A stretch of DNA of 64,000 bases from Planctomycetota bacterium. Its GTDB lineage: Bacteria; Planctomycetota; Phycisphaerae; Phycisphaerales; SM1A02. Positions 1 through 64,000 of the stretch are shown here, in pieces. Where the stretch lies: the NCBI GenBank assembly GCA_017859745.1, contig JAFMML010000011.1, forward strand, positions 1-64,000, read 5' to 3'. The notes under the pieces are model-generated. The model searched no databases and was not told the DNA's origin. It saw nothing but the letters and a program-made list of their open reading frames with translations. The first letter of the stretch is position 1. Each line of letters opens with the position of its first letter. Position numbers and translations under genes: made by a program.

Positions 1-74
1 CCGCCCGCGGCGTCGAGCATGGCGAGACGACGCAGGGGGGCGCAGCAAGAAGGCGAAGCCACCCAGGGGACTCG
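1..74. repeat. Duplicated non-coding block, copy 1 (with tRNA-Thr 3' fragment)
   Basis: Bases 1-54 are identical to 139-192, and bases 55-74 are identical to 220-239. The second part is the last 18 bases of the tRNA-Thr gene on the minus strand plus two flanking bases. Copy 1 lacks the 27-base hairpin insert that copy 2 carries at 193-219. After base 74 the tRNA sequence stops, so this copy is a fragment and cannot encode a tRNA. The block may extend beyond the window start. Confidence 0.85.
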
Positions 75-80
75 TACCGA

Positions 81-108
81 GTCTTCGCGAGGCCTGCCTC
101 GCGAAGAC
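81..108. repeat. Perfect 12-bp inverted repeat
   Basis: GTCTTCGCGAGG (81-92) and CCTCGCGAAGAC (97-108) pair perfectly around a 4-base loop. It sits immediately beyond the truncated tRNA copy. Neither side has a clear T tract, so it may be a factor-dependent terminator or a mobile hairpin. No protein-coding gene is visible around it. Confidence 0.6.
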
Positions 109-124
109 GAGGACCGTCGGCCCC

Positions 125-143
125 GGCGGGGCTCCGCCCCGCC
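125..143. repeat. 8-bp GC inverted repeat
   Basis: GGCGGGGC (125-132) and GCCCCGCC (136-143) form a short stem with a 3-base loop at the left edge of repeat copy 2. Its function is unknown. Confidence 0.45.
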
Positions 144-239
144 CGCGGCGTCGAGCATGGCGAGACGACGCAGGGGGGCGCAGCAAGAAGGCGGCACGCT
201 CGCGTGCCGCCTTCGAGGCGAAGCCACCCAGGGGACTCG
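139..239. repeat. Duplicated non-coding block, copy 2 (contains the intact tRNA-Thr 3' end)
   Basis: This is the second copy of the block at 1-74. It differs by a 27-base insertion (193-219) that supplies most of the hairpin downstream of tRNA-Thr. The duplication ends inside the T-arm of the tRNA gene. Confidence 0.85.
187..214 (-). terminator. Hairpin downstream of tRNA-Thr, probable terminator
   Basis: GAAGGCGGCACG (187-198) and CGTGCCGCCTTC (203-214) form a perfect 12-bp stem with a 4-base loop, eight bases beyond the tRNA 3' end. Read on the minus strand it is followed by a weak T-containing stretch (TTGCTG), so it is a plausible but not classic terminator. Confidence 0.55.
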
Positions 240-294
240 AACCCCTGACCTGAGCTTTACGAAAGCTCCGCTCTACCAACTGAGCTAGGGTGGC
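222..294 (-). tRNA. tRNA-Thr (anticodon CGU)
   Basis: The minus strand folds into a complete cloverleaf. The acceptor stem is GCCACCC/GGGTGGC, the D arm GCTC..GAGC, the anticodon stem GAGCT/AGCTC around loop TTCGTAA (anticodon CGT, reading ACG), and the T arm AGGGG-TTCGAGT-CCCCT. The discriminator base is T, and CCA is not encoded. Length is 73 nt. Confidence 0.95.
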
Positions 295-311
295 GGCTGA
301 GATCGTTCGAA

Positions 312-339
312 AATGTACGCGGGACGAACCATCCCGCAA
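312..339 (-). promoter_or_regulatory. Putative promoter of tRNA-Thr
   Basis: On the minus strand a TTGCGG box (334-339) and a TACATT box (312-317) are separated by 16 bases and lie just upstream of the tRNA 5' end at 294. The match to the sigma-70 consensus is moderate. Confidence 0.45.
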
Positions 340-465
340 CCGGTGTCTCCGATCCGCTGTCGCCGAGATCGGCCGGATCCGGGACGGACTTCACTTGGAG
401 GAGGGCTCCCGAGGCCCTCGTGGGAGAGGTTGGATCTGTGGAATAGGGGCTGAAGCGCCCGGGAA

Positions 466-2691
466 TCAATCCAGGATCCAGTTCACCGTCTCGGCGACCG
501 GCAGGTCCAACGCTCCGTAGAGACGCCCTGCCGCATCCGCAACGTCGCCGCTGGCTCCCTGAATCAATCCCGCCAGCGCCGAGGCCTGGGTGGCGTCGGT
601 GCGGTTGCCGAAACGCCGGGCCGATGCCGCCGCCTGATCGAGCAGATCGACCTGCTCGCCATCCATGGCCGTCAGGGCCGCGTCGACGATCGCACGCTGC
701 GCGTCCGCACTGTCGATCATGGCCAGCACCTCGGCCACCATGATTCGCAGGCCACCGGAGGTCGAGTCGAGGGCGTCCAGCAGCGGCCGCTCCGCATCGG
801 CCACGTCGAACACGCCAGATCCGCTCATGGCGAGTCCGCGAAGCGCCTCGAGCGCCAGAACCGCGTAGGTGCGAGCCTCGTCTTCGGTCATGGGGCTGCC
901 GAGCATCGCCTCGAGGAATCTCCCCGCCTCGGCGGCGAACTCGCTGTCGGCGGAAGGCAAGAGCACGGCATGGGCCACATCGTCCTTCAGGGCGTCGCGG
1001 ACCCGCTCGGCGTCGAGCGCCGGAGTGACCGCGATCATCGGAGTCGACGAGGTCACCGACCGACCGCGAACCGCGGTTGCGGCTGCCGCGATGGCGTCCC
1101 CGTTGCCGCGGACGACGATCAGATCGACGCCGTTCTGCGCGAGAATCGCCGGTTCGACTTCGTCGAACGCGCCTCCCGAAGCGAGCACGGTCATGCCGCC
1201 GCCGGCCACCGCCGACGCGACCGCACGACGGACCTCTGCATCGGCTGCGACCACCGCCACGAGGGCGGCGTCGGTCCGGACCGCGGACGCGAGAGTCTGC
1301 ACCACGAGGTCGTCACCGTTGAAACCGGAGCCGGGCCGCGACGCGGCCAACGCGAGCGCCGACTCGAGTCGCACGCGACGACTCGGATAGGTCAGCGCCG
1401 ACTGCAGCGCGCCACTGGAAGGTCCCGAGACCAGACTGTCGGCGCCGGCGATCTGCGACAGCACCTCGATCGCCCGCCGCACCAGCGGGGTGTCCTGCAT
1501 GTCGATCGCCATCGCAAGCACCTCCTGACCGATCGACGCACCGGCGGCGGTGGCGAAGAAGTCGGCGGAGTAGCGGGCATCGCCGTGGATCGGATCCGAA
1601 ACGCCCCCTCGCTCCATCGCGATGGTCCGACGGAGGTCGGCGGCGACGAAGGTCGCAAGCGCCTTGCGATCGCTCGGATCCAGCGCCAGGGCCTGTCGGG
1701 CACACCGCATCGCCATCACGTCGAACCAGATGGACTTGGGCACCGCGGTCGGCTCGAGACCGCCGAAGGTGTCGTAGGACCACACATCGAGCGTGGAGAC
1801 GTCGGCAAGGGACTGCAACGGCGGAAGCGAGACGAGCGCCTCGTCGAGGGCGAGAAATCTGCCTGCGAGCGCCGTGTAGAGCGCCGCGGGAGGCGGCGTC
1901 GCGCCGTCCTCGAACTCGACGCCCATCACCCGCCCGAGCGCAGCGGCCGCCGCCGCTGCGGTCCGCGGATCGCTCGAGGACACCGCGAGTTCGGCAAGCA
2001 CCGGTGCAGCCGGACGGGCCGCGGGGTCGCCGATCGTCTGCAACACCGCGATCACCCGCGTCGCCGCGGTGGGCTCGAGATCGAGAAGCGCCGCCGCGAG
2101 GGGCTGGACCGCGGTGCCGCCGAGTCGCTGGCCGATCACCGTCTCGACTTCACCAAGCAGGACGGGATCCTCGCCGTTGACGATGACCTCGAGAAGCGGA
2201 CGCACCGCATACGGACCGGCCTGAGCGAGACGGTCGCGCGCCATCATCCGCCCGCGAACGGTGCCGGTGAGCATGCCCACGGCCTGCTGGATCCGAGCGG
2301 GATCCGTGGCGAGATCGAATCGTCCACGCTGCAGTCGCGATCGAAGCTCGGCGACCTGGGAGACCGTGCCCTGGAGCCGACGCCCCGAGACGAGAGCCCG
2401 ATCGAGCCGTTCGGCGAGTCCGCTCTCGTCGACGAGATCGGCAAGTTCGGAATCGGTGATGCCCGAGTCCAGAAGCGCCGTCGCTGCCGCACCGGCCAGG
2501 TCTCCTCGTCCGATGACCACGTAGTGGATGAAGTCCTCGAGGTTCCGCTGCTGGCCTGCTGCAGACTGCTGAACACCCGGCTCGGGCATCGCGGCCGCCG
2601 TGAGGGCGGGGGTGAACGCGAAGGTCAGGGTCGCCGCCACGGCAAGGCCGCATCGGCGGGAGATCGGATCGAAGCCGGGATTGGTCGCCAT
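466..2691 (-). CDS. Secreted HEAT-repeat-like protein with a degenerate receiver-like domain
   Basis: A 741-residue protein with an N-terminal signal peptide (hydrophobic core AVAATLTFAF, Ala-rich cleavage region near residues 30-36), so it is probably periplasmic. The middle is rich in Ala/Leu helical repeats resembling HEAT/armadillo units (for example GPYAVRPLLEVI and GDPAARPAAPVLAELA). Residues about 470-597 read like a response-regulator receiver fold: a beta strand ALVAVVAADAEV, a later strand VDLIVVRGN, and further strands at the expected spacing. The phosphoacceptor Asp position is Arg and the conserved Lys is missing, so it should not be phosphorylated. More helices follow to the C terminus. 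It stands alone, divergent from the riboswitch-controlled gene pair. No function is assigned; protein-protein scaffolding is an inference. Confidence 0.8.
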   Translation of the reverse strand: MATNPGFDPISRRCGLAVAATLTFAFTPALTAAAMPEPGVQQSAAGQQRNLEDFIHYVVIGRGDLAGAAATALLDSGITDSELADLVDESGLAERLDRALVSGRRLQGTVSQVAELRSRLQRGRFDLATDPARIQQAVGMLTGTVRGRMMARDRLAQAGPYAVRPLLEVIVNGEDPVLLGEVETVIGQRLGGTAVQPLAAALLDLEPTAATRVIAVLQTIGDPAARPAAPVLAELAVSSSDPRTAAAAAAALGRVMGVEFEDGATPPPAALYTALAGRFLALDEALVSLPPLQSLADVSTLDVWSYDTFGGLEPTAVPKSIWFDVMAMRCARQALALDPSDRKALATFVAADLRRTIAMERGGVSDPIHGDARYSADFFATAAGASIGQEVLAMAIDMQDTPLVRRAIEVLSQIAGADSLVSGPSSGALQSALTYPSRRVRLESALALAASRPGSGFNGDDLVVQTLASAVRTDAALVAVVAADAEVRRAVASAVAGGGMTVLASGGAFDEVEPAILAQNGVDLIVVRGNGDAIAAAATAVRGRSVTSSTPMIAVTPALDAERVRDALKDDVAHAVLLPSADSEFAAEAGRFLEAMLGSPMTEDEARTYAVLALEALRGLAMSGSGVFDVADAERPLLDALDSTSGGLRIMVAEVLAMIDSADAQRAIVDAALTAMDGEQVDLLDQAAASARRFGNRTDATQASALAGLIQGASGDVADAAGRLYGALDLPVAETVNWILD

Positions 2692-2876
2692 CTGGTCGCT
2701 CGTTCCTGAGGAGGAGGCGTGGTTTGGACCACGGCCGCCGTCGGATTCGGGGCGGACTCCGGTCGCGGGACGCGGGTGCGGAGCCCAACTGCGGACGAAG
2801 CCTCGGACGATACCGCCCCCGCTTCGAGGGTGTCAACGAAGGTGCCTCCGAGCGAGGGGCGTTATGCTGCGTTCGT

Positions 2877-3131
2877 TCGAGGTTCGCCGGGATCGGGTCC
2901 CGGCCGTCGCGAGCTTCGCGACGAGGGAAGGCGGTGAAAAACCGCCGCGGACGCGCCGCCGTGAAGGGCGGATCGGTTCGGAAGCTCGCCGAAGCGCCGA
3001 CGTGGATGGACACGCCGGCGCCGAAGACGAATCCGATCGATCCACGCTTGGATCACCGCATGGCCACTGACCCCGATGGGTTGGGAAGGCCGATCCGAAG
3101 CGAACGCCCCAAGCCGGAAGACCTGCCTCGA
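2877..3131 (+). promoter_or_regulatory. Cobalamin (B12) riboswitch
   Basis: The conserved elements of the cobalamin aptamer appear in order. GGGAAGGCGGTGAAAAACCG begins at 2925, followed by GCGGACGCGCCGCCGTGAA (family pattern GCGGACCCGCCACTGTGA). The ATGGCCACTG box lies at 3060-3069 and GGGAAGG at 3083-3089. The 3' B12 box AAGCCGGAAGACCTGCC is at 3111-3127. A closing P1 helix can form between TCGAGG (2877-2882) and CCTCGA (3126-3131). Several G/C changes against the consensus fit the high G+C genome. It reads in the direction of the gene at 3421, where adenosylcobalamin or another cobalamin should repress expression, as is usual for this class. Confidence 0.9.
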
Positions 3132-3420
3132 CGGTTCGGGTCGACGCCCCCGCGACATGGGGTGGTCGAACGGTGTCGGAGTCGAAGGCCGATTCGGTCG
3201 TTGCTCCGCGACCCCTCCCCCCGCCTCCTCAGGAAGGCGGAAGGATTCGAGGGCAACCTCGTCGGTGCCGGTGCCGCGTCGCGGCCCGAAGCCCGGCGGA
3301 GTCCCCTCGCATCGAAGGGACACCGCTCGCCCGCCGCTCCACCTCGTGAAGGCGTCCGCCCCCGTCGTCGGTCCGCGGCTCGACCGACGCCGGCTGGTTC
3401 GCCGCACGGAGTGTGCATCC
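3132..3420 (+). other. Long leader between the cobalamin aptamer and the first gene
   Basis: No convincing gene is present in these 289 bases. Imperfect pairing is possible between GGTTCGGGTCGACGCCCC (from 3133) and GGGGTGGTCGAAC (3159-3171) directly after the aptamer, which may be part of the expression platform. A second GC-rich stem region lies around 3200-3300. The start codon at 3421 is preceded by a weak CGGAG at about 3405-3409. Whether control is by termination or by masking translation cannot be told by eye. Confidence 0.4.
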
Positions 3421-4353
3421 ATGTCCGTCCAGCTTTCCTTCCGTGGACTCCTCGCCCCCGTGTCCGTGTTCGTGTCGGTGGGGATCGCCTCCGCATCCCT
3501 GGGCCAGTCGCCGTACGCGATTGAAGTCGTCGAGTACCTGCCGGGCGTCGGCGTCCCCGCCGGCTACGACGTCCCCGAGTCGGCGCTGGGCGCGCCGTCC
3601 CGATTCACCGACGACCCGCTGTTTCCCAGCGCGGTGACGCCGTTTTCATCCGCCTACCTGCCTGCGCAGGTCTGCGGGGTCGGCGGCGGCGGCCATCTGG
3701 TGATCGCCTTCGAGTCGCCGGTCGTCGACGATCCCATGAATCCCTTCGGCATCGACCTGCTGATCTTCGGGAACTCGTTCTTCATCGACGCGGCCTACCC
3801 CGCGGGCGTGGTCGGGAGCTTCTTCGGCGACGGTGGCGTCGTCGAAGTCAGCGCCGACGGCAAGGCGTGGTTCGAGGTTGCCGAGGTCGACGCCGACGGT
3901 CTGTTCCCGACGCTCGGCTACGAGGATGTCGGTCCCTATCCGACCCTCCCCGGCAACGTGCCGACCGACTTCACCCGACCCGTCGATCCGATGCTCGGTC
4001 CCCTGCTCGTCGGCATGACCCACGAGCAGGTCGTGGCGGCCTACGCCGGCAGTGGAGGCGGCGCTGGAATCGATCTGGCCTCGGTCGGTCTCCCCGAAGT
4101 CTCGTTCGTGCGGGTCTCGCTGCCTGCCGGATCGGGCTTCACGATCGAGATCGATGCCGCCAGCGACGTCTCGCCTCCAGCGGCCGATCCGGACCTCGAC
4201 GGCGATGGAGCGATCGGCGGCGGCGACCTGACGATCCTGCTTGCGTCCTGGGGCGAGTCCGGCGCGAACATCCCGGCGGATCTCGATGGCGATGGAGCCG
4301 TCGGCGGCAGCGACCTCACGATCCTGCTCTCGAACTGGAACTTGGAAGGATGA
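3421..4353 (+). CDS. Cobalamin-riboswitch-controlled secreted protein with tandem dockerin-like repeats
   Basis: A 310-residue protein. ATG 3421 is chosen because a clear signal peptide follows (PVSVFVSVGIASASLGQ) and everything upstream is riboswitch leader. The central part (about residues 28-250) is a beta-rich extracellular-type domain with no motif I can name. The C terminus carries two dockerin-like calcium-binding repeats, DLDGDGAIGGGDLTILLASW and DLDGDGAVGGSDLTILLSNW. In this group such repeats are common at the C termini of exported proteins. The stop codon overlaps the start of the pseudopilin gene (ATGA), so both share the B12-controlled message. Likely location is the cell surface or periplasm. 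A role in cobalamin capture or uptake is inferred from regulation only. Confidence 0.8.
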   Translation: MSVQLSFRGLLAPVSVFVSVGIASASLGQSPYAIEVVEYLPGVGVPAGYDVPESALGAPSRFTDDPLFPSAVTPFSSAYLPAQVCGVGGGGHLVIAFESPVVDDPMNPFGIDLLIFGNSFFIDAAYPAGVVGSFFGDGGVVEVSADGKAWFEVAEVDADGLFPTLGYEDVGPYPTLPGNVPTDFTRPVDPMLGPLLVGMTHEQVVAAYAGSGGGAGIDLASVGLPEVSFVRVSLPAGSGFTIEIDAASDVSPPAADPDLDGDGAIGGGDLTILLASWGESGANIPADLDGDGAVGGSDLTILLSNWNLEG

Positions 4354-5174
4354 CCCGCAACGTGCTTCCGACGGGAGCCTCGTGCGCCCGCAGGCGACGT
4401 GGAATCACCCTCACCGAGACGCTCGTCGCGATCTCGATCATGACCGCGATGGTGGGCCTTCTCGTCCCGGCCCTCGGCACCGTGAGGTCCGAGGCGAGGT
4501 CCTCCACCTGCCTGAGCCACCTTCGGCATCTTGGCACCGGCATGACTGCGTACACGTCGTCGTACCGTGGCCGTTTCCCGCCCGCCATCGTCCACTTCGT
4601 CTCCAACGGCGGTCTCGTCACCCACGCCTGGGACTTCCGCCACGAAGCCGACGGCTCGGTCGAACCCGGCGCGCTGCGCGGCTTCACCGATCGCCCCGAG
4701 ATCGTGCAGCAATGCCCCTGTTGCACCGAGTCGTCGACGTTCGGGAACGACCCCGCGACCGGCTACAACTACAACACGACCTACCTCGGCGACGAAGGTC
4801 GTCTGCCCACGCTCGGCGACGACGGACGGGTGATCGAGGGCTGGGAGAACGCGCGTCGCGGCATTCCCCTATCGAGGCACCGGCGGACCTCGACCACCGC
4901 GATGCTCGGAGACGGTGGCTGGTCGGCCGGCGCGAACAAGTTCATGCGGGCGCCCTCCAACGACATCGAGAACGACTGGGGCACGGTCTACGCCGGCGGA
5001 CAGGCGTACCGCCACTCCGGGCGGACCAACGTGGCCTGGTTGGACGGCCACCTCTCGTCGGAACCGGTCGCCCACGACGGCCCGCAGGCCGACACCGCCT
5101 TCGCGACGGATCTGCTGGGTTCTCCCGCCAATGGGTTCCTGTCGTCGGACGACTCGTCCTACGACCCCCGCTGA
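4350..5174 (+). CDS. Prepilin-like protein with H-X9-DG motif
   Basis: A 274-residue protein translationally coupled to the preceding gene by an ATGA overlap. The N terminus has a class III prepilin signal: basic RRRRG, cleavage before ITLTE with the Glu at +5, then a hydrophobic helix (SIMTAMVGLLVPALGTV). After it comes the STCLSHLRHLGTGM segment typical of the large planctomycete type II pseudopilin family. Near the C terminus is HSGRTNVAWLDG, an exact H-X9-DG motif of the prepilin-processing-associated family. Cys residues at about 127-130 (CPCC) could form disulfides. It should be a membrane-anchored pseudopilin, and its place under a cobalamin riboswitch is unusual. It overlaps the convergent mutL 3' end by 16 bases. 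Confidence 0.85.
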   Translation: MTRNVLPTGASCARRRRGITLTETLVAISIMTAMVGLLVPALGTVRSEARSSTCLSHLRHLGTGMTAYTSSYRGRFPPAIVHFVSNGGLVTHAWDFRHEADGSVEPGALRGFTDRPEIVQQCPCCTESSTFGNDPATGYNYNTTYLGDEGRLPTLGDDGRVIEGWENARRGIPLSRHRRTSTTAMLGDGGWSAGANKFMRAPSNDIENDWGTVYAGGQAYRHSGRTNVAWLDGHLSSEPVAHDGPQADTAFATDLLGSPANGFLSSDDSSYDPR

Positions 5175-6985
5175 CCGGTCTCGGCACTGCGACCGAAGCG
5201 TCGCCGCAGCTCACTCCACGAGATCCGCAGGGTGGTCGGACGACCATGCGGGCAGTGGGTCGAGCGTTCACATGCCTCGGCGGACTCGAGAAGCGCCTCG
5301 GCGGCGAGCGAGGCCAGTCCGTCCCCCGCCCGGACCGAGGCCTTGCAGGCCATCATCGACAACACCTCGTCGAGAGCCGCCGCCTCGTCGGGAATCGGGC
5401 CACGGTCGATCCATCGCTGGAGCAGATCCAGCACGAACTCCGCCGCCTCGACGCCGCGTGAGGCCAACAGCGTCGGTGCCGCCTCGACGGCGATGGTTCG
5501 CTCGCCGAACGGCGACACCTCGAGGCCCAGCCGACGGAAGAGCGGCGTCGCATCCTCGAGGGCCTCGAGTTGGGCGGCGCTCGCCTCTCGCACCAGCGGA
5601 GTCAGCAAACGCTGCGACTCGAGCGGCCCATCGAGAATCCTCGCCCGAAGGCGCTCGAAGGAGAGTCGCTCGTGCAAGGCGTGCTGATCGACGACGACGA
5701 GCCCCTCCTCGTCCTCGGTCACCAGAAAGCTGTCTGCGACCTGCAGCACTCCTCGGGAGGTCGATCGCGTGGTCGGCAAGGTCTCGACGGTGGGTGCCGC
5801 GCCCAGGGCGGCGGCGGCCCTGCCGTAGTCGAAGCCCTTGGGCCCGGTCGAGTGCGTGCGCGACCAGTCGCCACCCGGGCTCGATCGCGCGAAGAGGCCA
5901 GGGGGCTCCGATCCCGATCCGGCCGACGGCCTCGGCGCCGCCGACGTCGCCGGCACCGCGCTGCCGGGCTCGAAGGACGGCGTCAGCGAAATCGCCTGCA
6001 ACGCCGCGCGCACGCCGCGACGCACCGCGGCATGCACCGCATCGGCACGGCGAAAACGCACTTCGGTCTTCGCCGGATGCACGTTGACGTCGACCTCCGA
6101 CGGATCGAGATCGATGAACAGGAACGCCAACGGATGCCGGTCCCCGGGCATGACGCCGCGAAACCCCTCGCGCACGGCGTGGATCACAAGGCGGTCCTGA
6201 ATCGCGCGCCCGTTGAGAAAGATCCGCTGGTGGCGGGCCTGGGGCCGTGCGACCTCCGGACGCCCGACGAATCCCCACACCCGCGGCGCCGCAGGATCCG
6301 CACCGCCAACCGGCTCGACGCGCACGAGCGACGGCGCGATGTCGCCACCCACGATCGCCTCGATCCGCTGGGCCGGCTCCGCGGTCGCCGCCACATCGAT
6401 CGCTTCGCGACCGTCGATCGAGAGACGGAACGCGACATCCGGCCTCGCGACGGCGATGGTGCGGATGAGCTCGGCGATCCGGGTGCCCTCGGTGCGAGGG
6501 GTCTTCAGGAACTTCCTGCGAGCGGGAACGTTTCGGAACAGATGTTCCACGACCACGAGCGTGCCGGGAGGCGAGGCCGCCGGGCGCACATCGTCGCGCC
6601 GCCCCTCGTCGACGATCAGCTCGGCGCCTTCGGCGGCGTCGCGAGGACGCGATCGGATTCGAACCGTGGCAACCGCGGCGATCGAGGCCAGCGCCTCGCC
6701 ACGGAATCCCAGGGTGGCGATCCGGTCGAGGTCGGCGGACTCGGAGATCTTGCTGGTGGCATGGGCTTCCACCGCAAGCGGCAACTCCTCCGCCGGGATG
6801 CCGCCTCCGTCGTCGGCGACCTCGATCGAGTCGATGCCGCCGCCGGCGATCGACACCGAGATCCGGGTGGCGCCGGCGTCGAGGGCGTTCTCGACGAGTT
6901 CCTTCACCACGCTTGCGGGGCGTTCGACGACCTCGCCGGCGGCGATCTGATCGACGAGCAGCGGAGGCAGGCGTCGAATGGGCAT
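5159..6985 (-). CDS. mutL: DNA mismatch repair protein MutL
   Basis: A 608-residue protein. The N-terminal GHKL ATPase domain shows ELVENALDAG (about 29-38), DDGGGI (about 58-63) and TLGFRGEAL (about 90-98), the standard MutL motifs. A linker rich in Pro, Ala and Ser follows. The C-terminal dimerisation domain carries DQHALHERLSFE (about residue 430), an exact DQHA-X2-E-X4-E endonuclease motif, together with ACKASVRAGD and CPHGRP near the end. It should therefore be a nicking MutL of the MutH-less type. No mutS is in the window. It is convergent with the pseudopilin gene and ends 16 bases inside it. Confidence 0.95.
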   Translation of the reverse strand: MPIRRLPPLLVDQIAAGEVVERPASVVKELVENALDAGATRISVSIAGGGIDSIEVADDGGGIPAEELPLAVEAHATSKISESADLDRIATLGFRGEALASIAAVATVRIRSRPRDAAEGAELIVDEGRRDDVRPAASPPGTLVVVEHLFRNVPARRKFLKTPRTEGTRIAELIRTIAVARPDVAFRLSIDGREAIDVAATAEPAQRIEAIVGGDIAPSLVRVEPVGGADPAAPRVWGFVGRPEVARPQARHQRIFLNGRAIQDRLVIHAVREGFRGVMPGDRHPLAFLFIDLDPSEVDVNVHPAKTEVRFRRADAVHAAVRRGVRAALQAISLTPSFEPGSAVPATSAAPRPSAGSGSEPPGLFARSSPGGDWSRTHSTGPKGFDYGRAAAALGAAPTVETLPTTRSTSRGVLQVADSFLVTEDEEGLVVVDQHALHERLSFERLRARILDGPLESQRLLTPLVREASAAQLEALEDATPLFRRLGLEVSPFGERTIAVEAAPTLLASRGVEAAEFVLDLLQRWIDRGPIPDEAAALDEVLSMMACKASVRAGDGLASLAAEALLESAEACERSTHCPHGRPTTLRISWSELRRRFGRSAETGQRGS

Positions 6986-7138
6986 CGCCGCAGTCTACGG
7001 ACCGGCGTCCCGGGGTTCGCGGGCGACCTCGCCCATTCCTCACGCGAAACGCTGCGAATTCCCGACACAGAACACGGGGGGAGGGCCGACGCTTCCTCGC
7101 ACCCCGCCCGTTCGCGGCCACCTCCTTCGACGCCCGCC

Positions 7139-7993
7139 ATGACGCCGCCCTCCGGCCACATCTTCGATTCGATCGCCCCCACCGGGTCCGACGACGGGTC
7201 GGACGTGGCGATCATCGGCGATGTCCACGGCTGCGGCGCGAGCCTCGAGGCCCTCCTCGATCGCCTCGATCGGGAGTGCCCTCGGTCCAGATCGGTGCTG
7301 GTGGGAGACCTCTTCACCAAGGGCGACACGCCCGAGGTCGTCGTCGAACTGATGCTGGCGAGGGCGGCATCGGGGCGACCGATCGAAGCGGTGTGCGGCA
7401 ACCACGACCGGCGCATGCTCGCAGCGATGCTCGCGATCGAGCACGGGGCGCCGGTCGAAGATCTCCCTCGGGCGGAGCGTCGCTGCCTGGATCGCCTCGA
7501 GCGACATGGCCGAGTCGCCGGGGCCCGGGAGATCCTCGAGGCGACCGTCGCTCGAGTCGAGATTCGGGATCCGGACGCAGGATGGACCGTGCTGCACGCC
7601 GGCATCGATCCTCGGCTCGGCCTCGATGGCACGCCCGACGAGGTCAAGTGGTCGATCAAGGCACGCCCCGGCGAGCGTCACTGGTGGGACTGCTACGACG
7701 GCGGCGACGGGCTGCTGGTCTTCGGCCACAAGCCCGTGACCGCACCGATGCGACGTTGCGTCGAACGATGCCCCGTCGCGGTCAATGTGGACACGGGTTG
7801 CGTCTACGGGGGCGCCCTCACGGCCTATCTCGTCGGCGAAGACCGATTCCTCTGGGTGCCGGGTCCGGACGTGGCCGAGGAGCGACCCGCCCGCCGGACT
7901 CGCCCGATCACCCGGGAGGCGGATCGCCGGGATTCCACCGTCCCGCAAGAGGCATCGGCCGTCCCCGGCCGAAGGCCCGCGGGCTCGTCTTGA
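7139..7993 (+). CDS. Calcineurin-like metallophosphatase (PrpE / diadenosine tetraphosphatase type)
   Basis: A 284-residue protein. The metallophosphoesterase motifs are in order: GDVHG (about residue 24), VGDLFTKGD (replacing the commoner GDxxDRG), GNHDRR, a mid-protein His (LHAG) and GHKPV. The architecture matches the PPP-type Ap4A hydrolase/PrpE branch, which cleaves bis(5'-nucleosyl) tetraphosphates or acts on phosphoproteins; the substrate is not decided by sequence. ATG 7139 is the first start that precedes the domain. The last 29 codons overlap the 3' end of the convergent NAD synthetase gene by 86 bases, so the Arg-rich C-terminal tail is probably not conserved. Confidence 0.8.
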   Translation: MTPPSGHIFDSIAPTGSDDGSDVAIIGDVHGCGASLEALLDRLDRECPRSRSVLVGDLFTKGDTPEVVVELMLARAASGRPIEAVCGNHDRRMLAAMLAIEHGAPVEDLPRAERRCLDRLERHGRVAGAREILEATVARVEIRDPDAGWTVLHAGIDPRLGLDGTPDEVKWSIKARPGERHWWDCYDGGDGLLVFGHKPVTAPMRRCVERCPVAVNVDTGCVYGGALTAYLVGEDRFLWVPGPDVAEERPARRTRPITREADRRDSTVPQEASAVPGRRPAGSS

Positions 7994-9596
7994 GGATCGG
8001 CGGGGCCTGCTTCCGCTTGAACTCGTTTCGGTCGATCCGTCCGGCGAGTTCCCGAACGAACTCGATGGGACGGCCGATCTCCGCCGCGATCTCCTCGATC
8101 GTCGAGCCCCGCTCGACGACGCCTCGCACCACCGCGTCGAGGACCTCGTAGGGCGGCAGCGAATCCTGATCGGTCTGATCCGGACGCAGTTCGGCCGAGG
8201 GCGGCTTCTCGATCGACGAGGTTGGCACGGGAGGCGCCGGGAATCCGAGTTCGAGATGGCGTCGGTTCATCCATCGCGCCAGCGCGACGAGATCGGTCTT
8301 CAGGACGTCGCCGATCGGCGCGAGTCCGCCGTTCATGTCGCCGTAGAGCGTGCTGTAGCCGACCGCGTATTCGCTCTTGTTGCCGGTGGCGAGCAGCAGT
8401 TCGCCGGTGGCGTTGGCGATCGCCATCAGCACCGTCCCGCGGGCCCGGCTCTGCAGGTTCTCGTCCGCGACGCCCTCGGGCGTGCCGATCGCCGGGACGA
8501 GCGACGTCGCGAAGGCCGCGTGCATCGGCTCGATTGGCAGCTCGTCGAGGCGACCGAGGCCCAAGGCCTCGGCCGAGGCCCGCGCATCCACGAGCGATCC
8601 CCGCGAACTGTGCCGCGACGGCATCATCACGCCGCGCACCCGCTCGGGTCCGATCGCCGCCGCCGCGAGCGCAGCCACCACGGCGGAGTCGATGCCACCC
8701 GACAGGCCGAGCAGGACCCGATCGTGCCCGGTCTTGCGGCAGTAGCCGCGGATCCCGCAGATCAGGGCCGAGAAGAGCTCGCCGAGGCCCTCCGAGGCCT
8801 CGCCGTCGTCTCGACCCGCGGCGACGCATCCGGCGAGATCGGTTTCGACGACACCCACCGCCTCGGCGAACCGGTCGAACCGATGTCGCACCGAGCCGTC
8901 GGGCCCGACCACCGCGGAGCCCCCGTCGAAGACGAGTTCGTCGTTGCCCCCCGTCTGGTTGATCGAGACGATGGAGATGCGATGACGTTTCGCGACGCTT
9001 GAAAGGATCGAGAGATGCCGGCGATGCTTGCCGCGAACGAAGGGGCTGGCGCTCGGCACGAGCAGCACGTCGAGCCCGTCCGCGACGAGTTCCGCCACCG
9101 GATCGATCTCGTATCGCCGAAGTCCACCCGCATCCTCGGCCTGCCAGAGATCCTCGCACAGCACCACGCCCACGCGACGGCCTCGATGCTCGAACGCGAA
9201 GGACCGCTCGCCCGGCGTGAAGAACCGGTCCTCGTCGAACACGTCGTAGGAGGGAAGCAGACGCTTGTCGGCGAAGCCTTCGATGCGGCCGCCCCGCACG
9301 ATGGCGGCACTGTTTCGCAGCGGCCGACGATCGCCCTCGACACGGCGCGGCAGTCCCAGGACGAACGTCAGCGACGGCACGGCTCGACCGATCGCCTCCG
9401 CGTGGCGCAGGCAGTGCCCCACGAGTCCCGGCCGCTCGAGGAGATCGCGGGGCGGATAGCCCACGAGGGCGAGTTCGCCGGCGACGAAGATCTCGGCGCC
9501 GTCCCTCGCCGCGGTCTCCGCGGCGCGGCGGATCGCCGTCGCGTTGCCGTCGAGATCGCCGACGATCGGATCGAGTTGCGCCACCGCCACACGCAT
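7908..9596 (-). CDS. nadE: NAD+ synthetase, glutamine-hydrolysing
   Basis: A 562-residue two-domain enzyme making NAD+ from deamido-NAD+, ATP and glutamine. The N-terminal nitrilase-fold glutaminase keeps the triad: Glu in AGELALVGYP (about 43), Lys in DKRLLPSYD (about 111) and Cys in LCEDLW (about 147). The C-terminal synthetase has the PP-loop GLSGGIDSA (about 295) and NKSEYAVGY further on. The start at 9596 begins MRVAVAQLDP, the usual family N terminus; an upstream in-frame start at 9632 would add 12 basic residues and is less likely. It is convergent with the phosphatase gene. Confidence 0.93.
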   Translation of the reverse strand: MRVAVAQLDPIVGDLDGNATAIRRAAETAARDGAEIFVAGELALVGYPPRDLLERPGLVGHCLRHAEAIGRAVPSLTFVLGLPRRVEGDRRPLRNSAAIVRGGRIEGFADKRLLPSYDVFDEDRFFTPGERSFAFEHRGRRVGVVLCEDLWQAEDAGGLRRYEIDPVAELVADGLDVLLVPSASPFVRGKHRRHLSILSSVAKRHRISIVSINQTGGNDELVFDGGSAVVGPDGSVRHRFDRFAEAVGVVETDLAGCVAAGRDDGEASEGLGELFSALICGIRGYCRKTGHDRVLLGLSGGIDSAVVAALAAAAIGPERVRGVMMPSRHSSRGSLVDARASAEALGLGRLDELPIEPMHAAFATSLVPAIGTPEGVADENLQSRARGTVLMAIANATGELLLATGNKSEYAVGYSTLYGDMNGGLAPIGDVLKTDLVALARWMNRRHLELGFPAPPVPTSSIEKPPSAELRPDQTDQDSLPPYEVLDAVVRGVVERGSTIEEIAAEIGRPIEFVRELAGRIDRNEFKRKQAPPILKTSPRAFGRGRPMPLAGRWNPGDPPPG

Positions 9597-9625
9597 GGGG
9601 CGGCGAGTGTAGGGATTCCAACGAA

Positions 9626-9654
9626 GACGCACCCCCGTGAGACGAGGGTGCGTC
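9626..9654 (-). terminator. Hairpin downstream of the HTH-receiver gene
   Basis: GACGCACCC (9626-9634) pairs with GGGTGCGTC (9646-9654) around an 11-base loop. On the minus strand it is followed by TTCGTTGG, a weak U-rich tail. It lies between the regulator gene (ending 9723) and nadE. Confidence 0.5.
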
Positions 9655-9657
9655 GGC

Positions 9658-9687
9658 GCGAATCGGTGCGAATCGGGGCGAATCGGG
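9658..9687. repeat. 10-bp tandem repeat, three units
   Basis: GCGAATCGGT, GCGAATCGGG and GCGAATCGGG follow each other directly in the gap between nadE and the regulator gene, with a fourth partial match (GGCGAATCC) near 9708. It looks like replication slippage, but a binding-site array is not excluded. Confidence 0.6.
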
Positions 9688-9722
9688 GCGAGCCCCCGTC
9701 GAGGCGGGGCGAATCCAGTCGC

Positions 9723-10316
9723 TCAGCCGGCGATCGAGTAGGAGCGTTCCACCCACTCGATGACCTGACGGACGGTGAAGGGCTTGCGAAGGACGCCATC
9801 GAAGCCGCGGGTGGAGTACTGCATCGCCTGGCCCTCGGTGAGGCGGGCCGACAGGCCGATGACGCGGGTCATCTGAAGATCCTCGTTGGAGCGGACCATG
9901 CCCAGCACGACCTCGGCGTTGCCGCCGTCGAGATGGAGGTCCAGCAGCATCACGTGCGGGCGGAACCGCTCGCACTCGAGGCCCGCCTCGAACGCGGTGC
10001 CTGCGACCTTGACCTCGTAGCGGGTCTGCTCGGTCAACACCTGGCGCAGGGTCTCGGCGGAGTCCCGATCGGAATCGACCACGAGCAGGCGGGGATTGCC
10101 GCTCATCAGGCCGTCCATGGGAATCTGGTGCTCCTTCATGAACTGGAGCAGGTTGGACATCGGAATCCGGCGGTCCTTGGAACCTGGGATGCGGTAGCCC
10201 TTCAGCTGTCCGGAATCGAACCACTTGCTGACGGTGCGACTCGCGACGTTGCAGATGCGGGCGACGTCGCCGGTGGTCAGGACGTCCTTTTCGTTGCGGG
10301 GGTTCTGATCGCTCAT
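9723..10316 (-). CDS. HTH (excisionase/MerR-like) - receiver domain regulator
   Basis: A 197-residue protein. Residues 11-60 form a winged HTH of the excisionase/MerR-like type (TTGDVARICNVASRTVSKWF, then GYRIPGSKDRRIP). Residues 74-195 are a CheY-like receiver with an acidic pair D81/D83, phosphoacceptor D126 (in VMLLDLHLDGG), S156 and K178 (LRKPF). All catalytic positions are present, so it should be phosphorylated by a histidine kinase, but none is encoded nearby. The order is the reverse of usual response regulators: DNA-binding domain first, receiver second. It is monocistronic, with a hairpin after its stop codon. Confidence 0.88.
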   Translation of the reverse strand: MSDQNPRNEKDVLTTGDVARICNVASRTVSKWFDSGQLKGYRIPGSKDRRIPMSNLLQFMKEHQIPMDGLMSGNPRLLVVDSDRDSAETLRQVLTEQTRYEVKVAGTAFEAGLECERFRPHVMLLDLHLDGGNAEVVLGMVRSNEDLQMTRVIGLSARLTEGQAMQYSTRGFDGVLRKPFTVRQVIEWVERSYSIAG

Positions 10317-10529
10317 GACGGTCTCTTTGGCGGCTCGAGTTCGGGACGCGATGTCCCGCGGTCAACCCGTCATCGACCCCGCCACGGGACAAGATCAGCG
10401 TGTGCCCGATCGCCCGACGTCTTCCCGGGACATTCGCCCATTCTCGGTCTCAGCATCCGCCCCGGAAGGTCCGGGAGCGCCGATCAAGGGCCCGTCTCCA
10501 CCCGGTGGGGCGTCGCCAAGGCGCGTCGA

Positions 10530-12128
10530 TCAGACCCGAGGCCCGCCCGCCCGGACCTCGTCGGAGAGTTCGAAGCGACTCTCGTTGGCCCGGAACCGCT
10601 TGGCCAGTTCCGTCGCCTGCCGCTCGTAGGCGGCCGCGTCGGGCCAGGTGCGAATCGGATCGAGCACCTCGTCCGGCACGCCCTCGACCGCGACCGGCAT
10701 CTCCAGTCCGAAGATCGGGTGGGTCCGCACCTCGACGGCGTCGAGGCTCCCATCGAGGATCCGGCGGACGAACGTCCTCGTCCACGCCAGCTTGAACCGC
10801 TCGCCGACGCCGTAGGGACCACCGGTCCAGCCGGTGTTCAAGAGCCACACCTTGGCCCCATGGGTGCGGATGCGATCGGCGAGCATGCCCGCGTAGACCA
10901 TCGGAGACCGTGGAAGGAACGGACCGCCGAAGCACGGCGAGAAGTTGGGCTGCGGCTCGGTGACGCCCGCCTCGGTCCCGGCGAGCTTCGAGGTGTAGCC
11001 GTTGACGAAGTAGTACATCGCCTGCTCGGGGGTCAGACGCGACACCGGAGGCAGCACGCCGAACGCGTCGGCGGTCAGGAACACCACGTTGCGAGGATGG
11101 CCGCCGACCGACGGGATCCGTGCGTTGGAGATGAACTCGACCGGGTAGGTCACCCTGGTGTTCTCGGTCTTCGCCGACGAGTCGTAGTCGGGTACCCGGG
11201 TCCTGGGATCCATCACCACGTTCTCGAGGACCGAGCCGAACCGGATGGCGTCCCAGATCTCGGGCTCGCCCTCCTTGGAGAGCTTGATGCACTTCGCGTA
11301 GCAGCCGCCCTCGATGTTGAAGACCCCGTCGTCGCTCCAGCCGTGCTCGTCGTCGCCGATGAGGTCGCGCTCGGGGTCGGCGGACAGCGTGGTCTTTCCG
11401 GTGCCCGACAGTCCGAAGAACAGCGCCACGTTCGTCGGATCGTCGTGGGCGACGTTCGCCGAGCAGTGCATCGGGAAGACCCCCCTGGCGGGAAGGTCGT
11501 GGTTCATGGCGTAGAAGATGCTCTTCTTGATCTCGCCGGCGTAGCGGGTGCCGACGATGATCACCATGCGGCGTTCGAGGCTCTGCACGATGCCGATGGA
11601 ACTCTTCAGCCCGACCGACTCGGGATCCTCCAGCTGCAGGCCACCAGCATTGAGAATGGTCCAGTCCGACGCGAAGGGCGCCTCGGCGCCCTCGCCGTCG
11701 GCGAAGGCGTTGATGAAGAGGGTCTTCGCGAAGAGGGCGTGCCACGCCTCCGCCGCCACCACCGAGACCTTCAGGCGATGGTTGGGATCCGCGCCCGCGA
11801 ATCCGTCGAAGCGAAAGAGCTCGTCCTGCCCAGACAGCCAGGCCCGTGCCGCCGCCTCGACCCGATCGAAGTTCTCGGGCGTGATCGGCTGGTTCACCTT
11901 CCCCCAGTCGATGTCGTCGTGGATGCCCGGCGTGTCCTCGAGAAACTTGTCGCCGGGACTCCGGCCCCGGCGATCCCCGGTGTCGCACACCAGGGCGCCG
12001 TTGGCGGCGAGTTCGCCCTCGCCGCGGCGGATCGCCGCCTCGACGAGTGCGGCGGTCGAGAGGTTTCGGCGGAGGGCGACACCCGGAAACGCGGCGGCGT
12101 CGACGGCCGCGGAGGTCATCGTGCTCAT
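10530..12128 (-). CDS. pckA: Phosphoenolpyruvate carboxykinase (ATP)
   Basis: A 532-residue enzyme converting oxaloacetate plus ATP to PEP, the first step of gluconeogenesis. Motifs include the ATP-binding loop GLSGTGKTTLSAD (about 243), DDEHGWSDDGVFNIEGGCYAK, and GTRYAGEIKKSIFYAMNH (hexokinase-like and PEPCK-specific regions). ATG 12128 is preferred over the in-frame GTG at 12155 for two reasons: GGAAGAG lies just upstream of it, and the predicted -10 box (12154-12159) covers the GTG. The length is normal for the ATP-dependent family. Confidence 0.95.
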   Translation of the reverse strand: MSTMTSAAVDAAAFPGVALRRNLSTAALVEAAIRRGEGELAANGALVCDTGDRRGRSPGDKFLEDTPGIHDDIDWGKVNQPITPENFDRVEAAARAWLSGQDELFRFDGFAGADPNHRLKVSVVAAEAWHALFAKTLFINAFADGEGAEAPFASDWTILNAGGLQLEDPESVGLKSSIGIVQSLERRMVIIVGTRYAGEIKKSIFYAMNHDLPARGVFPMHCSANVAHDDPTNVALFFGLSGTGKTTLSADPERDLIGDDEHGWSDDGVFNIEGGCYAKCIKLSKEGEPEIWDAIRFGSVLENVVMDPRTRVPDYDSSAKTENTRVTYPVEFISNARIPSVGGHPRNVVFLTADAFGVLPPVSRLTPEQAMYYFVNGYTSKLAGTEAGVTEPQPNFSPCFGGPFLPRSPMVYAGMLADRIRTHGAKVWLLNTGWTGGPYGVGERFKLAWTRTFVRRILDGSLDAVEVRTHPIFGLEMPVAVEGVPDEVLDPIRTWPDAAAYERQATELAKRFRANESRFELSDEVRAGGPRV

Positions 12129-12153
12129 GTCTCTTCCAATCGGCGAAACGAGC

Positions 12154-12182
12154 ACTGTAGCACGACCCCCACCCGAATCGAA
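12154..12182 (-). promoter_or_regulatory. Putative pckA promoter
   Basis: On the minus strand TTCGAT (12177-12182) and TACAGT (12154-12159) are separated by 17 bases. The implied transcript start near 12147 leaves a leader of about 20 bases before ATG 12128. Confidence 0.5.
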
Positions 12183-12206
12183 GCCTCTGTCGCCGATCGA
12201 CCCCGA

Positions 12207-12236
12207 TTGACCACACCTCGGCCCCTCCCGTATCGT
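12207..12236 (+). promoter_or_regulatory. Putative promoter of tRNA-His
   Basis: TTGACC (12207-12212) and TATCGT (12231-12236) are separated by 18 bases, and the -10 box ends 13 bases before the tRNA. It is a good sigma-70-type match. Confidence 0.6.
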
Positions 12237-12249
12237 CCGCCGCCTCGCT

Positions 12250-12324
<75 letters not shown>

Positions 12325-12379
12325 CGTCCCCTTCGTCCCGCAACCGCGACCGCAGGCCGCCTCCGTTCTCCCGCTCGCC

Positions 12380-13207
12380 ATGCGATTTGCCGCCGTCCAG
12401 CACGACATCGACTGGGAGCGGCCCCCATCCACCCGCCGGCGGATCCTGGCTCTCCTCGCGGATCTGGATCTCCTCTCGGATCGGAACGCGAAGACCGACC
12501 AGCCCGGATTTCTGCTGCTCCCGGAACTCTGCGAGACCGGGTTCAGTCTCGATCTCGACGCGATCGCCGATCTCCGCGACGAGGGTCGATCGAGCGTCGA
12601 ATGGGCCGCCGAGGTCGCGCGACGGACCAATTCCTTCGTCCAGATCGGCCATGCGGTCCGGGCGACCGACGGTCGCGGCCTCAACCGCGCCACGATCCTC
12701 GCCCCGGACGGCGGGGAACTCGAGCACTACGACAAGATCCATCCGTTCAGTTTCGCGGGAGAAGACCGGATCTACGCGTCCGGCCGGCGCGCCGTCGTCC
12801 TGGACTGCGGCGACTTCAAGGTCTGCCCCCTGATCTGCTACGACCTTCGCTTTCCCGAGTTGTGGCGGCATGCCGTCCGTCGAGGCGCGGAGGTCTTCAC
12901 GATCGGCGCGTCGTGGCCTGCCAAACGGCAACGGCACTGGCGCAGTCTGCTCGTCGCCCGAGCCATCGAGAATCAGGCCTACGTGGTCGCGTGCAACCGA
13001 GTCGGCAGAGATCCCTCGCACGAGTATGCGGGCGGCTCGATGATCATCTCCCCGATGGGAGATGTGCTCGCCGAAGGCGGCGTGGCCGACGCGATGGTCG
13101 CTGCGACGCTCGAGCGAGACGAACTTCTGGCGTGGCGCCGCACCTTCCCGGCACTGGCGGACCTGCAGGCGAGATGGCTCGGCGACCTCGACGAGGGCCG
13201 CCGATAA
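12380..13207 (+). CDS. Carbon-nitrogen hydrolase, omega-amidase (YafV/Nit2) type
   Basis: A 275-residue nitrilase-superfamily protein. The triad is visible: Glu in LLPELCETGF (about 48), Lys in HYDKIHPFSF (about 118) and Cys in ICYDLRFPE (about 152). DKIHPFSF and ICYDLRFPELWR are typical of omega-amidases, which hydrolyse alpha-ketoglutaramate and alpha-ketosuccinamate. ATG 12380 begins MRFAAVQHDIDW, the family's N terminus, and clears the tRNA-His gene by 55 bases. It may be cotranscribed with the tRNA, since no promoter is evident between them. The exact substrate is uncertain. Confidence 0.85.
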   Translation: MRFAAVQHDIDWERPPSTRRRILALLADLDLLSDRNAKTDQPGFLLLPELCETGFSLDLDAIADLRDEGRSSVEWAAEVARRTNSFVQIGHAVRATDGRGLNRATILAPDGGELEHYDKIHPFSFAGEDRIYASGRRAVVLDCGDFKVCPLICYDLRFPELWRHAVRRGAEVFTIGASWPAKRQRHWRSLLVARAIENQAYVVACNRVGRDPSHEYAGGSMIISPMGDVLAEGGVADAMVAATLERDELLAWRRTFPALADLQARWLGDLDEGRR

Positions 13208-13294
13208 TCGCCCTTCCGAGGCGGCCCGAGGACACGCATCGAATCGTCCGTCGCCAGATCTCCGGCAGACCCGACCGGAGATGTCGCCCGATCG

Positions 13295-13322
13295 TTGACC
13301 AGGCGTCGAGGCCAACTAGACT
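13295..13322 (+). promoter_or_regulatory. Putative promoter upstream of the sigma-like gene
   Basis: TTGACC (13295-13300) and TAGACT (13317-13322) are separated by 16 bases. The next credible start codon is at 13651, which would leave a leader of about 320 bases with no recognisable gene. Confidence 0.5.
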
Positions 13323-13387
13323 CGGGCCCGCCGGTGCCGGAGACCGGGCCTCGTCGAGAGGGTCACGACACGGATCGTCGCGCCTCC

Positions 13388-13418
13388 CGACTCGCCGCCC
13401 GACTCGCCGCCCGACTCG
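13388..13418. repeat. 12-bp tandem repeat in the leader of the sigma-like gene
   Basis: CGACTCGCCGCC occurs at 13388-13399 and 13400-13411, followed by a partial third unit CGACTCG to 13418. The rest of 13208-13650 holds the promoter candidate and no gene I can support. Confidence 0.7.
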
Positions 13419-13650
13419 TGGACACCGTCGGCGGACCTCGCCAGCGACGGTCCTCGAGAGCGGCGCTCCTCGAGAGCAGCGTCCCTCGGTTCGGGGCCGC
13501 TCGCGAGGAGTTCGCGGTGACCGGGGCGGAACGGGGGGCATGGAGGCGCGTGCGGAGCCTGTGACCGCATGACGTTGGAAAACGGATGGATCCGTCTGGC
13601 AAGCATCTTGACGCCTCGTCCGAGGACGACGCGTGCGAGGGGAATCGACG

Positions 13651-14295
13651 GTGACCATTCGACGGCAAGAGGATTCGAGCGAGCGTTCCAAGATCGCCTC
13701 GGCATCGCGTTCGAGGGCCGCCGCCGACACGGCGCGGCCGCGATCCGGAACGAGGGCCGAGGCCTCTCTCCCCGACTCGGCGTCGCGAGATGTCGAGACG
13801 ACCGCCCCGTGGCATGGAGACCGAATCCGCCAACGCTTCTTCGCAGAGGCCGGCCCCCTGTGCATCCGGTACCGCATCGGCCCCGATGACGTGGTCGAAC
13901 ACTACGCGGCCGCGCGGCGAGGCCTGCCCGGACGTCTGGTCTCTTCGACGATCTGGATCGAGGATCTCGTGCTCGCGGCCGCCTGCAGTCGTGGCGTGTC
14001 GCTTGCATGGGCCGATCTCGTCGCGCACCTCGAGGCTCCTCTGCACGTCGCCGTCGCGACGCGTCTCCCAGACGCAGAAGCCAGCGCGACGGTCTCGCGG
14101 TTCTTTGATGCGTTGAGGCGACGGACCGCCGAACCGACCACTCCGGTCCGGCGCGGCGGCGGCCCTTCGCTTCGCGAATTCGCGGGCCAGCGATCGCTGC
14201 GATCGTGGCTCGTCGAACGCGTCTTCGCCCATGCGAGTCGGGACCGCTCTCCACATCGAGCCCGCCCCACCGACTCGATGGAACTGGGTACTTGA
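13651..14295 (+). CDS. Sigma-70 region-2-like protein without region 4
   Basis: A 214-residue protein. GTG 13651 is chosen because GAGGGG lies nine bases upstream; an upstream GTG at 13633 would add six residues. After a Ser/Arg-rich N terminus of about 50 residues, the core resembles region 2 of ECF-like sigma factors. It has IWIEDLVLAAACSRG (the acidic-hydrophobic start of region 2), then RFFDALRRRT, then SLREFAGQRSLRSWLVERVF (the FxGxSLRxWL region 2.3-2.4 pattern). The protein ends about 20 residues later, so the DNA -35-reading region 4 is absent. It could be a truncated sigma factor, a regulator that mimics region 2, or the remnant of a longer gene. No anti-sigma gene is adjacent. Confidence 0.6.
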   Translation: MTIRRQEDSSERSKIASASRSRAAADTARPRSGTRAEASLPDSASRDVETTAPWHGDRIRQRFFAEAGPLCIRYRIGPDDVVEHYAAARRGLPGRLVSSTIWIEDLVLAAACSRGVSLAWADLVAHLEAPLHVAVATRLPDAEASATVSRFFDALRRRTAEPTTPVRRGGGPSLREFAGQRSLRSWLVERVFAHASRDRSPHRARPTDSMELGT

Positions 14296-14347
14296 GCTGC
14301 CGAAGACGTGTCATGGAACGACGCCGTCCGGGAGGCGATCGGCGCCT

Positions 14348-15367
14348 TCAGAGGCCCAACGCCCGCTGGGGAGGTCCGAGCAGCGTCTCGAGCCAGGCAC
14401 GAACCTCTTCCTGACCGGGATCTGCGTTCGGCGACACGGCGAGCGCGTCGCGGTCCCACCAGCCTCCGGACCGGTCCCGATCGGCCGACGCGGCACTGAA
14501 CCACCCGGCCACTCGCGAGGCCTCGTGGCGTCGGCCGCACCAGAACCCGTCGTCGGCACGCCCGTACGCCACCCGATGCCCCTTCCGAGGAAAGCGATCC
14601 CAACGCTCGACCTGGGTGCCGAGCAAAGCGGTTTCGAGGGCGTAGAGGCTCTCCGCGGTCGGCTGCTCGGCAAGGGTTCCGAACAGGATCAGATTGGGAT
14701 GGTCGGGAAGGAACTGACCGTGGGCGCGCCGCAACAGGCGACGAACCCTCGCGACCCGGGCATCCAGTTCGCCCGTCCCCACCGGGATCAGTCGCAGCGT
14801 CTCTCCGGGGACAGGTCCGAGGATCCGCGCCGACACCGCTTCGGCACCGCGGGCATCGAGATGCCGCTGTTCCTCGCCGACCGATGCGAGTTCGAGAAAC
14901 CGCCGGAGTCCGGGCAGGATGCGCCGCCAGGTGTCGTCGGACATCGGCCGGCGGCGGAACGCGACGGCGACGGGGCGTGCGATCGCTTCCAGCGCCCGCT
15001 CGCGTCCCGAGAACGCGGGCGGGGCCATCGTCGGGGGCAGCTGCTTGACGTGGATCGCGAGCGAACTCGATCCGCGGGTGGCCAGGAAGTCGCACCGACG
15101 ACCTTGCGGGCCCAGCACTTCGAGTTGGAACTCGCATCCGAGTTCCAGCAATCGCCGACCGAGCGCCGCTTCGACGAGGCGAATGGAGGCACGTTGACGC
15201 TCCGCACGGGCGCTGCCCGCCGCAGCCCGACTCGTCTCGACTCTTCCGCGTGCCGTCCTGTCGAGTCCCGCCAGCAGCGACTCGACCGCCTCGGCGGACT
15301 CGCCGGCATGCCCCAGAAGGCCCTCTCGGACCCGACCGACGATCTGGCGCCAGTCCACCGCCGGCAT
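14348..15367 (-). CDS. Conserved-looking protein of unknown function, possible PD-(D/E)xK-like fold
   Basis: A 339-residue protein that I do not recognise. ATG 15367 starts MPAVDWRQIVGRV, and codon usage becomes gene-like from there. Residues about 60-110 contain LGCEFQLEV then RRCDFLATRG and SLAIHVKQLPP. This beta-hairpin pattern with D...(x)xK spacing resembles the nuclease-like fold of restriction-type enzymes, though the expected Glu is His (HVK). The C-terminal half has HGQFLPDHPNLILFGTL and a Trp-rich tail. No signal peptide or membrane segment is seen. It is divergent from the MshEN-only gene at 15660. The nuclease suggestion is weak. Confidence 0.6.
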   Translation of the reverse strand: MPAVDWRQIVGRVREGLLGHAGESAEAVESLLAGLDRTARGRVETSRAAAGSARAERQRASIRLVEAALGRRLLELGCEFQLEVLGPQGRRCDFLATRGSSSLAIHVKQLPPTMAPPAFSGRERALEAIARPVAVAFRRRPMSDDTWRRILPGLRRFLELASVGEEQRHLDARGAEAVSARILGPVPGETLRLIPVGTGELDARVARVRRLLRRAHGQFLPDHPNLILFGTLAEQPTAESLYALETALLGTQVERWDRFPRKGHRVAYGRADDGFWCGRRHEASRVAGWFSAASADRDRSGGWWDRDALAVSPNADPGQEEVRAWLETLLGPPQRALGL

Positions 15368-15659
15368 GTCGGGGCCGTCGACCGATTCGGAGGCGTTCCT
15401 TCTCACCGGCACGATGCTACCGGGCGGGGCGCCCGACTCGAGCGGCCTGCCGGCGATCGAACCCGACTCGCGGCCCGATGTCAGACATGGAGCGTCCCGA
15501 AACCGGCCGGATCGAGACCCGACAGAACCTGCAGACGCCTCAGGCCGCACGACTCCCCTGCCGAGGCCTCCGGGCGGGGCCTCGCGTCGAACCAACGCTG
15601 AACTCCCTTCCCCGCCCCGCCGATCTTCCGCGGTCCCCACGGGGCGGAGGAGAGAGAAC

Positions 15660-16157
15660 ATGGTGCTTCGAATGGGAGAGATGCTCGTCGCCGAGGGTGT
15701 GCTGAGCGAGGAGCAGGTGGAAGAGGTGCTCGCCATCCAACGACAGTTGGGCGAGCCGTTCGGATCGATCTGCGAGCGGATCCACGGGATCTCGCCCGAG
15801 ACGATCGAGGGGGTCTGGGCGAGGCAGTACGAACACCTCACCCGCGAACTCACGCTCGACGAAGTCGATTTCGATCCCGGCGTGGCCGATCTGGTGTCGC
15901 CGCGTCAGGCGTGGCAGTTCCGGGTGCTGCCGATCGCGTTCGACGGCGGCTCGCTGATGCTCGCCACGACCAGACCGAGTCTTACGCGAGCACTTCGATT
16001 CGCCACCCGCGTGCTGCGGCACCCCGCGATGTTCCTGCTGCTCGAGCCCGACGCGTTGGCCGCGGAGCTCGAGCGACGACACCCCCTCGGAGGCATGAAT
16101 GTGGGGATGCTTCAGGGTGGCGTGCACCGCGCCAGTTCGTCGCGCCTCGGCTCGTGA
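15660..16157 (+). CDS. Stand-alone GspE/MshE N-terminal domain protein
   Basis: A 165-residue protein with a strong ribosome binding site, GGAGGAGAGAG, before ATG 15660. It starts MGEMLVAEGVLSEEQVEEVL and continues LAIQRQLGEPFGSIC. This is the two-helix pattern at the N terminus of type II secretion/pilus ATPases (MshEN, the c-di-GMP-binding module in MshE). A second subdomain follows with VLPIAFDGGSLMLATTRP, again as in GspE N termini. There is no ATPase core. It may be a diffusible regulator or adaptor of the pilus machinery. It lies alone between the unknown gene and tRNA-Phe. Confidence 0.7.
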   Translation: MVLRMGEMLVAEGVLSEEQVEEVLAIQRQLGEPFGSICERIHGISPETIEGVWARQYEHLTRELTLDEVDFDPGVADLVSPRQAWQFRVLPIAFDGGSLMLATTRPSLTRALRFATRVLRHPAMFLLLEPDALAAELERRHPLGGMNVGMLQGGVHRASSSRLGS

Positions 16158-16264
16158 TGCGTGGCAGGGAGTCTCGGGGAGTCTCGAGACGCCTCAATGA
16201 CGCCTCGAAGACTCCAGGGGAACTTCGAGGGATCTCCGAGGGACTCTGGGCGCCGAGACCTCGA

Positions 16265-16384
16265 GTGCCGAAACCTCGGGTGCCGAAACCTGTCTGCGGT
16301 CTCCCCGGAGAGGCCACGTTGGGAAGGCCTCTTCAGGCCCGCTTCTTCAGGCCCGCTTTAGAAGTCGCCGGAGAAGTCGCCGGA
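16265..16384. repeat. Cluster of short tandem repeats before tRNA-Phe
   Basis: In this non-coding gap GTGCCGAAACCT occurs at 16265-16276 and 16280-16291. CTTCAGGCCCGCTT is duplicated at 16331-16344 and 16345-16358, and GAAGTCGCCGGA at 16361-16372 and 16373-16384. The whole stretch 16158-16419 shows this repetitive character and no gene. Confidence 0.75.
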
Positions 16385-16419
16385 CGCTCCCCCGCCGCGG
16401 AGTGGAAGGTTGCTGGGAA

Positions 16420-16492
16420 TGGCGACTCGCGGACTTGAACCGCGGACACCCGCATTTTCAATGCGGTGCTCTACCAACTGAGCTAAGTCGCC
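16420..16492 (-). tRNA. tRNA-Phe (anticodon GAA)
   Basis: The minus strand gives a full cloverleaf: acceptor GGCGACT/AGTCGCC, anticodon stem CCGCA/TGCGG around loop TTGAAAA (anticodon GAA), and T arm CGCGG-TTCAAGT-CCGCG. The discriminator is A. Length is 73 nt, with no encoded CCA. Confidence 0.96.
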
Positions 16493-16503
16493 TCAGGCGG
16501 CGA

Positions 16504-16531
16504 AGCGTAGAACCGGGATCGGGCATGTCAA
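16504..16531 (-). promoter_or_regulatory. Promoter of tRNA-Phe
   Basis: On the minus strand a perfect TTGACA (16526-16531) and TACGCT (16504-16509) are separated by 16 bases, 11 bases upstream of the tRNA. This is one of the best sigma-70 promoter matches in the window. Confidence 0.7.
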
Positions 16532-16576
16532 GCGGTGCCTCGCCCGCAACCGCTGCGACGCCGCCGACCGTGCGGG

Positions 16577-17986
16577 TCATTCCGGATGGAGGGACCGATG
16601 CGGGGGGACGCGAGTCGCCGCCTCGGCGCTTGCGGATGGCCAGAGTGCTTCGATCGCCTCCGCGGCCGGACGCCCGTCGAGCAGAGCCCCCGGGACGCCA
16701 CGCAACGCCTCGGCGTGCCCCCGAGCAAGGCGGACCCTCATCCTGACCATCAGTCCCCCCTCGGGATAGCTGCGATCCAGCACCTCGGTCCGCTTCTCGA
16801 GGAGATCGATCTCCCGAGACGCCGACATCGGCAGCTGGACCTCGGCCTCCCTTCGCGGCCCCAGCAGGCGATCGCGAACCAGCAGGCGAAGCGTCTCGAG
16901 GCCGGTGCCGCTCCGGGCACTGATGGGCACGGCGCCGGGTTCGATCGCGGCCCACTCCTCCAGGATCCTCGAAGCCTCGCGATCTCCTCGGGTCTCTCGC
17001 AGGCGATCGATCTTGTTCAGCGCAACGACCGCAGGGACCTCGCCGGCGCCGATCTCCTCGAGCACCTGCCGCACCGACCGATGACGCCGCTCGGCCTCGG
17101 GGTCGGAGACGTCCAGGACGATCAGGAGGAGGTGCGCGGTGGTGGCCTGCTCGAGGGTCGAGCGAAAGCTCGCGACGAGGTGGTGCGGAAGATCCCGGAT
17201 GAATCCGACGGTGTCGGTCAGCATCGCGTCGTCGCCGCCGCCGAGGCTCCAGCGCTCGACACGGGTCCCAAGCGTCGCGAACAGACGATCGTCGGCGTAT
17301 GCGCCGCCCTCGGTGAGTGCGTTGAACAGGGTGCTCTTTCCGGCGTTGGTGTAGCCGACCACGCCCACCACCGTGTGTTCGGCGCGCCGCCGCTCGAGCT
17401 GTCGCGTGCTGCGGGCGTGGATCTCCGCGAGTTCCCGGCGCAGGTGCTGCAGGCGACGCTGCACGATGCGACGGTCGATCTCGAGCTGCTGCTCGCCGGG
17501 TCCGCGGGTTCCCACTCCCATCGGCGCCCCGCCGACGACCTGGCCGAGGTGGCTCCACATCGCCCGAAGCCGCGGGGCGGTGTACTCGAGCTGGGCGATC
17601 TCGACCTGAAGCTGGGCCTCTCGGGTCGTGGCGCGATTGGCGAAGATGTCGAGGATCAGCTCGCTTCGATCGATCACCTTCCGCTTGACCGCCTCCTCGA
17701 TGTTCCGAAGCTGCTGGGGCGAGAGGTCGTGGTCCACGATCACCACGCCGGCATCGAGCTCCTTGGCCAGCGCCGCAAGCTCCTCGATCTTCCCCTTGCC
17801 GAACCAGGTCCGAGGGTCCGGGCGGTTCCTTCGCTGCTGCATGGCCCCCACCACGAGGACGCCTGCGGTCTCGGCGAGATCCTGCAGTTCCGCGAGCGGC
17901 TCCTCGGGGGAGTCGTCGGAAACCACCGTCGCGAGCACCGCCCGCTCGCGTCGGAGTTCAAGATCTTCGCGAAGCTTCGAGCCCAC
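16577..17986 (-). CDS. hflX: GTPase HflX
   Basis: A 469-residue ribosome-associated GTPase that splits or rescues stalled ribosomes. The N-terminal HflX domain has DPRTWFGKGKIEEL and VIVDHDLSPQQLRNIE, followed by the RGPGEQQLEIDRR linker. The G domain has G1 GYTNAGKST (about 212), G3 DTVGFIRDLPHHL, G4 NKID and the SARSG loop. GTG 17986 is preceded by GGAGG at proper spacing. It is divergent from the processing-protease gene. Confidence 0.95.
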   Translation of the reverse strand: MGSKLREDLELRRERAVLATVVSDDSPEEPLAELQDLAETAGVLVVGAMQQRRNRPDPRTWFGKGKIEELAALAKELDAGVVIVDHDLSPQQLRNIEEAVKRKVIDRSELILDIFANRATTREAQLQVEIAQLEYTAPRLRAMWSHLGQVVGGAPMGVGTRGPGEQQLEIDRRIVQRRLQHLRRELAEIHARSTRQLERRRAEHTVVGVVGYTNAGKSTLFNALTEGGAYADDRLFATLGTRVERWSLGGGDDAMLTDTVGFIRDLPHHLVASFRSTLEQATTAHLLLIVLDVSDPEAERRHRSVRQVLEEIGAGEVPAVVALNKIDRLRETRGDREASRILEEWAAIEPGAVPISARSGTGLETLRLLVRDRLLGPRREAEVQLPMSASREIDLLEKRTEVLDRSYPEGGLMVRMRVRLARGHAEALRGVPGALLDGRPAAEAIEALWPSASAEAATRVPPHRSLHPE

Positions 17987-18099
17987 GCCACCTCCGTCGC
18001 CCTGCGTCTGCCGGATCGCGGCGTCCCGCCTCCGGATGGTATCGACGGCAGCGACTTCCGCGTCCGTATGATCGGTCCGCCTTCCCCGGAGATCGACCG

Positions 18100-19707
18100 T
18101 TGCGGACCCATCGCCCCCTGCTCACCGCCGCCGTCGTCGTGCTCGGCTCGGCCATGCTGATCCAGTCGGCCCTCGCCTTCCGCTCCCAGCGAAGCGACTA
18201 CGAGTGGTTCGATCCCCTTGTCGATGTCCGCGGGCTGCTCCGCGACAACTTCGTCGAGAACGTGGACGACGATCGAATGCGCGACGCGGCGCTCTCGGCG
18301 ATGGTCGAATCGCTCGAGGACCCCTACACCGTCTACGTCCCGCCCACCGACGAGGACGACTTCAACAAGGCGATGAAGGGAAGCTACGTCGGCATCGGCG
18401 CCGAAATCGACGTCGTCGACGGCTGGCTGACCATCGTCAGCCCGCTCGACGACAGCCCCGCCCTCGAGGCGGGTGTGCGGGCCGGCGACACCGTCCTCTC
18501 GATCGAGGACGAGTCGACCTTCGGTCTCGGGGCCGCCCGTTGCGCCGAACGCCTGATGGGCGAAGCCGGCACCCCGGTGCGGATCCGCGTTCGCCACGCC
18601 GACGGCGAGGAGGAGGATCTCGTCGTGGTTCGCAGTCCGATTCGGACCCGCACCGTGAAGGGCTTCCGACGCGACGGCGAGGACTGGCGGTTCGTGCTCG
18701 ATCCCGAGGATCGGATCGCCTACGTCCGCCTCACCCAGTTCACCGAGGAGACCGCCGCCGACCTCCGCGAGGCGCTCGCCTCGATCGAGCCCGCCCCGGC
18801 CGGCGTGGTGCTGGATCTCCGATTCAACGGAGGAGGCACGCTGCAGGCGGCGATCGAGATCGCGGACCTCTTCCTCCGTGACGGCACCATCGTCTCGGTC
18901 CGGTCCCGGCGGGGCGTCGAACGGGCGTGGTCGGCCGACGACGACGGCGAGGAGGATCTCGATGCCCCGATGATCGTCCTGGTCAACGACGCTTCCGCCT
19001 CGGCCAGCGAGATCGTGTCGGGCGCGCTGCAGGAGAACGGACGTGCCAAGGTGCTCGGCCAGCGCACCTACGGCAAGGGTTCGGTCCAGGAGGTTCGAGA
19101 GCTGCCCGGTCGCGGCGGCATCCTCAAGATGACCACCGCCCACTACGCCTTGCCGAGCGGGCGCAACCTCAACCGTGGCCCCGAGGCCGAGATGTGGGGG
19201 GTCGATCCCGATCCGGGCTTCCATGTTCCCATGGATGCCGACGCCTACCGCGCTCTGGTCGATCAGAGGCGAGGCTACGAGGCGATCGGCGGCGCCCCCG
19301 AGGCCGATGGCGAGGCCTGGTCCGAGCCGGCCTGGCTGCGCGAGTCTCTGGGCGACGCCCAACTCGCCGCAGCGTTGGAGAGCCTCGACCATCGCCTTTC
19401 GAGCGGCGAGTGGCTCGTGGTCGGCGACGACTCCCAGCCCGCGATCGTCGCCGGAGACGAGTTGCGGGACCAGCTGGCCTACCGACGTCGCCTGCTGCAG
19501 GAGCTCGCCTCGCTCGACGCCCGGATCGACCGCCTCGAGGAACGTGCCGCCCCGGAGCCGATGCTGTCCCGGACGGATCTCGACGGCGGCGAGCTGCGGG
19601 TGCTCGACGCCGAAGGGCAGGTGATCGGCACCTTCCGCATCACCGACGGCGCAGCGCTGGAACCGGTCCTGCGAACCGCACCGCTCGAACCGGCCGGCGG
19701 TTCGTGA
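18100..19707 (+). CDS. C-terminal processing peptidase (S41 family)
   Basis: A 535-residue exported serine protease. TTG 18100 is supported by GGAG eight bases upstream and by the signal sequence that follows (LLTAAVVVLGSAMLIQSALA). A PDZ domain spans about residues 95-175 (GIGAEIDVVDGWLTIV, SPALEAGVRAGDTVLSI). The catalytic core has VLDLRFNGGG, the nucleophile Ser in NDASASASEIV (about 300) and the general-base Lys in TYGKGSVQ (about 325), the Ser/Lys dyad of Ctp/Prc proteases. A C-terminal extension of about 160 residues ends in a predicted coiled coil. It probably trims periplasmic or membrane proteins. tsaD follows 25 bases downstream. Confidence 0.9.
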   Translation: MRTHRPLLTAAVVVLGSAMLIQSALAFRSQRSDYEWFDPLVDVRGLLRDNFVENVDDDRMRDAALSAMVESLEDPYTVYVPPTDEDDFNKAMKGSYVGIGAEIDVVDGWLTIVSPLDDSPALEAGVRAGDTVLSIEDESTFGLGAARCAERLMGEAGTPVRIRVRHADGEEEDLVVVRSPIRTRTVKGFRRDGEDWRFVLDPEDRIAYVRLTQFTEETAADLREALASIEPAPAGVVLDLRFNGGGTLQAAIEIADLFLRDGTIVSVRSRRGVERAWSADDDGEEDLDAPMIVLVNDASASASEIVSGALQENGRAKVLGQRTYGKGSVQEVRELPGRGGILKMTTAHYALPSGRNLNRGPEAEMWGVDPDPGFHVPMDADAYRALVDQRRGYEAIGGAPEADGEAWSEPAWLRESLGDAQLAAALESLDHRLSSGEWLVVGDDSQPAIVAGDELRDQLAYRRRLLQELASLDARIDRLEERAAPEPMLSRTDLDGGELRVLDAEGQVIGTFRITDGAALEPVLRTAPLEPAGGS

Positions 19708-19732
19708 TCTTCCCCGGACCGAGAGTCCGACG

Positions 19733-20812
19733 ATGCTGATCCTCGGTCTCGAGTCGAGCTGCGACGAGACCGCAGCGGCGATCGTCGAGGACGGCGTGCG
19801 TGTGCGCGCCGACGTGGTCGCATCGCAGCACGCCCTGCACCGGCCCTACCGGGGGGTGGTGCCCGAGATCGCCAGTCGCGCGCATCTCGAGACCATCCTC
19901 CCGACGATCCGGGCCGCCCTGGCCGAGGCCCGGATCGACTTGGACGATCTCGACGCCGTCGCCGCAGGCGTGAGGCCGGGCCTGATCGGATCCCTGCTCG
20001 TCGGCACCAGCGCCGCCAAGGGCCTCGCGTGGGGACTCGACCTGCCGTTCATCGCCGTCGACCACGTGGAGGCGCATCTCTACGCCGGTCGACTCGAAGC
20101 CGAACCGGTGGGAACGCCGGCGTTCGGCCTGGTGGTCTCGGGGGGGCACACCTCGTTCTTCCGTCTCGGAGCGTGCGGGGTGGAGCGACGCCTGGGGCGC
20201 TCGATCGACGACGCGGCCGGCGAGGCGTTCGACAAGGCCGCGGCCATGATCGGCCTCGATCACCCCGGGGGGCCGAAGCTTGCAGCTCTTGCGAGCGACG
20301 GCGACGACGGCCGTTTCGATCTTCCCCGGCCGACGCTCGACCGACGCCGATTCGACGTGTCGTTCAGCGGATTGAAGACGGCGTTTCGTCGAACCGTGCT
20401 GCACCTGCTCGGTCTCGACGACCCTGCGACCGACCCCCGTGGACACGCCGATCGCCTGTCGGAACGGGATCGGGCCGATCTGGCGGCATCGTTCGAGGCT
20501 GCCGCGATCGACACCCTGCTCGCCAAGGTGCGACTGGGCCTCGAGGGCGAGTCCGACGGCCCGACCTATCGAAGCGTCGTCGCCGGCGGCGGAGTCGTCA
20601 GCAACCGTCGACTTCGAGATGGACTCGTCGGCCTCGCGGACCGCCACGGCGTCGATCTGCGCCTGCCTCGGGCGGCGTGGTGCGTCGACAACGCCGCGAT
20701 GATCGCTGGAGCCGCCTTCCCCCGTGTCGCGGCGGGCGAATCCGATCCCCTCGACACCGCCGCGGAGCCTCTCTCGATCTGGGGTCGCCCCGACGCCACG
20801 GACTCTCGATGA
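19733..20812 (+). CDS. tsaD: tRNA N6-adenosine threonylcarbamoyltransferase
   Basis: A 359-residue enzyme that makes t6A37 in ANN-decoding tRNAs together with TsaB and TsaE (not in the window). Diagnostic stretches are LGLESSCDETAAAI at the N terminus, the metal-binding DHVEAHLYAG (HxxxH at about 112-116), VVSGGHTSFF, and SFSGLKTAF. The ATG is 25 bases after the protease stop codon, and the stop codon overlaps the next start (ATGA), so a protease-tsaD-GGQ operon is likely. Confidence 0.96.
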   Translation: MLILGLESSCDETAAAIVEDGVRVRADVVASQHALHRPYRGVVPEIASRAHLETILPTIRAALAEARIDLDDLDAVAAGVRPGLIGSLLVGTSAAKGLAWGLDLPFIAVDHVEAHLYAGRLEAEPVGTPAFGLVVSGGHTSFFRLGACGVERRLGRSIDDAAGEAFDKAAAMIGLDHPGGPKLAALASDGDDGRFDLPRPTLDRRRFDVSFSGLKTAFRRTVLHLLGLDDPATDPRGHADRLSERDRADLAASFEAAAIDTLLAKVRLGLEGESDGPTYRSVVAGGGVVSNRRLRDGLVGLADRHGVDLRLPRAAWCVDNAAMIAGAAFPRVAAGESDPLDTAAEPLSIWGRPDATDSR

Positions 20813-21366
20813 CCTATCGCCCACCGTTCATCGATCCCGCTGCGATCACGATCGATCCGCCCCACCCGGCGACGATCGAGGTCGAGACGCTTCTCGAACA
20901 GTGCGATCTCGAGCTCGGCAAGCGCCGCGGCCCCGGAGGCCAACATCGCGCCGCGGTCGCCTCGGGCGTGCATCTCCTGCATAGGCCCACGGGCATCGAG
21001 GCCCAGGCGACCGAACGCCGCAGTCCCGCCGTGAACCAGAGTCGCGCGGTGCGTCGGCTGCGGCTGCGGCTCGCCGTGAAGGTTCGCACCATTCCCGTGA
21101 GAAGCAACTTCGCGCCGAGCGAACTCTGGCAGCGGCGGCGTCAGGGAACGAGAATCGCGGTCAACCCCGACCACGCGGACTACCCGGCGCTGCTGGCGGA
21201 GGCCCTCGATCTCGTGGTGGTGCGCCGGTGGGACCTCGCCGGGGCCGCGGGCCTGCTGGGTGTGACCATGAGCCAGCTGTCTCGGCTGATCCGTCAGCAT
21301 CCGGCGGCGTTCGCGAAGGTCAACGAGGGCCGAGTCTCCGTCGGTCTCTCCCGGCTCCGCTCGTGA
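20809..21366 (+). CDS. Release-factor-like protein with GGQ motif
   Basis: A 185-residue protein whose start overlaps the tsaD stop codon. The peptidyl-tRNA hydrolysis motif appears as KRRGPGGQHRAAVASGVHL, followed by PTGIEAQATERRSPAVNQSRA, matching domain 3 of class I release factors. The stop-codon-reading domain 2 is absent, as in ribosome-rescue factors of the ArfB/ICT1/PrfH group. It lacks the Lys/Arg-rich C-terminal tail typical of ArfB; the last 60 residues instead look helix-turn-helix-like (LAGAAGLLGVTMSQLSRLIR). A role in ribosome rescue is inferred. Confidence 0.8.
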   Translation: MTYRPPFIDPAAITIDPPHPATIEVETLLEQCDLELGKRRGPGGQHRAAVASGVHLLHRPTGIEAQATERRSPAVNQSRAVRRLRLRLAVKVRTIPVRSNFAPSELWQRRRQGTRIAVNPDHADYPALLAEALDLVVVRRWDLAGAAGLLGVTMSQLSRLIRQHPAAFAKVNEGRVSVGLSRLRS

Positions 21367-21553
21367 GCGGATCGCCGACGGTACGCTTGCCACGTCGAAA
21401 CCGGGAGCTTCTCGTCGGCGATCGGAGGGGAGGCGGCTTCGCTTCCCCCGTGCCTGCCACCGATGCGGCCGGGTCGACAGGATCCGCCCGCCCCCGTCTT
21501 CGAACCACCGAAGAGTTCATCACCCGCAGCCCGTCTGCGGTTCGAGGCGCACC

Positions 21554-22762
21554 ATGACCGATTCCACCGCCGCCGATTCCGACGTCGCCCGCCTCGTCGA
21601 GGAGATTCTCCCCGACATCACCGAGCTTCGGCGTGCCCTGCATCGCCGTCCCGAACTGATGTTCGAGGAGCACGAGACCTCGTCGCGGGTCGTCGCCGAA
21701 CTCCAGGCGAGGTCGATCGAGCACATCGCCGGACTTGCACGCGGCACCGGAGTGCTGGCCCATCTTCCCGGCGGCGACGGCGAACCGATCGGCCTGAGGG
21801 CGGACATGGATGCCCTTCCCATCGAGGAGGCGACCGGCAAGTCGTGGACGTCGGAGCATCCAGGGCGAATGCACGCCTGCGGCCACGACGGCCACACCGC
21901 GATCCTGGTCGGCACGGCGCGAGTGCTCTCGGAGATCGCCGCACGCCGCGGTCTGCCTCGCCCCGTGACGCTGCTCTTCCAGCCGGGCGAGGAGGGCGGT
22001 GGCGGCGGACGCCTGATGGTCGAGGAAGGCGCGCTCGACGGCAGTCGCCTCGGACCGCCCCTCGAGCGCATCTACGGGCTGCACGGCTGGCCGACGCTTC
22101 GACTGGGACACGTCGCCACCCGGCCCGGCCCGATGCTCGCGGCATCGGACGCCTTCGAGATCGTGGTCGGCGGCACGGGTGGCCACGCCGCGTTGCCGCA
22201 CCTGCTGCACAACCCCGTGGAGGCGGCCGCGGCGATGGTCTCGGCGCTGGCGGCCCTTCCGGCGGTGGCGGCGAGCGCCACCGACAGCGCGGTCGTCAGC
22301 ACCACCGCGATCCACGGAGGCCATGCCTTCAACGTGATTCCCGAGACCGTGCGCCTGAAGGGCACCGTGCGCACGCTGCGTCGCGAGACTCGAGAGCTGT
22401 TGCATGAGGCGATTCGCAGGACCTGCGAGGGCGCCGCGGCGGCGCGAGGCTGTCGGGTCGAGGTCCGCATCGACGCTGGATTCCCGGTCACGGTGAACGA
22501 TCCGATCTGCTGCAACCGGTTCGACACGGTGATGGAGCGGACGTTCGGATCCGATCGCCTCGAGTCCTTCCCCGAGCCGACCATGGGGTCGGAGGACTTC
22601 TCCTACTACGGCGAGCGGATCCCAGCCTGCTTCTACGCCTTGGGCCTGCAGGCCGAAGGCGAGTCGCCGGTCCCTCCGCTGCACTCGCCGTACTTCGACT
22701 TCGACGATCGCGCGCTCGCCACCGGAATCCGTGCGATGGTGGCGTTGGCTCTGGAAGGCTGA
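21554..22762 (+). CDS. M20-family amidohydrolase (N-acyl-amino-acid / hippurate hydrolase type)
   Basis: A 402-residue cytosolic metallohydrolase. The metal-binding residues are seen in MHACGHDGH (about 107), FQPGEEG, LHGWP and the C-terminal LHSPYFDFDD. The catalytic base pair GEE and the lid/dimerisation domain (FEIVVGGTGGHAALPH) match the M20D subfamily, which removes acyl groups from amino acids. The exact substrate is not readable from sequence. The gene stands alone, 187 bases after the GGQ gene; that gap holds GATCGCCGACG and its distant inverted copy CGTCGGCGATC (about 21373 and 21413). Confidence 0.87.
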   Translation: MTDSTAADSDVARLVEEILPDITELRRALHRRPELMFEEHETSSRVVAELQARSIEHIAGLARGTGVLAHLPGGDGEPIGLRADMDALPIEEATGKSWTSEHPGRMHACGHDGHTAILVGTARVLSEIAARRGLPRPVTLLFQPGEEGGGGGRLMVEEGALDGSRLGPPLERIYGLHGWPTLRLGHVATRPGPMLAASDAFEIVVGGTGGHAALPHLLHNPVEAAAAMVSALAALPAVAASATDSAVVSTTAIHGGHAFNVIPETVRLKGTVRTLRRETRELLHEAIRRTCEGAAAARGCRVEVRIDAGFPVTVNDPICCNRFDTVMERTFGSDRLESFPEPTMGSEDFSYYGERIPACFYALGLQAEGESPVPPLHSPYFDFDDRALATGIRAMVALALEG

Positions 22763-22975
22763 TCCGGGTCGATCGCACGCCCGTCGCCCCGCCGCATCGT
22801 CCGCGCTGCCGCGAAACCCTCGACCATCCCGGACCTGGCATGGGCCGAAGGTCGTCGTTTGCCGCCTCCTGCGAAACGGCATTGGATCGAGGGTCCACCT
22901 CGAAGTACGGTTCCTGCAGGACGCAACGGGGGAATCACCGCAACCCCACGACGATTTCAAGCGGACTCCAACCCC

Positions 22976-25195
22976 ATGCTCCACCTCGCCCCCCTGCTCG
23001 CCGCGACCACGCTCTCTCTCGGCCTGTTCGGCCCGTCTCGCTCGACGCCCGCGGACGCACCACGGATCGCCGACGAGCGACCGAACGAGGCATCGGTTCC
23101 TCCGGGCGTCGCGGTCTGGCCGGAGTCGCTCATCGAGCGCCTTCGGCAGGAGCCGACTCCGATGGTCCTGGCCGGGGTGCCCATCGACGGCCAGATGCAG
23201 ATGACGCTCGAACTCGATGAGGTTCCGCCGACGATCGTTCCTCGAATCGAGATCGCCCGACGCCTCGCGGACGGCCGCGTGCGGACCCGCCTCGCGGCCG
23301 CGCCGGCGCTGCGGTTCCTCCGAGGGGTCGCCGTCGACGTCCAAGGTGTCCGACACCCGACGTGGATCGCCGTGGGCACTCGGGTGCTGGGCGGATTCGT
23401 GCGTCTGCCCAACGCCGATCGGCACATCTCGTCGGGGCCGCATCTGGCGGGTCTTCCCGTGGTGGCGTTCGATCCCGCCGCCGTGCCGGCGTCGTCTCTT
23501 CCCGAGGGCACCGCGTTCTGCAACACCCTTCCGGCCGAGATCGACGGCGCCGGCCCCCATGGCGATCAGGGGGGCATCGCGGGTGTGCTCGAGGGCGTCT
23601 GCCGAGAACTGGATCTCGCGATCGAGACCGACGTCGAGTTCACCGCGAACCTCTTCGGCGGAGACACCATCGCCTCCACCGAGTACGCACTCGCGCTCCT
23701 CGGCGCCGTCGGCGAGATCTTCGAGCTCGACGTCGAGACACGCCTCCGGGTCGGATTCCTCCGCCTGTGGGAAGGCGAAGATCCCTGGGACCAGGGCTCG
23801 ATGGGCAATCAGCTCGGACAGTTCCGCGACTACTGGCAGGCGGAGATGGGCGACGTCGAGAGGGATCTCGCGGCGTTCCTCTCCGGACGCGGCCTCGGGG
23901 GCGGCGTCGCCTGGCTTCCCGGGCTCTGCAGCTCGTACGGGTACTCGTTGTCGGCGAACCTCAACGGGAGCTTCCCCTATCCGATTCAGGACCACTCCGG
24001 CCAGAACTGGGACCTGATGGTCACGAGTCACGAGCTCGGCCACAACTTCGGAGCCCCGCACACCCACTCCCAGCAGCCGCCGCTCGACGGCTGCGGCAAC
24101 GGCGACTGCTCCGCCGCCTACGGCGGCACGATCATGAGCTATTGCCACACCTGTTCGGGCGGTCTCTCCAACGTCGTCATGCGGTTCCACCCGGGCTCGA
24201 TCTCCTCGATGAAGTCGACGATCGACGCCGTCTCCTGCGACTACTCCGGCGCGGCCACGCCGGCCGCCGCGACCGACGACACGCTCGTGGCGATCGAGGG
24301 CGAGACCAACGCGATCGACCCGCTCGCCAACGATCGACCGATGAACTGCGAGGCCATCGAGCTGCTCGGGCACGACGCGGTCACCGCCGGCGGACGCCCG
24401 GTCATCGCCTCCACCGGACCGAACGGCGAGACGATGCTGGCGGTCGATGCGAGCGTGGCGGGTCCGAGCCCCGACGCGTTCACCTACCAGATCGTCGACA
24501 GCGAGGGGACGACCGCCACCGGCACCGTCCACGTCGTGGTGACCTCGGTGCGTCCCGCGGAACCGGTCGTGGGCGCCGAACCCGGAGCCGTGGCCTCCTA
24601 CTACGAGATTCCGCAGAGTTCGATCCTGCCGGACTTCGATGCTCTCGAGGCCTACGCCGACGAGATCGTCCCGCTCGTGGACTACCCCTCGACCGGCGGC
24701 CCGTTCGCCGGGAGCGGCCGCAACGACTTCGTCGCGGCGGTCTTCGATGGCTGGATCGAGGTGCCGCACTCGGGGGTCTGGCGCCTGTTCACCGACAGCG
24801 ACGACGGATCCCGCCTCTTCATCGGAGACACGCTCGTCGTCGACAACGACGGCCTGCACGGGATGGTCGAGAAGAGCGGCGACATCGGACTCGCCGCGGG
24901 CCGACATCCGATTCGGGTGGAGTTCTTCGAGAACCAGGGCGGTGCGGGCCTGATCGTCCGGTGGAGCGGTCCCGGCACCGGCAAGAGCGTCGTTCCGGCG
25001 TCGGCATGGTCCCACGGCGGCTCGACCGCGAACCCGGACCTGAACGACGACGGCATCGTCGGGGGCGCCGATCTGGCGACCCTGCTGGGCCACTGGGGGA
25101 CCTGCCCCGGCTGTGCCGCGGACCTCGACGGGGACGGCTCGGTGGGCGGCACCGATCTGGCGTACCTGCTGTCGGCCTGGAGCGCGATGCCCTGA
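22976..25195 (+). CDS. Secreted zinc metallopeptidase with PA14 and dockerin-like domains
   Basis: A 739-residue exported protein. ATG 22976 begins a signal peptide (MLHLAPLLAATTLSLGLFG). The catalytic domain has the extended metzincin motif HELGHNFGAPHTH (about 350) followed by the Met-turn sequence SYCHTC, as in M12-like reprolysin-type peptidases. Next come an Ig/cadherin-like domain with the NAIDPLAND signature (about 440-525), a PA14-like carbohydrate-binding domain (about 540-680; ASYYEIP, FTDSDDGSRLFI), and two dockerin-like repeats at the C terminus (DLNDDGIVGGADLATLLGHW, DLDGDGSVGGTDLAYLLSAW). It is probably surface-associated and degrades proteins or glycoproteins. Confidence 0.87.
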   Translation: MLHLAPLLAATTLSLGLFGPSRSTPADAPRIADERPNEASVPPGVAVWPESLIERLRQEPTPMVLAGVPIDGQMQMTLELDEVPPTIVPRIEIARRLADGRVRTRLAAAPALRFLRGVAVDVQGVRHPTWIAVGTRVLGGFVRLPNADRHISSGPHLAGLPVVAFDPAAVPASSLPEGTAFCNTLPAEIDGAGPHGDQGGIAGVLEGVCRELDLAIETDVEFTANLFGGDTIASTEYALALLGAVGEIFELDVETRLRVGFLRLWEGEDPWDQGSMGNQLGQFRDYWQAEMGDVERDLAAFLSGRGLGGGVAWLPGLCSSYGYSLSANLNGSFPYPIQDHSGQNWDLMVTSHELGHNFGAPHTHSQQPPLDGCGNGDCSAAYGGTIMSYCHTCSGGLSNVVMRFHPGSISSMKSTIDAVSCDYSGAATPAAATDDTLVAIEGETNAIDPLANDRPMNCEAIELLGHDAVTAGGRPVIASTGPNGETMLAVDASVAGPSPDAFTYQIVDSEGTTATGTVHVVVTSVRPAEPVVGAEPGAVASYYEIPQSSILPDFDALEAYADEIVPLVDYPSTGGPFAGSGRNDFVAAVFDGWIEVPHSGVWRLFTDSDDGSRLFIGDTLVVDNDGLHGMVEKSGDIGLAAGRHPIRVEFFENQGGAGLIVRWSGPGTGKSVVPASAWSHGGSTANPDLNDDGIVGGADLATLLGHWGTCPGCAADLDGDGSVGGTDLAYLLSAWSAMP

Positions 25196-25263
25196 CCCTC
25201 GCCGGATCCCCGCGATCCAGCGGGGATCGGTGAAGCTTTCCCAAGGTTCTCCTCGCCGGCCCC

Positions 25264-25291
25264 TTGAACTCGGGGCGGGGAGCGGTATCCT
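25264..25291 (+). promoter_or_regulatory. Promoter of the rplK operon
   Basis: TTGAAC (25264-25269) and TATCCT (25286-25291) are separated by 16 bases, about 100 bases upstream of rplK. The leader that follows contains small stems (GGCAGCTGCC) that could serve L1 autoregulation, but no L1 site can be proven by eye. Confidence 0.65.
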
Positions 25292-25397
25292 CCGCGATTC
25301 GTCATTTGGACCGTTCGCACGACCCCGGACGTCTCCGGCAGCTGCCGGACCGCCTGCACCGACAAGGCAGGCCGCCGAGGTGGGAGGTTCCCCAGTC

Positions 25398-25823
25398 ATG
25401 GCCAAACAGGTCACCAAGCAGTTCAAGATCATGGCGCCGGGCGGCAAGGCCACGCCGGCACCCCCGATCGGACCGGCCCTCGGCGCCAACGGCGTCAACC
25501 CCGGCCAGTTCATCCAGCAGTTCAACGATCGCACGAAGGATCTCAACGGCCGCGTCGTCGGCTGCGTGATCACGGTCTTCAACGACCGTTCCTTCGAGTT
25601 CGAGATCAAGAGCTCGCCGGCATCCGTCCTGATCCTCGATGCGATCAAGGTCGAGAAGGGCTCCGGAACGCCCAACACCACCAAGATCGGCAAGCTCACC
25701 AAGGCGCAGGTCGAGGAGATCGCGAAGGAGAAGATGAGCGACCTCAACGCGGGAAGCGTCGAGGCCGCCATGAGGACCATCGCCGGCACCGCCCGCTCCA
25801 TGGGCGTCGAGGTGGAGGCCTGA
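25398..25823 (+). CDS. rplK: 50S ribosomal protein L11
   Basis: A 141-residue protein of the GTPase-associated centre of the 50S subunit. It shows the family motifs APPIGPALGANGVN (near 21-34), the rRNA-binding C-terminal domain TTKIGKLTKAQVEEIAKEK, and IAGTARSMGVEV at the end. It opens the L11-L1-L10-L7/L12-RpoB-RpoC operon. The usual upstream neighbours secE and nusG are not present; a secreted peptidase gene lies there instead. Confidence 0.98.
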   Translation: MAKQVTKQFKIMAPGGKATPAPPIGPALGANGVNPGQFIQQFNDRTKDLNGRVVGCVITVFNDRSFEFEIKSSPASVLILDAIKVEKGSGTPNTTKIGKLTKAQVEEIAKEKMSDLNAGSVEAAMRTIAGTARSMGVEVEA

Positions 25824-25824
25824 C

Positions 25825-26502
25825 ATGCCGAAGCTGAGCAAAAGACGAGCCGCGAATGCCGGCATCGCTCCCGCGGAACCACTCAAGCCCCAGGACGCGA
25901 TCCCGGCGCTGCGACGGTTCAAGGCCGCCAAGTTCGACGAGACCGTCAACGTCGTCGTCAACCTCGGCATCGATCCCAAGCAGGCCGATCAGGCCCTGCG
26001 CGGATCGATCGCCATGCCCCACGGCATCGGCAAGAGCGTTCGGGTGGCGTGCTTCTGCAACCCAGACAAGGTCGAGGCCGCACTCGAGGCGGGCGCCGTC
26101 GCCGCCGGCGCGGACGACCTCGTCGAGAAGATCGACGGGGGCTGGTTCGACTTCGACGTCGCCGTGGCGAGCCCCGACATGATGCGAGTGGTCAGCCGCC
26201 TCGGCAAGGTGCTCGGGCCGAAGGGCCTCATGCCCAGTCCCAAGGCCGGCACCGTCACCCCCGACGTCGTCGGCGCGGTCAAGGAGTACTCCGCCGGCAA
26301 GCAGGAGTACCGCAACGACGCCGGCGGAAACATCCACTGCGTGCTTGGAAAGCTGAGCTTCGGAGACGACAAGCTCGTCGAGAACCTCCAGCACTTCCTC
26401 GCCACCATCGAGAAGATTCGGCCCTCGGCGGCCAAGGGCCAGTACCTGAAGCGGTGCGTGGTGCATTCGACCATGAGCCCCGCGGTGCCCGTCGCCGTCT
26501 GA
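25825..26502 (+). CDS. rplA: 50S ribosomal protein L1
   Basis: A 225-residue L1-stalk protein, starting one base after the rplK stop codon. Typical segments are KFDETVNVVVNLGIDPKQAD, SPDMMRVVSRLGKVLGPKGL and GLMPSPKAGTVT, all diagnostic of bacterial L1. In other bacteria L1 also represses its own operon by binding the leader RNA. Confidence 0.98.
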   Translation: MPKLSKRRAANAGIAPAEPLKPQDAIPALRRFKAAKFDETVNVVVNLGIDPKQADQALRGSIAMPHGIGKSVRVACFCNPDKVEAALEAGAVAAGADDLVEKIDGGWFDFDVAVASPDMMRVVSRLGKVLGPKGLMPSPKAGTVTPDVVGAVKEYSAGKQEYRNDAGGNIHCVLGKLSFGDDKLVENLQHFLATIEKIRPSAAKGQYLKRCVVHSTMSPAVPVAV

Positions 26503-26557
26503 TGTTCGGCCGCGGCAGCATCCGCCGGCCCGCCCCAAGCCCAGTCAGGGACCACCG

Positions 26558-27103
26558 ATGAGCAAGCCAGTCAAGGACATGATGGTCGCGGAGTACCGCC
26601 GACGATTCAGCGACGTCGATTCCGCGGTCGTGGTGGAGATCCGCGGCCTCGACGCCGAAGGCACCGCGGCCCTTCGCGGCGGCCTTCGCGAGAAGACCAT
26701 TCGCGTCTCGATCGTCAAGAACACCCTCGCCCGCAAGGCGTTCGCAGGCACCCCGCTCGAGGCTCTCGATCCCGCCCTGAAGGGTCCGTCGGCCCTCGTG
26801 TATGGCGGCGCCAGCGTCGTGGACGTCGCGCGGGAGCTCGTGGCGAAGATCAAGAAGGTCAAGCAACTCGAACTCAAGGCCGCGTGCCTCGACGGCATCC
26901 TCTACGAAGGCGTCGAAGGCGTGACCCGCTTGAGCACGATGCCCACCCGGGAGGAGGCCCAGACCGAGCTGGTGACCCTCGCCCTGTCGCCGGGACGCAA
27001 CCTGCTTGGAGCCGCCAAGGGCCCCGGAGGTCGCATCCTGGGCATCGTCAAGGAGATCCAGGAGCGTCTCGAGCGGGGTGAGACCATCTCGAAGGCGTCC
27101 TGA
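26558..27103 (+). CDS. rplJ: 50S ribosomal protein L10
   Basis: A 181-residue protein that anchors the L7/L12 stalk to the 23S rRNA. The N-terminal part has VVVEIRGLDAEGTAALRGGL and VSIVKNTLARKAF, and the C-terminal helix that binds L7/L12 dimers is at the end (ILGIVKEIQERLERGE). It is separated from rplA by 55 bases. Confidence 0.97.
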   Translation: MSKPVKDMMVAEYRRRFSDVDSAVVVEIRGLDAEGTAALRGGLREKTIRVSIVKNTLARKAFAGTPLEALDPALKGPSALVYGGASVVDVARELVAKIKKVKQLELKAACLDGILYEGVEGVTRLSTMPTREEAQTELVTLALSPGRNLLGAAKGPGGRILGIVKEIQERLERGETISKAS

Positions 27104-27106
27104 CCC

Positions 27107-27135
27107 GCTGCGGGATCGACGTCGGGTCCCGCAGC
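27107..27135 (+). terminator. Hairpin between rplJ and rplL (possible attenuator)
   Basis: GCTGCGGGA (27107-27115) pairs with TCCCGCAGC (27127-27135) around an 11-base loop, starting four bases after the rplJ stop codon. There is no T tract, so it may moderate transcription or protect the RNA end rather than terminate. Confidence 0.45.
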
Positions 27136-27238
27136 ATCGACATCGAACCCACCTGTCGGTGGCGACTGGCCCCCTCGGGGGTGAAATGCCGCGGCGTTGC
27201 GGCGCCTCTCGCCACCCTGTCGTGAACGGAGTGTTCCC

Positions 27239-27643
27239 ATGAGCGAAGACAAGACCTTCAGCGATTCGATCAAGACCATTGGCGACCAGATCGCCGGCCT
27301 CACCCTCAAGGACGCGGTCGACCTCGCGGACTACATGAAGGAGACCTACGGCATCGAGCCCGCCGCGGGCGGCGCCGTGATGATGGCCGCGGGCGGCGGC
27401 GGTGGCGGCGGTGGCGAAGAGGCCGCCGAGCAGACCGAGTTCGACGTGATTCTCGAGTCCGCCGGCGACAAGAAGATCGGCGTGATCAAGGCGGTCCGCG
27501 AGGCCACCGGCCTCGGTCTCAAGGAGGCCAAGGAACTCGTCGACGGCGCGCCCAAGGCCGTCAAGGAGAAGGTCTCCAAGGACGATGCGGACAAGCTGAA
27601 GGCCGCCCTCGAGGAGGCCGGCGCGACCGTCACCCTCAAGTGA
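27239..27643 (+). CDS. rplL: 50S ribosomal protein L7/L12
   Basis: A 134-residue stalk protein present in several copies per ribosome, recruiting translation GTPases. It has the N-terminal dimerisation helices, a Gly/Ala-rich hinge (eight consecutive Gly), and the C-terminal factor-binding domain ([17 protein letters not shown], then [20 protein letters not shown]). ATG 27239 is preceded by GGAG at 27228-27231. Compare the membrane-anchored paralogue-like protein at 45525. Confidence 0.98.
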
Positions 27644-27654
27644 GCCGTCCCGGC

Positions 27655-27684
27655 GTCGGCGGCCCCTCTCGGGGGGCCGTCGGC
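27655..27684 (+). terminator. Hairpin after rplL (probable partial terminator)
   Basis: Bases 27655-27666 pair with 27673-27684, a 12-bp stem with two G-T pairs and a 6-base loop, 11 bases after the rplL stop codon. No U tract follows. A hairpin at this place commonly sets the ratio of ribosomal protein to RNA polymerase transcripts. Confidence 0.5.
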
Positions 27685-27813
27685 ACCGGACTCCCTTCCA
27701 TTGGGTGTCGTGGGCGACTTCTGGTCGCCGGCGAGCCCACCGGAGGGGTCACCAGAGGGCCGTTGAGATGGGGCGAGGGGGAGATTGTGTGGTCGGGACG
27801 GCCCTCGGACGGG

Positions 27814-27842
27814 TTGTCCCGAATCGATGGACCTGATAACCT
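27814..27842 (+). promoter_or_regulatory. Putative internal promoter for rpoBC
   Basis: TTGTCC (27814-27819) and TAACCT (27837-27842) are separated by 17 bases, 126 bases before the rpoB start. The 324-base gap between rplL and rpoB holds this element, the hairpin at 27655, and no gene. Confidence 0.45.
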
Positions 27843-27967
27843 GCAGGGCTTGGCGGGCGGCTCACCTTTGACCATTCGATCGAACTGAACAACGCGGCGA
27901 CGGACCGGCGGTCCGAGGCGGAAGCCCCGGATCCGGTCCGTGACGTCGTGTCGAGGGACTTGCGACG

Positions 27968-31825
<3,858 letters not shown>

Positions 31826-31895
31826 CCGCTCCCGAACCGTCCCCCACTTCGCCCGCCCCGCCCCATCACCGCACCCGCCACGAGAGCCGCATCCC

Positions 31896-36293
<4,398 letters not shown>

Positions 36294-36301
36294 TCGCTTC
36301 G

Positions 36302-36320
36302 GAACGACCTCGGGTCGTTC
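36302..36320 (+). terminator. Hairpin immediately after rpoC
   Basis: GAACGACC (36302-36309) and GGTCGTTC (36313-36320) form an 8-bp stem with a 3-base loop, nine bases after the stop codon. Only AA follows, so it may be the first of two tandem terminators. Confidence 0.5.
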
Positions 36321-36357
36321 AACCCCCAGGCGCTCGCGACGCCCCTCGATTCTCCTT

Positions 36358-36390
36358 CACCGCCTCCGTTCCCGGGGGCGGTGTTCTCTT
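36358..36390 (+). terminator. Rho-independent terminator of the rplK-rpoC operon
   Basis: CACCGCCTCC (36358-36367) pairs with GGGGGCGGTG (36374-36383), 10 bp with one G-T pair, followed by TTCTCTT. It is the clearest intrinsic terminator of the large operon. The remaining gap to 36600 shows no gene. Confidence 0.8.
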
Positions 36391-36600
36391 GCGCCGGCGG
36401 CGTGGCGGCCTCTCGGATCAGGCGGCATCTCCCATGCCCGCGACAGCGGTCCTCCTGCGCGCTACCGCGTTCCGCATCGGAGCATGCGACCCTCCGGCGC
36501 GATGCGAACAACCGCCGGCGGCGACGCGTTCGATCGCCGAAGTCGCCCCCTCGACTTGTGCCGAACCGCCGCTCCCCCGATCATCTGGTGGGGAACATGC

Positions 36601-36686
36601 GCCGGTGTGGCGGAACTGGCAGACGCGACGGATTCAAAATCCGTTGCCCCGGAAGGGGCGTGCAGGTTCGATTCCTGTCACCGGCA
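36601..36686 (+). tRNA. tRNA-Leu (anticodon CAA)
   Basis: An 86-base class II tRNA with acceptor GCCGGTG/CACCGGC, anticodon stem ACGGA/TCCGT around loop TTCAAAA (anticodon CAA, reading TTG), a long variable arm (GCCCC..GGGGC) and T arm CAGG-TTCGATT-CCTG. The discriminator is A. A weak promoter (TTGTGC at 36556, TCATCT at 36581) precedes it. Confidence 0.96.
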
Positions 36687-36723
36687 TGATCCAACCTCGA
36701 GCCCGATCTCGATCCGATCTCGT

Positions 36724-36754
36724 GCCGACCCGTCTCGATCCGAGGCGGGTCGGC
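36724..36754 (+). terminator. Hairpin downstream of tRNA-Leu
   Basis: GCCGACCCG (36724-36732) and CGGGTCGGC (36746-36754) form a 9-bp stem, 37 bases after the tRNA. No T tract follows. The rest of the gap to guaB shows nothing recognisable. Confidence 0.4.
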
Positions 36755-36945
36755 CGGCGTTCGGGGGGCATCGGTCTTCGACACCCGTCGGGGCGTTCGG
36801 ATCACCCCCGCTCTCGCATCGACGCGGCGAGTCGTCGAGACCGACGATGCTGGTCGTTGAAGGGCTCGGCTCGGAGTGATCTTCGGCCGTTCCAACCCCC
36901 TCGCGGCGATCTTGCGGCGCCGACCGCCTGCGCACCCCGCAATCA

Positions 36946-38424
36946 CTACTCCTCGACGGCCGCCACCGTGTAGTTGGAGCTCTCTCGAGTGATCACGATG
37001 TCGTGGGGATGGCTCTCGACGACGCTCGCAGCCGAGACCCGGACGAAGCGTGCCTCGCGGCGAAACTCCTCGATGGTCGCGGTGCCGCAGTAGCCCATGG
37101 CCGCCCGGACGCCGCCGACCATCTGGTAGACGAACTCCGACAAGGTGCCGCGATACGGCACGCGCCCCTCGACGCCTTCGGGAACGAACTTCCGGCTTCC
37201 CTCGCGCTGGCCGTACCGATCCGCACTTCCGGCGGCCATGGCGCCCTCGCTGCCCATGCCGCGGTAGGCCTTGAATCGCCGACCTCGATGCAGCACGAGT
37301 TCCCCGGGACTCTCCTCGAGGCCCGCGAACAGGCCGCCGAGCATCACCGCCGAGGCGCCGGCGGCGAGGGCCTTGGCGATGTCTCCGCTCTGACGAATGC
37401 CGCCGTCGGCGATGACCGGGACGCCCGCGGGCTCCGCCGCCCGCACCGCGTTCATGATCGCGGTGATCTGGGGAACGCCGACCCCCGTCACCACGCGGGT
37501 CGTGCAGATCGAGCCGGGGCCGATGCCGACCTTGATCGCGTCGGCGCCGGCGTCGATCAGCGCCTTCGCTCCCTCTTCGGTCGCGACGTTTCCTGCGATC
37601 ACCTCGATCGGCGCGCGGGACTTGATCCAGCGCAAGGTCTCCAGCACGTTGCGGCTGTGACCGTGGGCCGTGTCCACGACCAGCACATCCGCCTCGGCCT
37701 CGAGCAGCGCTTCGACCCGATCGAACGCCAGAACGCCGACGGCGCCGCCCACCCGAAGACGACCGCGGTCGTCCCGGCAGGCCTGGGGATGCGTCCGCAG
37801 ATTGTCGATGTCCCGCATGGTGATCATGCCGGCGAGATGCCCTTCGCCATCGACGAGAAGCAGCTTCTCGACCCGGGCCTCGTTGAGGATGCCCTCCGCC
37901 TCGGCCAGCGTCGTCGCCGGCGAAGCGGTGACGAGGTTGCGGCCGGTCATGATCTCGTCGACTCGTGTCTGGGCGGGATCGCCCTGCAGGAACTTCATGT
38001 CCCGTCGGGTCAGGATGCCGACGACGCGGCTCCGCCCCCCGCCATCCTCGGTCACCGGGAATCCGCTGACGCGGTGTTCCCGCATCAACTCCATGGCCCG
38101 GGCCGCCGAGTCGCGAGGCGCCAACGCCACCGGATCCGCAATGACGCCATTCTCGCTGCGCTTGACGGTCGCGACCTCGCGGGCCTCCCGCTCGGGCGGC
38201 ATGTTGCGATGGACGAGGCCGATGCCGCCCTCCTGGGCGAGGGCGATGGCAAGGCCCGCCTCGGTGACGGTGTCCATGGGGGCCGAGATCACGGGGATCT
38301 CGAGACGGATGGATCGGGTGAGGCGGGTGGAGACGTCGGCCGCGTCCGGGGTGACCTCGCTGGCCCGCGGCAGCAGCAGCACGTCGTCGAAGGTGATTCC
38401 GTCCTGGACGATCTTGTCGCTCAT
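36946..38424 (-). CDS. guaB: Inosine-5'-monophosphate dehydrogenase
   Basis: A 492-residue NAD-dependent enzyme converting IMP to XMP, the committed step of GMP synthesis. It begins [19 protein letters not shown], the typical N terminus. Two CBS domains are inserted (about 95-210; [31 protein letters not shown]). The active-site loop [11 protein letters not shown] places the catalytic Cys at about 305, and the mobile flap has the Arg-Tyr dyad in DRYGQ. Full length. It is divergent from the PilT operon. Confidence 0.97.
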
Positions 38425-38479
38425 CCGCGGATGATCCTCCGACCCCCGTCCGCCTGTCAATCGAAGACGCCGCAACCCC

Positions 38480-38508
38480 TTCGAGCCGAGGGGCGGATCT
38501 GCTACTCT
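38480..38508 (+). promoter_or_regulatory. Putative promoter of the PilT operon
   Basis: TTCGAG (38480-38485) and TACTCT (38503-38508) are separated by 17 bases, about 100 bases before the PilT start codon, in the divergent gap with guaB. Confidence 0.45.
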
Positions 38509-38611
38509 TGTGGGCTCGGCGCCGGTCGCCGAGGGACCCCCGCGGCACGCGTAAGCCACCCCCTCGAGCAGGACCCACGCCGGCCCCCGCCGGCCACGGA
38601 GCGAGACGAGC

Positions 38612-39745
38612 TTGGAAGCGACGGAACTGACCAGCCGCCCCGTGCACCACGACCGCGGAACCACCGCGGGCGAGGGCACCAAGAACTGGCGGTCGTACCT
38701 CAAGGCCTCGATCGAACTTGGAGCGAGCGATCTGATCCTCAAGGTCGATCAGCCGCCCCGCGTCCGAGTCCGGGGTTCGTTGAAGCCCCTGTCCACGGGC
38801 GCGATCCCGATGGACCTGATGTTCCAGATCGCCAAGGACGTGCTGGACGTCAACCAGTACGAGATCTTCTGCCGCAAGGGCTCGATCGACTTCGCCTACG
38901 ACTACGACGATCGCAACCGCTTCCGAGTGAATCTGTTCATGGCCCGGGGCAAGCCGTCGTTCGCGGCCCGACTGATCACCTCGAACATCAAGCGGTTCGA
39001 GGACCTCTACCTTCCGCCGGTGCTCGGCGACATCGCGATGAGCGCCCAGGGGCTCATCCTGTTCTCCGGCGTGACCGGTTCGGGCAAGAGCACCTCGATC
39101 GCCTCGATGCTGCAGTACGTGAACGAGCGCAAGCGCGTCCACATCGTCACCATCGAGGACCCGATCGAGTACATCTTCAACGACGACAAGGCGATCATCA
39201 ACCAGCGAGAGGTCGGGATCGACTGCGTCAACTTCAACGAGGCGCTCCGAGCCCTCGTTCGCGAGAATCCCGACGTGGTCCTCGTCGGCGAGATGCGCGA
39301 CTACGAGACGTTCGAGGCCGCCATCCGCGCCGCCGAGACCGGTCACCTCGTGTTCGGAACCATCCACGCCAGCTCGGCCTGGCAGACCTTCGGTCGCATC
39401 TACGACCTCTTTCCCGAAGGCGAACGCGATCAGATCCGCAAACTGCTCGCGTACAACCTCCGGGCGATCGTCTACCAGAAGCTGCTCCCGACCCTGCACG
39501 AGGACATCGCCCGGATCCCGGCCCTCGAGATCCTGATCAACACCCCGATCGTCCAGAAGTACATTCTCGAGGCTCGCGAGGGCGAACTGCTCGAGATCAT
39601 CAAGCAGAGCCACGAGGAGGGGATGCTGGACTTCACCAGCGCCCTCGTGAACCTCGTCGAGTCGGAGTACATCCACCACAAGGTGGCGCTCTCCAACACG
39701 CCCAAGCCCGAGGAGCTCAAGATGCGCCTCAAGGGCATCTCCTGA
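38612..39745 (+). CDS. pilT: PilT-type pilus retraction ATPase
   Basis: A 377-residue hexameric ATPase of the PilT/PilU class. Visible motifs are Walker A GVTGSGKST (about 152), the Asp box TIEDPIEYIF, Walker B NPDVVLVGEMRD and the His box HLVFGTIHASSAW. The C terminus (LLPTLHEDIARIPALEIL) matches PilT, and LPTLH replaces the usual zinc-free PilT region. TTG 38612 is supported by GGAG ten bases upstream and by the family length. It is first in an operon with two membrane proteins. Normally PilT powers pilus retraction at the inner-membrane platform. Confidence 0.9.
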   Translation: MEATELTSRPVHHDRGTTAGEGTKNWRSYLKASIELGASDLILKVDQPPRVRVRGSLKPLSTGAIPMDLMFQIAKDVLDVNQYEIFCRKGSIDFAYDYDDRNRFRVNLFMARGKPSFAARLITSNIKRFEDLYLPPVLGDIAMSAQGLILFSGVTGSGKSTSIASMLQYVNERKRVHIVTIEDPIEYIFNDDKAIINQREVGIDCVNFNEALRALVRENPDVVLVGEMRDYETFEAAIRAAETGHLVFGTIHASSAWQTFGRIYDLFPEGERDQIRKLLAYNLRAIVYQKLLPTLHEDIARIPALEILINTPIVQKYILEAREGELLEIIKQSHEEGMLDFTSALVNLVESEYIHHKVALSNTPKPEELKMRLKGIS

Positions 39746-39779
39746 CTCCGGACCCGCACGCTCGAGGGAGGCCCCCCCG

Positions 39780-41489
39780 GTGCCCATCGCGTTCGAACCG
39801 AACATCCCATCCATCCTTGCGGCGACCGCCGACGCGGCGTTCCTCGCAAGCTTCATCAAGCCGGTGCTGCTGCTGGCGTCGTTCCTCCCCTTCGCCTGGG
39901 TGATCTCCTCGCGATTGGAGCCCGACGCCCGCATCAATCGGATGAACGTCGCGGCGTGGAACGCGGCGTTCGTGGGCACCGCCATCGCGGCGCTCGCTGC
40001 GGCACTTCTGATCCCGATCTTCTGGGTGGGCTGGCCGATCGCGGTTCTGCTGCTCGTCGGTGTGCTCTTCGCCTATTGGAAGATCCGCGACGCCAAGGTC
40101 CCCGAGGATCGCCGCTTCAAGCTCTTCAGCGGCGAGATGCAGGCGAAGCTCGAGGCCCGGCGGGCCCGTCGGGGCATCGCCGCGGCGCAGATCGCCTTCA
40201 CGGGCCCCGATGGGGTGGCGCGCAACGTGCCCGAAAAGGACGACGAGCTCTTCCCGATCCACATGCGGGTGGAGGATCTGCTCGTTCCGGCACTCGAGCG
40301 TCGTGCGAGTCGCGTCGAGATCCTGCCGGGCCGCAACGGCATCGTCGCGTCGGCGCTCGTCGACGGGGTCCGGGTGGCGCTCGCCAAGCTCTCCCCCGAG
40401 GAGACGCCGCCGATCCTGGACTACATCAAGCGACAGGCGGACCTCGACGTCGAGGATCGCCGCAGGCTTCAGGAGGCCGAGTTCAGACTCCGAGGGCCGA
40501 CCGGCGATGCCGCGGTGACCCTGACCACATCCGGGTCCTCCGCGGGGCAGACCCTCCGGCTGGAGTTCGATCGGCGAACCCGCCTCGGCCGCAGCTACGA
40601 CACCCTCGGCCTGCATCAGAACCAGAAGGCCGTGCTCGCCCCGCTCACCGAGCCGGAGCACCGTCATGGCGTGGTGCTGGTGACGGCGCCGGCGGGACAG
40701 GGACTGACCACCACCGGATACGCGCTGCTCGGCCGGCACGACGCGTTCACGTGCAACATCAAGACCCTCGAGGAGAAGGTCGAGTTCGATCTCGAAGGCG
40801 TCGACCATGTCGGCTGGACCACGTCCGATCCGACCACGCCGTTCGCCACCACGCTGCAGTCGATGCTGCGTCGCGATCCCGACATCATGCTCGTCGGGGC
40901 GACCAACGAGCCCCGGGTGCTTTCGACGGCTGCTGGACCGGGGCCGGATGGACCGCTTCTGTACGTCCTGATGCAGCAACCCGGCGTCGCCGCCGCGATC
41001 ACCGAGTGGTGCCGAAGCGTCGGCGATCTCAAGGCCGCATCCCGAGGTCTGCGGGCGGTGACCACGCAGCGCCTCATGCGGACGCTCTGCCCCAACTGCA
41101 AGCAGCCCGCCCAGACCGCCCCCGATCAGTTGCGGAAGCTCGGCATCCCGGAGCGGGCCGCCGGACAGATTCAAAGAGCCGTTGGCAAGATCCAGCCGGC
41201 CCGCAACCGCATCGAGGACTGTCCGGTCTGTCAGGGATCCGGCTACCTCGGTCAGGTCGCCGTCTTCGAGGTGATGCCAGTCGACGACGACGTGCGGGCT
41301 CAGTTGCTCGCGGGGGATCTCAAGGCCGCCGTCGCCGAGGCCCGCCGCAAGAAGATGCTGCTCCTTCCGGAGGCGGCGCTCGCCAAGGTCGTCGCCGGCG
41401 AGACCAGCCTCGAGGAGTTCGCCCGCGTCTTCGCCCCCAAGTCCGCCGCTCGCCCCTCCGCCCCCCGTGGGAGCGCCGCCAAGTCATGA
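39780..41489 (+). CDS. Membrane-anchored GspE/PilB-like protein with degenerate ATPase motifs
   Basis: A 569-residue protein; GTG 39780 follows a GGGAGG site. Residues about 24-96 hold three hydrophobic segments (FIKPVLLLASFLPFAWVI; AFVGTAIAALAAALLIPIF; WPIAVLLLVGVLFAYW). The rest aligns by eye with GspE/PilB: RASRVEILPG for ASDIHIEP, and VVLVTAPAGQGLTTT (about 300-314) for ILVTGPTGSGKTTT. The Walker A Lys is Leu. Walker B is RRDPDIMLVGATNEP, with the catalytic Glu replaced, and the His box is gone. The tetracysteine zinc element of GspE remains (CPNC...CPVC). It is probably a non-catalytic, membrane-bound partner of the ATPase next door. Confidence 0.85.
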   Translation: MPIAFEPNIPSILAATADAAFLASFIKPVLLLASFLPFAWVISSRLEPDARINRMNVAAWNAAFVGTAIAALAAALLIPIFWVGWPIAVLLLVGVLFAYWKIRDAKVPEDRRFKLFSGEMQAKLEARRARRGIAAAQIAFTGPDGVARNVPEKDDELFPIHMRVEDLLVPALERRASRVEILPGRNGIVASALVDGVRVALAKLSPEETPPILDYIKRQADLDVEDRRRLQEAEFRLRGPTGDAAVTLTTSGSSAGQTLRLEFDRRTRLGRSYDTLGLHQNQKAVLAPLTEPEHRHGVVLVTAPAGQGLTTTGYALLGRHDAFTCNIKTLEEKVEFDLEGVDHVGWTTSDPTTPFATTLQSMLRRDPDIMLVGATNEPRVLSTAAGPGPDGPLLYVLMQQPGVAAAITEWCRSVGDLKAASRGLRAVTTQRLMRTLCPNCKQPAQTAPDQLRKLGIPERAAGQIQRAVGKIQPARNRIEDCPVCQGSGYLGQVAVFEVMPVDDDVRAQLLAGDLKAAVAEARRKKMLLLPEAALAKVVAGETSLEEFARVFAPKSAARPSAPRGSAAKS

Positions 41490-43150
41490 GCATCGCCCTC
41501 AACCTTCTCGTCATCGCCCTCGTCCTGCTGATCGCCTACTGGTGGGCGAATCAGGGCGCGTTCGGAGGCTTCCTCCATCTGCTGTGCGTGCTCGCGGCCG
41601 CGACCATCGCGTTCGCGGTGTGGGAGCCGCTTTCGCTCTGGCTCCTTTCGCTCGGGGGACTTCGCGTCTATGCCTGGGGCATCGGCCTGCTGCTGCCGTT
41701 TGCGGTGATGCTGTTCGTCTTCCGCCTCGCCAGCGATCGCATCGTCCCGGACAACCTCAACTTTCCGGCATCGCTCAACTACGTCCTCGGCGGCGCCTTC
41801 GGCGCGGCCTCCGGCATCGTGAGCATGGGCATCGTGCTGCTCGGCGGTGGTCTGCTGCAGAGCCAGTCCGAGCTGCTTGGGCACGCGGGATGGTCGCGAT
41901 CCTCGCAGTCGCAGGGCCGTCCGGCAGCGCCCTCGCAAGGACTCTGGCTTCCGGCCCACACGATCACGGCCGACATCTTCGCGAACCTCAGCGCAGGCGC
42001 GATGTCGCCCGAGAGCGGATCGGCGAGCCTGAAGAACCGGCAGCCCGACTTCGATCGCGTCTCGATGGGACTCGCCCGGGACGGAGCCTACGACGGCAAG
42101 AGCGCCATCGCGATCGCGCCAAGCGCCGTCGAACTGCTCGGCGCCGCCTTCAGCCCCGCGATGACGCTGCCTGCCGCACTCGGCGGCAGCCAACCGATCT
42201 ACGCGGTGGGCCTCCAGTTCAGCCAGCCCTCCTTCGACTTCGGCGAGCAGTTTCGCATGTCCGCCTCGCAGGTTCGCCTGATCGGAGACTCGAACCGCGA
42301 CCAGACGGCCCCGACCGCACACCCGGTCGGATGGACCTCGGCACTCGCCGGCGGCGGGCGGGGGTTCTTCGGTTTCGACGACATCTCCAACTACCTGACC
42401 AGCCCTCCGGGGCAGCAGCAGGTCGATGCGTGGCTGCTGTTCAAGGGCAACGAGCTCGAAGGCGCAGCGCCTCGATTCGTGCAGGTCAAGGGCCTTCGCA
42501 TCCCCATCACCTCGATCGAGCAGCTCGATCCCGGCGCCATGATGGCGAAGGTCATGGGTCAGGGCGAAGTGCAGCCGCCGGAGTTCGATCCGTCGCTGCG
42601 CACGGTGGCGGGCAACGACCTCAAGGTCGACAACACCCTTGGACAGCTGCAGCTGTCGCGCAACGACATCCCCGGCATGCGGGAGACCGACCAGTACCTG
42701 ACCGAAGGCAAGGGCGAGTTCCCCTCGAAGTCCCCCCGACGAGTCAACAAGAGCCTGAAGATCAAGGGCATCTTCGAGCCGGAAGGCACCCGGGTGGTCC
42801 AGCTGAACATCACCCGCGGACGCAGCCCGATCGACATCTGGGACTCGCCGGCTCGCGAGCAGGCCGGCGCCGACGCGGGGCTGTTCCTCGTCGACGCCGA
42901 GGGTCGCAGCTACGCCCCGATCGGCTACTTCTGGAAGCGCCGCAACGAGGGCGAGGTCGAGATCATGCTCGATCCGGTGCGAGGTGTTCGGTCGATCGAC
43001 GGCTTCCCCTCGCAGGGCGCGGCCACGGCGGACGAACTGTTCGCGATCTACCGGGTCGGCGCCCAGTCGAAGCTGAAGGCCGTCCGCCTCGGCGACATCC
43101 AGATCGCCAACGCCGACACCGACGTCGCGGCCCAGAACGGCCGTCGCTGA
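41486..43150 (+). CDS. Large membrane protein with CvpA-like N terminus
   Basis: A 554-residue protein starting inside the stop codon of the preceding gene (ATGA overlap). The first 120 residues hold four hydrophobic segments (LNLLVIALVLLIAYWW, LHLLCVLAAATIAFAVW, YAWGIGLLLPFAVMLFVF, GAASGIVSMGIVLLGGGLL) arranged as in CvpA/colicin-V-production proteins. A long extracytoplasmic part of about 420 residues follows with no recognised motif; it contains LPITS-like beta segments (VQVKGLRIPITSIEQ) and a Glu/Asp-rich C-terminal domain. Its operon with pilT and the pseudo-ATPase suggests one membrane assembly. Function is unknown. Confidence 0.75.
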   Translation: MSIALNLLVIALVLLIAYWWANQGAFGGFLHLLCVLAAATIAFAVWEPLSLWLLSLGGLRVYAWGIGLLLPFAVMLFVFRLASDRIVPDNLNFPASLNYVLGGAFGAASGIVSMGIVLLGGGLLQSQSELLGHAGWSRSSQSQGRPAAPSQGLWLPAHTITADIFANLSAGAMSPESGSASLKNRQPDFDRVSMGLARDGAYDGKSAIAIAPSAVELLGAAFSPAMTLPAALGGSQPIYAVGLQFSQPSFDFGEQFRMSASQVRLIGDSNRDQTAPTAHPVGWTSALAGGGRGFFGFDDISNYLTSPPGQQQVDAWLLFKGNELEGAAPRFVQVKGLRIPITSIEQLDPGAMMAKVMGQGEVQPPEFDPSLRTVAGNDLKVDNTLGQLQLSRNDIPGMRETDQYLTEGKGEFPSKSPRRVNKSLKIKGIFEPEGTRVVQLNITRGRSPIDIWDSPAREQAGADAGLFLVDAEGRSYAPIGYFWKRRNEGEVEIMLDPVRGVRSIDGFPSQGAATADELFAIYRVGAQSKLKAVRLGDIQIANADTDVAAQNGRR

Positions 43151-43436
43151 GCTTGCCGATCGAGTCCGCCCGCTCGTCGATCGGCACACACCACCTTCGC
43201 CCACTCCCACGGCCGAGCGACCGACGTTCAAGACCTCGCCAGGCACCGTTGGGGCTTCAGGATTCCGCAGCTCCCCGGGGAGCCCCGGGATGCGTCATCC
43301 CAGCGGTCGGGCACGCACGGTGCCGCCGCCGTGGAACACGCGTCTCGGCGGCGGATCGAGTGCGGGCCCATCGCCCGACCGTCGATCCAATCACCGTCAC
43401 CGTCGCCGTGGCCGGCGCCGGCAGCTCCCGACGACC

Positions 43437-44783
43437 TCACTCGCCGGCGAGATACCGCTCGACGTAGTGGATGTCGAAGTCGGCGTTGACGAACGCCGCG
43501 GTCTCGAGCAGGCGCAGGTGCAGGGGGATGGTGGTCCGGATCGGTCCGATCTCGAACTCCCGCAGGGCCTGCCGAAGCCTGGCGATCGCCGTGGTGCGAT
43601 CGGGGCCGTGGGCGATGAGCTTGCCGATCATCGAGTCGTAGTTGGGTGGGATGCGATATCCAGCGCGGGCGTGGCTGTCGATCCGAATGCCCGGCCCGCC
43701 CGGGGCCGCCAGATGTTCGATCAGCCCCGCCTGCGGCATGAAGTTGCGGTCGGGATCCTCCGCGTTGATGCGGCACTCGATGGCATGGCCGGAGAGACGG
43801 ACGTCCGCCTGCGTGATCGACAGCGGTTCACCGGCGGAGACGCGGATCATCTCCTTCACGATGTCCACTCCGGTCACGAGTTCGGTGACCGGATGCTCGA
43901 CCTGAACCCGAGTGTTGACCTCGAGCATGTGGAAGTCGTGGTTGGCGTCCATCAGGAACTCGACGGTGGCCGCTCCCGAGTAGTTGGCCGCCCGCAGCAG
44001 ATCGGCGGCCGCGTGGGCGACCCGGTCTCGCTTCTCGGGGTCGATGCCCGGCGCCGGCGCCTCCTCGATCAGCTTCTGATGGCGTCGCTGACTGGTGCAG
44101 TCTCGCTCGTAGAGGTGGACGGCATTGCCATGTTTGTCGCCGAGCACCTGGATCTCCAGATGCCGGGCCCTCTCGAGGAACTTCTCGACGTAGACGGCGC
44201 CGTTTCCGAACGCGGCGGCCGCCTCCTGCCGCGCGCTCTCGAGACCCGCCCGGAGGGCCTCCTCGTTGCGGGCGATTCGCATGCCGCGACCACCGCCTCC
44301 CGCCGCGGCCTTCACGATCACGGGGTAGCCGATCTCGGATGCGAGCGACACCGCCTCCTCGGGATCATCGATGGCCTCCTCCGATCCGGGGAACGTCGGC
44401 AGACCAACGGACTTCGCGAGGCGGCGACCGGCGATCTTGTCGCCAAGCCGAGCCATGGCCTCGGGACTCGGTCCGATGAACTCGATCTCGCAGTCCCGGC
44501 ACACCTCCGCGAAGTGGGCGTTCTCGGCGAGGAACCCGTAGCCAGGGTGGATCGCGTCGACGTTGGCGACCTCTGCGGCGGAGATGATCCGATCGATCCG
44601 AAGGTAGCTCTCGGGTGCCGGTCCGGGACCGATGCACACCGCCTGCTCGGCGTGACGGAGCCACGGACCATCCCGATCGGCCTCCGAGTAGACGCACACC
44701 GGCTCGATGCCCAGTTCCCGGCACGCCCGGATGATCCGCAGGGCGATCTCCCCGCGATTGGCGATCAGCACTCGTCCGAACAT
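43437..44783 (-). CDS. accC: Biotin carboxylase, acetyl-CoA carboxylase subunit
   Basis: A 448-residue ATP-grasp enzyme that carboxylates the biotin on AccB. Diagnostic motifs are LIANRGEIALRIIRAC at the N terminus, AIHPGYGFLAEN, the Gly-rich loop KAAAGGGGRGMR, and EVNTRVQVEHPVTE with the catalytic residues. Full length. It is the second gene of an accB-accC operon (67 bases after accB). The 286 bases between it and the CvpA-like gene hold no clear gene or terminator. Confidence 0.97.
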   Translation of the reverse strand: MFGRVLIANRGEIALRIIRACRELGIEPVCVYSEADRDGPWLRHAEQAVCIGPGPAPESYLRIDRIISAAEVANVDAIHPGYGFLAENAHFAEVCRDCEIEFIGPSPEAMARLGDKIAGRRLAKSVGLPTFPGSEEAIDDPEEAVSLASEIGYPVIVKAAAGGGGRGMRIARNEEALRAGLESARQEAAAAFGNGAVYVEKFLERARHLEIQVLGDKHGNAVHLYERDCTSQRRHQKLIEEAPAPGIDPEKRDRVAHAAADLLRAANYSGAATVEFLMDANHDFHMLEVNTRVQVEHPVTELVTGVDIVKEMIRVSAGEPLSITQADVRLSGHAIECRINAEDPDRNFMPQAGLIEHLAAPGGPGIRIDSHARAGYRIPPNYDSMIGKLIAHGPDRTTAIARLRQALREFEIGPIRTTIPLHLRLLETAAFVNADFDIHYVERYLAGE

Positions 44784-44849
44784 CGTGGCCCTCGAGATAT
44801 CGGGGTTGTTGGAAGCGACGCGGCCGACGGAGGCCTCGGCGAGCAGACC

Positions 44850-45329
44850 TCAGCGGGCCTTGATTCGAAGCAGCGGCTGACCGAACTCGACGGGCGTTCC
44901 GCTTGAGACGAGCACCTCGTCGACGACGCCCGAGCACTCCGCCTTGATCTCGTTGAAGACCTTCATGGCCTCGATCAGGCAGACCACCGTGTCGGGACCC
45001 ACCGAGTCGCCGACCTTGACGAACGGCGGCTTCTCCGGGCTTGGTGCCGCGTAGAACGTCCCCACCATCGGGCTCTCGATCGCGTGCCGATCGTCCGCCG
45101 CCTCGGCAGGTGGCGGGGCGGCGGCGGCCGGGGCCGAGGCGATCGGGGCGGCGGCGACCGGGGCGGACCCGGCCATCGCGACCGGTGCCGCGGTGGTCAC
45201 TTGAGGAGGAACGTTGACTGAAGGTCGGCGGATGGTGACCTGCTCGGTCTCGTCCCGGAGGTCCAACTCCATCAGGTCGTTGTTGACCATGAGGCGGACC
45301 AGTTCCTTCAGCTTTCGAATGTCGATCAT
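44850..45329 (-). CDS. accB: Biotin carboxyl carrier protein of acetyl-CoA carboxylase
   Basis: A 159-residue protein. ATG 45329 (MIDIRKLKELVRLM) is preceded by GAGG at correct spacing and matches the family N terminus. A flexible Ala/Pro-rich linker (about 55-80) leads to the biotinyl domain with the biotin-attachment sequence EAMK (Lys about 123). Followed by accC. Part of malonyl-CoA synthesis for fatty acids. Confidence 0.96.
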   Translation of the reverse strand: MIDIRKLKELVRLMVNNDLMELDLRDETEQVTIRRPSVNVPPQVTTAAPVAMAGSAPVAAAPIASAPAAAAPPPAEAADDRHAIESPMVGTFYAAPSPEKPPFVKVGDSVGPDTVVCLIEAMKVFNEIKAECSGVVDEVLVSSGTPVEFGQPLLRIKAR

Positions 45330-45433
45330 GACGGTGGATCCTCGTCGCTGGGACCGCGGTCTCGTTTCGGCTGCTCGACCGGGAGGCACGCCACCAGGGG
45401 CGGTATCGAGCAGCCTGCGACCACAAGTCCCAC

Positions 45434-45462
45434 AGTTTATCCCAAGCGGCATCCGACGCCAA
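45434..45462 (-). promoter_or_regulatory. Promoter of accBC
   Basis: On the minus strand TTGGCG (45457-45462) and TAAACT (45434-45439) are separated by 17 bases, about 105 bases upstream of accB. The gap 45330-45524 holds this element and no gene. Confidence 0.6.
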
Positions 45463-45524
45463 CACTCGCGATCATGCGGCGATTGCTCGGGGTTGTCCCA
45501 CTTTGCCAGCCGATTCGGGCCTGT

Positions 45525-46433
45525 TCAGGAGTCCCGTCCGCCGCGTCCGGATGGCCGGAGACTGAGGGGCGGACGCAGGAGTTCCTGAAGGACGAACGCT
45601 TCTTGAAGCGTGCGGCGGCTGCCGGCCATGACTCGGATCCGCCGCCCAAGGTTCGGCGACGGCGGGCGGGTGCCCCCCCCGTCCGACGGGGACGCCTGCC
45701 GGGCTGCCCGGGCGGCACGGGGTTGGCGCAGTTCGCGTGGCTCGGAATCTGCGGCGACCTCGATCAAGGTCACCGGCCGAGGGAGTTCCGTGCCCTGCCT
45801 TGGCGGTGCCTGACGGGTCGCCATCTCGCGACGTGGCGATCGTGCAGATGCCGCGGGGGCGGCCTTCGAGGAATCCCGCCTCGCCGTCGTCGGCGAGTCA
45901 CGTCGTCGGAGCGCCTCCACCCGCCCGGATGCAGGTACCGACACGTCCTGGGCACCAGCCCGCTGTTGCGACGCCGCCGACGCCATCCGCGGAAGCGACT
46001 CGACGCTCTGCCGACGATCGAGATCGAGATCGCGCACCGTCGATGCGGACTCCGAGGTCGCCCGCCGCACGGAAACGCCTGCGCCGATCGCTTCGAATCG
46101 ATTGCGAAGGTACCCCGCTTCGGACCGGGTCAATCCCGTGGCGATCACGCTGGGCGTGGTGCCCGCGAGCGCCATCGCCGTCGGAAGATCCCACTGCAGA
46201 TCCTTTCTCAGGATCTCGACCACCCCGATCCGGTGGTCGCCGGCCCGCTCGAGGATCATCTCGTGGTCGCCTTCTCCGGTGAACCGACGTGCCGGGGAGC
46301 CAGTCGACGAGTCCGACGAGGGCTCGTCGCCGCCGCCTGCGAGCTTGGCCCGCTTTTCAGCGGTCTTCTTGATGATGGTGATCACAAGGTTCGCGACCAC
46401 GATCAGAAGGAAGATCCAGAATCCACCTGGCAT
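45525..46433 (-). CDS. Membrane-anchored protein with a ribosomal L7/L12 C-terminal-like domain
   Basis: A 302-residue protein. It begins with one transmembrane helix (FWIFLLIVVANLVITII) followed by Lys/Arg, so the rest is probably cytoplasmic. Residues about 60-125 resemble the factor-binding domain of L7/L12: ILERAGDHRIGVVEILR here versus [17 protein letters not shown] in rplL of this window (10 of 17 identical), then DLPTAMALAGTTPSVIATGL. A long low-complexity Arg/Ser/Ala-rich linker follows, and the C terminus ends with a short conserved-looking helix (TLQEAFVLQELLRPPLSLR). It is the last gene of the transport/aroA run, 44 bases after the BtuD-like gene. Function unknown. Confidence 0.65.
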   Translation of the reverse strand: MPGGFWIFLLIVVANLVITIIKKTAEKRAKLAGGGDEPSSDSSTGSPARRFTGEGDHEMILERAGDHRIGVVEILRKDLQWDLPTAMALAGTTPSVIATGLTRSEAGYLRNRFEAIGAGVSVRRATSESASTVRDLDLDRRQSVESLPRMASAASQQRAGAQDVSVPASGRVEALRRRDSPTTARRDSSKAAPAASARSPRREMATRQAPPRQGTELPRPVTLIEVAADSEPRELRQPRAARAARQASPSDGGGTRPPSPNLGRRIRVMAGSRRTLQEAFVLQELLRPPLSLRPSGRGGRDS

Positions 46434-46477
46434 GCGTCGAGTCTAGGTGCGACGCAGGCAGGCGTCGACGCGTCCTG

Positions 46478-47260
46478 TCACTCGAACGCCTCGGACACCC
46501 CTCCCGCCAGGCCGGCAAGGGCGATCGCCTCGGAGCCGAAGACCTCCTCGAGACGTGGGCGATTCAGGACCTCGGCGACCTCGCCGGCCGCGACGAGGCG
46601 CCCCCGGTCGAGCAGCCAGACGTCCTCGCCGAAGCGCGCGGCCAGGCCGAGATCATGCACGCTCGCGAGGACGGTCCCGCCCGCCGCGGCGACCCCTCGC
46701 AGCACGGCGACCGCTCTTGCGGTCTCGCGGAGATCGAGCGCCGCAAACGGCTCGTCCAGAAGCATCACCCCGCCGGGTTCATGCTGGGCCAAGGTCCGCG
46801 CGAGGCCCACCCGCTGCTGCTGACCGACTGAAAGCGTCTCGACCGAGCGAAAGCGGAGATCGCCGAGGGCGAACCGCTCGATGGCGTCGCGCACCCGTCG
46901 TGGATTCCGCGGCAGGGCGTGACGCCCCATCTCGACCGACTCCTCGACTCCGAATCCGGCGGGCAGCCGCACTCGCTGACTCAGCAACGCGATCCGCGCG
47001 GCACGAGCCCGAGGGGGCAGCCGGTGGGCCTCGACGGACACGCCGTCGTCGCCCTCGAGCACGATCCGACCGGACCGCAGCCGAAGCAGTCCCGCCACCG
47101 ATCGCAGCATCGTCGTCTTGCCGACGGCATTGGCCCCGACGACCACGGTGATGCGTCCCGGCTCCGCCTTCGCGTCCACGCCCTCGAGCACGGTCTCGCT
47201 TCGCGGGGTTGGGGCGAAAGACGCCTGCGACAGGATGACCCTGGTTCCAGTCACGACCAT
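46478..47260 (-). CDS. ABC transporter ATP-binding protein, FecE/BtuD type
   Basis: A 260-residue importer ATPase. It has Walker A GANAVGKTT (42-50), the Q-loop in LLSQRVRLPAG, a signature motif altered to LSVGQQQR (Gly to Val against LSGGQ), Walker B VMLLDEPF and the H-switch SVHDL. It overlaps the 3' end of the permease gene by 10 bases. With the permease and binding protein it forms a BtuFCD/FhuBCD-like importer for cobalamin or an iron chelate. Confidence 0.88.
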   Translation of the reverse strand: MVVTGTRVILSQASFAPTPRSETVLEGVDAKAEPGRITVVVGANAVGKTTMLRSVAGLLRLRSGRIVLEGDDGVSVEAHRLPPRARAARIALLSQRVRLPAGFGVEESVEMGRHALPRNPRRVRDAIERFALGDLRFRSVETLSVGQQQRVGLARTLAQHEPGGVMLLDEPFAALDLRETARAVAVLRGVAAAGGTVLASVHDLGLAARFGEDVWLLDRGRLVAAGEVAEVLNRPRLEEVFGSEAIALAGLAGGVSEAFE

Positions 47261-48261
47261 CCCTCGAGGCGACCTCGCCGCAGCAGAAGAAGAAACACGG
47301 GCCCACCGACAAGTGCCGTCAACACGCCGATCGGCAGCCGGCCCGCGCCGAAGTCGATCGGCTGGCGAGCGAGATCCGCCACGAGGAGCAACGCCGCTCC
47401 GGCGACCGCGGAAGCGGGAACCAGAAGACGATGCCCCGAGCCGACGAGGATGCGACCAAGATGCGGCGCGACCAGCCCGACGAACGCGATCGGACCGGCG
47501 AGCGCCACCGCGCATGCGGCGAGCAGACCGGCGCCGAGCAGCATCGACCAGCGGAGCGCGCCGAGCGGAACGCCGATCGAACGAGCTTCGTCCTCCCCCA
47601 GCAGCGCGACGTCCAGACGGGTCGCGCCCGCCATGCCCAACCCGATGCCGGCGATGCATCCCACCGCCGTCGCGGACAGCAGAGGAATCTCGGGTTGTTC
47701 GTCGATGCGGCCCATGGTCCAAGCGACAAGATCGCCCCTGGCGCCCGGCGGGAGCAGATGATTGACCAGCATCAACAGGGCGCCGCAGAGACTCGAGATC
47801 ACCACACCGGCAAGGACCAGCGTCAGCGGATCGAGGCCCTCGCGACGCCGGCCTGCAAGCGAGACCACGCCAAGCGTTGCGATGGCCCCGGCGAACGCGG
47901 GCACGATGCTGCCGAGGCCCTCCGCGAACCCGAGGCCCACCACCACCGATGCCAGCATGGCGATCGCGAGGCCGAGCGTTGCGCCGGAACTGAGTCCCAG
48001 CACGAACGGCGAGGCCAGAGGATTGCGCAGCAGGGTCTGAAGGAGGAGTCCGGACAAGCCCAGCGCCGCGCCGACCGTCGCCGCCACCGAAATGGCGCCG
48101 ATTCGGAACCCTGCGATGCCTTCGGCGGGCCACGCGAACTCGATGCGCCAACCGGACTCGCCCCACTCCCGGCCGATCAGGAATCTCAGCCCCGCCGCGA
48201 AGACCGCGATCGCGAGGAGCATGGCCAACGCGGCAAGACGTCGGCGATACGGTCGGACCAT
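47251..48261 (-). CDS. ABC transporter permease, FecCD/BtuC family
   Basis: A 336-residue inner-membrane permease with about ten hydrophobic segments. It has the family motifs GLSGLLLQTLLRNPLASPFVLGLSSGAT (first part only quoted loosely; key residues LQ..RNPLA.P..LG) and GPIAFVGLVAPHLGR (the conserved loop that contacts the ATPase). It lies 8 bases after the binding-protein gene and overlaps the ATPase gene. Confidence 0.9.
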   Translation of the reverse strand: MVRPYRRRLAALAMLLAIAVFAAGLRFLIGREWGESGWRIEFAWPAEGIAGFRIGAISVAATVGAALGLSGLLLQTLLRNPLASPFVLGLSSGATLGLAIAMLASVVVGLGFAEGLGSIVPAFAGAIATLGVVSLAGRRREGLDPLTLVLAGVVISSLCGALLMLVNHLLPPGARGDLVAWTMGRIDEQPEIPLLSATAVGCIAGIGLGMAGATRLDVALLGEDEARSIGVPLGALRWSMLLGAGLLAACAVALAGPIAFVGLVAPHLGRILVGSGHRLLVPASAVAGAALLLVADLARQPIDFGAGRLPIGVLTALVGGPVFLLLLRRGRLEGWS

Positions 48262-48269
48262 GCCCACCG

Positions 48270-49154
48270 TCACCTCGAATCTCCATCGCGTCCAAGCTGT
48301 CTCCGCAGCTCCGCCGCCGCCTCGATCCAGCCGCTTCCCGGGGTCAGGGCGTCGGGATGTTCGACCATGCGTCGGTCGTCGAGTGCCACTGGAATCGGAA
48401 GACTCGAGAGACGATCCCACGAAAGGTCGGAGCCGCCGTCGCGAAGAAGCACCAGGCGCGCCGGTCGCAGCGACGCGAGGTCCTCGGCGGAGAGTTCCGG
48501 ATAGCCGATCGCGGAGATGCCGTTCTCCACACCGCAACGCTCGAGCATGTCGCCCACGAAGGTGCCCTTCCCGAAGGCCATGGGTGGCTCCATCGCAAAC
48601 AGAACGACCACCGGGGAATCCGGGGCCGGGATCGGCGTGAGCACCGCGGCGAGATCGGCCCGTCGCCCCTCGGCGCGGCGGGCGATCGCCTCTGCATTCG
48701 GGGCGGCGGCCAAGGCCGCGGGCAGGTCCTCGAGCAGGCGTTCGAGGTCGTCGAGGCCGTCGATCCGCCACGAGTGCACCGTCCACGCCTCGCGACTCGC
48801 CAGACGCGAGAGATCCGGATCGATGCCGGACGCACCCGGCTGCACGAGGACGACGTCGGGATCGACGGCGAGCATCGCCTCCGGGTCGAACTCGAGAAGA
48901 CTCCCGACGGCCGGCACGTCCGCACCGAGTCCCCGGCAATACGGAGTGCGTCCCACGAGCAGCTCCGAAGCCCCAAGATCGATCATCGTTCGGGTGATTG
49001 CGGGGCTCAGAGAGACGACGCGAAGCGTGTCGACGGCGGGCGTGGGGAGCGATTCCCGCGCGTCGCCGCCGCCGCAGGCGACGAGAACGAACGCCGCCGC
49101 CGGGACGAGTCCCCGAAGGATCTCACCTCGCCTCGAGCCCACCGCCCTGCTCAC
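48270..49154 (-). CDS. Substrate-binding lipoprotein, BtuF-like
   Basis: A 294-residue protein. Translation is coupled to the upstream exporter: GTG 49154 overlaps its stop codon (GTGA). The N terminus is a lipoprotein signal with lipobox LVAC (Cys 27). The mature part starts RVVSLSPAITRTMIDLGA and continues VGRTPYC, VGSLLEFDPEAMLAVDPDVV. This is the periplasmic-binding class III fold typical of BtuF; the TxYC element is common in cobalamin-binding members. A signal-anchored lipoprotein would deliver the ligand to the BtuC-type permease. Cobalamin is the favoured ligand, but an iron-siderophore or haem is not excluded. Confidence 0.82.
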   Translation of the reverse strand: MSRAVGSRRGEILRGLVPAAAFVLVACGGGDARESLPTPAVDTLRVVSLSPAITRTMIDLGASELLVGRTPYCRGLGADVPAVGSLLEFDPEAMLAVDPDVVLVQPGASGIDPDLSRLASREAWTVHSWRIDGLDDLERLLEDLPAALAAAPNAEAIARRAEGRRADLAAVLTPIPAPDSPVVVLFAMEPPMAFGKGTFVGDMLERCGVENGISAIGYPELSAEDLASLRPARLVLLRDGGSDLSWDRLSSLPIPVALDDRRMVEHPDALTPGSGWIEAAAELRRQLGRDGDSR

Positions 49155-50974
49155 ACCGGCACCATCTGCGTTCGCACGAGACGCGCGTAGGACTCGCAGC
49201 GGTCGAGCAACTCGTCGTGCCGGCCGTCGTCGATGATCCGACCGGACTCCATCACCACGATCCGGTCCGCCGACAGCACCGTCGACAGGCGGTGCGCCAC
49301 GGTGATCGACGTCCGGCCCACGGCGAAGTCGCCGAGAGCCAGGTTGATCAGCTCCTCGCTCTCGGAATCGACTTGGCTGGTCGCTTCGTCGAGAAGGAGG
49401 ATCGACGGATTGCGAAGAATCGCGCGTGCGATCGCCAGGCGCTGCCGTTGGCCGCCGGACAGACTTGCCCCCTGCTCGGAGACCTCGGTCTCGAGACCAT
49501 TCGGAAGACGTTCGATGAACGAGTCCGCTCTGGCAAGGCGGGCCGCGTCGCGGACTCGATCGTCGTCGATGCCGGCGAGTCCGTACACGATGTTCTCGCG
49601 GATCGAGCCTCGCAGCATCACCGGCTCCTGCGTCACGACTCCGATCTGTCGGCGGATGCTCCGCAGGCTCACGCCGGCCAGATCGGTCTCGTCGATCAGC
49701 ACCCGCCCCGCCGTGGGCACCAGCAGGCGCGGCAGCAGACCCAGCAGCGTCGTCTTGCCGCAACCATTGGGACCGACGATGGCGACCCGCTCGCCGTGGC
49801 CGATCTCGAGGTCAACGCCGTCGATCGCCGGTTCCGTGGCCGAGGGATAGCGGTAGGACACCCCCTCGAGCCGGATCGACGTCCGATGCCGCGAGAGTCT
49901 CGGCAGGCGACGGTCGCCGGCGGACTCCGGCGGCAGAGCGAGCACCTCGACGAGACGCTCCGCCGGTGCGGAGGACGCCTGAATGTCGTGCACCAGGGCC
50001 GTCAGCGGCTTGAACGACGCCCCGGCGACCCCCAGCGATCCCAGGGCCATCACGAACTGCTCGAGGGCGAGGTTGCCGTCGAGGATCTGCTTCGCGGCGA
50101 GAATCGCCAGACCAGCGAGCACGACCACCGCCAAGGCCTCGACGAGCGGACTGGCGATCGCCCGAGAGGTGCGGATTCGGAGTTCCTGGCGAAGCACCTC
50201 TCGATTGGCTCGATTGAACCGGCGGATGCCGGCCCTCTCGGCGGTTGCGGTCTTGACCCCGCGGAGGCCCTGGATCGACTCGTTGCTCGCTCGCAGCAGA
50301 TCCTCCTGACTCTCGAGCGCCGCACGGGTGCTGCGCCGAATGCGGCGCCCGAACTGGCGAATCACCACCCCGATCGGCGGCGCGACGAGAAACGCGGCAA
50401 GCGTCAGTCGCCAGTCGAACCAGATCGCGGCGCCGAGCCCCGCCAGACCGCGAGTGAGTTGCGCGACCGAGCGGCCCAACAGCGCTTGGAGTCCGTGCTG
50501 CAGTTCGACGCAGTCGCGGGTGATGCGGCTGGTGAGTTCCGCCGGTCCACGCGAGACCACCGTGCCGAGCGGCAGCGAGATCACGTGACGAAACGCCTCG
50601 AGACGGACCCCGGCGATGGTTCGGGCGACCACCGAGCCGGTCAGGTACTGGTGCAGGAAGTTGGCGGTCGCGCCGAAGACCGTCAGCACGATCAGGCCGC
50701 CCATCAGCAGCGCGACACCCTCGAGCGGGTCCGTCGGCAGCCACGCGACCCAACTCGCGGGGATCGCCGGGAATCCACCAGAGGCCACGTGGTCTTCGAC
50801 GACGCTGCGAAGAGTGGTGCCATCCCGTCCTTCGAGGATGATCCGAAGCAGCGGCCCCATCGAGACCAGACCGGCGCCAAGACCGCCGGCGGAGACGAAC
50901 GCGAAGAACACCGCGCCGGCGACCGCCGCGCGGTGACGAAGCATCCGCCGAACAAACTGCCGAAACGCGGCCAT
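49151..50974 (-). CDS. ABC exporter, MsbA/lipid-flippase-like half transporter
   Basis: A 607-residue half-transporter. Six transmembrane helices (about 15-310) are followed by an ATPase domain with Walker A GPNGCGKTTL (about 403), signature LSGGQRQRL (about 503), Walker B ILLLDEAT and the H-loop AHRLST. It resembles the MsbA/multidrug-exporter group; the substrate is not readable. It overlaps the start of the BtuF-like gene by four bases (GTGA), and the gap to aroA upstream is 76 bases with no riboswitch seen. Its coupling to an importer gene set is unusual. Confidence 0.88.
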   Translation of the reverse strand: MAAFRQFVRRMLRHRAAVAGAVFFAFVSAGGLGAGLVSMGPLLRIILEGRDGTTLRSVVEDHVASGGFPAIPASWVAWLPTDPLEGVALLMGGLIVLTVFGATANFLHQYLTGSVVARTIAGVRLEAFRHVISLPLGTVVSRGPAELTSRITRDCVELQHGLQALLGRSVAQLTRGLAGLGAAIWFDWRLTLAAFLVAPPIGVVIRQFGRRIRRSTRAALESQEDLLRASNESIQGLRGVKTATAERAGIRRFNRANREVLRQELRIRTSRAIASPLVEALAVVVLAGLAILAAKQILDGNLALEQFVMALGSLGVAGASFKPLTALVHDIQASSAPAERLVEVLALPPESAGDRRLPRLSRHRTSIRLEGVSYRYPSATEPAIDGVDLEIGHGERVAIVGPNGCGKTTLLGLLPRLLVPTAGRVLIDETDLAGVSLRSIRRQIGVVTQEPVMLRGSIRENIVYGLAGIDDDRVRDAARLARADSFIERLPNGLETEVSEQGASLSGGQRQRLAIARAILRNPSILLLDEATSQVDSESEELINLALGDFAVGRTSITVAHRLSTVLSADRIVVMESGRIIDDGRHDELLDRCESYARLVRTQMVPV

Positions 50975-51050
50975 CTCGCCAGTATCGGGGCAACCTGCCC
51001 TGCCTGCCACCTCGCGCCCCCCAGCGTGGCTCCACAGGTGGAACCCGGAC

Positions 51051-52409
51051 TCACGCCCCGGCGGCAAGTCGGTCCAAACGCTCCCAGAACCCCGGGTCGC
51101 TCTTGGACACGCATCCCGGATCGGCCACGGCCATTCCGGGCCGGACGAGGCCCAGCGTGGCGAACGCCATGGCGATGCGGTGGTCTCGGCACGGGTCGAC
51201 CATGACCGGCGCGCCGGCCACGTCTCCGATGCCACCGACCTCGAGCCAGTCGGGACCGCCTTCGGCTTCTCCTCCGATCGCTCGGAGGTTCGAGACGATC
51301 GCCTCGATGCGATCGCTTTCCTTGACTCGAAGCGTGGCGAGACCGGTGAACCTCGAACGGCCCACGGCGCGATGGGCGATCGCTGCCAGCATCGGCACCG
51401 CATCGGGCATTCCCCGGCAGTCGAGACTCGCCGGGACGACCGCCGCGCCCGAGACCACGCGAACGCCGCCGCTCGCGCTCGACACCGAGGCCCCGAACCT
51501 CGAGAGCGCCCGGATCGCCTGCATGTCCGGCTGCCGCGAATCCAGCGTCAGGCCTTCCAGCACGACCCGAGACCCCGGAACGAGCAGCGCCGCCGCTGCG
51601 GTGAAGAGGGCCGAACTCGCGTCGGGCTCGATCTCGAAGACCCGGGCGTGAACCGGCTGGGCCGGCACCTCGATCACGGATGGCCCTTCCCCCGCGTCGT
51701 CGGCGCCGGGCCGGGGCAAGGGCCGGTCGGACGTCCACGCAACACCCGCGGACGCAAGCATGTCGAGCGTCATCCAGAGATAGGGCGCGCTCGTCGGCGG
51801 GGCGGCGAGCTCAATCCGCACGCCGCGGCGACTCGCCGCCGCCACGAGCAGGATCGCCGACAGGAACTGGCTCGAGACGGTGGTTCCCACCACCAGTCCG
51901 CCGCCCTCGAGTCCTCCGCCGGAGACGCGAAGCGGCAGGCATCCCTGCTGCTCCAAGGCATCGACCGTCGCGCCGAGCGTCGCCAGCATCTCCACGCCTT
52001 CACCCATCGGACGTTCGCGCAGGCGGCCCTGTCCCTCGACGACGACCGGCGCCGCGGCAAGCGTCGCCAATGTCGTGAGGAACCTCGCACCGGTTCCTCC
52101 CTCTCCCACATCGATCCGCACGCCACCGTCGAGCAGGCCTCCACCGCCGGTGATCGACCAGACGTGCGTGCCGTCGGCATCCGTCTCGCGTTCGACCAGC
52201 AGTCCCAGTTGCCCGAGGCCGTCGAGCAGATGCAGCGGATCGTCCGCCTCGAGGGGATGCACGATCCGCGATCGTCCTCGGCCGATCGACGAGAGGATCA
52301 TCGCTCGCTGGGTGAGGCTCTTGGATCCGGGAAGACGCCAGCGACCCGACAGCGGCTCACGCGCCGTGGGGACGGGCCGGGCGGTCGGATTGGACTCACT
52401 CTGCGGCAT
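51051..52409 (-). CDS. aroA: 3-phosphoshikimate 1-carboxyvinyltransferase (EPSP synthase)
   Basis: A 452-residue shikimate pathway enzyme joining shikimate 3-phosphate and PEP. Motifs: LPGSKSLTQRAM at the N terminus, DVGEGGTGARFL, LRVKESDRIEAI and the C-terminal DHRIAMAFATLG. The start at 52409 (MPQSESNPTARP) lies 14 bases inside the upstream groES-like gene, so the two are probably translated in tandem. Confidence 0.95.
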   Translation of the reverse strand: MPQSESNPTARPVPTAREPLSGRWRLPGSKSLTQRAMILSSIGRGRSRIVHPLEADDPLHLLDGLGQLGLLVERETDADGTHVWSITGGGGLLDGGVRIDVGEGGTGARFLTTLATLAAAPVVVEGQGRLRERPMGEGVEMLATLGATVDALEQQGCLPLRVSGGGLEGGGLVVGTTVSSQFLSAILLVAAASRRGVRIELAAPPTSAPYLWMTLDMLASAGVAWTSDRPLPRPGADDAGEGPSVIEVPAQPVHARVFEIEPDASSALFTAAAALLVPGSRVVLEGLTLDSRQPDMQAIRALSRFGASVSSASGGVRVVSGAAVVPASLDCRGMPDAVPMLAAIAHRAVGRSRFTGLATLRVKESDRIEAIVSNLRAIGGEAEGGPDWLEVGGIGDVAGAPVMVDPCRDHRIAMAFATLGLVRPGMAVADPGCVSKSDPGFWERLDRLAAGA

Positions 52410-52722
52410 TGCGCCGGAACACCGCGACCACGTCCTCGATCGGCACCACGAAGAGGCGGTTGTCGCCTTCGAAGTCGACCGGGACCGCATGGCGGGGGTT
52501 GAAGAGCACCTTGTCGTACTGGCGGACCGGATAGTCCTCGTCGCGCTCGACCTGTCGACTGACGGCAACGACCCGTCCGGTCAGGGTGGGGATCTCCATC
52601 TTGTCGGGCAGATGGATGCCGACCTTGGTGACCTTGCGATCCTCGTCCTTGCGAATGAGAACGCGGGTACCGACCGGCTCGACGGTCTCGATCACCTTGC
52701 TGCCGGGCTTTGCCTGAGCCAT
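52396..52722 (-). CDS. Divergent GroES-like co-chaperonin, no groEL neighbour
   Basis: A 108-residue Cpn10-family protein. The GroES pattern is readable: VEPVGTRVLIRKDE (beta strand 1), a changed mobile loop KVGIHLPDKMEIPTLTG (the usual GGIVLP is VGIHLP), YDKVLFNP and VVPIEDVVAVF at the end. There is no groEL next to it; aroA overlaps its 3' end by 14 bases. It may serve one of several GroEL paralogues elsewhere or have a separate role. Confidence 0.82.
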   Translation of the reverse strand: MAQAKPGSKVIETVEPVGTRVLIRKDEDRKVTKVGIHLPDKMEIPTLTGRVVAVSRQVERDEDYPVRQYDKVLFNPRHAVPVDFEGDNRLFVVPIEDVVAVFRRNAAE

Positions 52723-52819
52723 GGGCGGATCATACGGTTGCTGCGCCTCCCATGCCTCCGCCACGTGCGACGGTGGCACAGCCGGCGACTCGTCCAGGTC
52801 CCACGTCCCGGAGCCCACG

Positions 52820-53338
52820 ATGTCCGAACGCCTCGACGCCCTCATCCGCGACGTGCCCGACTTCCCCAAGGCGGGGATCCTGTTCAAGGACATCACCCCC
52901 CTGCTCGCCGATCCCTCCGGACTCGCCTTGGCGATCGAGCTGATGGCGAACCCCTTTCGCGGCAAGAAGCCGGATCTGGTCGTGGGCGCCGAAAGCCGCG
53001 GCTTCATCTTCGGGATCGCGGTCGCGCAGGCGCTCTCCTGCGGGTTCGTGCCGATCCGCAAGCCCGGCAAGTTGCCGCGCGAGAAGCGATCCGCGAGCTA
53101 TGCCCTCGAGTACGGCACCGACACCCTCGAGATGCACGCCGATGCGCTCTCGCACGGCGAGAGGGTCGTGCTCGTCGACGATCTGCTCGCGACGGGCGGG
53201 ACCATGAGGGCCTGCCACGATCTCGTGAAGGGGCTCGGTGCCGAGATTCTCGGCGTCAGCGTCCTCATCGAACTCGAGTTTCTGAAGGGACGAGATCAGT
53301 TGCCGGGCGTCGAGGTCGATTCGGTGCTGCGGTACTGA
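52820..53338 (+). CDS. apt: Adenine phosphoribosyltransferase
   Basis: A 172-residue purine-salvage enzyme converting adenine and PRPP to AMP. It has the family start IRDVPDFPKAGILFKDITPL, GAESRGFIFG, RKPGKLP, and the PRPP-binding motif VVLVDDLLATGGT (about 117). ATG 52820 is the family-typical start. It is divergent from the groES-like gene and sits alone. Confidence 0.96.
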   Translation: MSERLDALIRDVPDFPKAGILFKDITPLLADPSGLALAIELMANPFRGKKPDLVVGAESRGFIFGIAVAQALSCGFVPIRKPGKLPREKRSASYALEYGTDTLEMHADALSHGERVVLVDDLLATGGTMRACHDLVKGLGAEILGVSVLIELEFLKGRDQLPGVEVDSVLRY

Positions 53339-53439
53339 TCGCCCCCCAAGCACGGATGGATCCCCTCGTCGATCCGCCGGTTGGCGGTCCGACGGGACCG
53401 ATCGCGCGATACGGCTTCGGTGCGATACCTCGACCTGAA

Positions 53440-53455
53440 CCCGGCCCTTGCCGGG
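53440..53455. terminator. Short GC hairpin between convergent apt and DUF4190 genes
   Basis: CCCGGC (53440-53445) and GCCGGG (53450-53455) form a 6-bp stem with a 4-base loop, between the two stop codons. It is too short and lacks a T tract, so it is only a weak candidate for a shared terminator. Confidence 0.3.
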
Positions 53456-53456
53456 C

Positions 53457-53738
53457 TCAGTTGGCGAGGCTCGACTCCAGGCTGAACGCGGCCACCCCGA
53501 AGATCGACAGCGCCAGAAGAACGATGACGGCCGACAGCAGGAACAGGACCGTCCCCACGATGCCCAGGATCATCCCCGCCTGAGTCGTGCCCCGGCCGGC
53601 GGGATCCATCACGCCCGCGTCGATCTTCGCCAGGTCGCTCCGGCCCATCACCCAGGCCACGACGGCGACCGGTGCACATCCGAACACGATGCCCAGAATG
53701 CCGAGCACGAGGACGAGGGCGCCGCGGTGGGGTTGCAT
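53457..53738 (-). CDS. Small membrane protein, DUF4190-like
   Basis: A 93-residue protein with two hydrophobic helices, one near the N terminus (LVLVLGILGIVFGCAPVAVVAWVMG) and one near the C terminus (GMILGIVGTVLFLLSAVIVLL), joined by a short loop with a Gly-Arg-Gly. This matches the DUF4190 pattern. It should sit in the inner membrane. No function is known; it is monocistronic and convergent with apt. Confidence 0.7.
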   Translation of the reverse strand: MQPHRGALVLVLGILGIVFGCAPVAVVAWVMGRSDLAKIDAGVMDPAGRGTTQAGMILGIVGTVLFLLSAVIVLLALSIFGVAAFSLESSLAN

Positions 53739-53922
53739 GGTGGTTTCCTGGTCGGGGCGTGGAATCGTGGCGAAGTTCGTGCCGCCGCCCGGTTATACGC
53801 GAATCCGCGGTCCGCGTGCTCCCCGTGCCCGAGACGGGCGGCCGGCCGTCGCCTCGCCGGTTCTATGATTGTTCCTCCGGCCTTCACGGCCGAGCGATGC
53901 GACTCATGGAGACCAGAGCACG

Positions 53923-55125
53923 ATGACCACCATCTCCCCCAGCACGGCCGCCGACCCGAGCACCTCTTCCGATCCGCTCCAGCTGATCGACGTCGACCAC
54001 GTCCGCTTCCAGGTCGCCAACGCCAAGCAGGCCGCCTTCTTCTACGCCTACGCGTTCGGCTTCCAGGTCGCCCAGGTCGACGATCTGACCACCGGCAACC
54101 GAGTCGCCGCCAACTACCTGCTGACCCAGGGCAACATCCGGATCCTGCTCGAGACGCCACTGACCCCGAAGCACCCGGCCACCGAGGAGATCTCGCGCTA
54201 CGGCGACGGCGTCAAGGACATCGCCCTCACGGTGTTCGATGCCGAGAAGGCCTACGAGCAGGCGATCCGCAACGGTGGCGAGAGCGCCTACGAACCGGTC
54301 GAGACGAAGGACGAGCACGGCGTGGTGACCATGGCGGGCATCAAGACCTACGGCCGGGTCGTCCACAGCTTCGTCAGCCGCCGCGGCGCGTACGAGCTTC
54401 CGGCCGTCAAGCAGGGCGGCGTCTTCATGCCCCGCTGGCGCAAGGTCGAGTCCTACGCCCTCAACACCTACAACCTCGAGCACCCCTGCGGCCTGAAGTT
54501 CGTCGACCACTGCGTCGGCAACGTCGAGGAGGGCCGCATGAACCACTGGGTCAAGTGGTACGAGGACGTCATGGGCTTCGCGATGTTCAAGCACTTCGAC
54601 GACAAGGACATCTCCACCGAGTACTCCGCGCTGATGAGCAAGGTGATGGCTTCGGGCAACCACCTGATCAAGATGCCGATCAACGAGCCCGCCGAGGGCA
54701 AGAAGAAGAGCCAGATCCAGGAGTACCTCGAGTGGCACGACATGACGCCGGGTGTCCAGCATCTGGCGTTGCGCACCGACGACGAACTGCACTCCGTGGC
54801 GGAGCTCCGGCGTCGGGGCGTCGACTTCCTGGCCTTGCCCGACACCTACTACGAACTGGTCTGGGAGCGGGTGGACAAGGTCCTCCGCGAGCACGGGCAC
54901 GAACCGGTCCGCGAGGACCACGAACGGGTCCGGGACCTGGGGATCCTCGTCGACGCCGACGACGAAGGCTATCTGCTGCAGCTGTTTACGAAGCCGCTCC
55001 AGGATCGGCCGACGCTCTTCTTCGAGATCATCTGCCGCCGCGGCAGCCAGAGCTTCGGGAAGGGCAACTTCAAGGCCCTCTTCGAGGCGCTCGAGATCGA
55101 GCAGGAACGCCGCGGGAATCTCTGA
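53923..55125 (+). CDS. hppD: 4-hydroxyphenylpyruvate dioxygenase
   Basis: A 400-residue iron-dependent enzyme converting 4-hydroxyphenylpyruvate to homogentisate in tyrosine breakdown. Two vicinal-oxygen-chelate domains are visible: LIDVDHVRFQV..AAFFYAYAFGF near the N terminus and VDHCVGNVEEG in the second half. Metal ligands fit His in FVDHCV (about 195), His in VQHLAL (about 279) and Glu in FFEIICR (about 367). ATG 53923 follows GGAGA with nine bases between. A strong -10 box (TATGAT, 53864-53869) lies upstream but lacks a good -35. No homogentisate dioxygenase gene is nearby. Confidence 0.94.
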   Translation: MTTISPSTAADPSTSSDPLQLIDVDHVRFQVANAKQAAFFYAYAFGFQVAQVDDLTTGNRVAANYLLTQGNIRILLETPLTPKHPATEEISRYGDGVKDIALTVFDAEKAYEQAIRNGGESAYEPVETKDEHGVVTMAGIKTYGRVVHSFVSRRGAYELPAVKQGGVFMPRWRKVESYALNTYNLEHPCGLKFVDHCVGNVEEGRMNHWVKWYEDVMGFAMFKHFDDKDISTEYSALMSKVMASGNHLIKMPINEPAEGKKKSQIQEYLEWHDMTPGVQHLALRTDDELHSVAELRRRGVDFLALPDTYYELVWERVDKVLREHGHEPVREDHERVRDLGILVDADDEGYLLQLFTKPLQDRPTLFFEIICRRGSQSFGKGNFKALFEALEIEQERRGNL

Positions 55126-55182
55126 TCGACCCTCGACATTCCTGTCGGTTCGGATACAACTCGCATTTCCGCTCTCTCTCCG

Positions 55183-55224
55183 ACGCGGGGCCGGCTCTCG
55201 AAGTCCGGCCCCGCGTTCTTCTTT
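55183..55224. terminator. Terminator after hppD (convergent with the MFS gene)
   Basis: ACGCGGGGCCGG (55183-55194) pairs perfectly with CCGGCCCCGCGT (55205-55216) around a 10-base loop, followed by TCTTCTTT on the plus strand. It is the strongest intrinsic terminator in the window, and its T tail abuts the stop codon of the MFS gene. Confidence 0.85.
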
Positions 55225-56645
55225 CAGGAGGGCCGACCGCGGTCGGCTTCGGTGCGAGCTGCGAGAGGGTCGGGCCGGAAGCGCTCCTGCTCCTCGTCGC
55301 GACCGTCGATGATCGGAAGATCGATCGAACTCGCACCCGGCCGCGGCGACAGTGTTTGAAGCGCCATGGTCCCGCCGGAGCGGAGACGCGCTCCGGATCC
55401 CGCACGGGACACCGCCGCCAGCATGAACAGCGTGACCACCCGCATCGCGCCGGTCACACCGAACAGGGTCGCGTACCCGAGTGCGCCGACGCCGACCACC
55501 CGCAGCACCAGCGCGCCCAGCAGCGATCCCGCGACGATCGCGATGGCGTTGGCGAAGTTGAACAGCGTCAGCACCGACGCCCGTTCCCGTTCCTCGATGG
55601 TGTCGAAGACCAGCAGGAACGTCGCCATCTCCCAGCACGCCCACCCCGCCCCCACGGCGAACTGCAGGCAGAACAGGTACCAGAACTCGCCGGAGACCAG
55701 CCACAGCGTCGCAGCCGGCGTGATGGCGAGACCGCCGATCCACAGCAGTCGCACCGGCCCATGCGCCTTGGCGTAGCGACCGATCGCCGGCAGGAAGACG
55801 ACCTTCGAGGCGACGGTGCATCCGAAGATCGACATCAGTTCGAGATACCCGAAGTCCAGGTGTTCGAGCAGGTAGGCGGTGAAGTACGGCCCGGAGACCT
55901 GGACGCTCATGGTGACCGCCAGCATGTAGAGGAGCACCAGCCGTCCGCGACCCGCCCGAAGGAACGGGGCCAGCGTGCGTCTCGAGGGAAGATGCAGCGT
56001 CGATTCGAATCCGGCCGGCGCATCGCTCTGCCGCCGCAGGAGCATCGAGGAGATCGCCCGCGCGAAGAACGCGACCAGAAAGACCGCCGCGAACATCCGC
56101 AGTTCATGCGGCCCGCCTCGCCCCCATTGCAGCAGCACCCCGCCAACCGCCATCCCCGCGATCAGCCCGAGTTGCACGAGGCGCGATCGGTGGGCGAAGT
56201 ACCTCGCCCGGACCGGCGCCGGAACGAGGGTGGTGATCCAGGTGTTCCAGGCGGGCGCCGTGGCGAGACCACTCGCCCAGTAGACCGATGCCAGGGTGAA
56301 CAGCGCCCAGGCGGGCACGGATTCGCGATCGGCCATCAGCACGAGGGGAAGGAGCGAGCACGCTTGGATCGCGGCGTTTCCGGCCACCCATCGCCGCAGC
56401 GAACCGACCCTCCGCAGCCCCCAGGGCGTGGCCAGCTGAGCCACGGCACCGATCAGCAGCGGCACCGTGGCGAGAAGGCCCGAGGTCACCTCGCCGAGGC
56501 CCGCGGCCAGGCCGAACGCCACGAAGCAGGTCTCTCCGCACCCCGTCATCACCGCCCACGCGAAGCCATCGGCGTCGAGCAGGCGGCGATCGCGCCGAAA
56601 TGCTCGCGGCCGGACCGTTCCGGGGATGTCGGCGGTCGAGGACAT
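55224..56645 (-). CDS. MFS transporter
   Basis: A 473-residue membrane protein with about 12 hydrophobic segments (for example LATVPLLIGAVAQLATPWGL and ALFTLASVYWASGLATAPAW). ATG 56645 (MSSTADIPGT) is the first good start. The pattern is that of planctomycete major facilitator proteins, but the substrate is unknown. A C-terminal Arg/Asp-rich tail follows the last helix. It is convergent with hppD and lies 10 bases beyond the methyltransferase gene stop codon. Confidence 0.82.
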   Translation of the reverse strand: MSSTADIPGTVRPRAFRRDRRLLDADGFAWAVMTGCGETCFVAFGLAAGLGEVTSGLLATVPLLIGAVAQLATPWGLRRVGSLRRWVAGNAAIQACSLLPLVLMADRESVPAWALFTLASVYWASGLATAPAWNTWITTLVPAPVRARYFAHRSRLVQLGLIAGMAVGGVLLQWGRGGPHELRMFAAVFLVAFFARAISSMLLRRQSDAPAGFESTLHLPSRRTLAPFLRAGRGRLVLLYMLAVTMSVQVSGPYFTAYLLEHLDFGYLELMSIFGCTVASKVVFLPAIGRYAKAHGPVRLLWIGGLAITPAATLWLVSGEFWYLFCLQFAVGAGWACWEMATFLLVFDTIEERERASVLTLFNFANAIAIVAGSLLGALVLRVVGVGALGYATLFGVTGAMRVVTLFMLAAVSRAGSGARLRSGGTMALQTLSPRPGASSIDLPIIDGRDEEQERFRPDPLAARTEADRGRPS

Positions 56646-56655
56646 CGGCGCCGGT

Positions 56656-57651
56656 TCAGCCCTCGCGTGGGCCGCGACGGGTCGGCGGCTTCTCGTAGGT
56701 CGCCGCAAAGAGCCCCGGACCGCGGCCGCGTGGATCGGGACGAAGTCGACGCCACGCCGCCAAACGCAATCCCGAGTCCTCGGCCCATCCGGCGAGCGTC
56801 GGCTCGTCGAAGCCGAGGTGGACGTGCCCCATCGCCGCTCGATACCCCTCGCGGTCGTGGGCGATCATGTCGATCACCAGCAACACGCCACCAGGCCGAA
56901 GCACCCGGGTCGCCTCCGCAAAGGCCGGACCGGGAGTCTCGAGATGGTGCAGGACCAGGGAAAGGACCGCGGCGTCGAGTTCGCCATCCTCGATTGGCAG
57001 ATCCTCGAGATCGCCCTTCCGCACCTCCGCCGTCGGGTGCGTCTCGAGTCTCCGTCGGGCGGCCTCGATCATCGCCGACTCGCGGTCCACCGCGATCACC
57101 CGACGGACCACCGTTGCCAGTCGTTCCGCGATCTCACCGGTTCCGCACCCCAGATCCGCCACCGTCCAGTTCGGTGGCAGGAGACCGAGCAGCGCCTCGT
57201 CGAAGAAGTGGTCGCCGAAGAGATCTCGCCGCACGGCATCCCACTCGCCACCGATGCGACCGAAGTAGCTTCGGGTGTCGGTTCGACGGGCCGCGATCAC
57301 CTCGCGCATTCGGCGATCGTCCTCTTCGAGTGCGGTGGCGTCGTCCTCCGCGGAGATTCGCTCGAGGGTCTTCCGCCAGAGCTCCTGCTCGGCGTCGTCG
57401 AGATCCGCAGGGTCGAACCGGTAGTAGGCGGTGGTTCCCTCCACACGCCGACGGAGCCAACCCGCCTCGAGCAGCGGCTTGAGCTGTCGACTGACCGTCG
57501 ACTGGGGCCACTGGAGGGCGCGGGCAAGTTCGCCGACGCCCAGTTCCTCCAGCTCGACGAGTCGCAGCAGTCTCAAGCGACCAAGGTCGCTCAACACCGC
57601 AAGGCGGTCCAGCCATCCTCCGCCCGCCTCGCTTCGTCGTCGTGCCGGCAC
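56656..57651 (-). CDS. ArsR-type HTH fused to SAM-dependent methyltransferase
   Basis: A 331-residue protein. GTG 57651 is supported by GGAG six bases upstream. Residues about 10-75 are an ArsR-family winged helix (RLRLLRLVELEELGVGELA, then WPQSTVSRQLKPLLEAGWL). The C-terminal domain is a class I methyltransferase with VADLGCGTGEIAERL (about 164) and LSLVLHHLETPG. This fusion is known among ArsR-methyltransferase proteins. It is 13 bases after the TPR gene and just before the MFS gene in the same direction. The methyl acceptor is unknown. Confidence 0.85.
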   Translation of the reverse strand: MPARRRSEAGGGWLDRLAVLSDLGRLRLLRLVELEELGVGELARALQWPQSTVSRQLKPLLEAGWLRRRVEGTTAYYRFDPADLDDAEQELWRKTLERISAEDDATALEEDDRRMREVIAARRTDTRSYFGRIGGEWDAVRRDLFGDHFFDEALLGLLPPNWTVADLGCGTGEIAERLATVVRRVIAVDRESAMIEAARRRLETHPTAEVRKGDLEDLPIEDGELDAAVLSLVLHHLETPGPAFAEATRVLRPGGVLLVIDMIAHDREGYRAAMGHVHLGFDEPTLAGWAEDSGLRLAAWRRLRPDPRGRGPGLFAATYEKPPTRRGPREG

Positions 57652-57664
57652 GGGCGACTCCGCG

Positions 57665-58372
57665 TCAGCGCCCCGGCGGCAGGGCGATCGTGGGTCCGGG
57701 GATCTCGCCGTACTCCTGCAGGCCCGCCACCACCCGAGGATCCTGCGGAGCGATGCCGTAGGCCTGCCGCAGTCGACGAATCGCCTCCTTCTGATCACCG
57801 ATCCGCTCGGCGAACCGCGCCGCCTCGATGTACGGCTCCGGGGTCGAGCCGTCGGAGACCTCCAGCGCCGCCGTGATGGCTCCCTGCGCGGTGTCCGGAT
57901 CGTCGAGGGCCAACGCGTACTCGGCCATCAGCAGCCATGCCTCGAGCCGACGCTGCTCGACGGCCTGGTCTCGCAGCAGCTGATAGAGCCGAACGGTGTC
58001 GCCTTCCTGGAACATCGCCTCGGCAAGCAGACGACAGACCTCGAAGTTGGAGGGCTCCGCGACGGCCGCCAGTTCCAGCGCGGCTCGTGCCTCTGCGGTG
58101 CGGTCGAGTTCGAGCAACGCCTGGCCGAGACCCATGTTCGCGCTCGGATCGCCGGGATAGCGATCGAGCACGAGCTGGTAGGTCTCCGCGGCCTGCTCGT
58201 ATCGCCCGTACTCCAGGTCGTAGTCCGCACGCTCAAGCAACGCTTCGCTCGACGGCCCCTTCTGGCAACCCGCGAGCGTGGACGCCACGAGGACGCCCCC
58301 GGCGAAGGCAAGCACGGGGACCAGCGGGCGAAAGACGGAGGCAAGTGGTCCGGAGGGGCGTTCGGCGTGCAT
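57665..58372 (-). CDS. TPR-containing lipoprotein
   Basis: A 235-residue exported protein. ATG 58372 starts a signal with lipobox LAGC (GGVLVASTLAGCQKG). Two or three tetratricopeptide-like helix pairs follow (YEQAAETYQLVLDRYPGDP, SANMGLGQALLELDRTAEAR, DTAQGAITAALEVSDG). Such proteins scaffold envelope complexes; the partner is unknown. It heads a small minus-strand group with the ArsR-methyltransferase and MFS genes. Confidence 0.8.
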   Translation of the reverse strand: MHAERPSGPLASVFRPLVPVLAFAGGVLVASTLAGCQKGPSSEALLERADYDLEYGRYEQAAETYQLVLDRYPGDPSANMGLGQALLELDRTAEARAALELAAVAEPSNFEVCRLLAEAMFQEGDTVRLYQLLRDQAVEQRRLEAWLLMAEYALALDDPDTAQGAITAALEVSDGSTPEPYIEAARFAERIGDQKEAIRRLRQAYGIAPQDPRVVAGLQEYGEIPGPTIALPPGR

Positions 58373-58532
58373 GGGCTGATCCTTCAACAGGTCCTTCTCA
58401 CGAGTTGTCGAGACTCGCCAATCGTCGATCCCGCCAGCGAATCCGACCGTCTGGCACCACGGGATCGATGCGGTTCGATCATACTGATCCTCCGCGTTTC
58501 GATGAGCGGTGCCGCGAACCGCCGACCTCGAG

Positions 58533-59090
58533 ATGTCTCCGATGACCGCGTCACCTGTCCACCCTCCCCCCGCCACCAGCCTGCTCCGCCATTCGCCTCG
58601 GGGCGAACCGGCCCACTTCGACTGGCTGGTCGTCCTGGACGGCTCCACGCCGGATGCCGAGGCTCGAGTCGTCCCCTGCTACCGCCTGGCCTCCCGACTC
58701 GATCTCGCCGAGTCCGGCGCCGCCCTCGAGGCCCTCGCGCTGCCCCCCCATCGGGGTCTGTACCTGACGCTCGGGGAGCCGCGTACGCTCTCCGGCGACC
58801 GGGGGCGGATCGAGCCGGTGCGGCATGGAGTGGTTCGCGCGGTCCGGCCCGTCGGCGACGCCCTGCTGGTCGACCTCACGTGGAACGCCGTCGGAGCCGG
58901 AACACACGGCCCCGAGGAACATTCCGGAGCCGTGGCCATGCGCCTTCGGGTCGAATCTCCGTCCGACGAGTCGGGTGGTCCGATTGGAATCCGGGTGGAA
59001 GGCGTGGAGACGATCTCCCAAGATGCCGAGGCGAGGGCCTGGGCCGGCCCGGAGAAGTTCGCCCCCGAGGCCAGAGGAGTCCGCCGGTGA
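58533..59090 (+). CDS. Uncharacterised protein
   Basis: A 185-residue protein I do not recognise. ATG 58533 and ATG 58542 are both possible starts; GTG 58509 upstream is less likely. It contains HFDWLVVLDG and a Pro/Gly-rich beta-type sequence (LPPHRGLYLTLGEPR) with a C-terminal Arg-rich tail. No signal peptide or membrane helix is visible. Its stop codon overlaps the start of the DUF456 gene (GTGA), so they are cotranscribed. Confidence 0.55.
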   Translation: MSPMTASPVHPPPATSLLRHSPRGEPAHFDWLVVLDGSTPDAEARVVPCYRLASRLDLAESGAALEALALPPHRGLYLTLGEPRTLSGDRGRIEPVRHGVVRAVRPVGDALLVDLTWNAVGAGTHGPEEHSGAVAMRLRVESPSDESGGPIGIRVEGVETISQDAEARAWAGPEKFAPEARGVRR

Positions 59091-59701
59091 CAGAGTGTGT
59101 CGCATTGCTCCTCACGGCGACCGCGGGAGAGGCCGTGGCCGACCCGGTCGCCCTCGATCTCGCGTGGATCGCATGGCCGGTCGCCGGCATCTTCGCGATC
59201 CTCAGCCTGTTCTTCGTGCTTCTGCTGATCCTTGGACTGCCCGGAGCGTGGCTCGCCATCGCCCTCGCCGTCCTGATCGACCTGGTCGACTTCCTCTGGC
59301 TCGGCGCCGACGAAGGCCCCACCTTCTCGATCGGGGTGTTGTCGGTCGCCGTCGTGCTCGCGGGCCTTGGAGAACTGGTCGAGTTCGCCGCTTCGGCGCT
59401 CGGCGCTCGGCGGATGGGCGCATCCAGGCGCGGAATCGTCGGCGCTCTGGTGGGCTCTCTTGCGGGCGCCGTGGTCGGCACCTTCCTGATCCCCATTCCG
59501 GTGATCGGCACGCTCGCCGGAGCGGTCGGTGGCAGCTTTCTCGGCGCGATCCTCGGCGAGACCTCCGCCGGACGCTCGGTCGAACACAGCATGCGCCCGG
59601 CAACCGGCGCAGCGATCGGGCGGGTGCTGGGCACGCTCGGCAAGGTGCCGTTCGCGGTGGCGGTCTGGGCCGTGCTGACGACGGCGGCGTTCCTGGGCTG
59701 A
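59087..59701 (+). CDS. DUF456 membrane protein
   Basis: A 204-residue protein coupled to the upstream gene by a GTGA overlap, with GAGGAG just before the start. It has about five hydrophobic segments and the Gly-rich glycine-zipper-like pattern GSLAGAVVGTFLIPIPVIG, GAVGGSFLGAILGE typical of DUF456. An inner-membrane location is likely. Function is unknown. It is convergent with the pilus cluster. Confidence 0.78.
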   Translation: MTECVALLLTATAGEAVADPVALDLAWIAWPVAGIFAILSLFFVLLLILGLPGAWLAIALAVLIDLVDFLWLGADEGPTFSIGVLSVAVVLAGLGELVEFAASALGARRMGASRRGIVGALVGSLAGAVVGTFLIPIPVIGTLAGAVGGSFLGAILGETSAGRSVEHSMRPATGAAIGRVLGTLGKVPFAVAVWAVLTTAAFLG

Positions 59702-59741
59702 CCCGGACGCCGCGTCCGAAGTCCCCGGGTCGCTCGACTCG

Positions 59742-61571
59742 TCAGGCCACCGACTCGGTCACTCGGAAGACCTCCTCGATCGTCGTCTTCCCGCGTCGAA
59801 CCTTGTCGAAGCCGTCCTCGCGGAGGCTGACCATGCCCTCTTCGAGGCAGGCTCGTCGGAACTCCGTGATGTTGGGGTTCCCCGCCACCGAGTCGCGAAG
59901 GCGGTCGTTCATCCGGAGCAGCTCGTAGATGCCCAGGCGTCCCGCGTATCCGGTCCGACGACAGGTGTCGCAGCCGTCTCCGTGACGCACCGACGCGGGA
60001 TCGACGCCATGCCGCTCGAGCAGCGCCGTCATCTCCTCGCCGGGATTCGCAGGCGTCGAGCACTCCGGACAGATCTTGCGGACCAGCCTCTGTGCGAGCG
60101 TGGCGGTGAGCGCCGCGCCGACGAGAAACGGCTCGACTCCGATGTTGATCAGACGAGTGACGGCTCCGGGCGCGTCGTTGGTGTGCAGCGTGGACAGCAC
60201 GAGATGGCCGGTGAGCGCCGCCTGGATGGCGGTGACCGCCGTCTCGAGATCGCGGATCTCGCCGACCATCACCACGTCGGGATCCTGGCGAAGCAGGCTC
60301 TTGAGGGCCTTCGCGAAGGTCATCCCGATGCGGTCGTGGGTCTGGATCTGGGTGATGCCGCCAAGGTGGTACTCGACCGGATCCTCGACGGTCGAGACGT
60401 TCATGCGGCTGATGTCCATCTTGCGGATGGAGCTGTAGAGCGTCGTGGTCTTGCCGGAACCCGTCGGACCGGTGACGAGGATGATGCCGTGGGGCTGTGC
60501 GATCAGCTCGTTCCAGGTCTTCAGCGTCTTCTCCGCGAATCCGAGATCCTCGAGGGACACCTGGATCGAACGGTTGTCGAGCAGACGCATGACCGTCTTC
60601 TCGCCGTGGGGCGTGGGCACCGTCGACACGCGGATGTCGAGTTGCCGGCCCGACACGGTCGCCCGAATGCGACCGTCCTGCGGGAGCCGTCGCTCGGCGA
60701 TGTCCATGTTGGCGATGATCTTGATGCGACTGGTCAGGGCGGCGTGCATGCGGCGCGGAGTGTCCATGGCATCGAACAACACGCCGTCGATCCGAAATCG
60801 GACCCGAAGCTGGCGCTCGCCCGGCTCGATGTGGATGTCCGATGCACCTTCCTTGAGCGCGGTCTGGATGATGTGGTTGACGAACCGGACGACGGGCGAA
60901 CTCTCCGCCTGCTGTTCGATGTCGTCGGCGACCTCCTCCTCCTGCTGCACCTCGACGTCGTCCTCCGCCGCATCGGCGAGGAGCTTCGAGAGATCCTGCT
61001 CCTCCTCGCCGCCGTCGAGGGCTTCGAGCACCGCCTGCAGGTCGCCGGTCGTGATCAGGACGTGCCGGACGTGAGCCCCGCCGAGACGTCGCTTGACGTC
61101 GTCGAGCAGGAAGACCTCGTCGAGCCTCGTCGTGCCGACCACGATCCGCCCAGCCTCGACGGCGATCGGCAGCACCTGATGCCGGCGGCAGTAGTCGGCC
61201 CCGAGCTTCGAGATCAGATCGGCATCGGCCTGCTCGGCCGGCACCCGGCGGAAGGGGACGCCGGCGAGTTCCGCCGAGATCTCCTGGACCTTCGCCTCCG
61301 CGACGCCGAGGCCGACGAGAATGTCGCCGATTCGCCGCCCCGGGCTCTGCCGGTGGAGGCGGCGAGCCGTCGCCAGGCGTTCCCCGTCGAGTTCGCCCGC
61401 AAGCAGCAGGCGATCCGCCACGTCCCCGTCGGCACCTTCGGCCGACGGTTCCGGCGTGTACAGATCGCTCAACAGGCCGTCGTCGGCGTCGAAGGGCCGG
61501 ACGTCCTCGCCGTCGTGTTCCTCTCGAACCGATGGCGAGTTGGCGGCGTCATGGGGGTTCCCCTCGGGCAT
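59742..61571 (-). CDS. Type II secretion / type IV pilus assembly ATPase (GspE/PilB)
   Basis: A 609-residue hexameric ATPase. An N-terminal acidic region and MshEN-like domain (about 55-190; RRIGDILVGLGVAEAKVQEI) is followed by the ATPase core: ASDIHIEPGE, Walker A VTGPTGSGKTTT (about 370), Asp box TVEDPVEYHL, Walker B RQDPDVVMVGEIRD, and the tetracysteine zinc element CPEC...CDTC. All catalytic residues are present, unlike the membrane-anchored homologue at 39780. It is the last gene of the pilus cluster read from the window edge, 61 bases after the PilP-like gene. Confidence 0.94.
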   Translation of the reverse strand: MPEGNPHDAANSPSVREEHDGEDVRPFDADDGLLSDLYTPEPSAEGADGDVADRLLLAGELDGERLATARRLHRQSPGRRIGDILVGLGVAEAKVQEISAELAGVPFRRVPAEQADADLISKLGADYCRRHQVLPIAVEAGRIVVGTTRLDEVFLLDDVKRRLGGAHVRHVLITTGDLQAVLEALDGGEEEQDLSKLLADAAEDDVEVQQEEEVADDIEQQAESSPVVRFVNHIIQTALKEGASDIHIEPGERQLRVRFRIDGVLFDAMDTPRRMHAALTSRIKIIANMDIAERRLPQDGRIRATVSGRQLDIRVSTVPTPHGEKTVMRLLDNRSIQVSLEDLGFAEKTLKTWNELIAQPHGIILVTGPTGSGKTTTLYSSIRKMDISRMNVSTVEDPVEYHLGGITQIQTHDRIGMTFAKALKSLLRQDPDVVMVGEIRDLETAVTAIQAALTGHLVLSTLHTNDAPGAVTRLINIGVEPFLVGAALTATLAQRLVRKICPECSTPANPGEEMTALLERHGVDPASVRHGDGCDTCRRTGYAGRLGIYELLRMNDRLRDSVAGNPNITEFRRACLEEGMVSLREDGFDKVRRGKTTIEEVFRVTESVA

Positions 61572-61632
61572 CGTCGCGGTCTCCTCTCGAATCGGCCCTC
61601 CGGATGGAGCGGCCGGCGTGCCTCACCTGCCC

Positions 61633-62373
61633 TCAGAACGGGCGACGAACCTGCAGGAACGCGTCGCGCTCGACGCCGAGGCGGGGATGCACGACCTTCA
61701 GGCGCACCCCGTCTCGTTCGATGGCGACGACACGGAAGTCCGCCTCCGCCTCGGCGACGCTGAACACGTCGCCGCGACGGATGATCCGCCCGTTGACGTT
61801 CGCCATGCCCGCGGCGCTGCCGCCTCCGATCAGGCTCTTCAACTCGAGCATCTCGACGATCCGATCGATCTCGCGGGCCCACGCCTCGCCGGCGGCGGCC
61901 CCCGGCTCGACGGCGATCGGAAGTCCCGGCACCGCAGTCGATGCCGCGGCCGGATCCTGCCAAGGCTGGAACGGATCGCGAGCGAGATCGTCCCACGCCA
62001 CCTGCAGGCGGCCGCGGAAGTCCGTGTCGAGCATCGCGAACACCGCGGCATCGTCGACCTCGGGCATTTCCATGACCGCCTCCATGTCGAACGTGCCGCC
62101 GGCGTCCGGAAGCACGCCTGCGATCAGGGTCTCGATCTCGCGGCTCAGGCCTCCGTTCGCCGAGGCGCTTCCGAGGCTGCGCATGCTGTAGAGGCCGACG
62201 AGAGCGACACCGACCATCAGAAGCACCACGACGGTCCCGGACTTGAGGCGCTTGCCGGACCGCCCATCCGCGACGACCGCGGCGACGTCGGCCGACGGCT
62301 CGCCGCCCCGGGCGTCGAAGGCGCGCAGGCGATCCTCGATCGAGGAGCGTTGACTGGAATCACGGCTTGGCAC
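61633..62373 (-). CDS. PilP/GspC-like envelope protein
   Basis: A 246-residue protein starting GTG 62373, inside the pilO gene end (14-base overlap). One transmembrane helix (SGTVVVLLMVGVALVGLYSM) is followed by a Ser/Ala-rich stretch and a C-terminal beta domain of the PilP/GspC homology-region type (SLIGGGSAAGMANVNGRIIR, then DGVRLKVVHPRLGVERDAF). By position (after PilM-N-O) it should be the PilP/inner-membrane link to the outer-membrane channel. It could also be a GspC-like protein. Confidence 0.7.
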   Translation of the reverse strand: MPSRDSSQRSSIEDRLRAFDARGGEPSADVAAVVADGRSGKRLKSGTVVVLLMVGVALVGLYSMRSLGSASANGGLSREIETLIAGVLPDAGGTFDMEAVMEMPEVDDAAVFAMLDTDFRGRLQVAWDDLARDPFQPWQDPAAASTAVPGLPIAVEPGAAAGEAWAREIDRIVEMLELKSLIGGGSAAGMANVNGRIIRRGDVFSVAEAEADFRVVAIERDGVRLKVVHPRLGVERDAFLQVRRPF

Positions 62374-62950
62374 GGTCGTTCTCCATCTGGCTCGAATCGT
62401 CGCCGGGGTCGAAGAAGATGCTGAGGACGAGATCCGCCTTGAGGCTTCCCAGGTTCTCCTGCCGGGTCGCCCGGCCCTCGACCACGCGGGTCACCTGAAG
62501 GTGGTGCACACGGGTGATCCGCTCGAGGCTCTCCAACTCCGACAGGAAGCGGTAGAGCCCCTCGAACTCGCCCTCGATGATCATGCGGAGCGGAAGCTCC
62601 ATGTGCAGAGGGGCCGAGATCGCACGCTCGCCCTTCACCGAACGCACCACGAGCTGGTTCGCCATGGCGAGTTCGGTGATCTGCTGAAGGATCGCGTCCA
62701 CACCGTCGCGATCGGGGATCTTTCGCTCGAGGCGTTCCAACGCCTTGCGTCCCTCCTCGATGCGGGCCCGCAGGTCGTCGACGCGGGCGGTGACCGCAGC
62801 AAGACGAGCGAGGGTGTTGCGCTTGGTCTCCACCTCCTGACGCGCGGCGTCGATCTGCTCCTGTCGCGGCTGGAACACCACGAACCAGGAGGCGACCGGA
62901 ACGGCCAGCAGAAGGGCGGTGAATACGAGCTCACGGAATCCGAAACGCAT
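62360..62950 (-). CDS. pilO: Type IV pilus inner-membrane protein PilO
   Basis: A 196-residue protein with one N-terminal transmembrane helix (LVFTALLLAVPVASWFVVF), a predicted coiled coil (RQEQIDAARQEVETKRNTLA) and a ferredoxin-like C-terminal domain with ELPLRMIIEGEFEGLYRFL, all characteristic of PilO. It starts one base after pilN ends. Confidence 0.85.
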   Translation of the reverse strand: MRFGFRELVFTALLLAVPVASWFVVFQPRQEQIDAARQEVETKRNTLARLAAVTARVDDLRARIEEGRKALERLERKIPDRDGVDAILQQITELAMANQLVVRSVKGERAISAPLHMELPLRMIIEGEFEGLYRFLSELESLERITRVHHLQVTRVVEGRATRQENLGSLKADLVLSIFFDPGDDSSQMENDRAKP

Positions 62951-62951
62951 G

Positions 62952-63731
62952 TCAGAGACCCTCCTCGTGATCGGCGAAGACGCGGGCCGGCGGGGCCATC
63001 GGCGGCTCGTCGCGGCGGGTGTCGGTCTTGTCGGAGTCGGCCTGCAGAATCGAGCGGCTCCGCCGCACGTCCGCCTCCGGCCCGATGCGAATCGCGATGC
63101 GGAACTGCCGGGACGGGACGCCGGCGATGGTCTTCTCCTCGCTGACCTCCAGTCGCACCGACTCGAGCAGGTCGAGGTCGTTCAGACGCTGCAGATAGGC
63201 GGAGACGTCCAGGTCGTTGGGAGCGATCCCGGTCAGCGTGCCATCGATCGCGTAGCGCACCGGATCGGGACGCGCCGGCTCCGGCGGAGCATCTCCCCGT
63301 CCTCGCGCGGCCTTGCTTCGAGCATCGCCGGAGGGGGCGCGATCCCGCGGAGCGGGTTGCTTGATCTGCTGGCTGCGAAGTTCGAGGTCGACCAGACTGA
63401 CCCGCTCCGGAAGACGGTCGACCAGTTCGGCGAGCAGGATGGACCTCGGAACCGGATCCACCAGCGACAAGGCCAGTTGCGCCTTGTCGACCATGTCGCG
63501 GCGCATGGTCTCCTGCTCCTGCATGTCGCGGATCTGCTCCGCGACCGAGGTGAAGGACTGACGGACCTGCTCCTGGCGGTCCCGGATCTCATGCCACGCG
63601 ACGTTCGTGCGGGTGTACCAGAAGGCGACGCTTCCGAGCACGATCGCGAACAGCAGGAGCGCCGCGATGTTGGTGCGGCGTTCGCGGGCGTCGGCGAGGA
63701 AGTCGTCGGGGAGCAGGCTGGTGTCGTTCAT
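62952..63731 (-). CDS. pilN: Type IV pilus inner-membrane protein PilN
   Basis: A 259-residue protein with a short cytoplasmic N terminus (binding PilM in known systems), a single transmembrane helix (NIAALLLFAIVLGSVAFWYT) and a coiled-coil then ferredoxin-like domain (LLAELVDRLPERVSLVDLEL). A Pro/Arg-rich insertion at about 125-155 is longer than in most PilN. Its place between pilM and pilO supports the call. Confidence 0.82.
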   Translation of the reverse strand: MNDTSLLPDDFLADARERRTNIAALLLFAIVLGSVAFWYTRTNVAWHEIRDRQEQVRQSFTSVAEQIRDMQEQETMRRDMVDKAQLALSLVDPVPRSILLAELVDRLPERVSLVDLELRSQQIKQPAPRDRAPSGDARSKAARGRGDAPPEPARPDPVRYAIDGTLTGIAPNDLDVSAYLQRLNDLDLLESVRLEVSEEKTIAGVPSRQFRIAIRIGPEADVRRSRSILQADSDKTDTRRDEPPMAPPARVFADHEEGL

Positions 63732-63804
63732 GGTCGGTCGTCGACGAGGGAGACGCGGAGCGAGGCCTTGGAACTTCGGGAGTTCGCGTGGGCCTCGAGG
63801 AGGA

Positions 63805-64000
63805 TCAGAGGTCGGTGGGACTCACACACAGGCCGCAGGCCACGGCCCATCCCGGATGCGGCCCCGCGGGAAGCCCGGAGCGGTCGAGACCGCCCATGCG
63901 GGCGAGCGGATCGCCGAGCTGGGCGGGAAGTCGGAGGGTCCGGGCGAGCCCCTGGCAGAGGTCGGTCCTTCGAGCCTCGCCTCCGACGAAGATCACCCGT
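63805..64000 (-). CDS. pilM: PilM, C-terminal part (cut by window edge)
   Basis: The last 65 codons of an actin-fold PilM run off the right edge. The end has RVIFVGGEARRTDLCQ and ends GLCVSP, matching the family's C-terminal GGxA...GLA pattern. The gap to pilN is 73 bases. The identification rests on this short stretch and on the gene order M-N-O-P. Confidence 0.6.
   Translation of the reverse strand, partial: RVIFVGGEARRTDLCQGLARTLRLPAQLGDPLARMGGLDRSGLPAGPHPGWAVACGLCVSPTDL

Follow-up and report, generated by a model that had tools for sequence, protein, structure and literature searches.

The locus studied here raises the question of whether a pilus-type motor that appears to have lost its ATPase chemistry is a decaying gene or a maintained part of a membrane machine, and, in the latter case, which part it might play. 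For motor ATPases of type IV filament machines, activity is taken to be part of the definition, and their docking to the membrane is among the least understood steps of assembly. A review presents extension ATPases as hexamers of the cytoplasm in which the Walker, arginine-finger and His-box residues are conserved (PMC10191384). In the window, i.e. the whole 64,000-nucleotide stretch of planctomycete DNA that was analysed, a gene for a GspE/PilB-like protein with an altered active site is enclosed by a pilT gene and a gene for a CvpA-like membrane protein. A sequence-only reading had proposed that the middle protein is a membrane-fixed platform which docks or regulates an ATPase hexamer. The features considered are the following (coordinates of the window, strand, feature, basis):

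38612–39748, +, PilT/PilU-family ATPase with intact motifs (TIGR01420 above cut-off, motifs, tree)
39780–41489, +, predicted membrane-anchored GspE/PilB-like pseudo-ATPase, 569 aa, GTG start (PF00437, PilB/GspE fold match, 41-row motif map)
39861–40085, +, N-terminal membrane region, residues 28–102: one segment, then a hairpin-like stretch around the invariant Pro79; it replaces the soluble N1 domain (mean hydropathy, 39 orthologues)
40683–40718, +, Walker A remnant TAPAGQGLTTTG, Lys to Leu309 (Lys in 0/41 Phycisphaerae orthologues)
40875–40910, +, Walker B / catalytic Glu remnant DPDIMLVGATNE, A374 (Glu kept in 10/41)
40947–40985, +, His-box remnant D390, P392, Q399 (H413 equivalent in 3/41, H420 equivalent in 0/41)
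41079–41081, +, Arg434, equivalent of PilB R455, inter-chain contact at the nucleotide-free interface (Arg in 41/41 Phycisphaerae; role from PMC5424180)
41088–41231, +, tetracysteine zinc element C437/C440/C481/C484 (lost only in L089/L090)
41486–41489, +, ATGA shared by the stop of the second gene and the start of the third
41486–43150, +, CvpA-like membrane protein: four hydrophobic segments at the N terminus, then a variable C-terminal part of ~400 aa (PF02674 in 34/35 orthologues, hydropathy)

The three genes and the fold of the middle protein

The product of the first gene scored 392.9 bits against TIGR01420 (cut-off 319.1) and carried all motifs (Walker A GVTGSGKST, GEMRD and TGHLVFGTIHAS), so that an intact PilT indeed stands ahead of the GspE-like gene. 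The TTG at 38612 is just the first possible start of this gene; homology begins around residue 29, and the true start probably lies downstream. In the PilT tree the operon PilT was placed in a paralogue clade apart from the two other PilTs of the same genome.

For the middle protein, the T2SSE profile PF00437 matched residues 158–549 with an E value of 1.9e-33 and thereby spanned the N2 and C-terminal domains, TIGR02533 (GspE) gave 162 bits, and PDB chains of PilB, PilF and GspE were matched by sequence. An AlphaFold2 model derived from a 13-row alignment had a mean pLDDT of 73, with most of the core above 80 and the N-terminal membrane part, which rests on three sequences and is of low confidence, mostly below 55. 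Foldseek analysis of this model returned Geobacter PilB, Thermus PilF and Vibrio GspE as best matches with E values down to 5.6e-34 (PilB) over about 395–396 aligned columns. Profile and fold comparison thus agree on the GspE/PilB core that had been claimed, and the middle protein is a member of the GspE/PilB (T2SSE, PF00437) family by descent; neither Pfam nor NCBIfam holds a described family for it beyond T2SSE and its relatives. A wrong reading frame or an annotation error was rejected as explanation, since the orthologues are full length and nearly all free of internal stops. The zinc element of the middle protein is of a type found typically in assembly and not in retraction ATPases (PMC5061722).

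The soluble N1 domain, which binds PilM/GspL, is absent from the middle protein, and hydrophobic segments are found at the N terminus instead, one at residues ~28–46 and a long one at ~60–102 centred on Pro79. The long stretch fits two helices; the three transmembrane segments counted in the sequence-only reading are therefore likely, while a count of two is possible.

The third gene, which overlaps the second by the ATGA already noted there, encodes four N-terminal hydrophobic segments as judged by hydropathy, and a low-confidence model agrees (AlphaFold2 without alignment, pLDDT 37.6, discarded for structural use). The window protein scored 25.7 bits against PF02674 (Colicin_V), just below the cut-off of 29.3, the profile was matched at E <= 0.1 in 34 of 35 orthologues, and the protein of locus L158 reached 47 bits. 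Sequence searches returned no related solved structure for this protein and no Pfam or PDB match for its C-terminal part (window 41920–43150). The latter part is fast evolving (alignment columns 900–1060), and a motif around LVDAEGRSYAPIGY recurs in it across families.

Residues lost and kept in the ATPase core

For the residue analysis, 41 Phycisphaerae orthologues including the window protein were placed on the numbering of Geobacter metallireducens PilB, with residue roles taken from PMC5424180. A canonical GspE/PilB ATPase with intact motifs, which is encoded at window 59745–61622 on the minus strand, served as reference row. The Walker A lysine (Lys331) was kept in none of the 41 proteins and was replaced by Leu, Val, Arg, Ile, Thr, Met or Ser. 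The loss of the lysine is common to the 41 Phycisphaerae orthologues, but the exchange to leucine, whose conservation had been put up for checking, is not. The catalytic E395 and the Mg-binding E357 were each retained in 10/41, the arginine fingers R271 and R286 in 7/41 and 8/41, and the His-box residues H413 and H420 in 3/41 and 0/41. In the window protein itself the catalytic glutamate, both arginine fingers and the His box are missing: VGEIRD has become VGATNE (Glu to Ala at 374), and both histidines are gone (P392, Q399). The glutamate that had been reported lost as that of Walker B is indeed absent, although in the GspE/PilB family it is properly the catalytic Glu following Walker B (PMC5424180).

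In contrast to these losses, the P-loop G330, the R455 equivalent and the first Glu of the Asp box were found in 41/41 orthologues and the zinc cysteines in 39–41 of 41. Apart from the naming of the glutamate, the predicted combination of a lost active site (Leu309, A374, P392/Q399) and a kept tetracysteine element was thus recovered. Three of the four zinc cysteines were lost in L089:9067-10806 and L090:9101-10825 (genus g46, family f2).

What the middle protein lacks of a functional motor is the Walker A Lys, the set of catalytic Glu, arginine fingers and His box, and the soluble N1 domain. The residue comparison supports its assignment as a membrane-anchored GspE/PilB homologue that is predicted to be catalytically dead, in the following termed pseudo-ATPase. 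The role of R455 in PilB is to link subunits at nucleotide-free interfaces; the residues lost here act at nucleotide-bound ones (PMC5424180). From the retention of the former and the loss of the latter we infer that the pseudo-ATPase may still assemble, in a nucleotide-independent state.

In 12 of the 41 orthologues a lysine was observed at the equivalent of window residue 305, four residues before the lost Walker A Lys; it could be a relocated Walker A lysine in those lineages.

Retention in Phycisphaerae, gene neighbourhood and relatives outside the class

When the window protein was searched at a threshold of E <= 1e-40, a match was obtained in 141/151 genomes of the family and in 286/298 genomes of the class Phycisphaerae from 27 families (family codes of the tool used); a few of the 286, among the weakest class matches, may be paralogues. 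Among the matches listed, nearly all cover both the membrane part and the core, and the canonical GspE/PilB paralogues of the window genome reach only 8.7e-35 against the window protein. A pseudo-ATPase orthologue was present in 225/231 near-complete genomes of the class. The dN/dS values of the gene for near-relative pairs were 0.057, 0.155 and 0.296; the pseudo-ATPase is maintained by purifying selection.

The sequence-only reading had allowed that relatives with an intact Walker A would make this copy just a decayed gene. Such relatives do exist in other classes (see below), but the copy is not decaying, and decay confined to the window genome is so improbable as to be negligible because of the class-wide retention (286/298 genomes, 27 families), dN/dS values well below 1 (0.057–0.30) and the fixed structural residues.

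In four genomes of family f22 (G292, G303, G357 and G384) up to three pseudo-ATPase matches each were found at E <= 1e-40, possibly representing extra copies.

The CvpA-like gene directly follows the pseudo-ATPase gene or its orthologue on the same strand in 60/61 loci, the exception being L148; the locus L113 is truncated by a contig end. PilT is encoded directly upstream in 44/61 loci. In families f7 and f14 and in most f50 loci the same PilT lineage is placed elsewhere in the genome. For f10, G215 (f18) and G181 (f20) the best PilT belongs to other clades, and the operon-type PilT seems to have been lost, while the pseudo-ATPase and the CvpA-like gene are kept; a dedicated PilT would consequently not be essential. 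The co-occurrence of the three genes is thus tight for the CvpA-like gene, but looser for PilT, and owing to this looser linkage a PilT-centred reading of the unit is only one option.

Upstream of pilT, hisF (named from its sequence, not by profile search) was found in 19 loci from 11 families (L079–L118, L144–L163). These loci come from Phycisphaerae as well as from other classes, which speaks for hisF-pilT-gspE*-cvpA as the gene order of a common ancestor. In the window, hisF is not upstream and a guaB-like gene on the opposite strand is found there instead.

The three-gene unit contains no pilin, platform or secretin genes. The GspF/PilC platform is encoded in every near-complete genome of the class, and this universality renders the co-occurrence with filament genes uninformative.

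A phylum-wide profile search yielded orthologues with the membrane part in 40/351 genomes outside the class, belonging to eight families (f50, f57, f71, f91, f100, f117, f118 and f119), and 20 of these outside loci were studied. In 14 of them (f50, f118, f57, f71, f119) Walker A, GEIRD and the His box are all intact, whereas in the remaining six (f91, f100, f117) the ATPase motifs are not. The intact orthologues share the N-terminal anchor of the pseudo-ATPase and largely its neighbours, with a cvpA-like gene adjacent in 13/14 loci, an operon pilT in 7/14 and hisF upstream in some. They differ from it in the complete set of ATPase motifs (14/14) and in the CvpA partner, which is mostly short (~200–290 aa), as in most loci outside the class, but enlarged in Phycisphaerae. 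With the same anchor and neighbours, they would give the starting state of the pseudo-ATPase. The R455 equivalent is Arg in all 14 active and all six other dead orthologues as well.

The distribution of the dead forms bears on the number of losses. In the RpoC tree f91, f100 and f117 form one group (99/98), which is joined with f50 (93/92) and f118 (100/100), and the tree of the operon PilT likewise unites f91, f100, f117, f50 and f118 (100/99). The ATPase-core tree alone places the dead f91/f100/f117 rows nearer to Phycisphaerae, albeit weakly (80/87); long branches make this tree unreliable by itself, and the species arrangement, in which the planctomycete rows are held together, was not rejected by the core data (p-AU 0.32). 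A single loss of catalysis is disfavoured on these grounds. As the RpoC and PilT trees nest the second dead lineage among active ones, we prefer the reading that catalysis would have been lost at least twice, given vertical descent.

Possible role of the pseudo-ATPase and alternative explanations

That a presumably dead motor is retained throughout a class suggests its conversion into a component with a structural or regulatory function, and the proposed docking or regulation of an ATPase hexamer would be plausible. Tentatively, and with a probability that we put somewhat below even, we favour a membrane-tethered, nucleotide-independent GspE-like ring that is complexed with the CvpA-like protein and docks an active pilus motor. 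The protein would descend from an assembly ATPase of the GspE/PilB type that had exchanged its soluble N1 domain for membrane helices and whose gene stood in the order hisF-pilT-gspE*-cvpA. Two planctomycete lineages, Phycisphaerae being one of them, would then have lost ATP turnover independently, but neither the fold nor the zinc element nor the arginine presumed to join neighbouring subunits without nucleotide. Most likely, the protein would work as an inert oligomer, probably ring-shaped like GspE, which its own helices and the CvpA-like protein fix to the inner membrane from the cytoplasmic side. As docking ring or brake it might place or swap an active motor on a type IV filament machine, this motor being the unit's own PilT where present and another PilT or PilB elsewhere. 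Within this scheme we infer the oligomeric state and the CvpA contact, while docking of the motor and the role in a filament are conjecture; the presence of GspF/PilC in every near-complete genome would make such docking possible throughout the class, although co-occurrence lends it no support.

Compared to known GspE/PilB assembly ATPases (PF00437; PDB 5tsg, 5zfr, 5oiu, 4ksr, 4pht), the pseudo-ATPase shares the N2 and C-terminal ATPase domains over ~400 residues, the tetracysteine element and the Arg455 equivalent, but lacks the Walker A Lys, catalytic Glu, arginine fingers and His box and carries membrane helices instead of soluble N1. In analogy to GspL/EpsL and PilM, which anchor the assembly ATPase, it would fasten a ring of the GspE/PilB type to the inner membrane; here, however, the anchor is part of the ATPase-like protein itself, and GspL/EpsL and PilM are not known to be homologous to it. 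PilU, the accessory PilT-dependent retraction ATPase, is likewise an extra motor paralogue alongside PilT, but is an active ATPase without zinc element (PMC5061722, PMC6762196) and without membrane segments. The third protein resembles CvpA (Colicin_V, PF02674) in its four N-terminal hydrophobic segments and in profile matches ranging from sub-threshold to clear, and differs by the long variable C-terminal region in Phycisphaerae and by its linkage to pilus-type ATPases, not to purF.

In the open-access literature we found no earlier account of a pilus ATPase that is linked to CvpA and either dead or anchored in the membrane, no paper joining CvpA, PilT and Planctomycetes, and neither "degenerate Walker A" nor "pseudoenzyme" together with type IV pili; the only open-access paper naming both CvpA and Planctomycet was a rhizobacteria genome study. 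A presumably dead, self-anchored motor is kept class-wide, its intact sister form exists in related classes, and catalysis was apparently lost a second time independently. This constellation would set what the ring does structurally apart from its ATP hydrolysis and offer a natural system for testing the function of a motor ring without ATP turnover. Furthermore, a consistent partner is found for CvpA, a membrane protein that is widespread yet little understood.

The main rival to the docking ring is an envelope complex centred on CvpA and not tied to pili. The CvpA-like protein would form its core and serve in envelope maintenance, export or stress resistance, with the pseudo-ATPase as cytoplasmic scaffold and PilT, where kept, as energy supply. 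The tightest and most conserved linkage of the unit is that to the CvpA-like gene (60/61 loci), PilT has moved or been lost in several families, and in Phycisphaerae the CvpA-like protein has a much larger C terminus than the forms of ~200–290 aa found elsewhere; E. coli requires CvpA to resist deoxycholate (PMC6705877). Nevertheless, the middle protein is still recognisable as an assembly-type ATPase with zinc element and has PilT as partner, which argues for a filament-type machine, and we consider the CvpA-centred complex rather unlikely, though to be taken seriously. Bolder, and unlikely in our view, is an undescribed envelope machine of Planctomycetota in which anchored PilB and PilT would act as opposing motors on a CvpA-type platform, and in which the anchored PilB would have independently become a dead stator or clutch in two lineages while the machine persisted.

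Little probability is assigned to a pseudo-ATPase that binds nucleotide without hydrolysis, for instance as sensor of the ATP level, or whose P-loop lysine is replaced in place or by a shifted residue. The invariant Gly330 equivalent (41/41) with the adjacent Thr/Ser kept, an Arg at the lysine position in 10/41 orthologues and the lysine at position 305 in 12/41 would be consistent with these readings. The residue in place of the lysine, however, changes freely between orthologues (L, V, R, I, T, M, S), most orthologues also lack the Mg-binding Glu, the arginine fingers and the His box, and the window protein has neither Arg309 nor Lys305.

Still more doubtful are mixed hexamers with active PilB or GspE, in which dead subunits would complement their active neighbours with residues acting in trans or slow down the ring. 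The invariant core fold and inter-chain R455 equivalent speak for such mixing, but it is precisely the trans-acting arginine fingers (R271 and R286 equivalents) that are lost in most orthologues, together with the His box, which makes this reading less likely; moreover, an otherwise soluble ring would need to fit the membrane anchor.

Elsewhere in the window, a cobalamin riboswitch was detected at 2863–3144 (RF00174, 53.6 bits).
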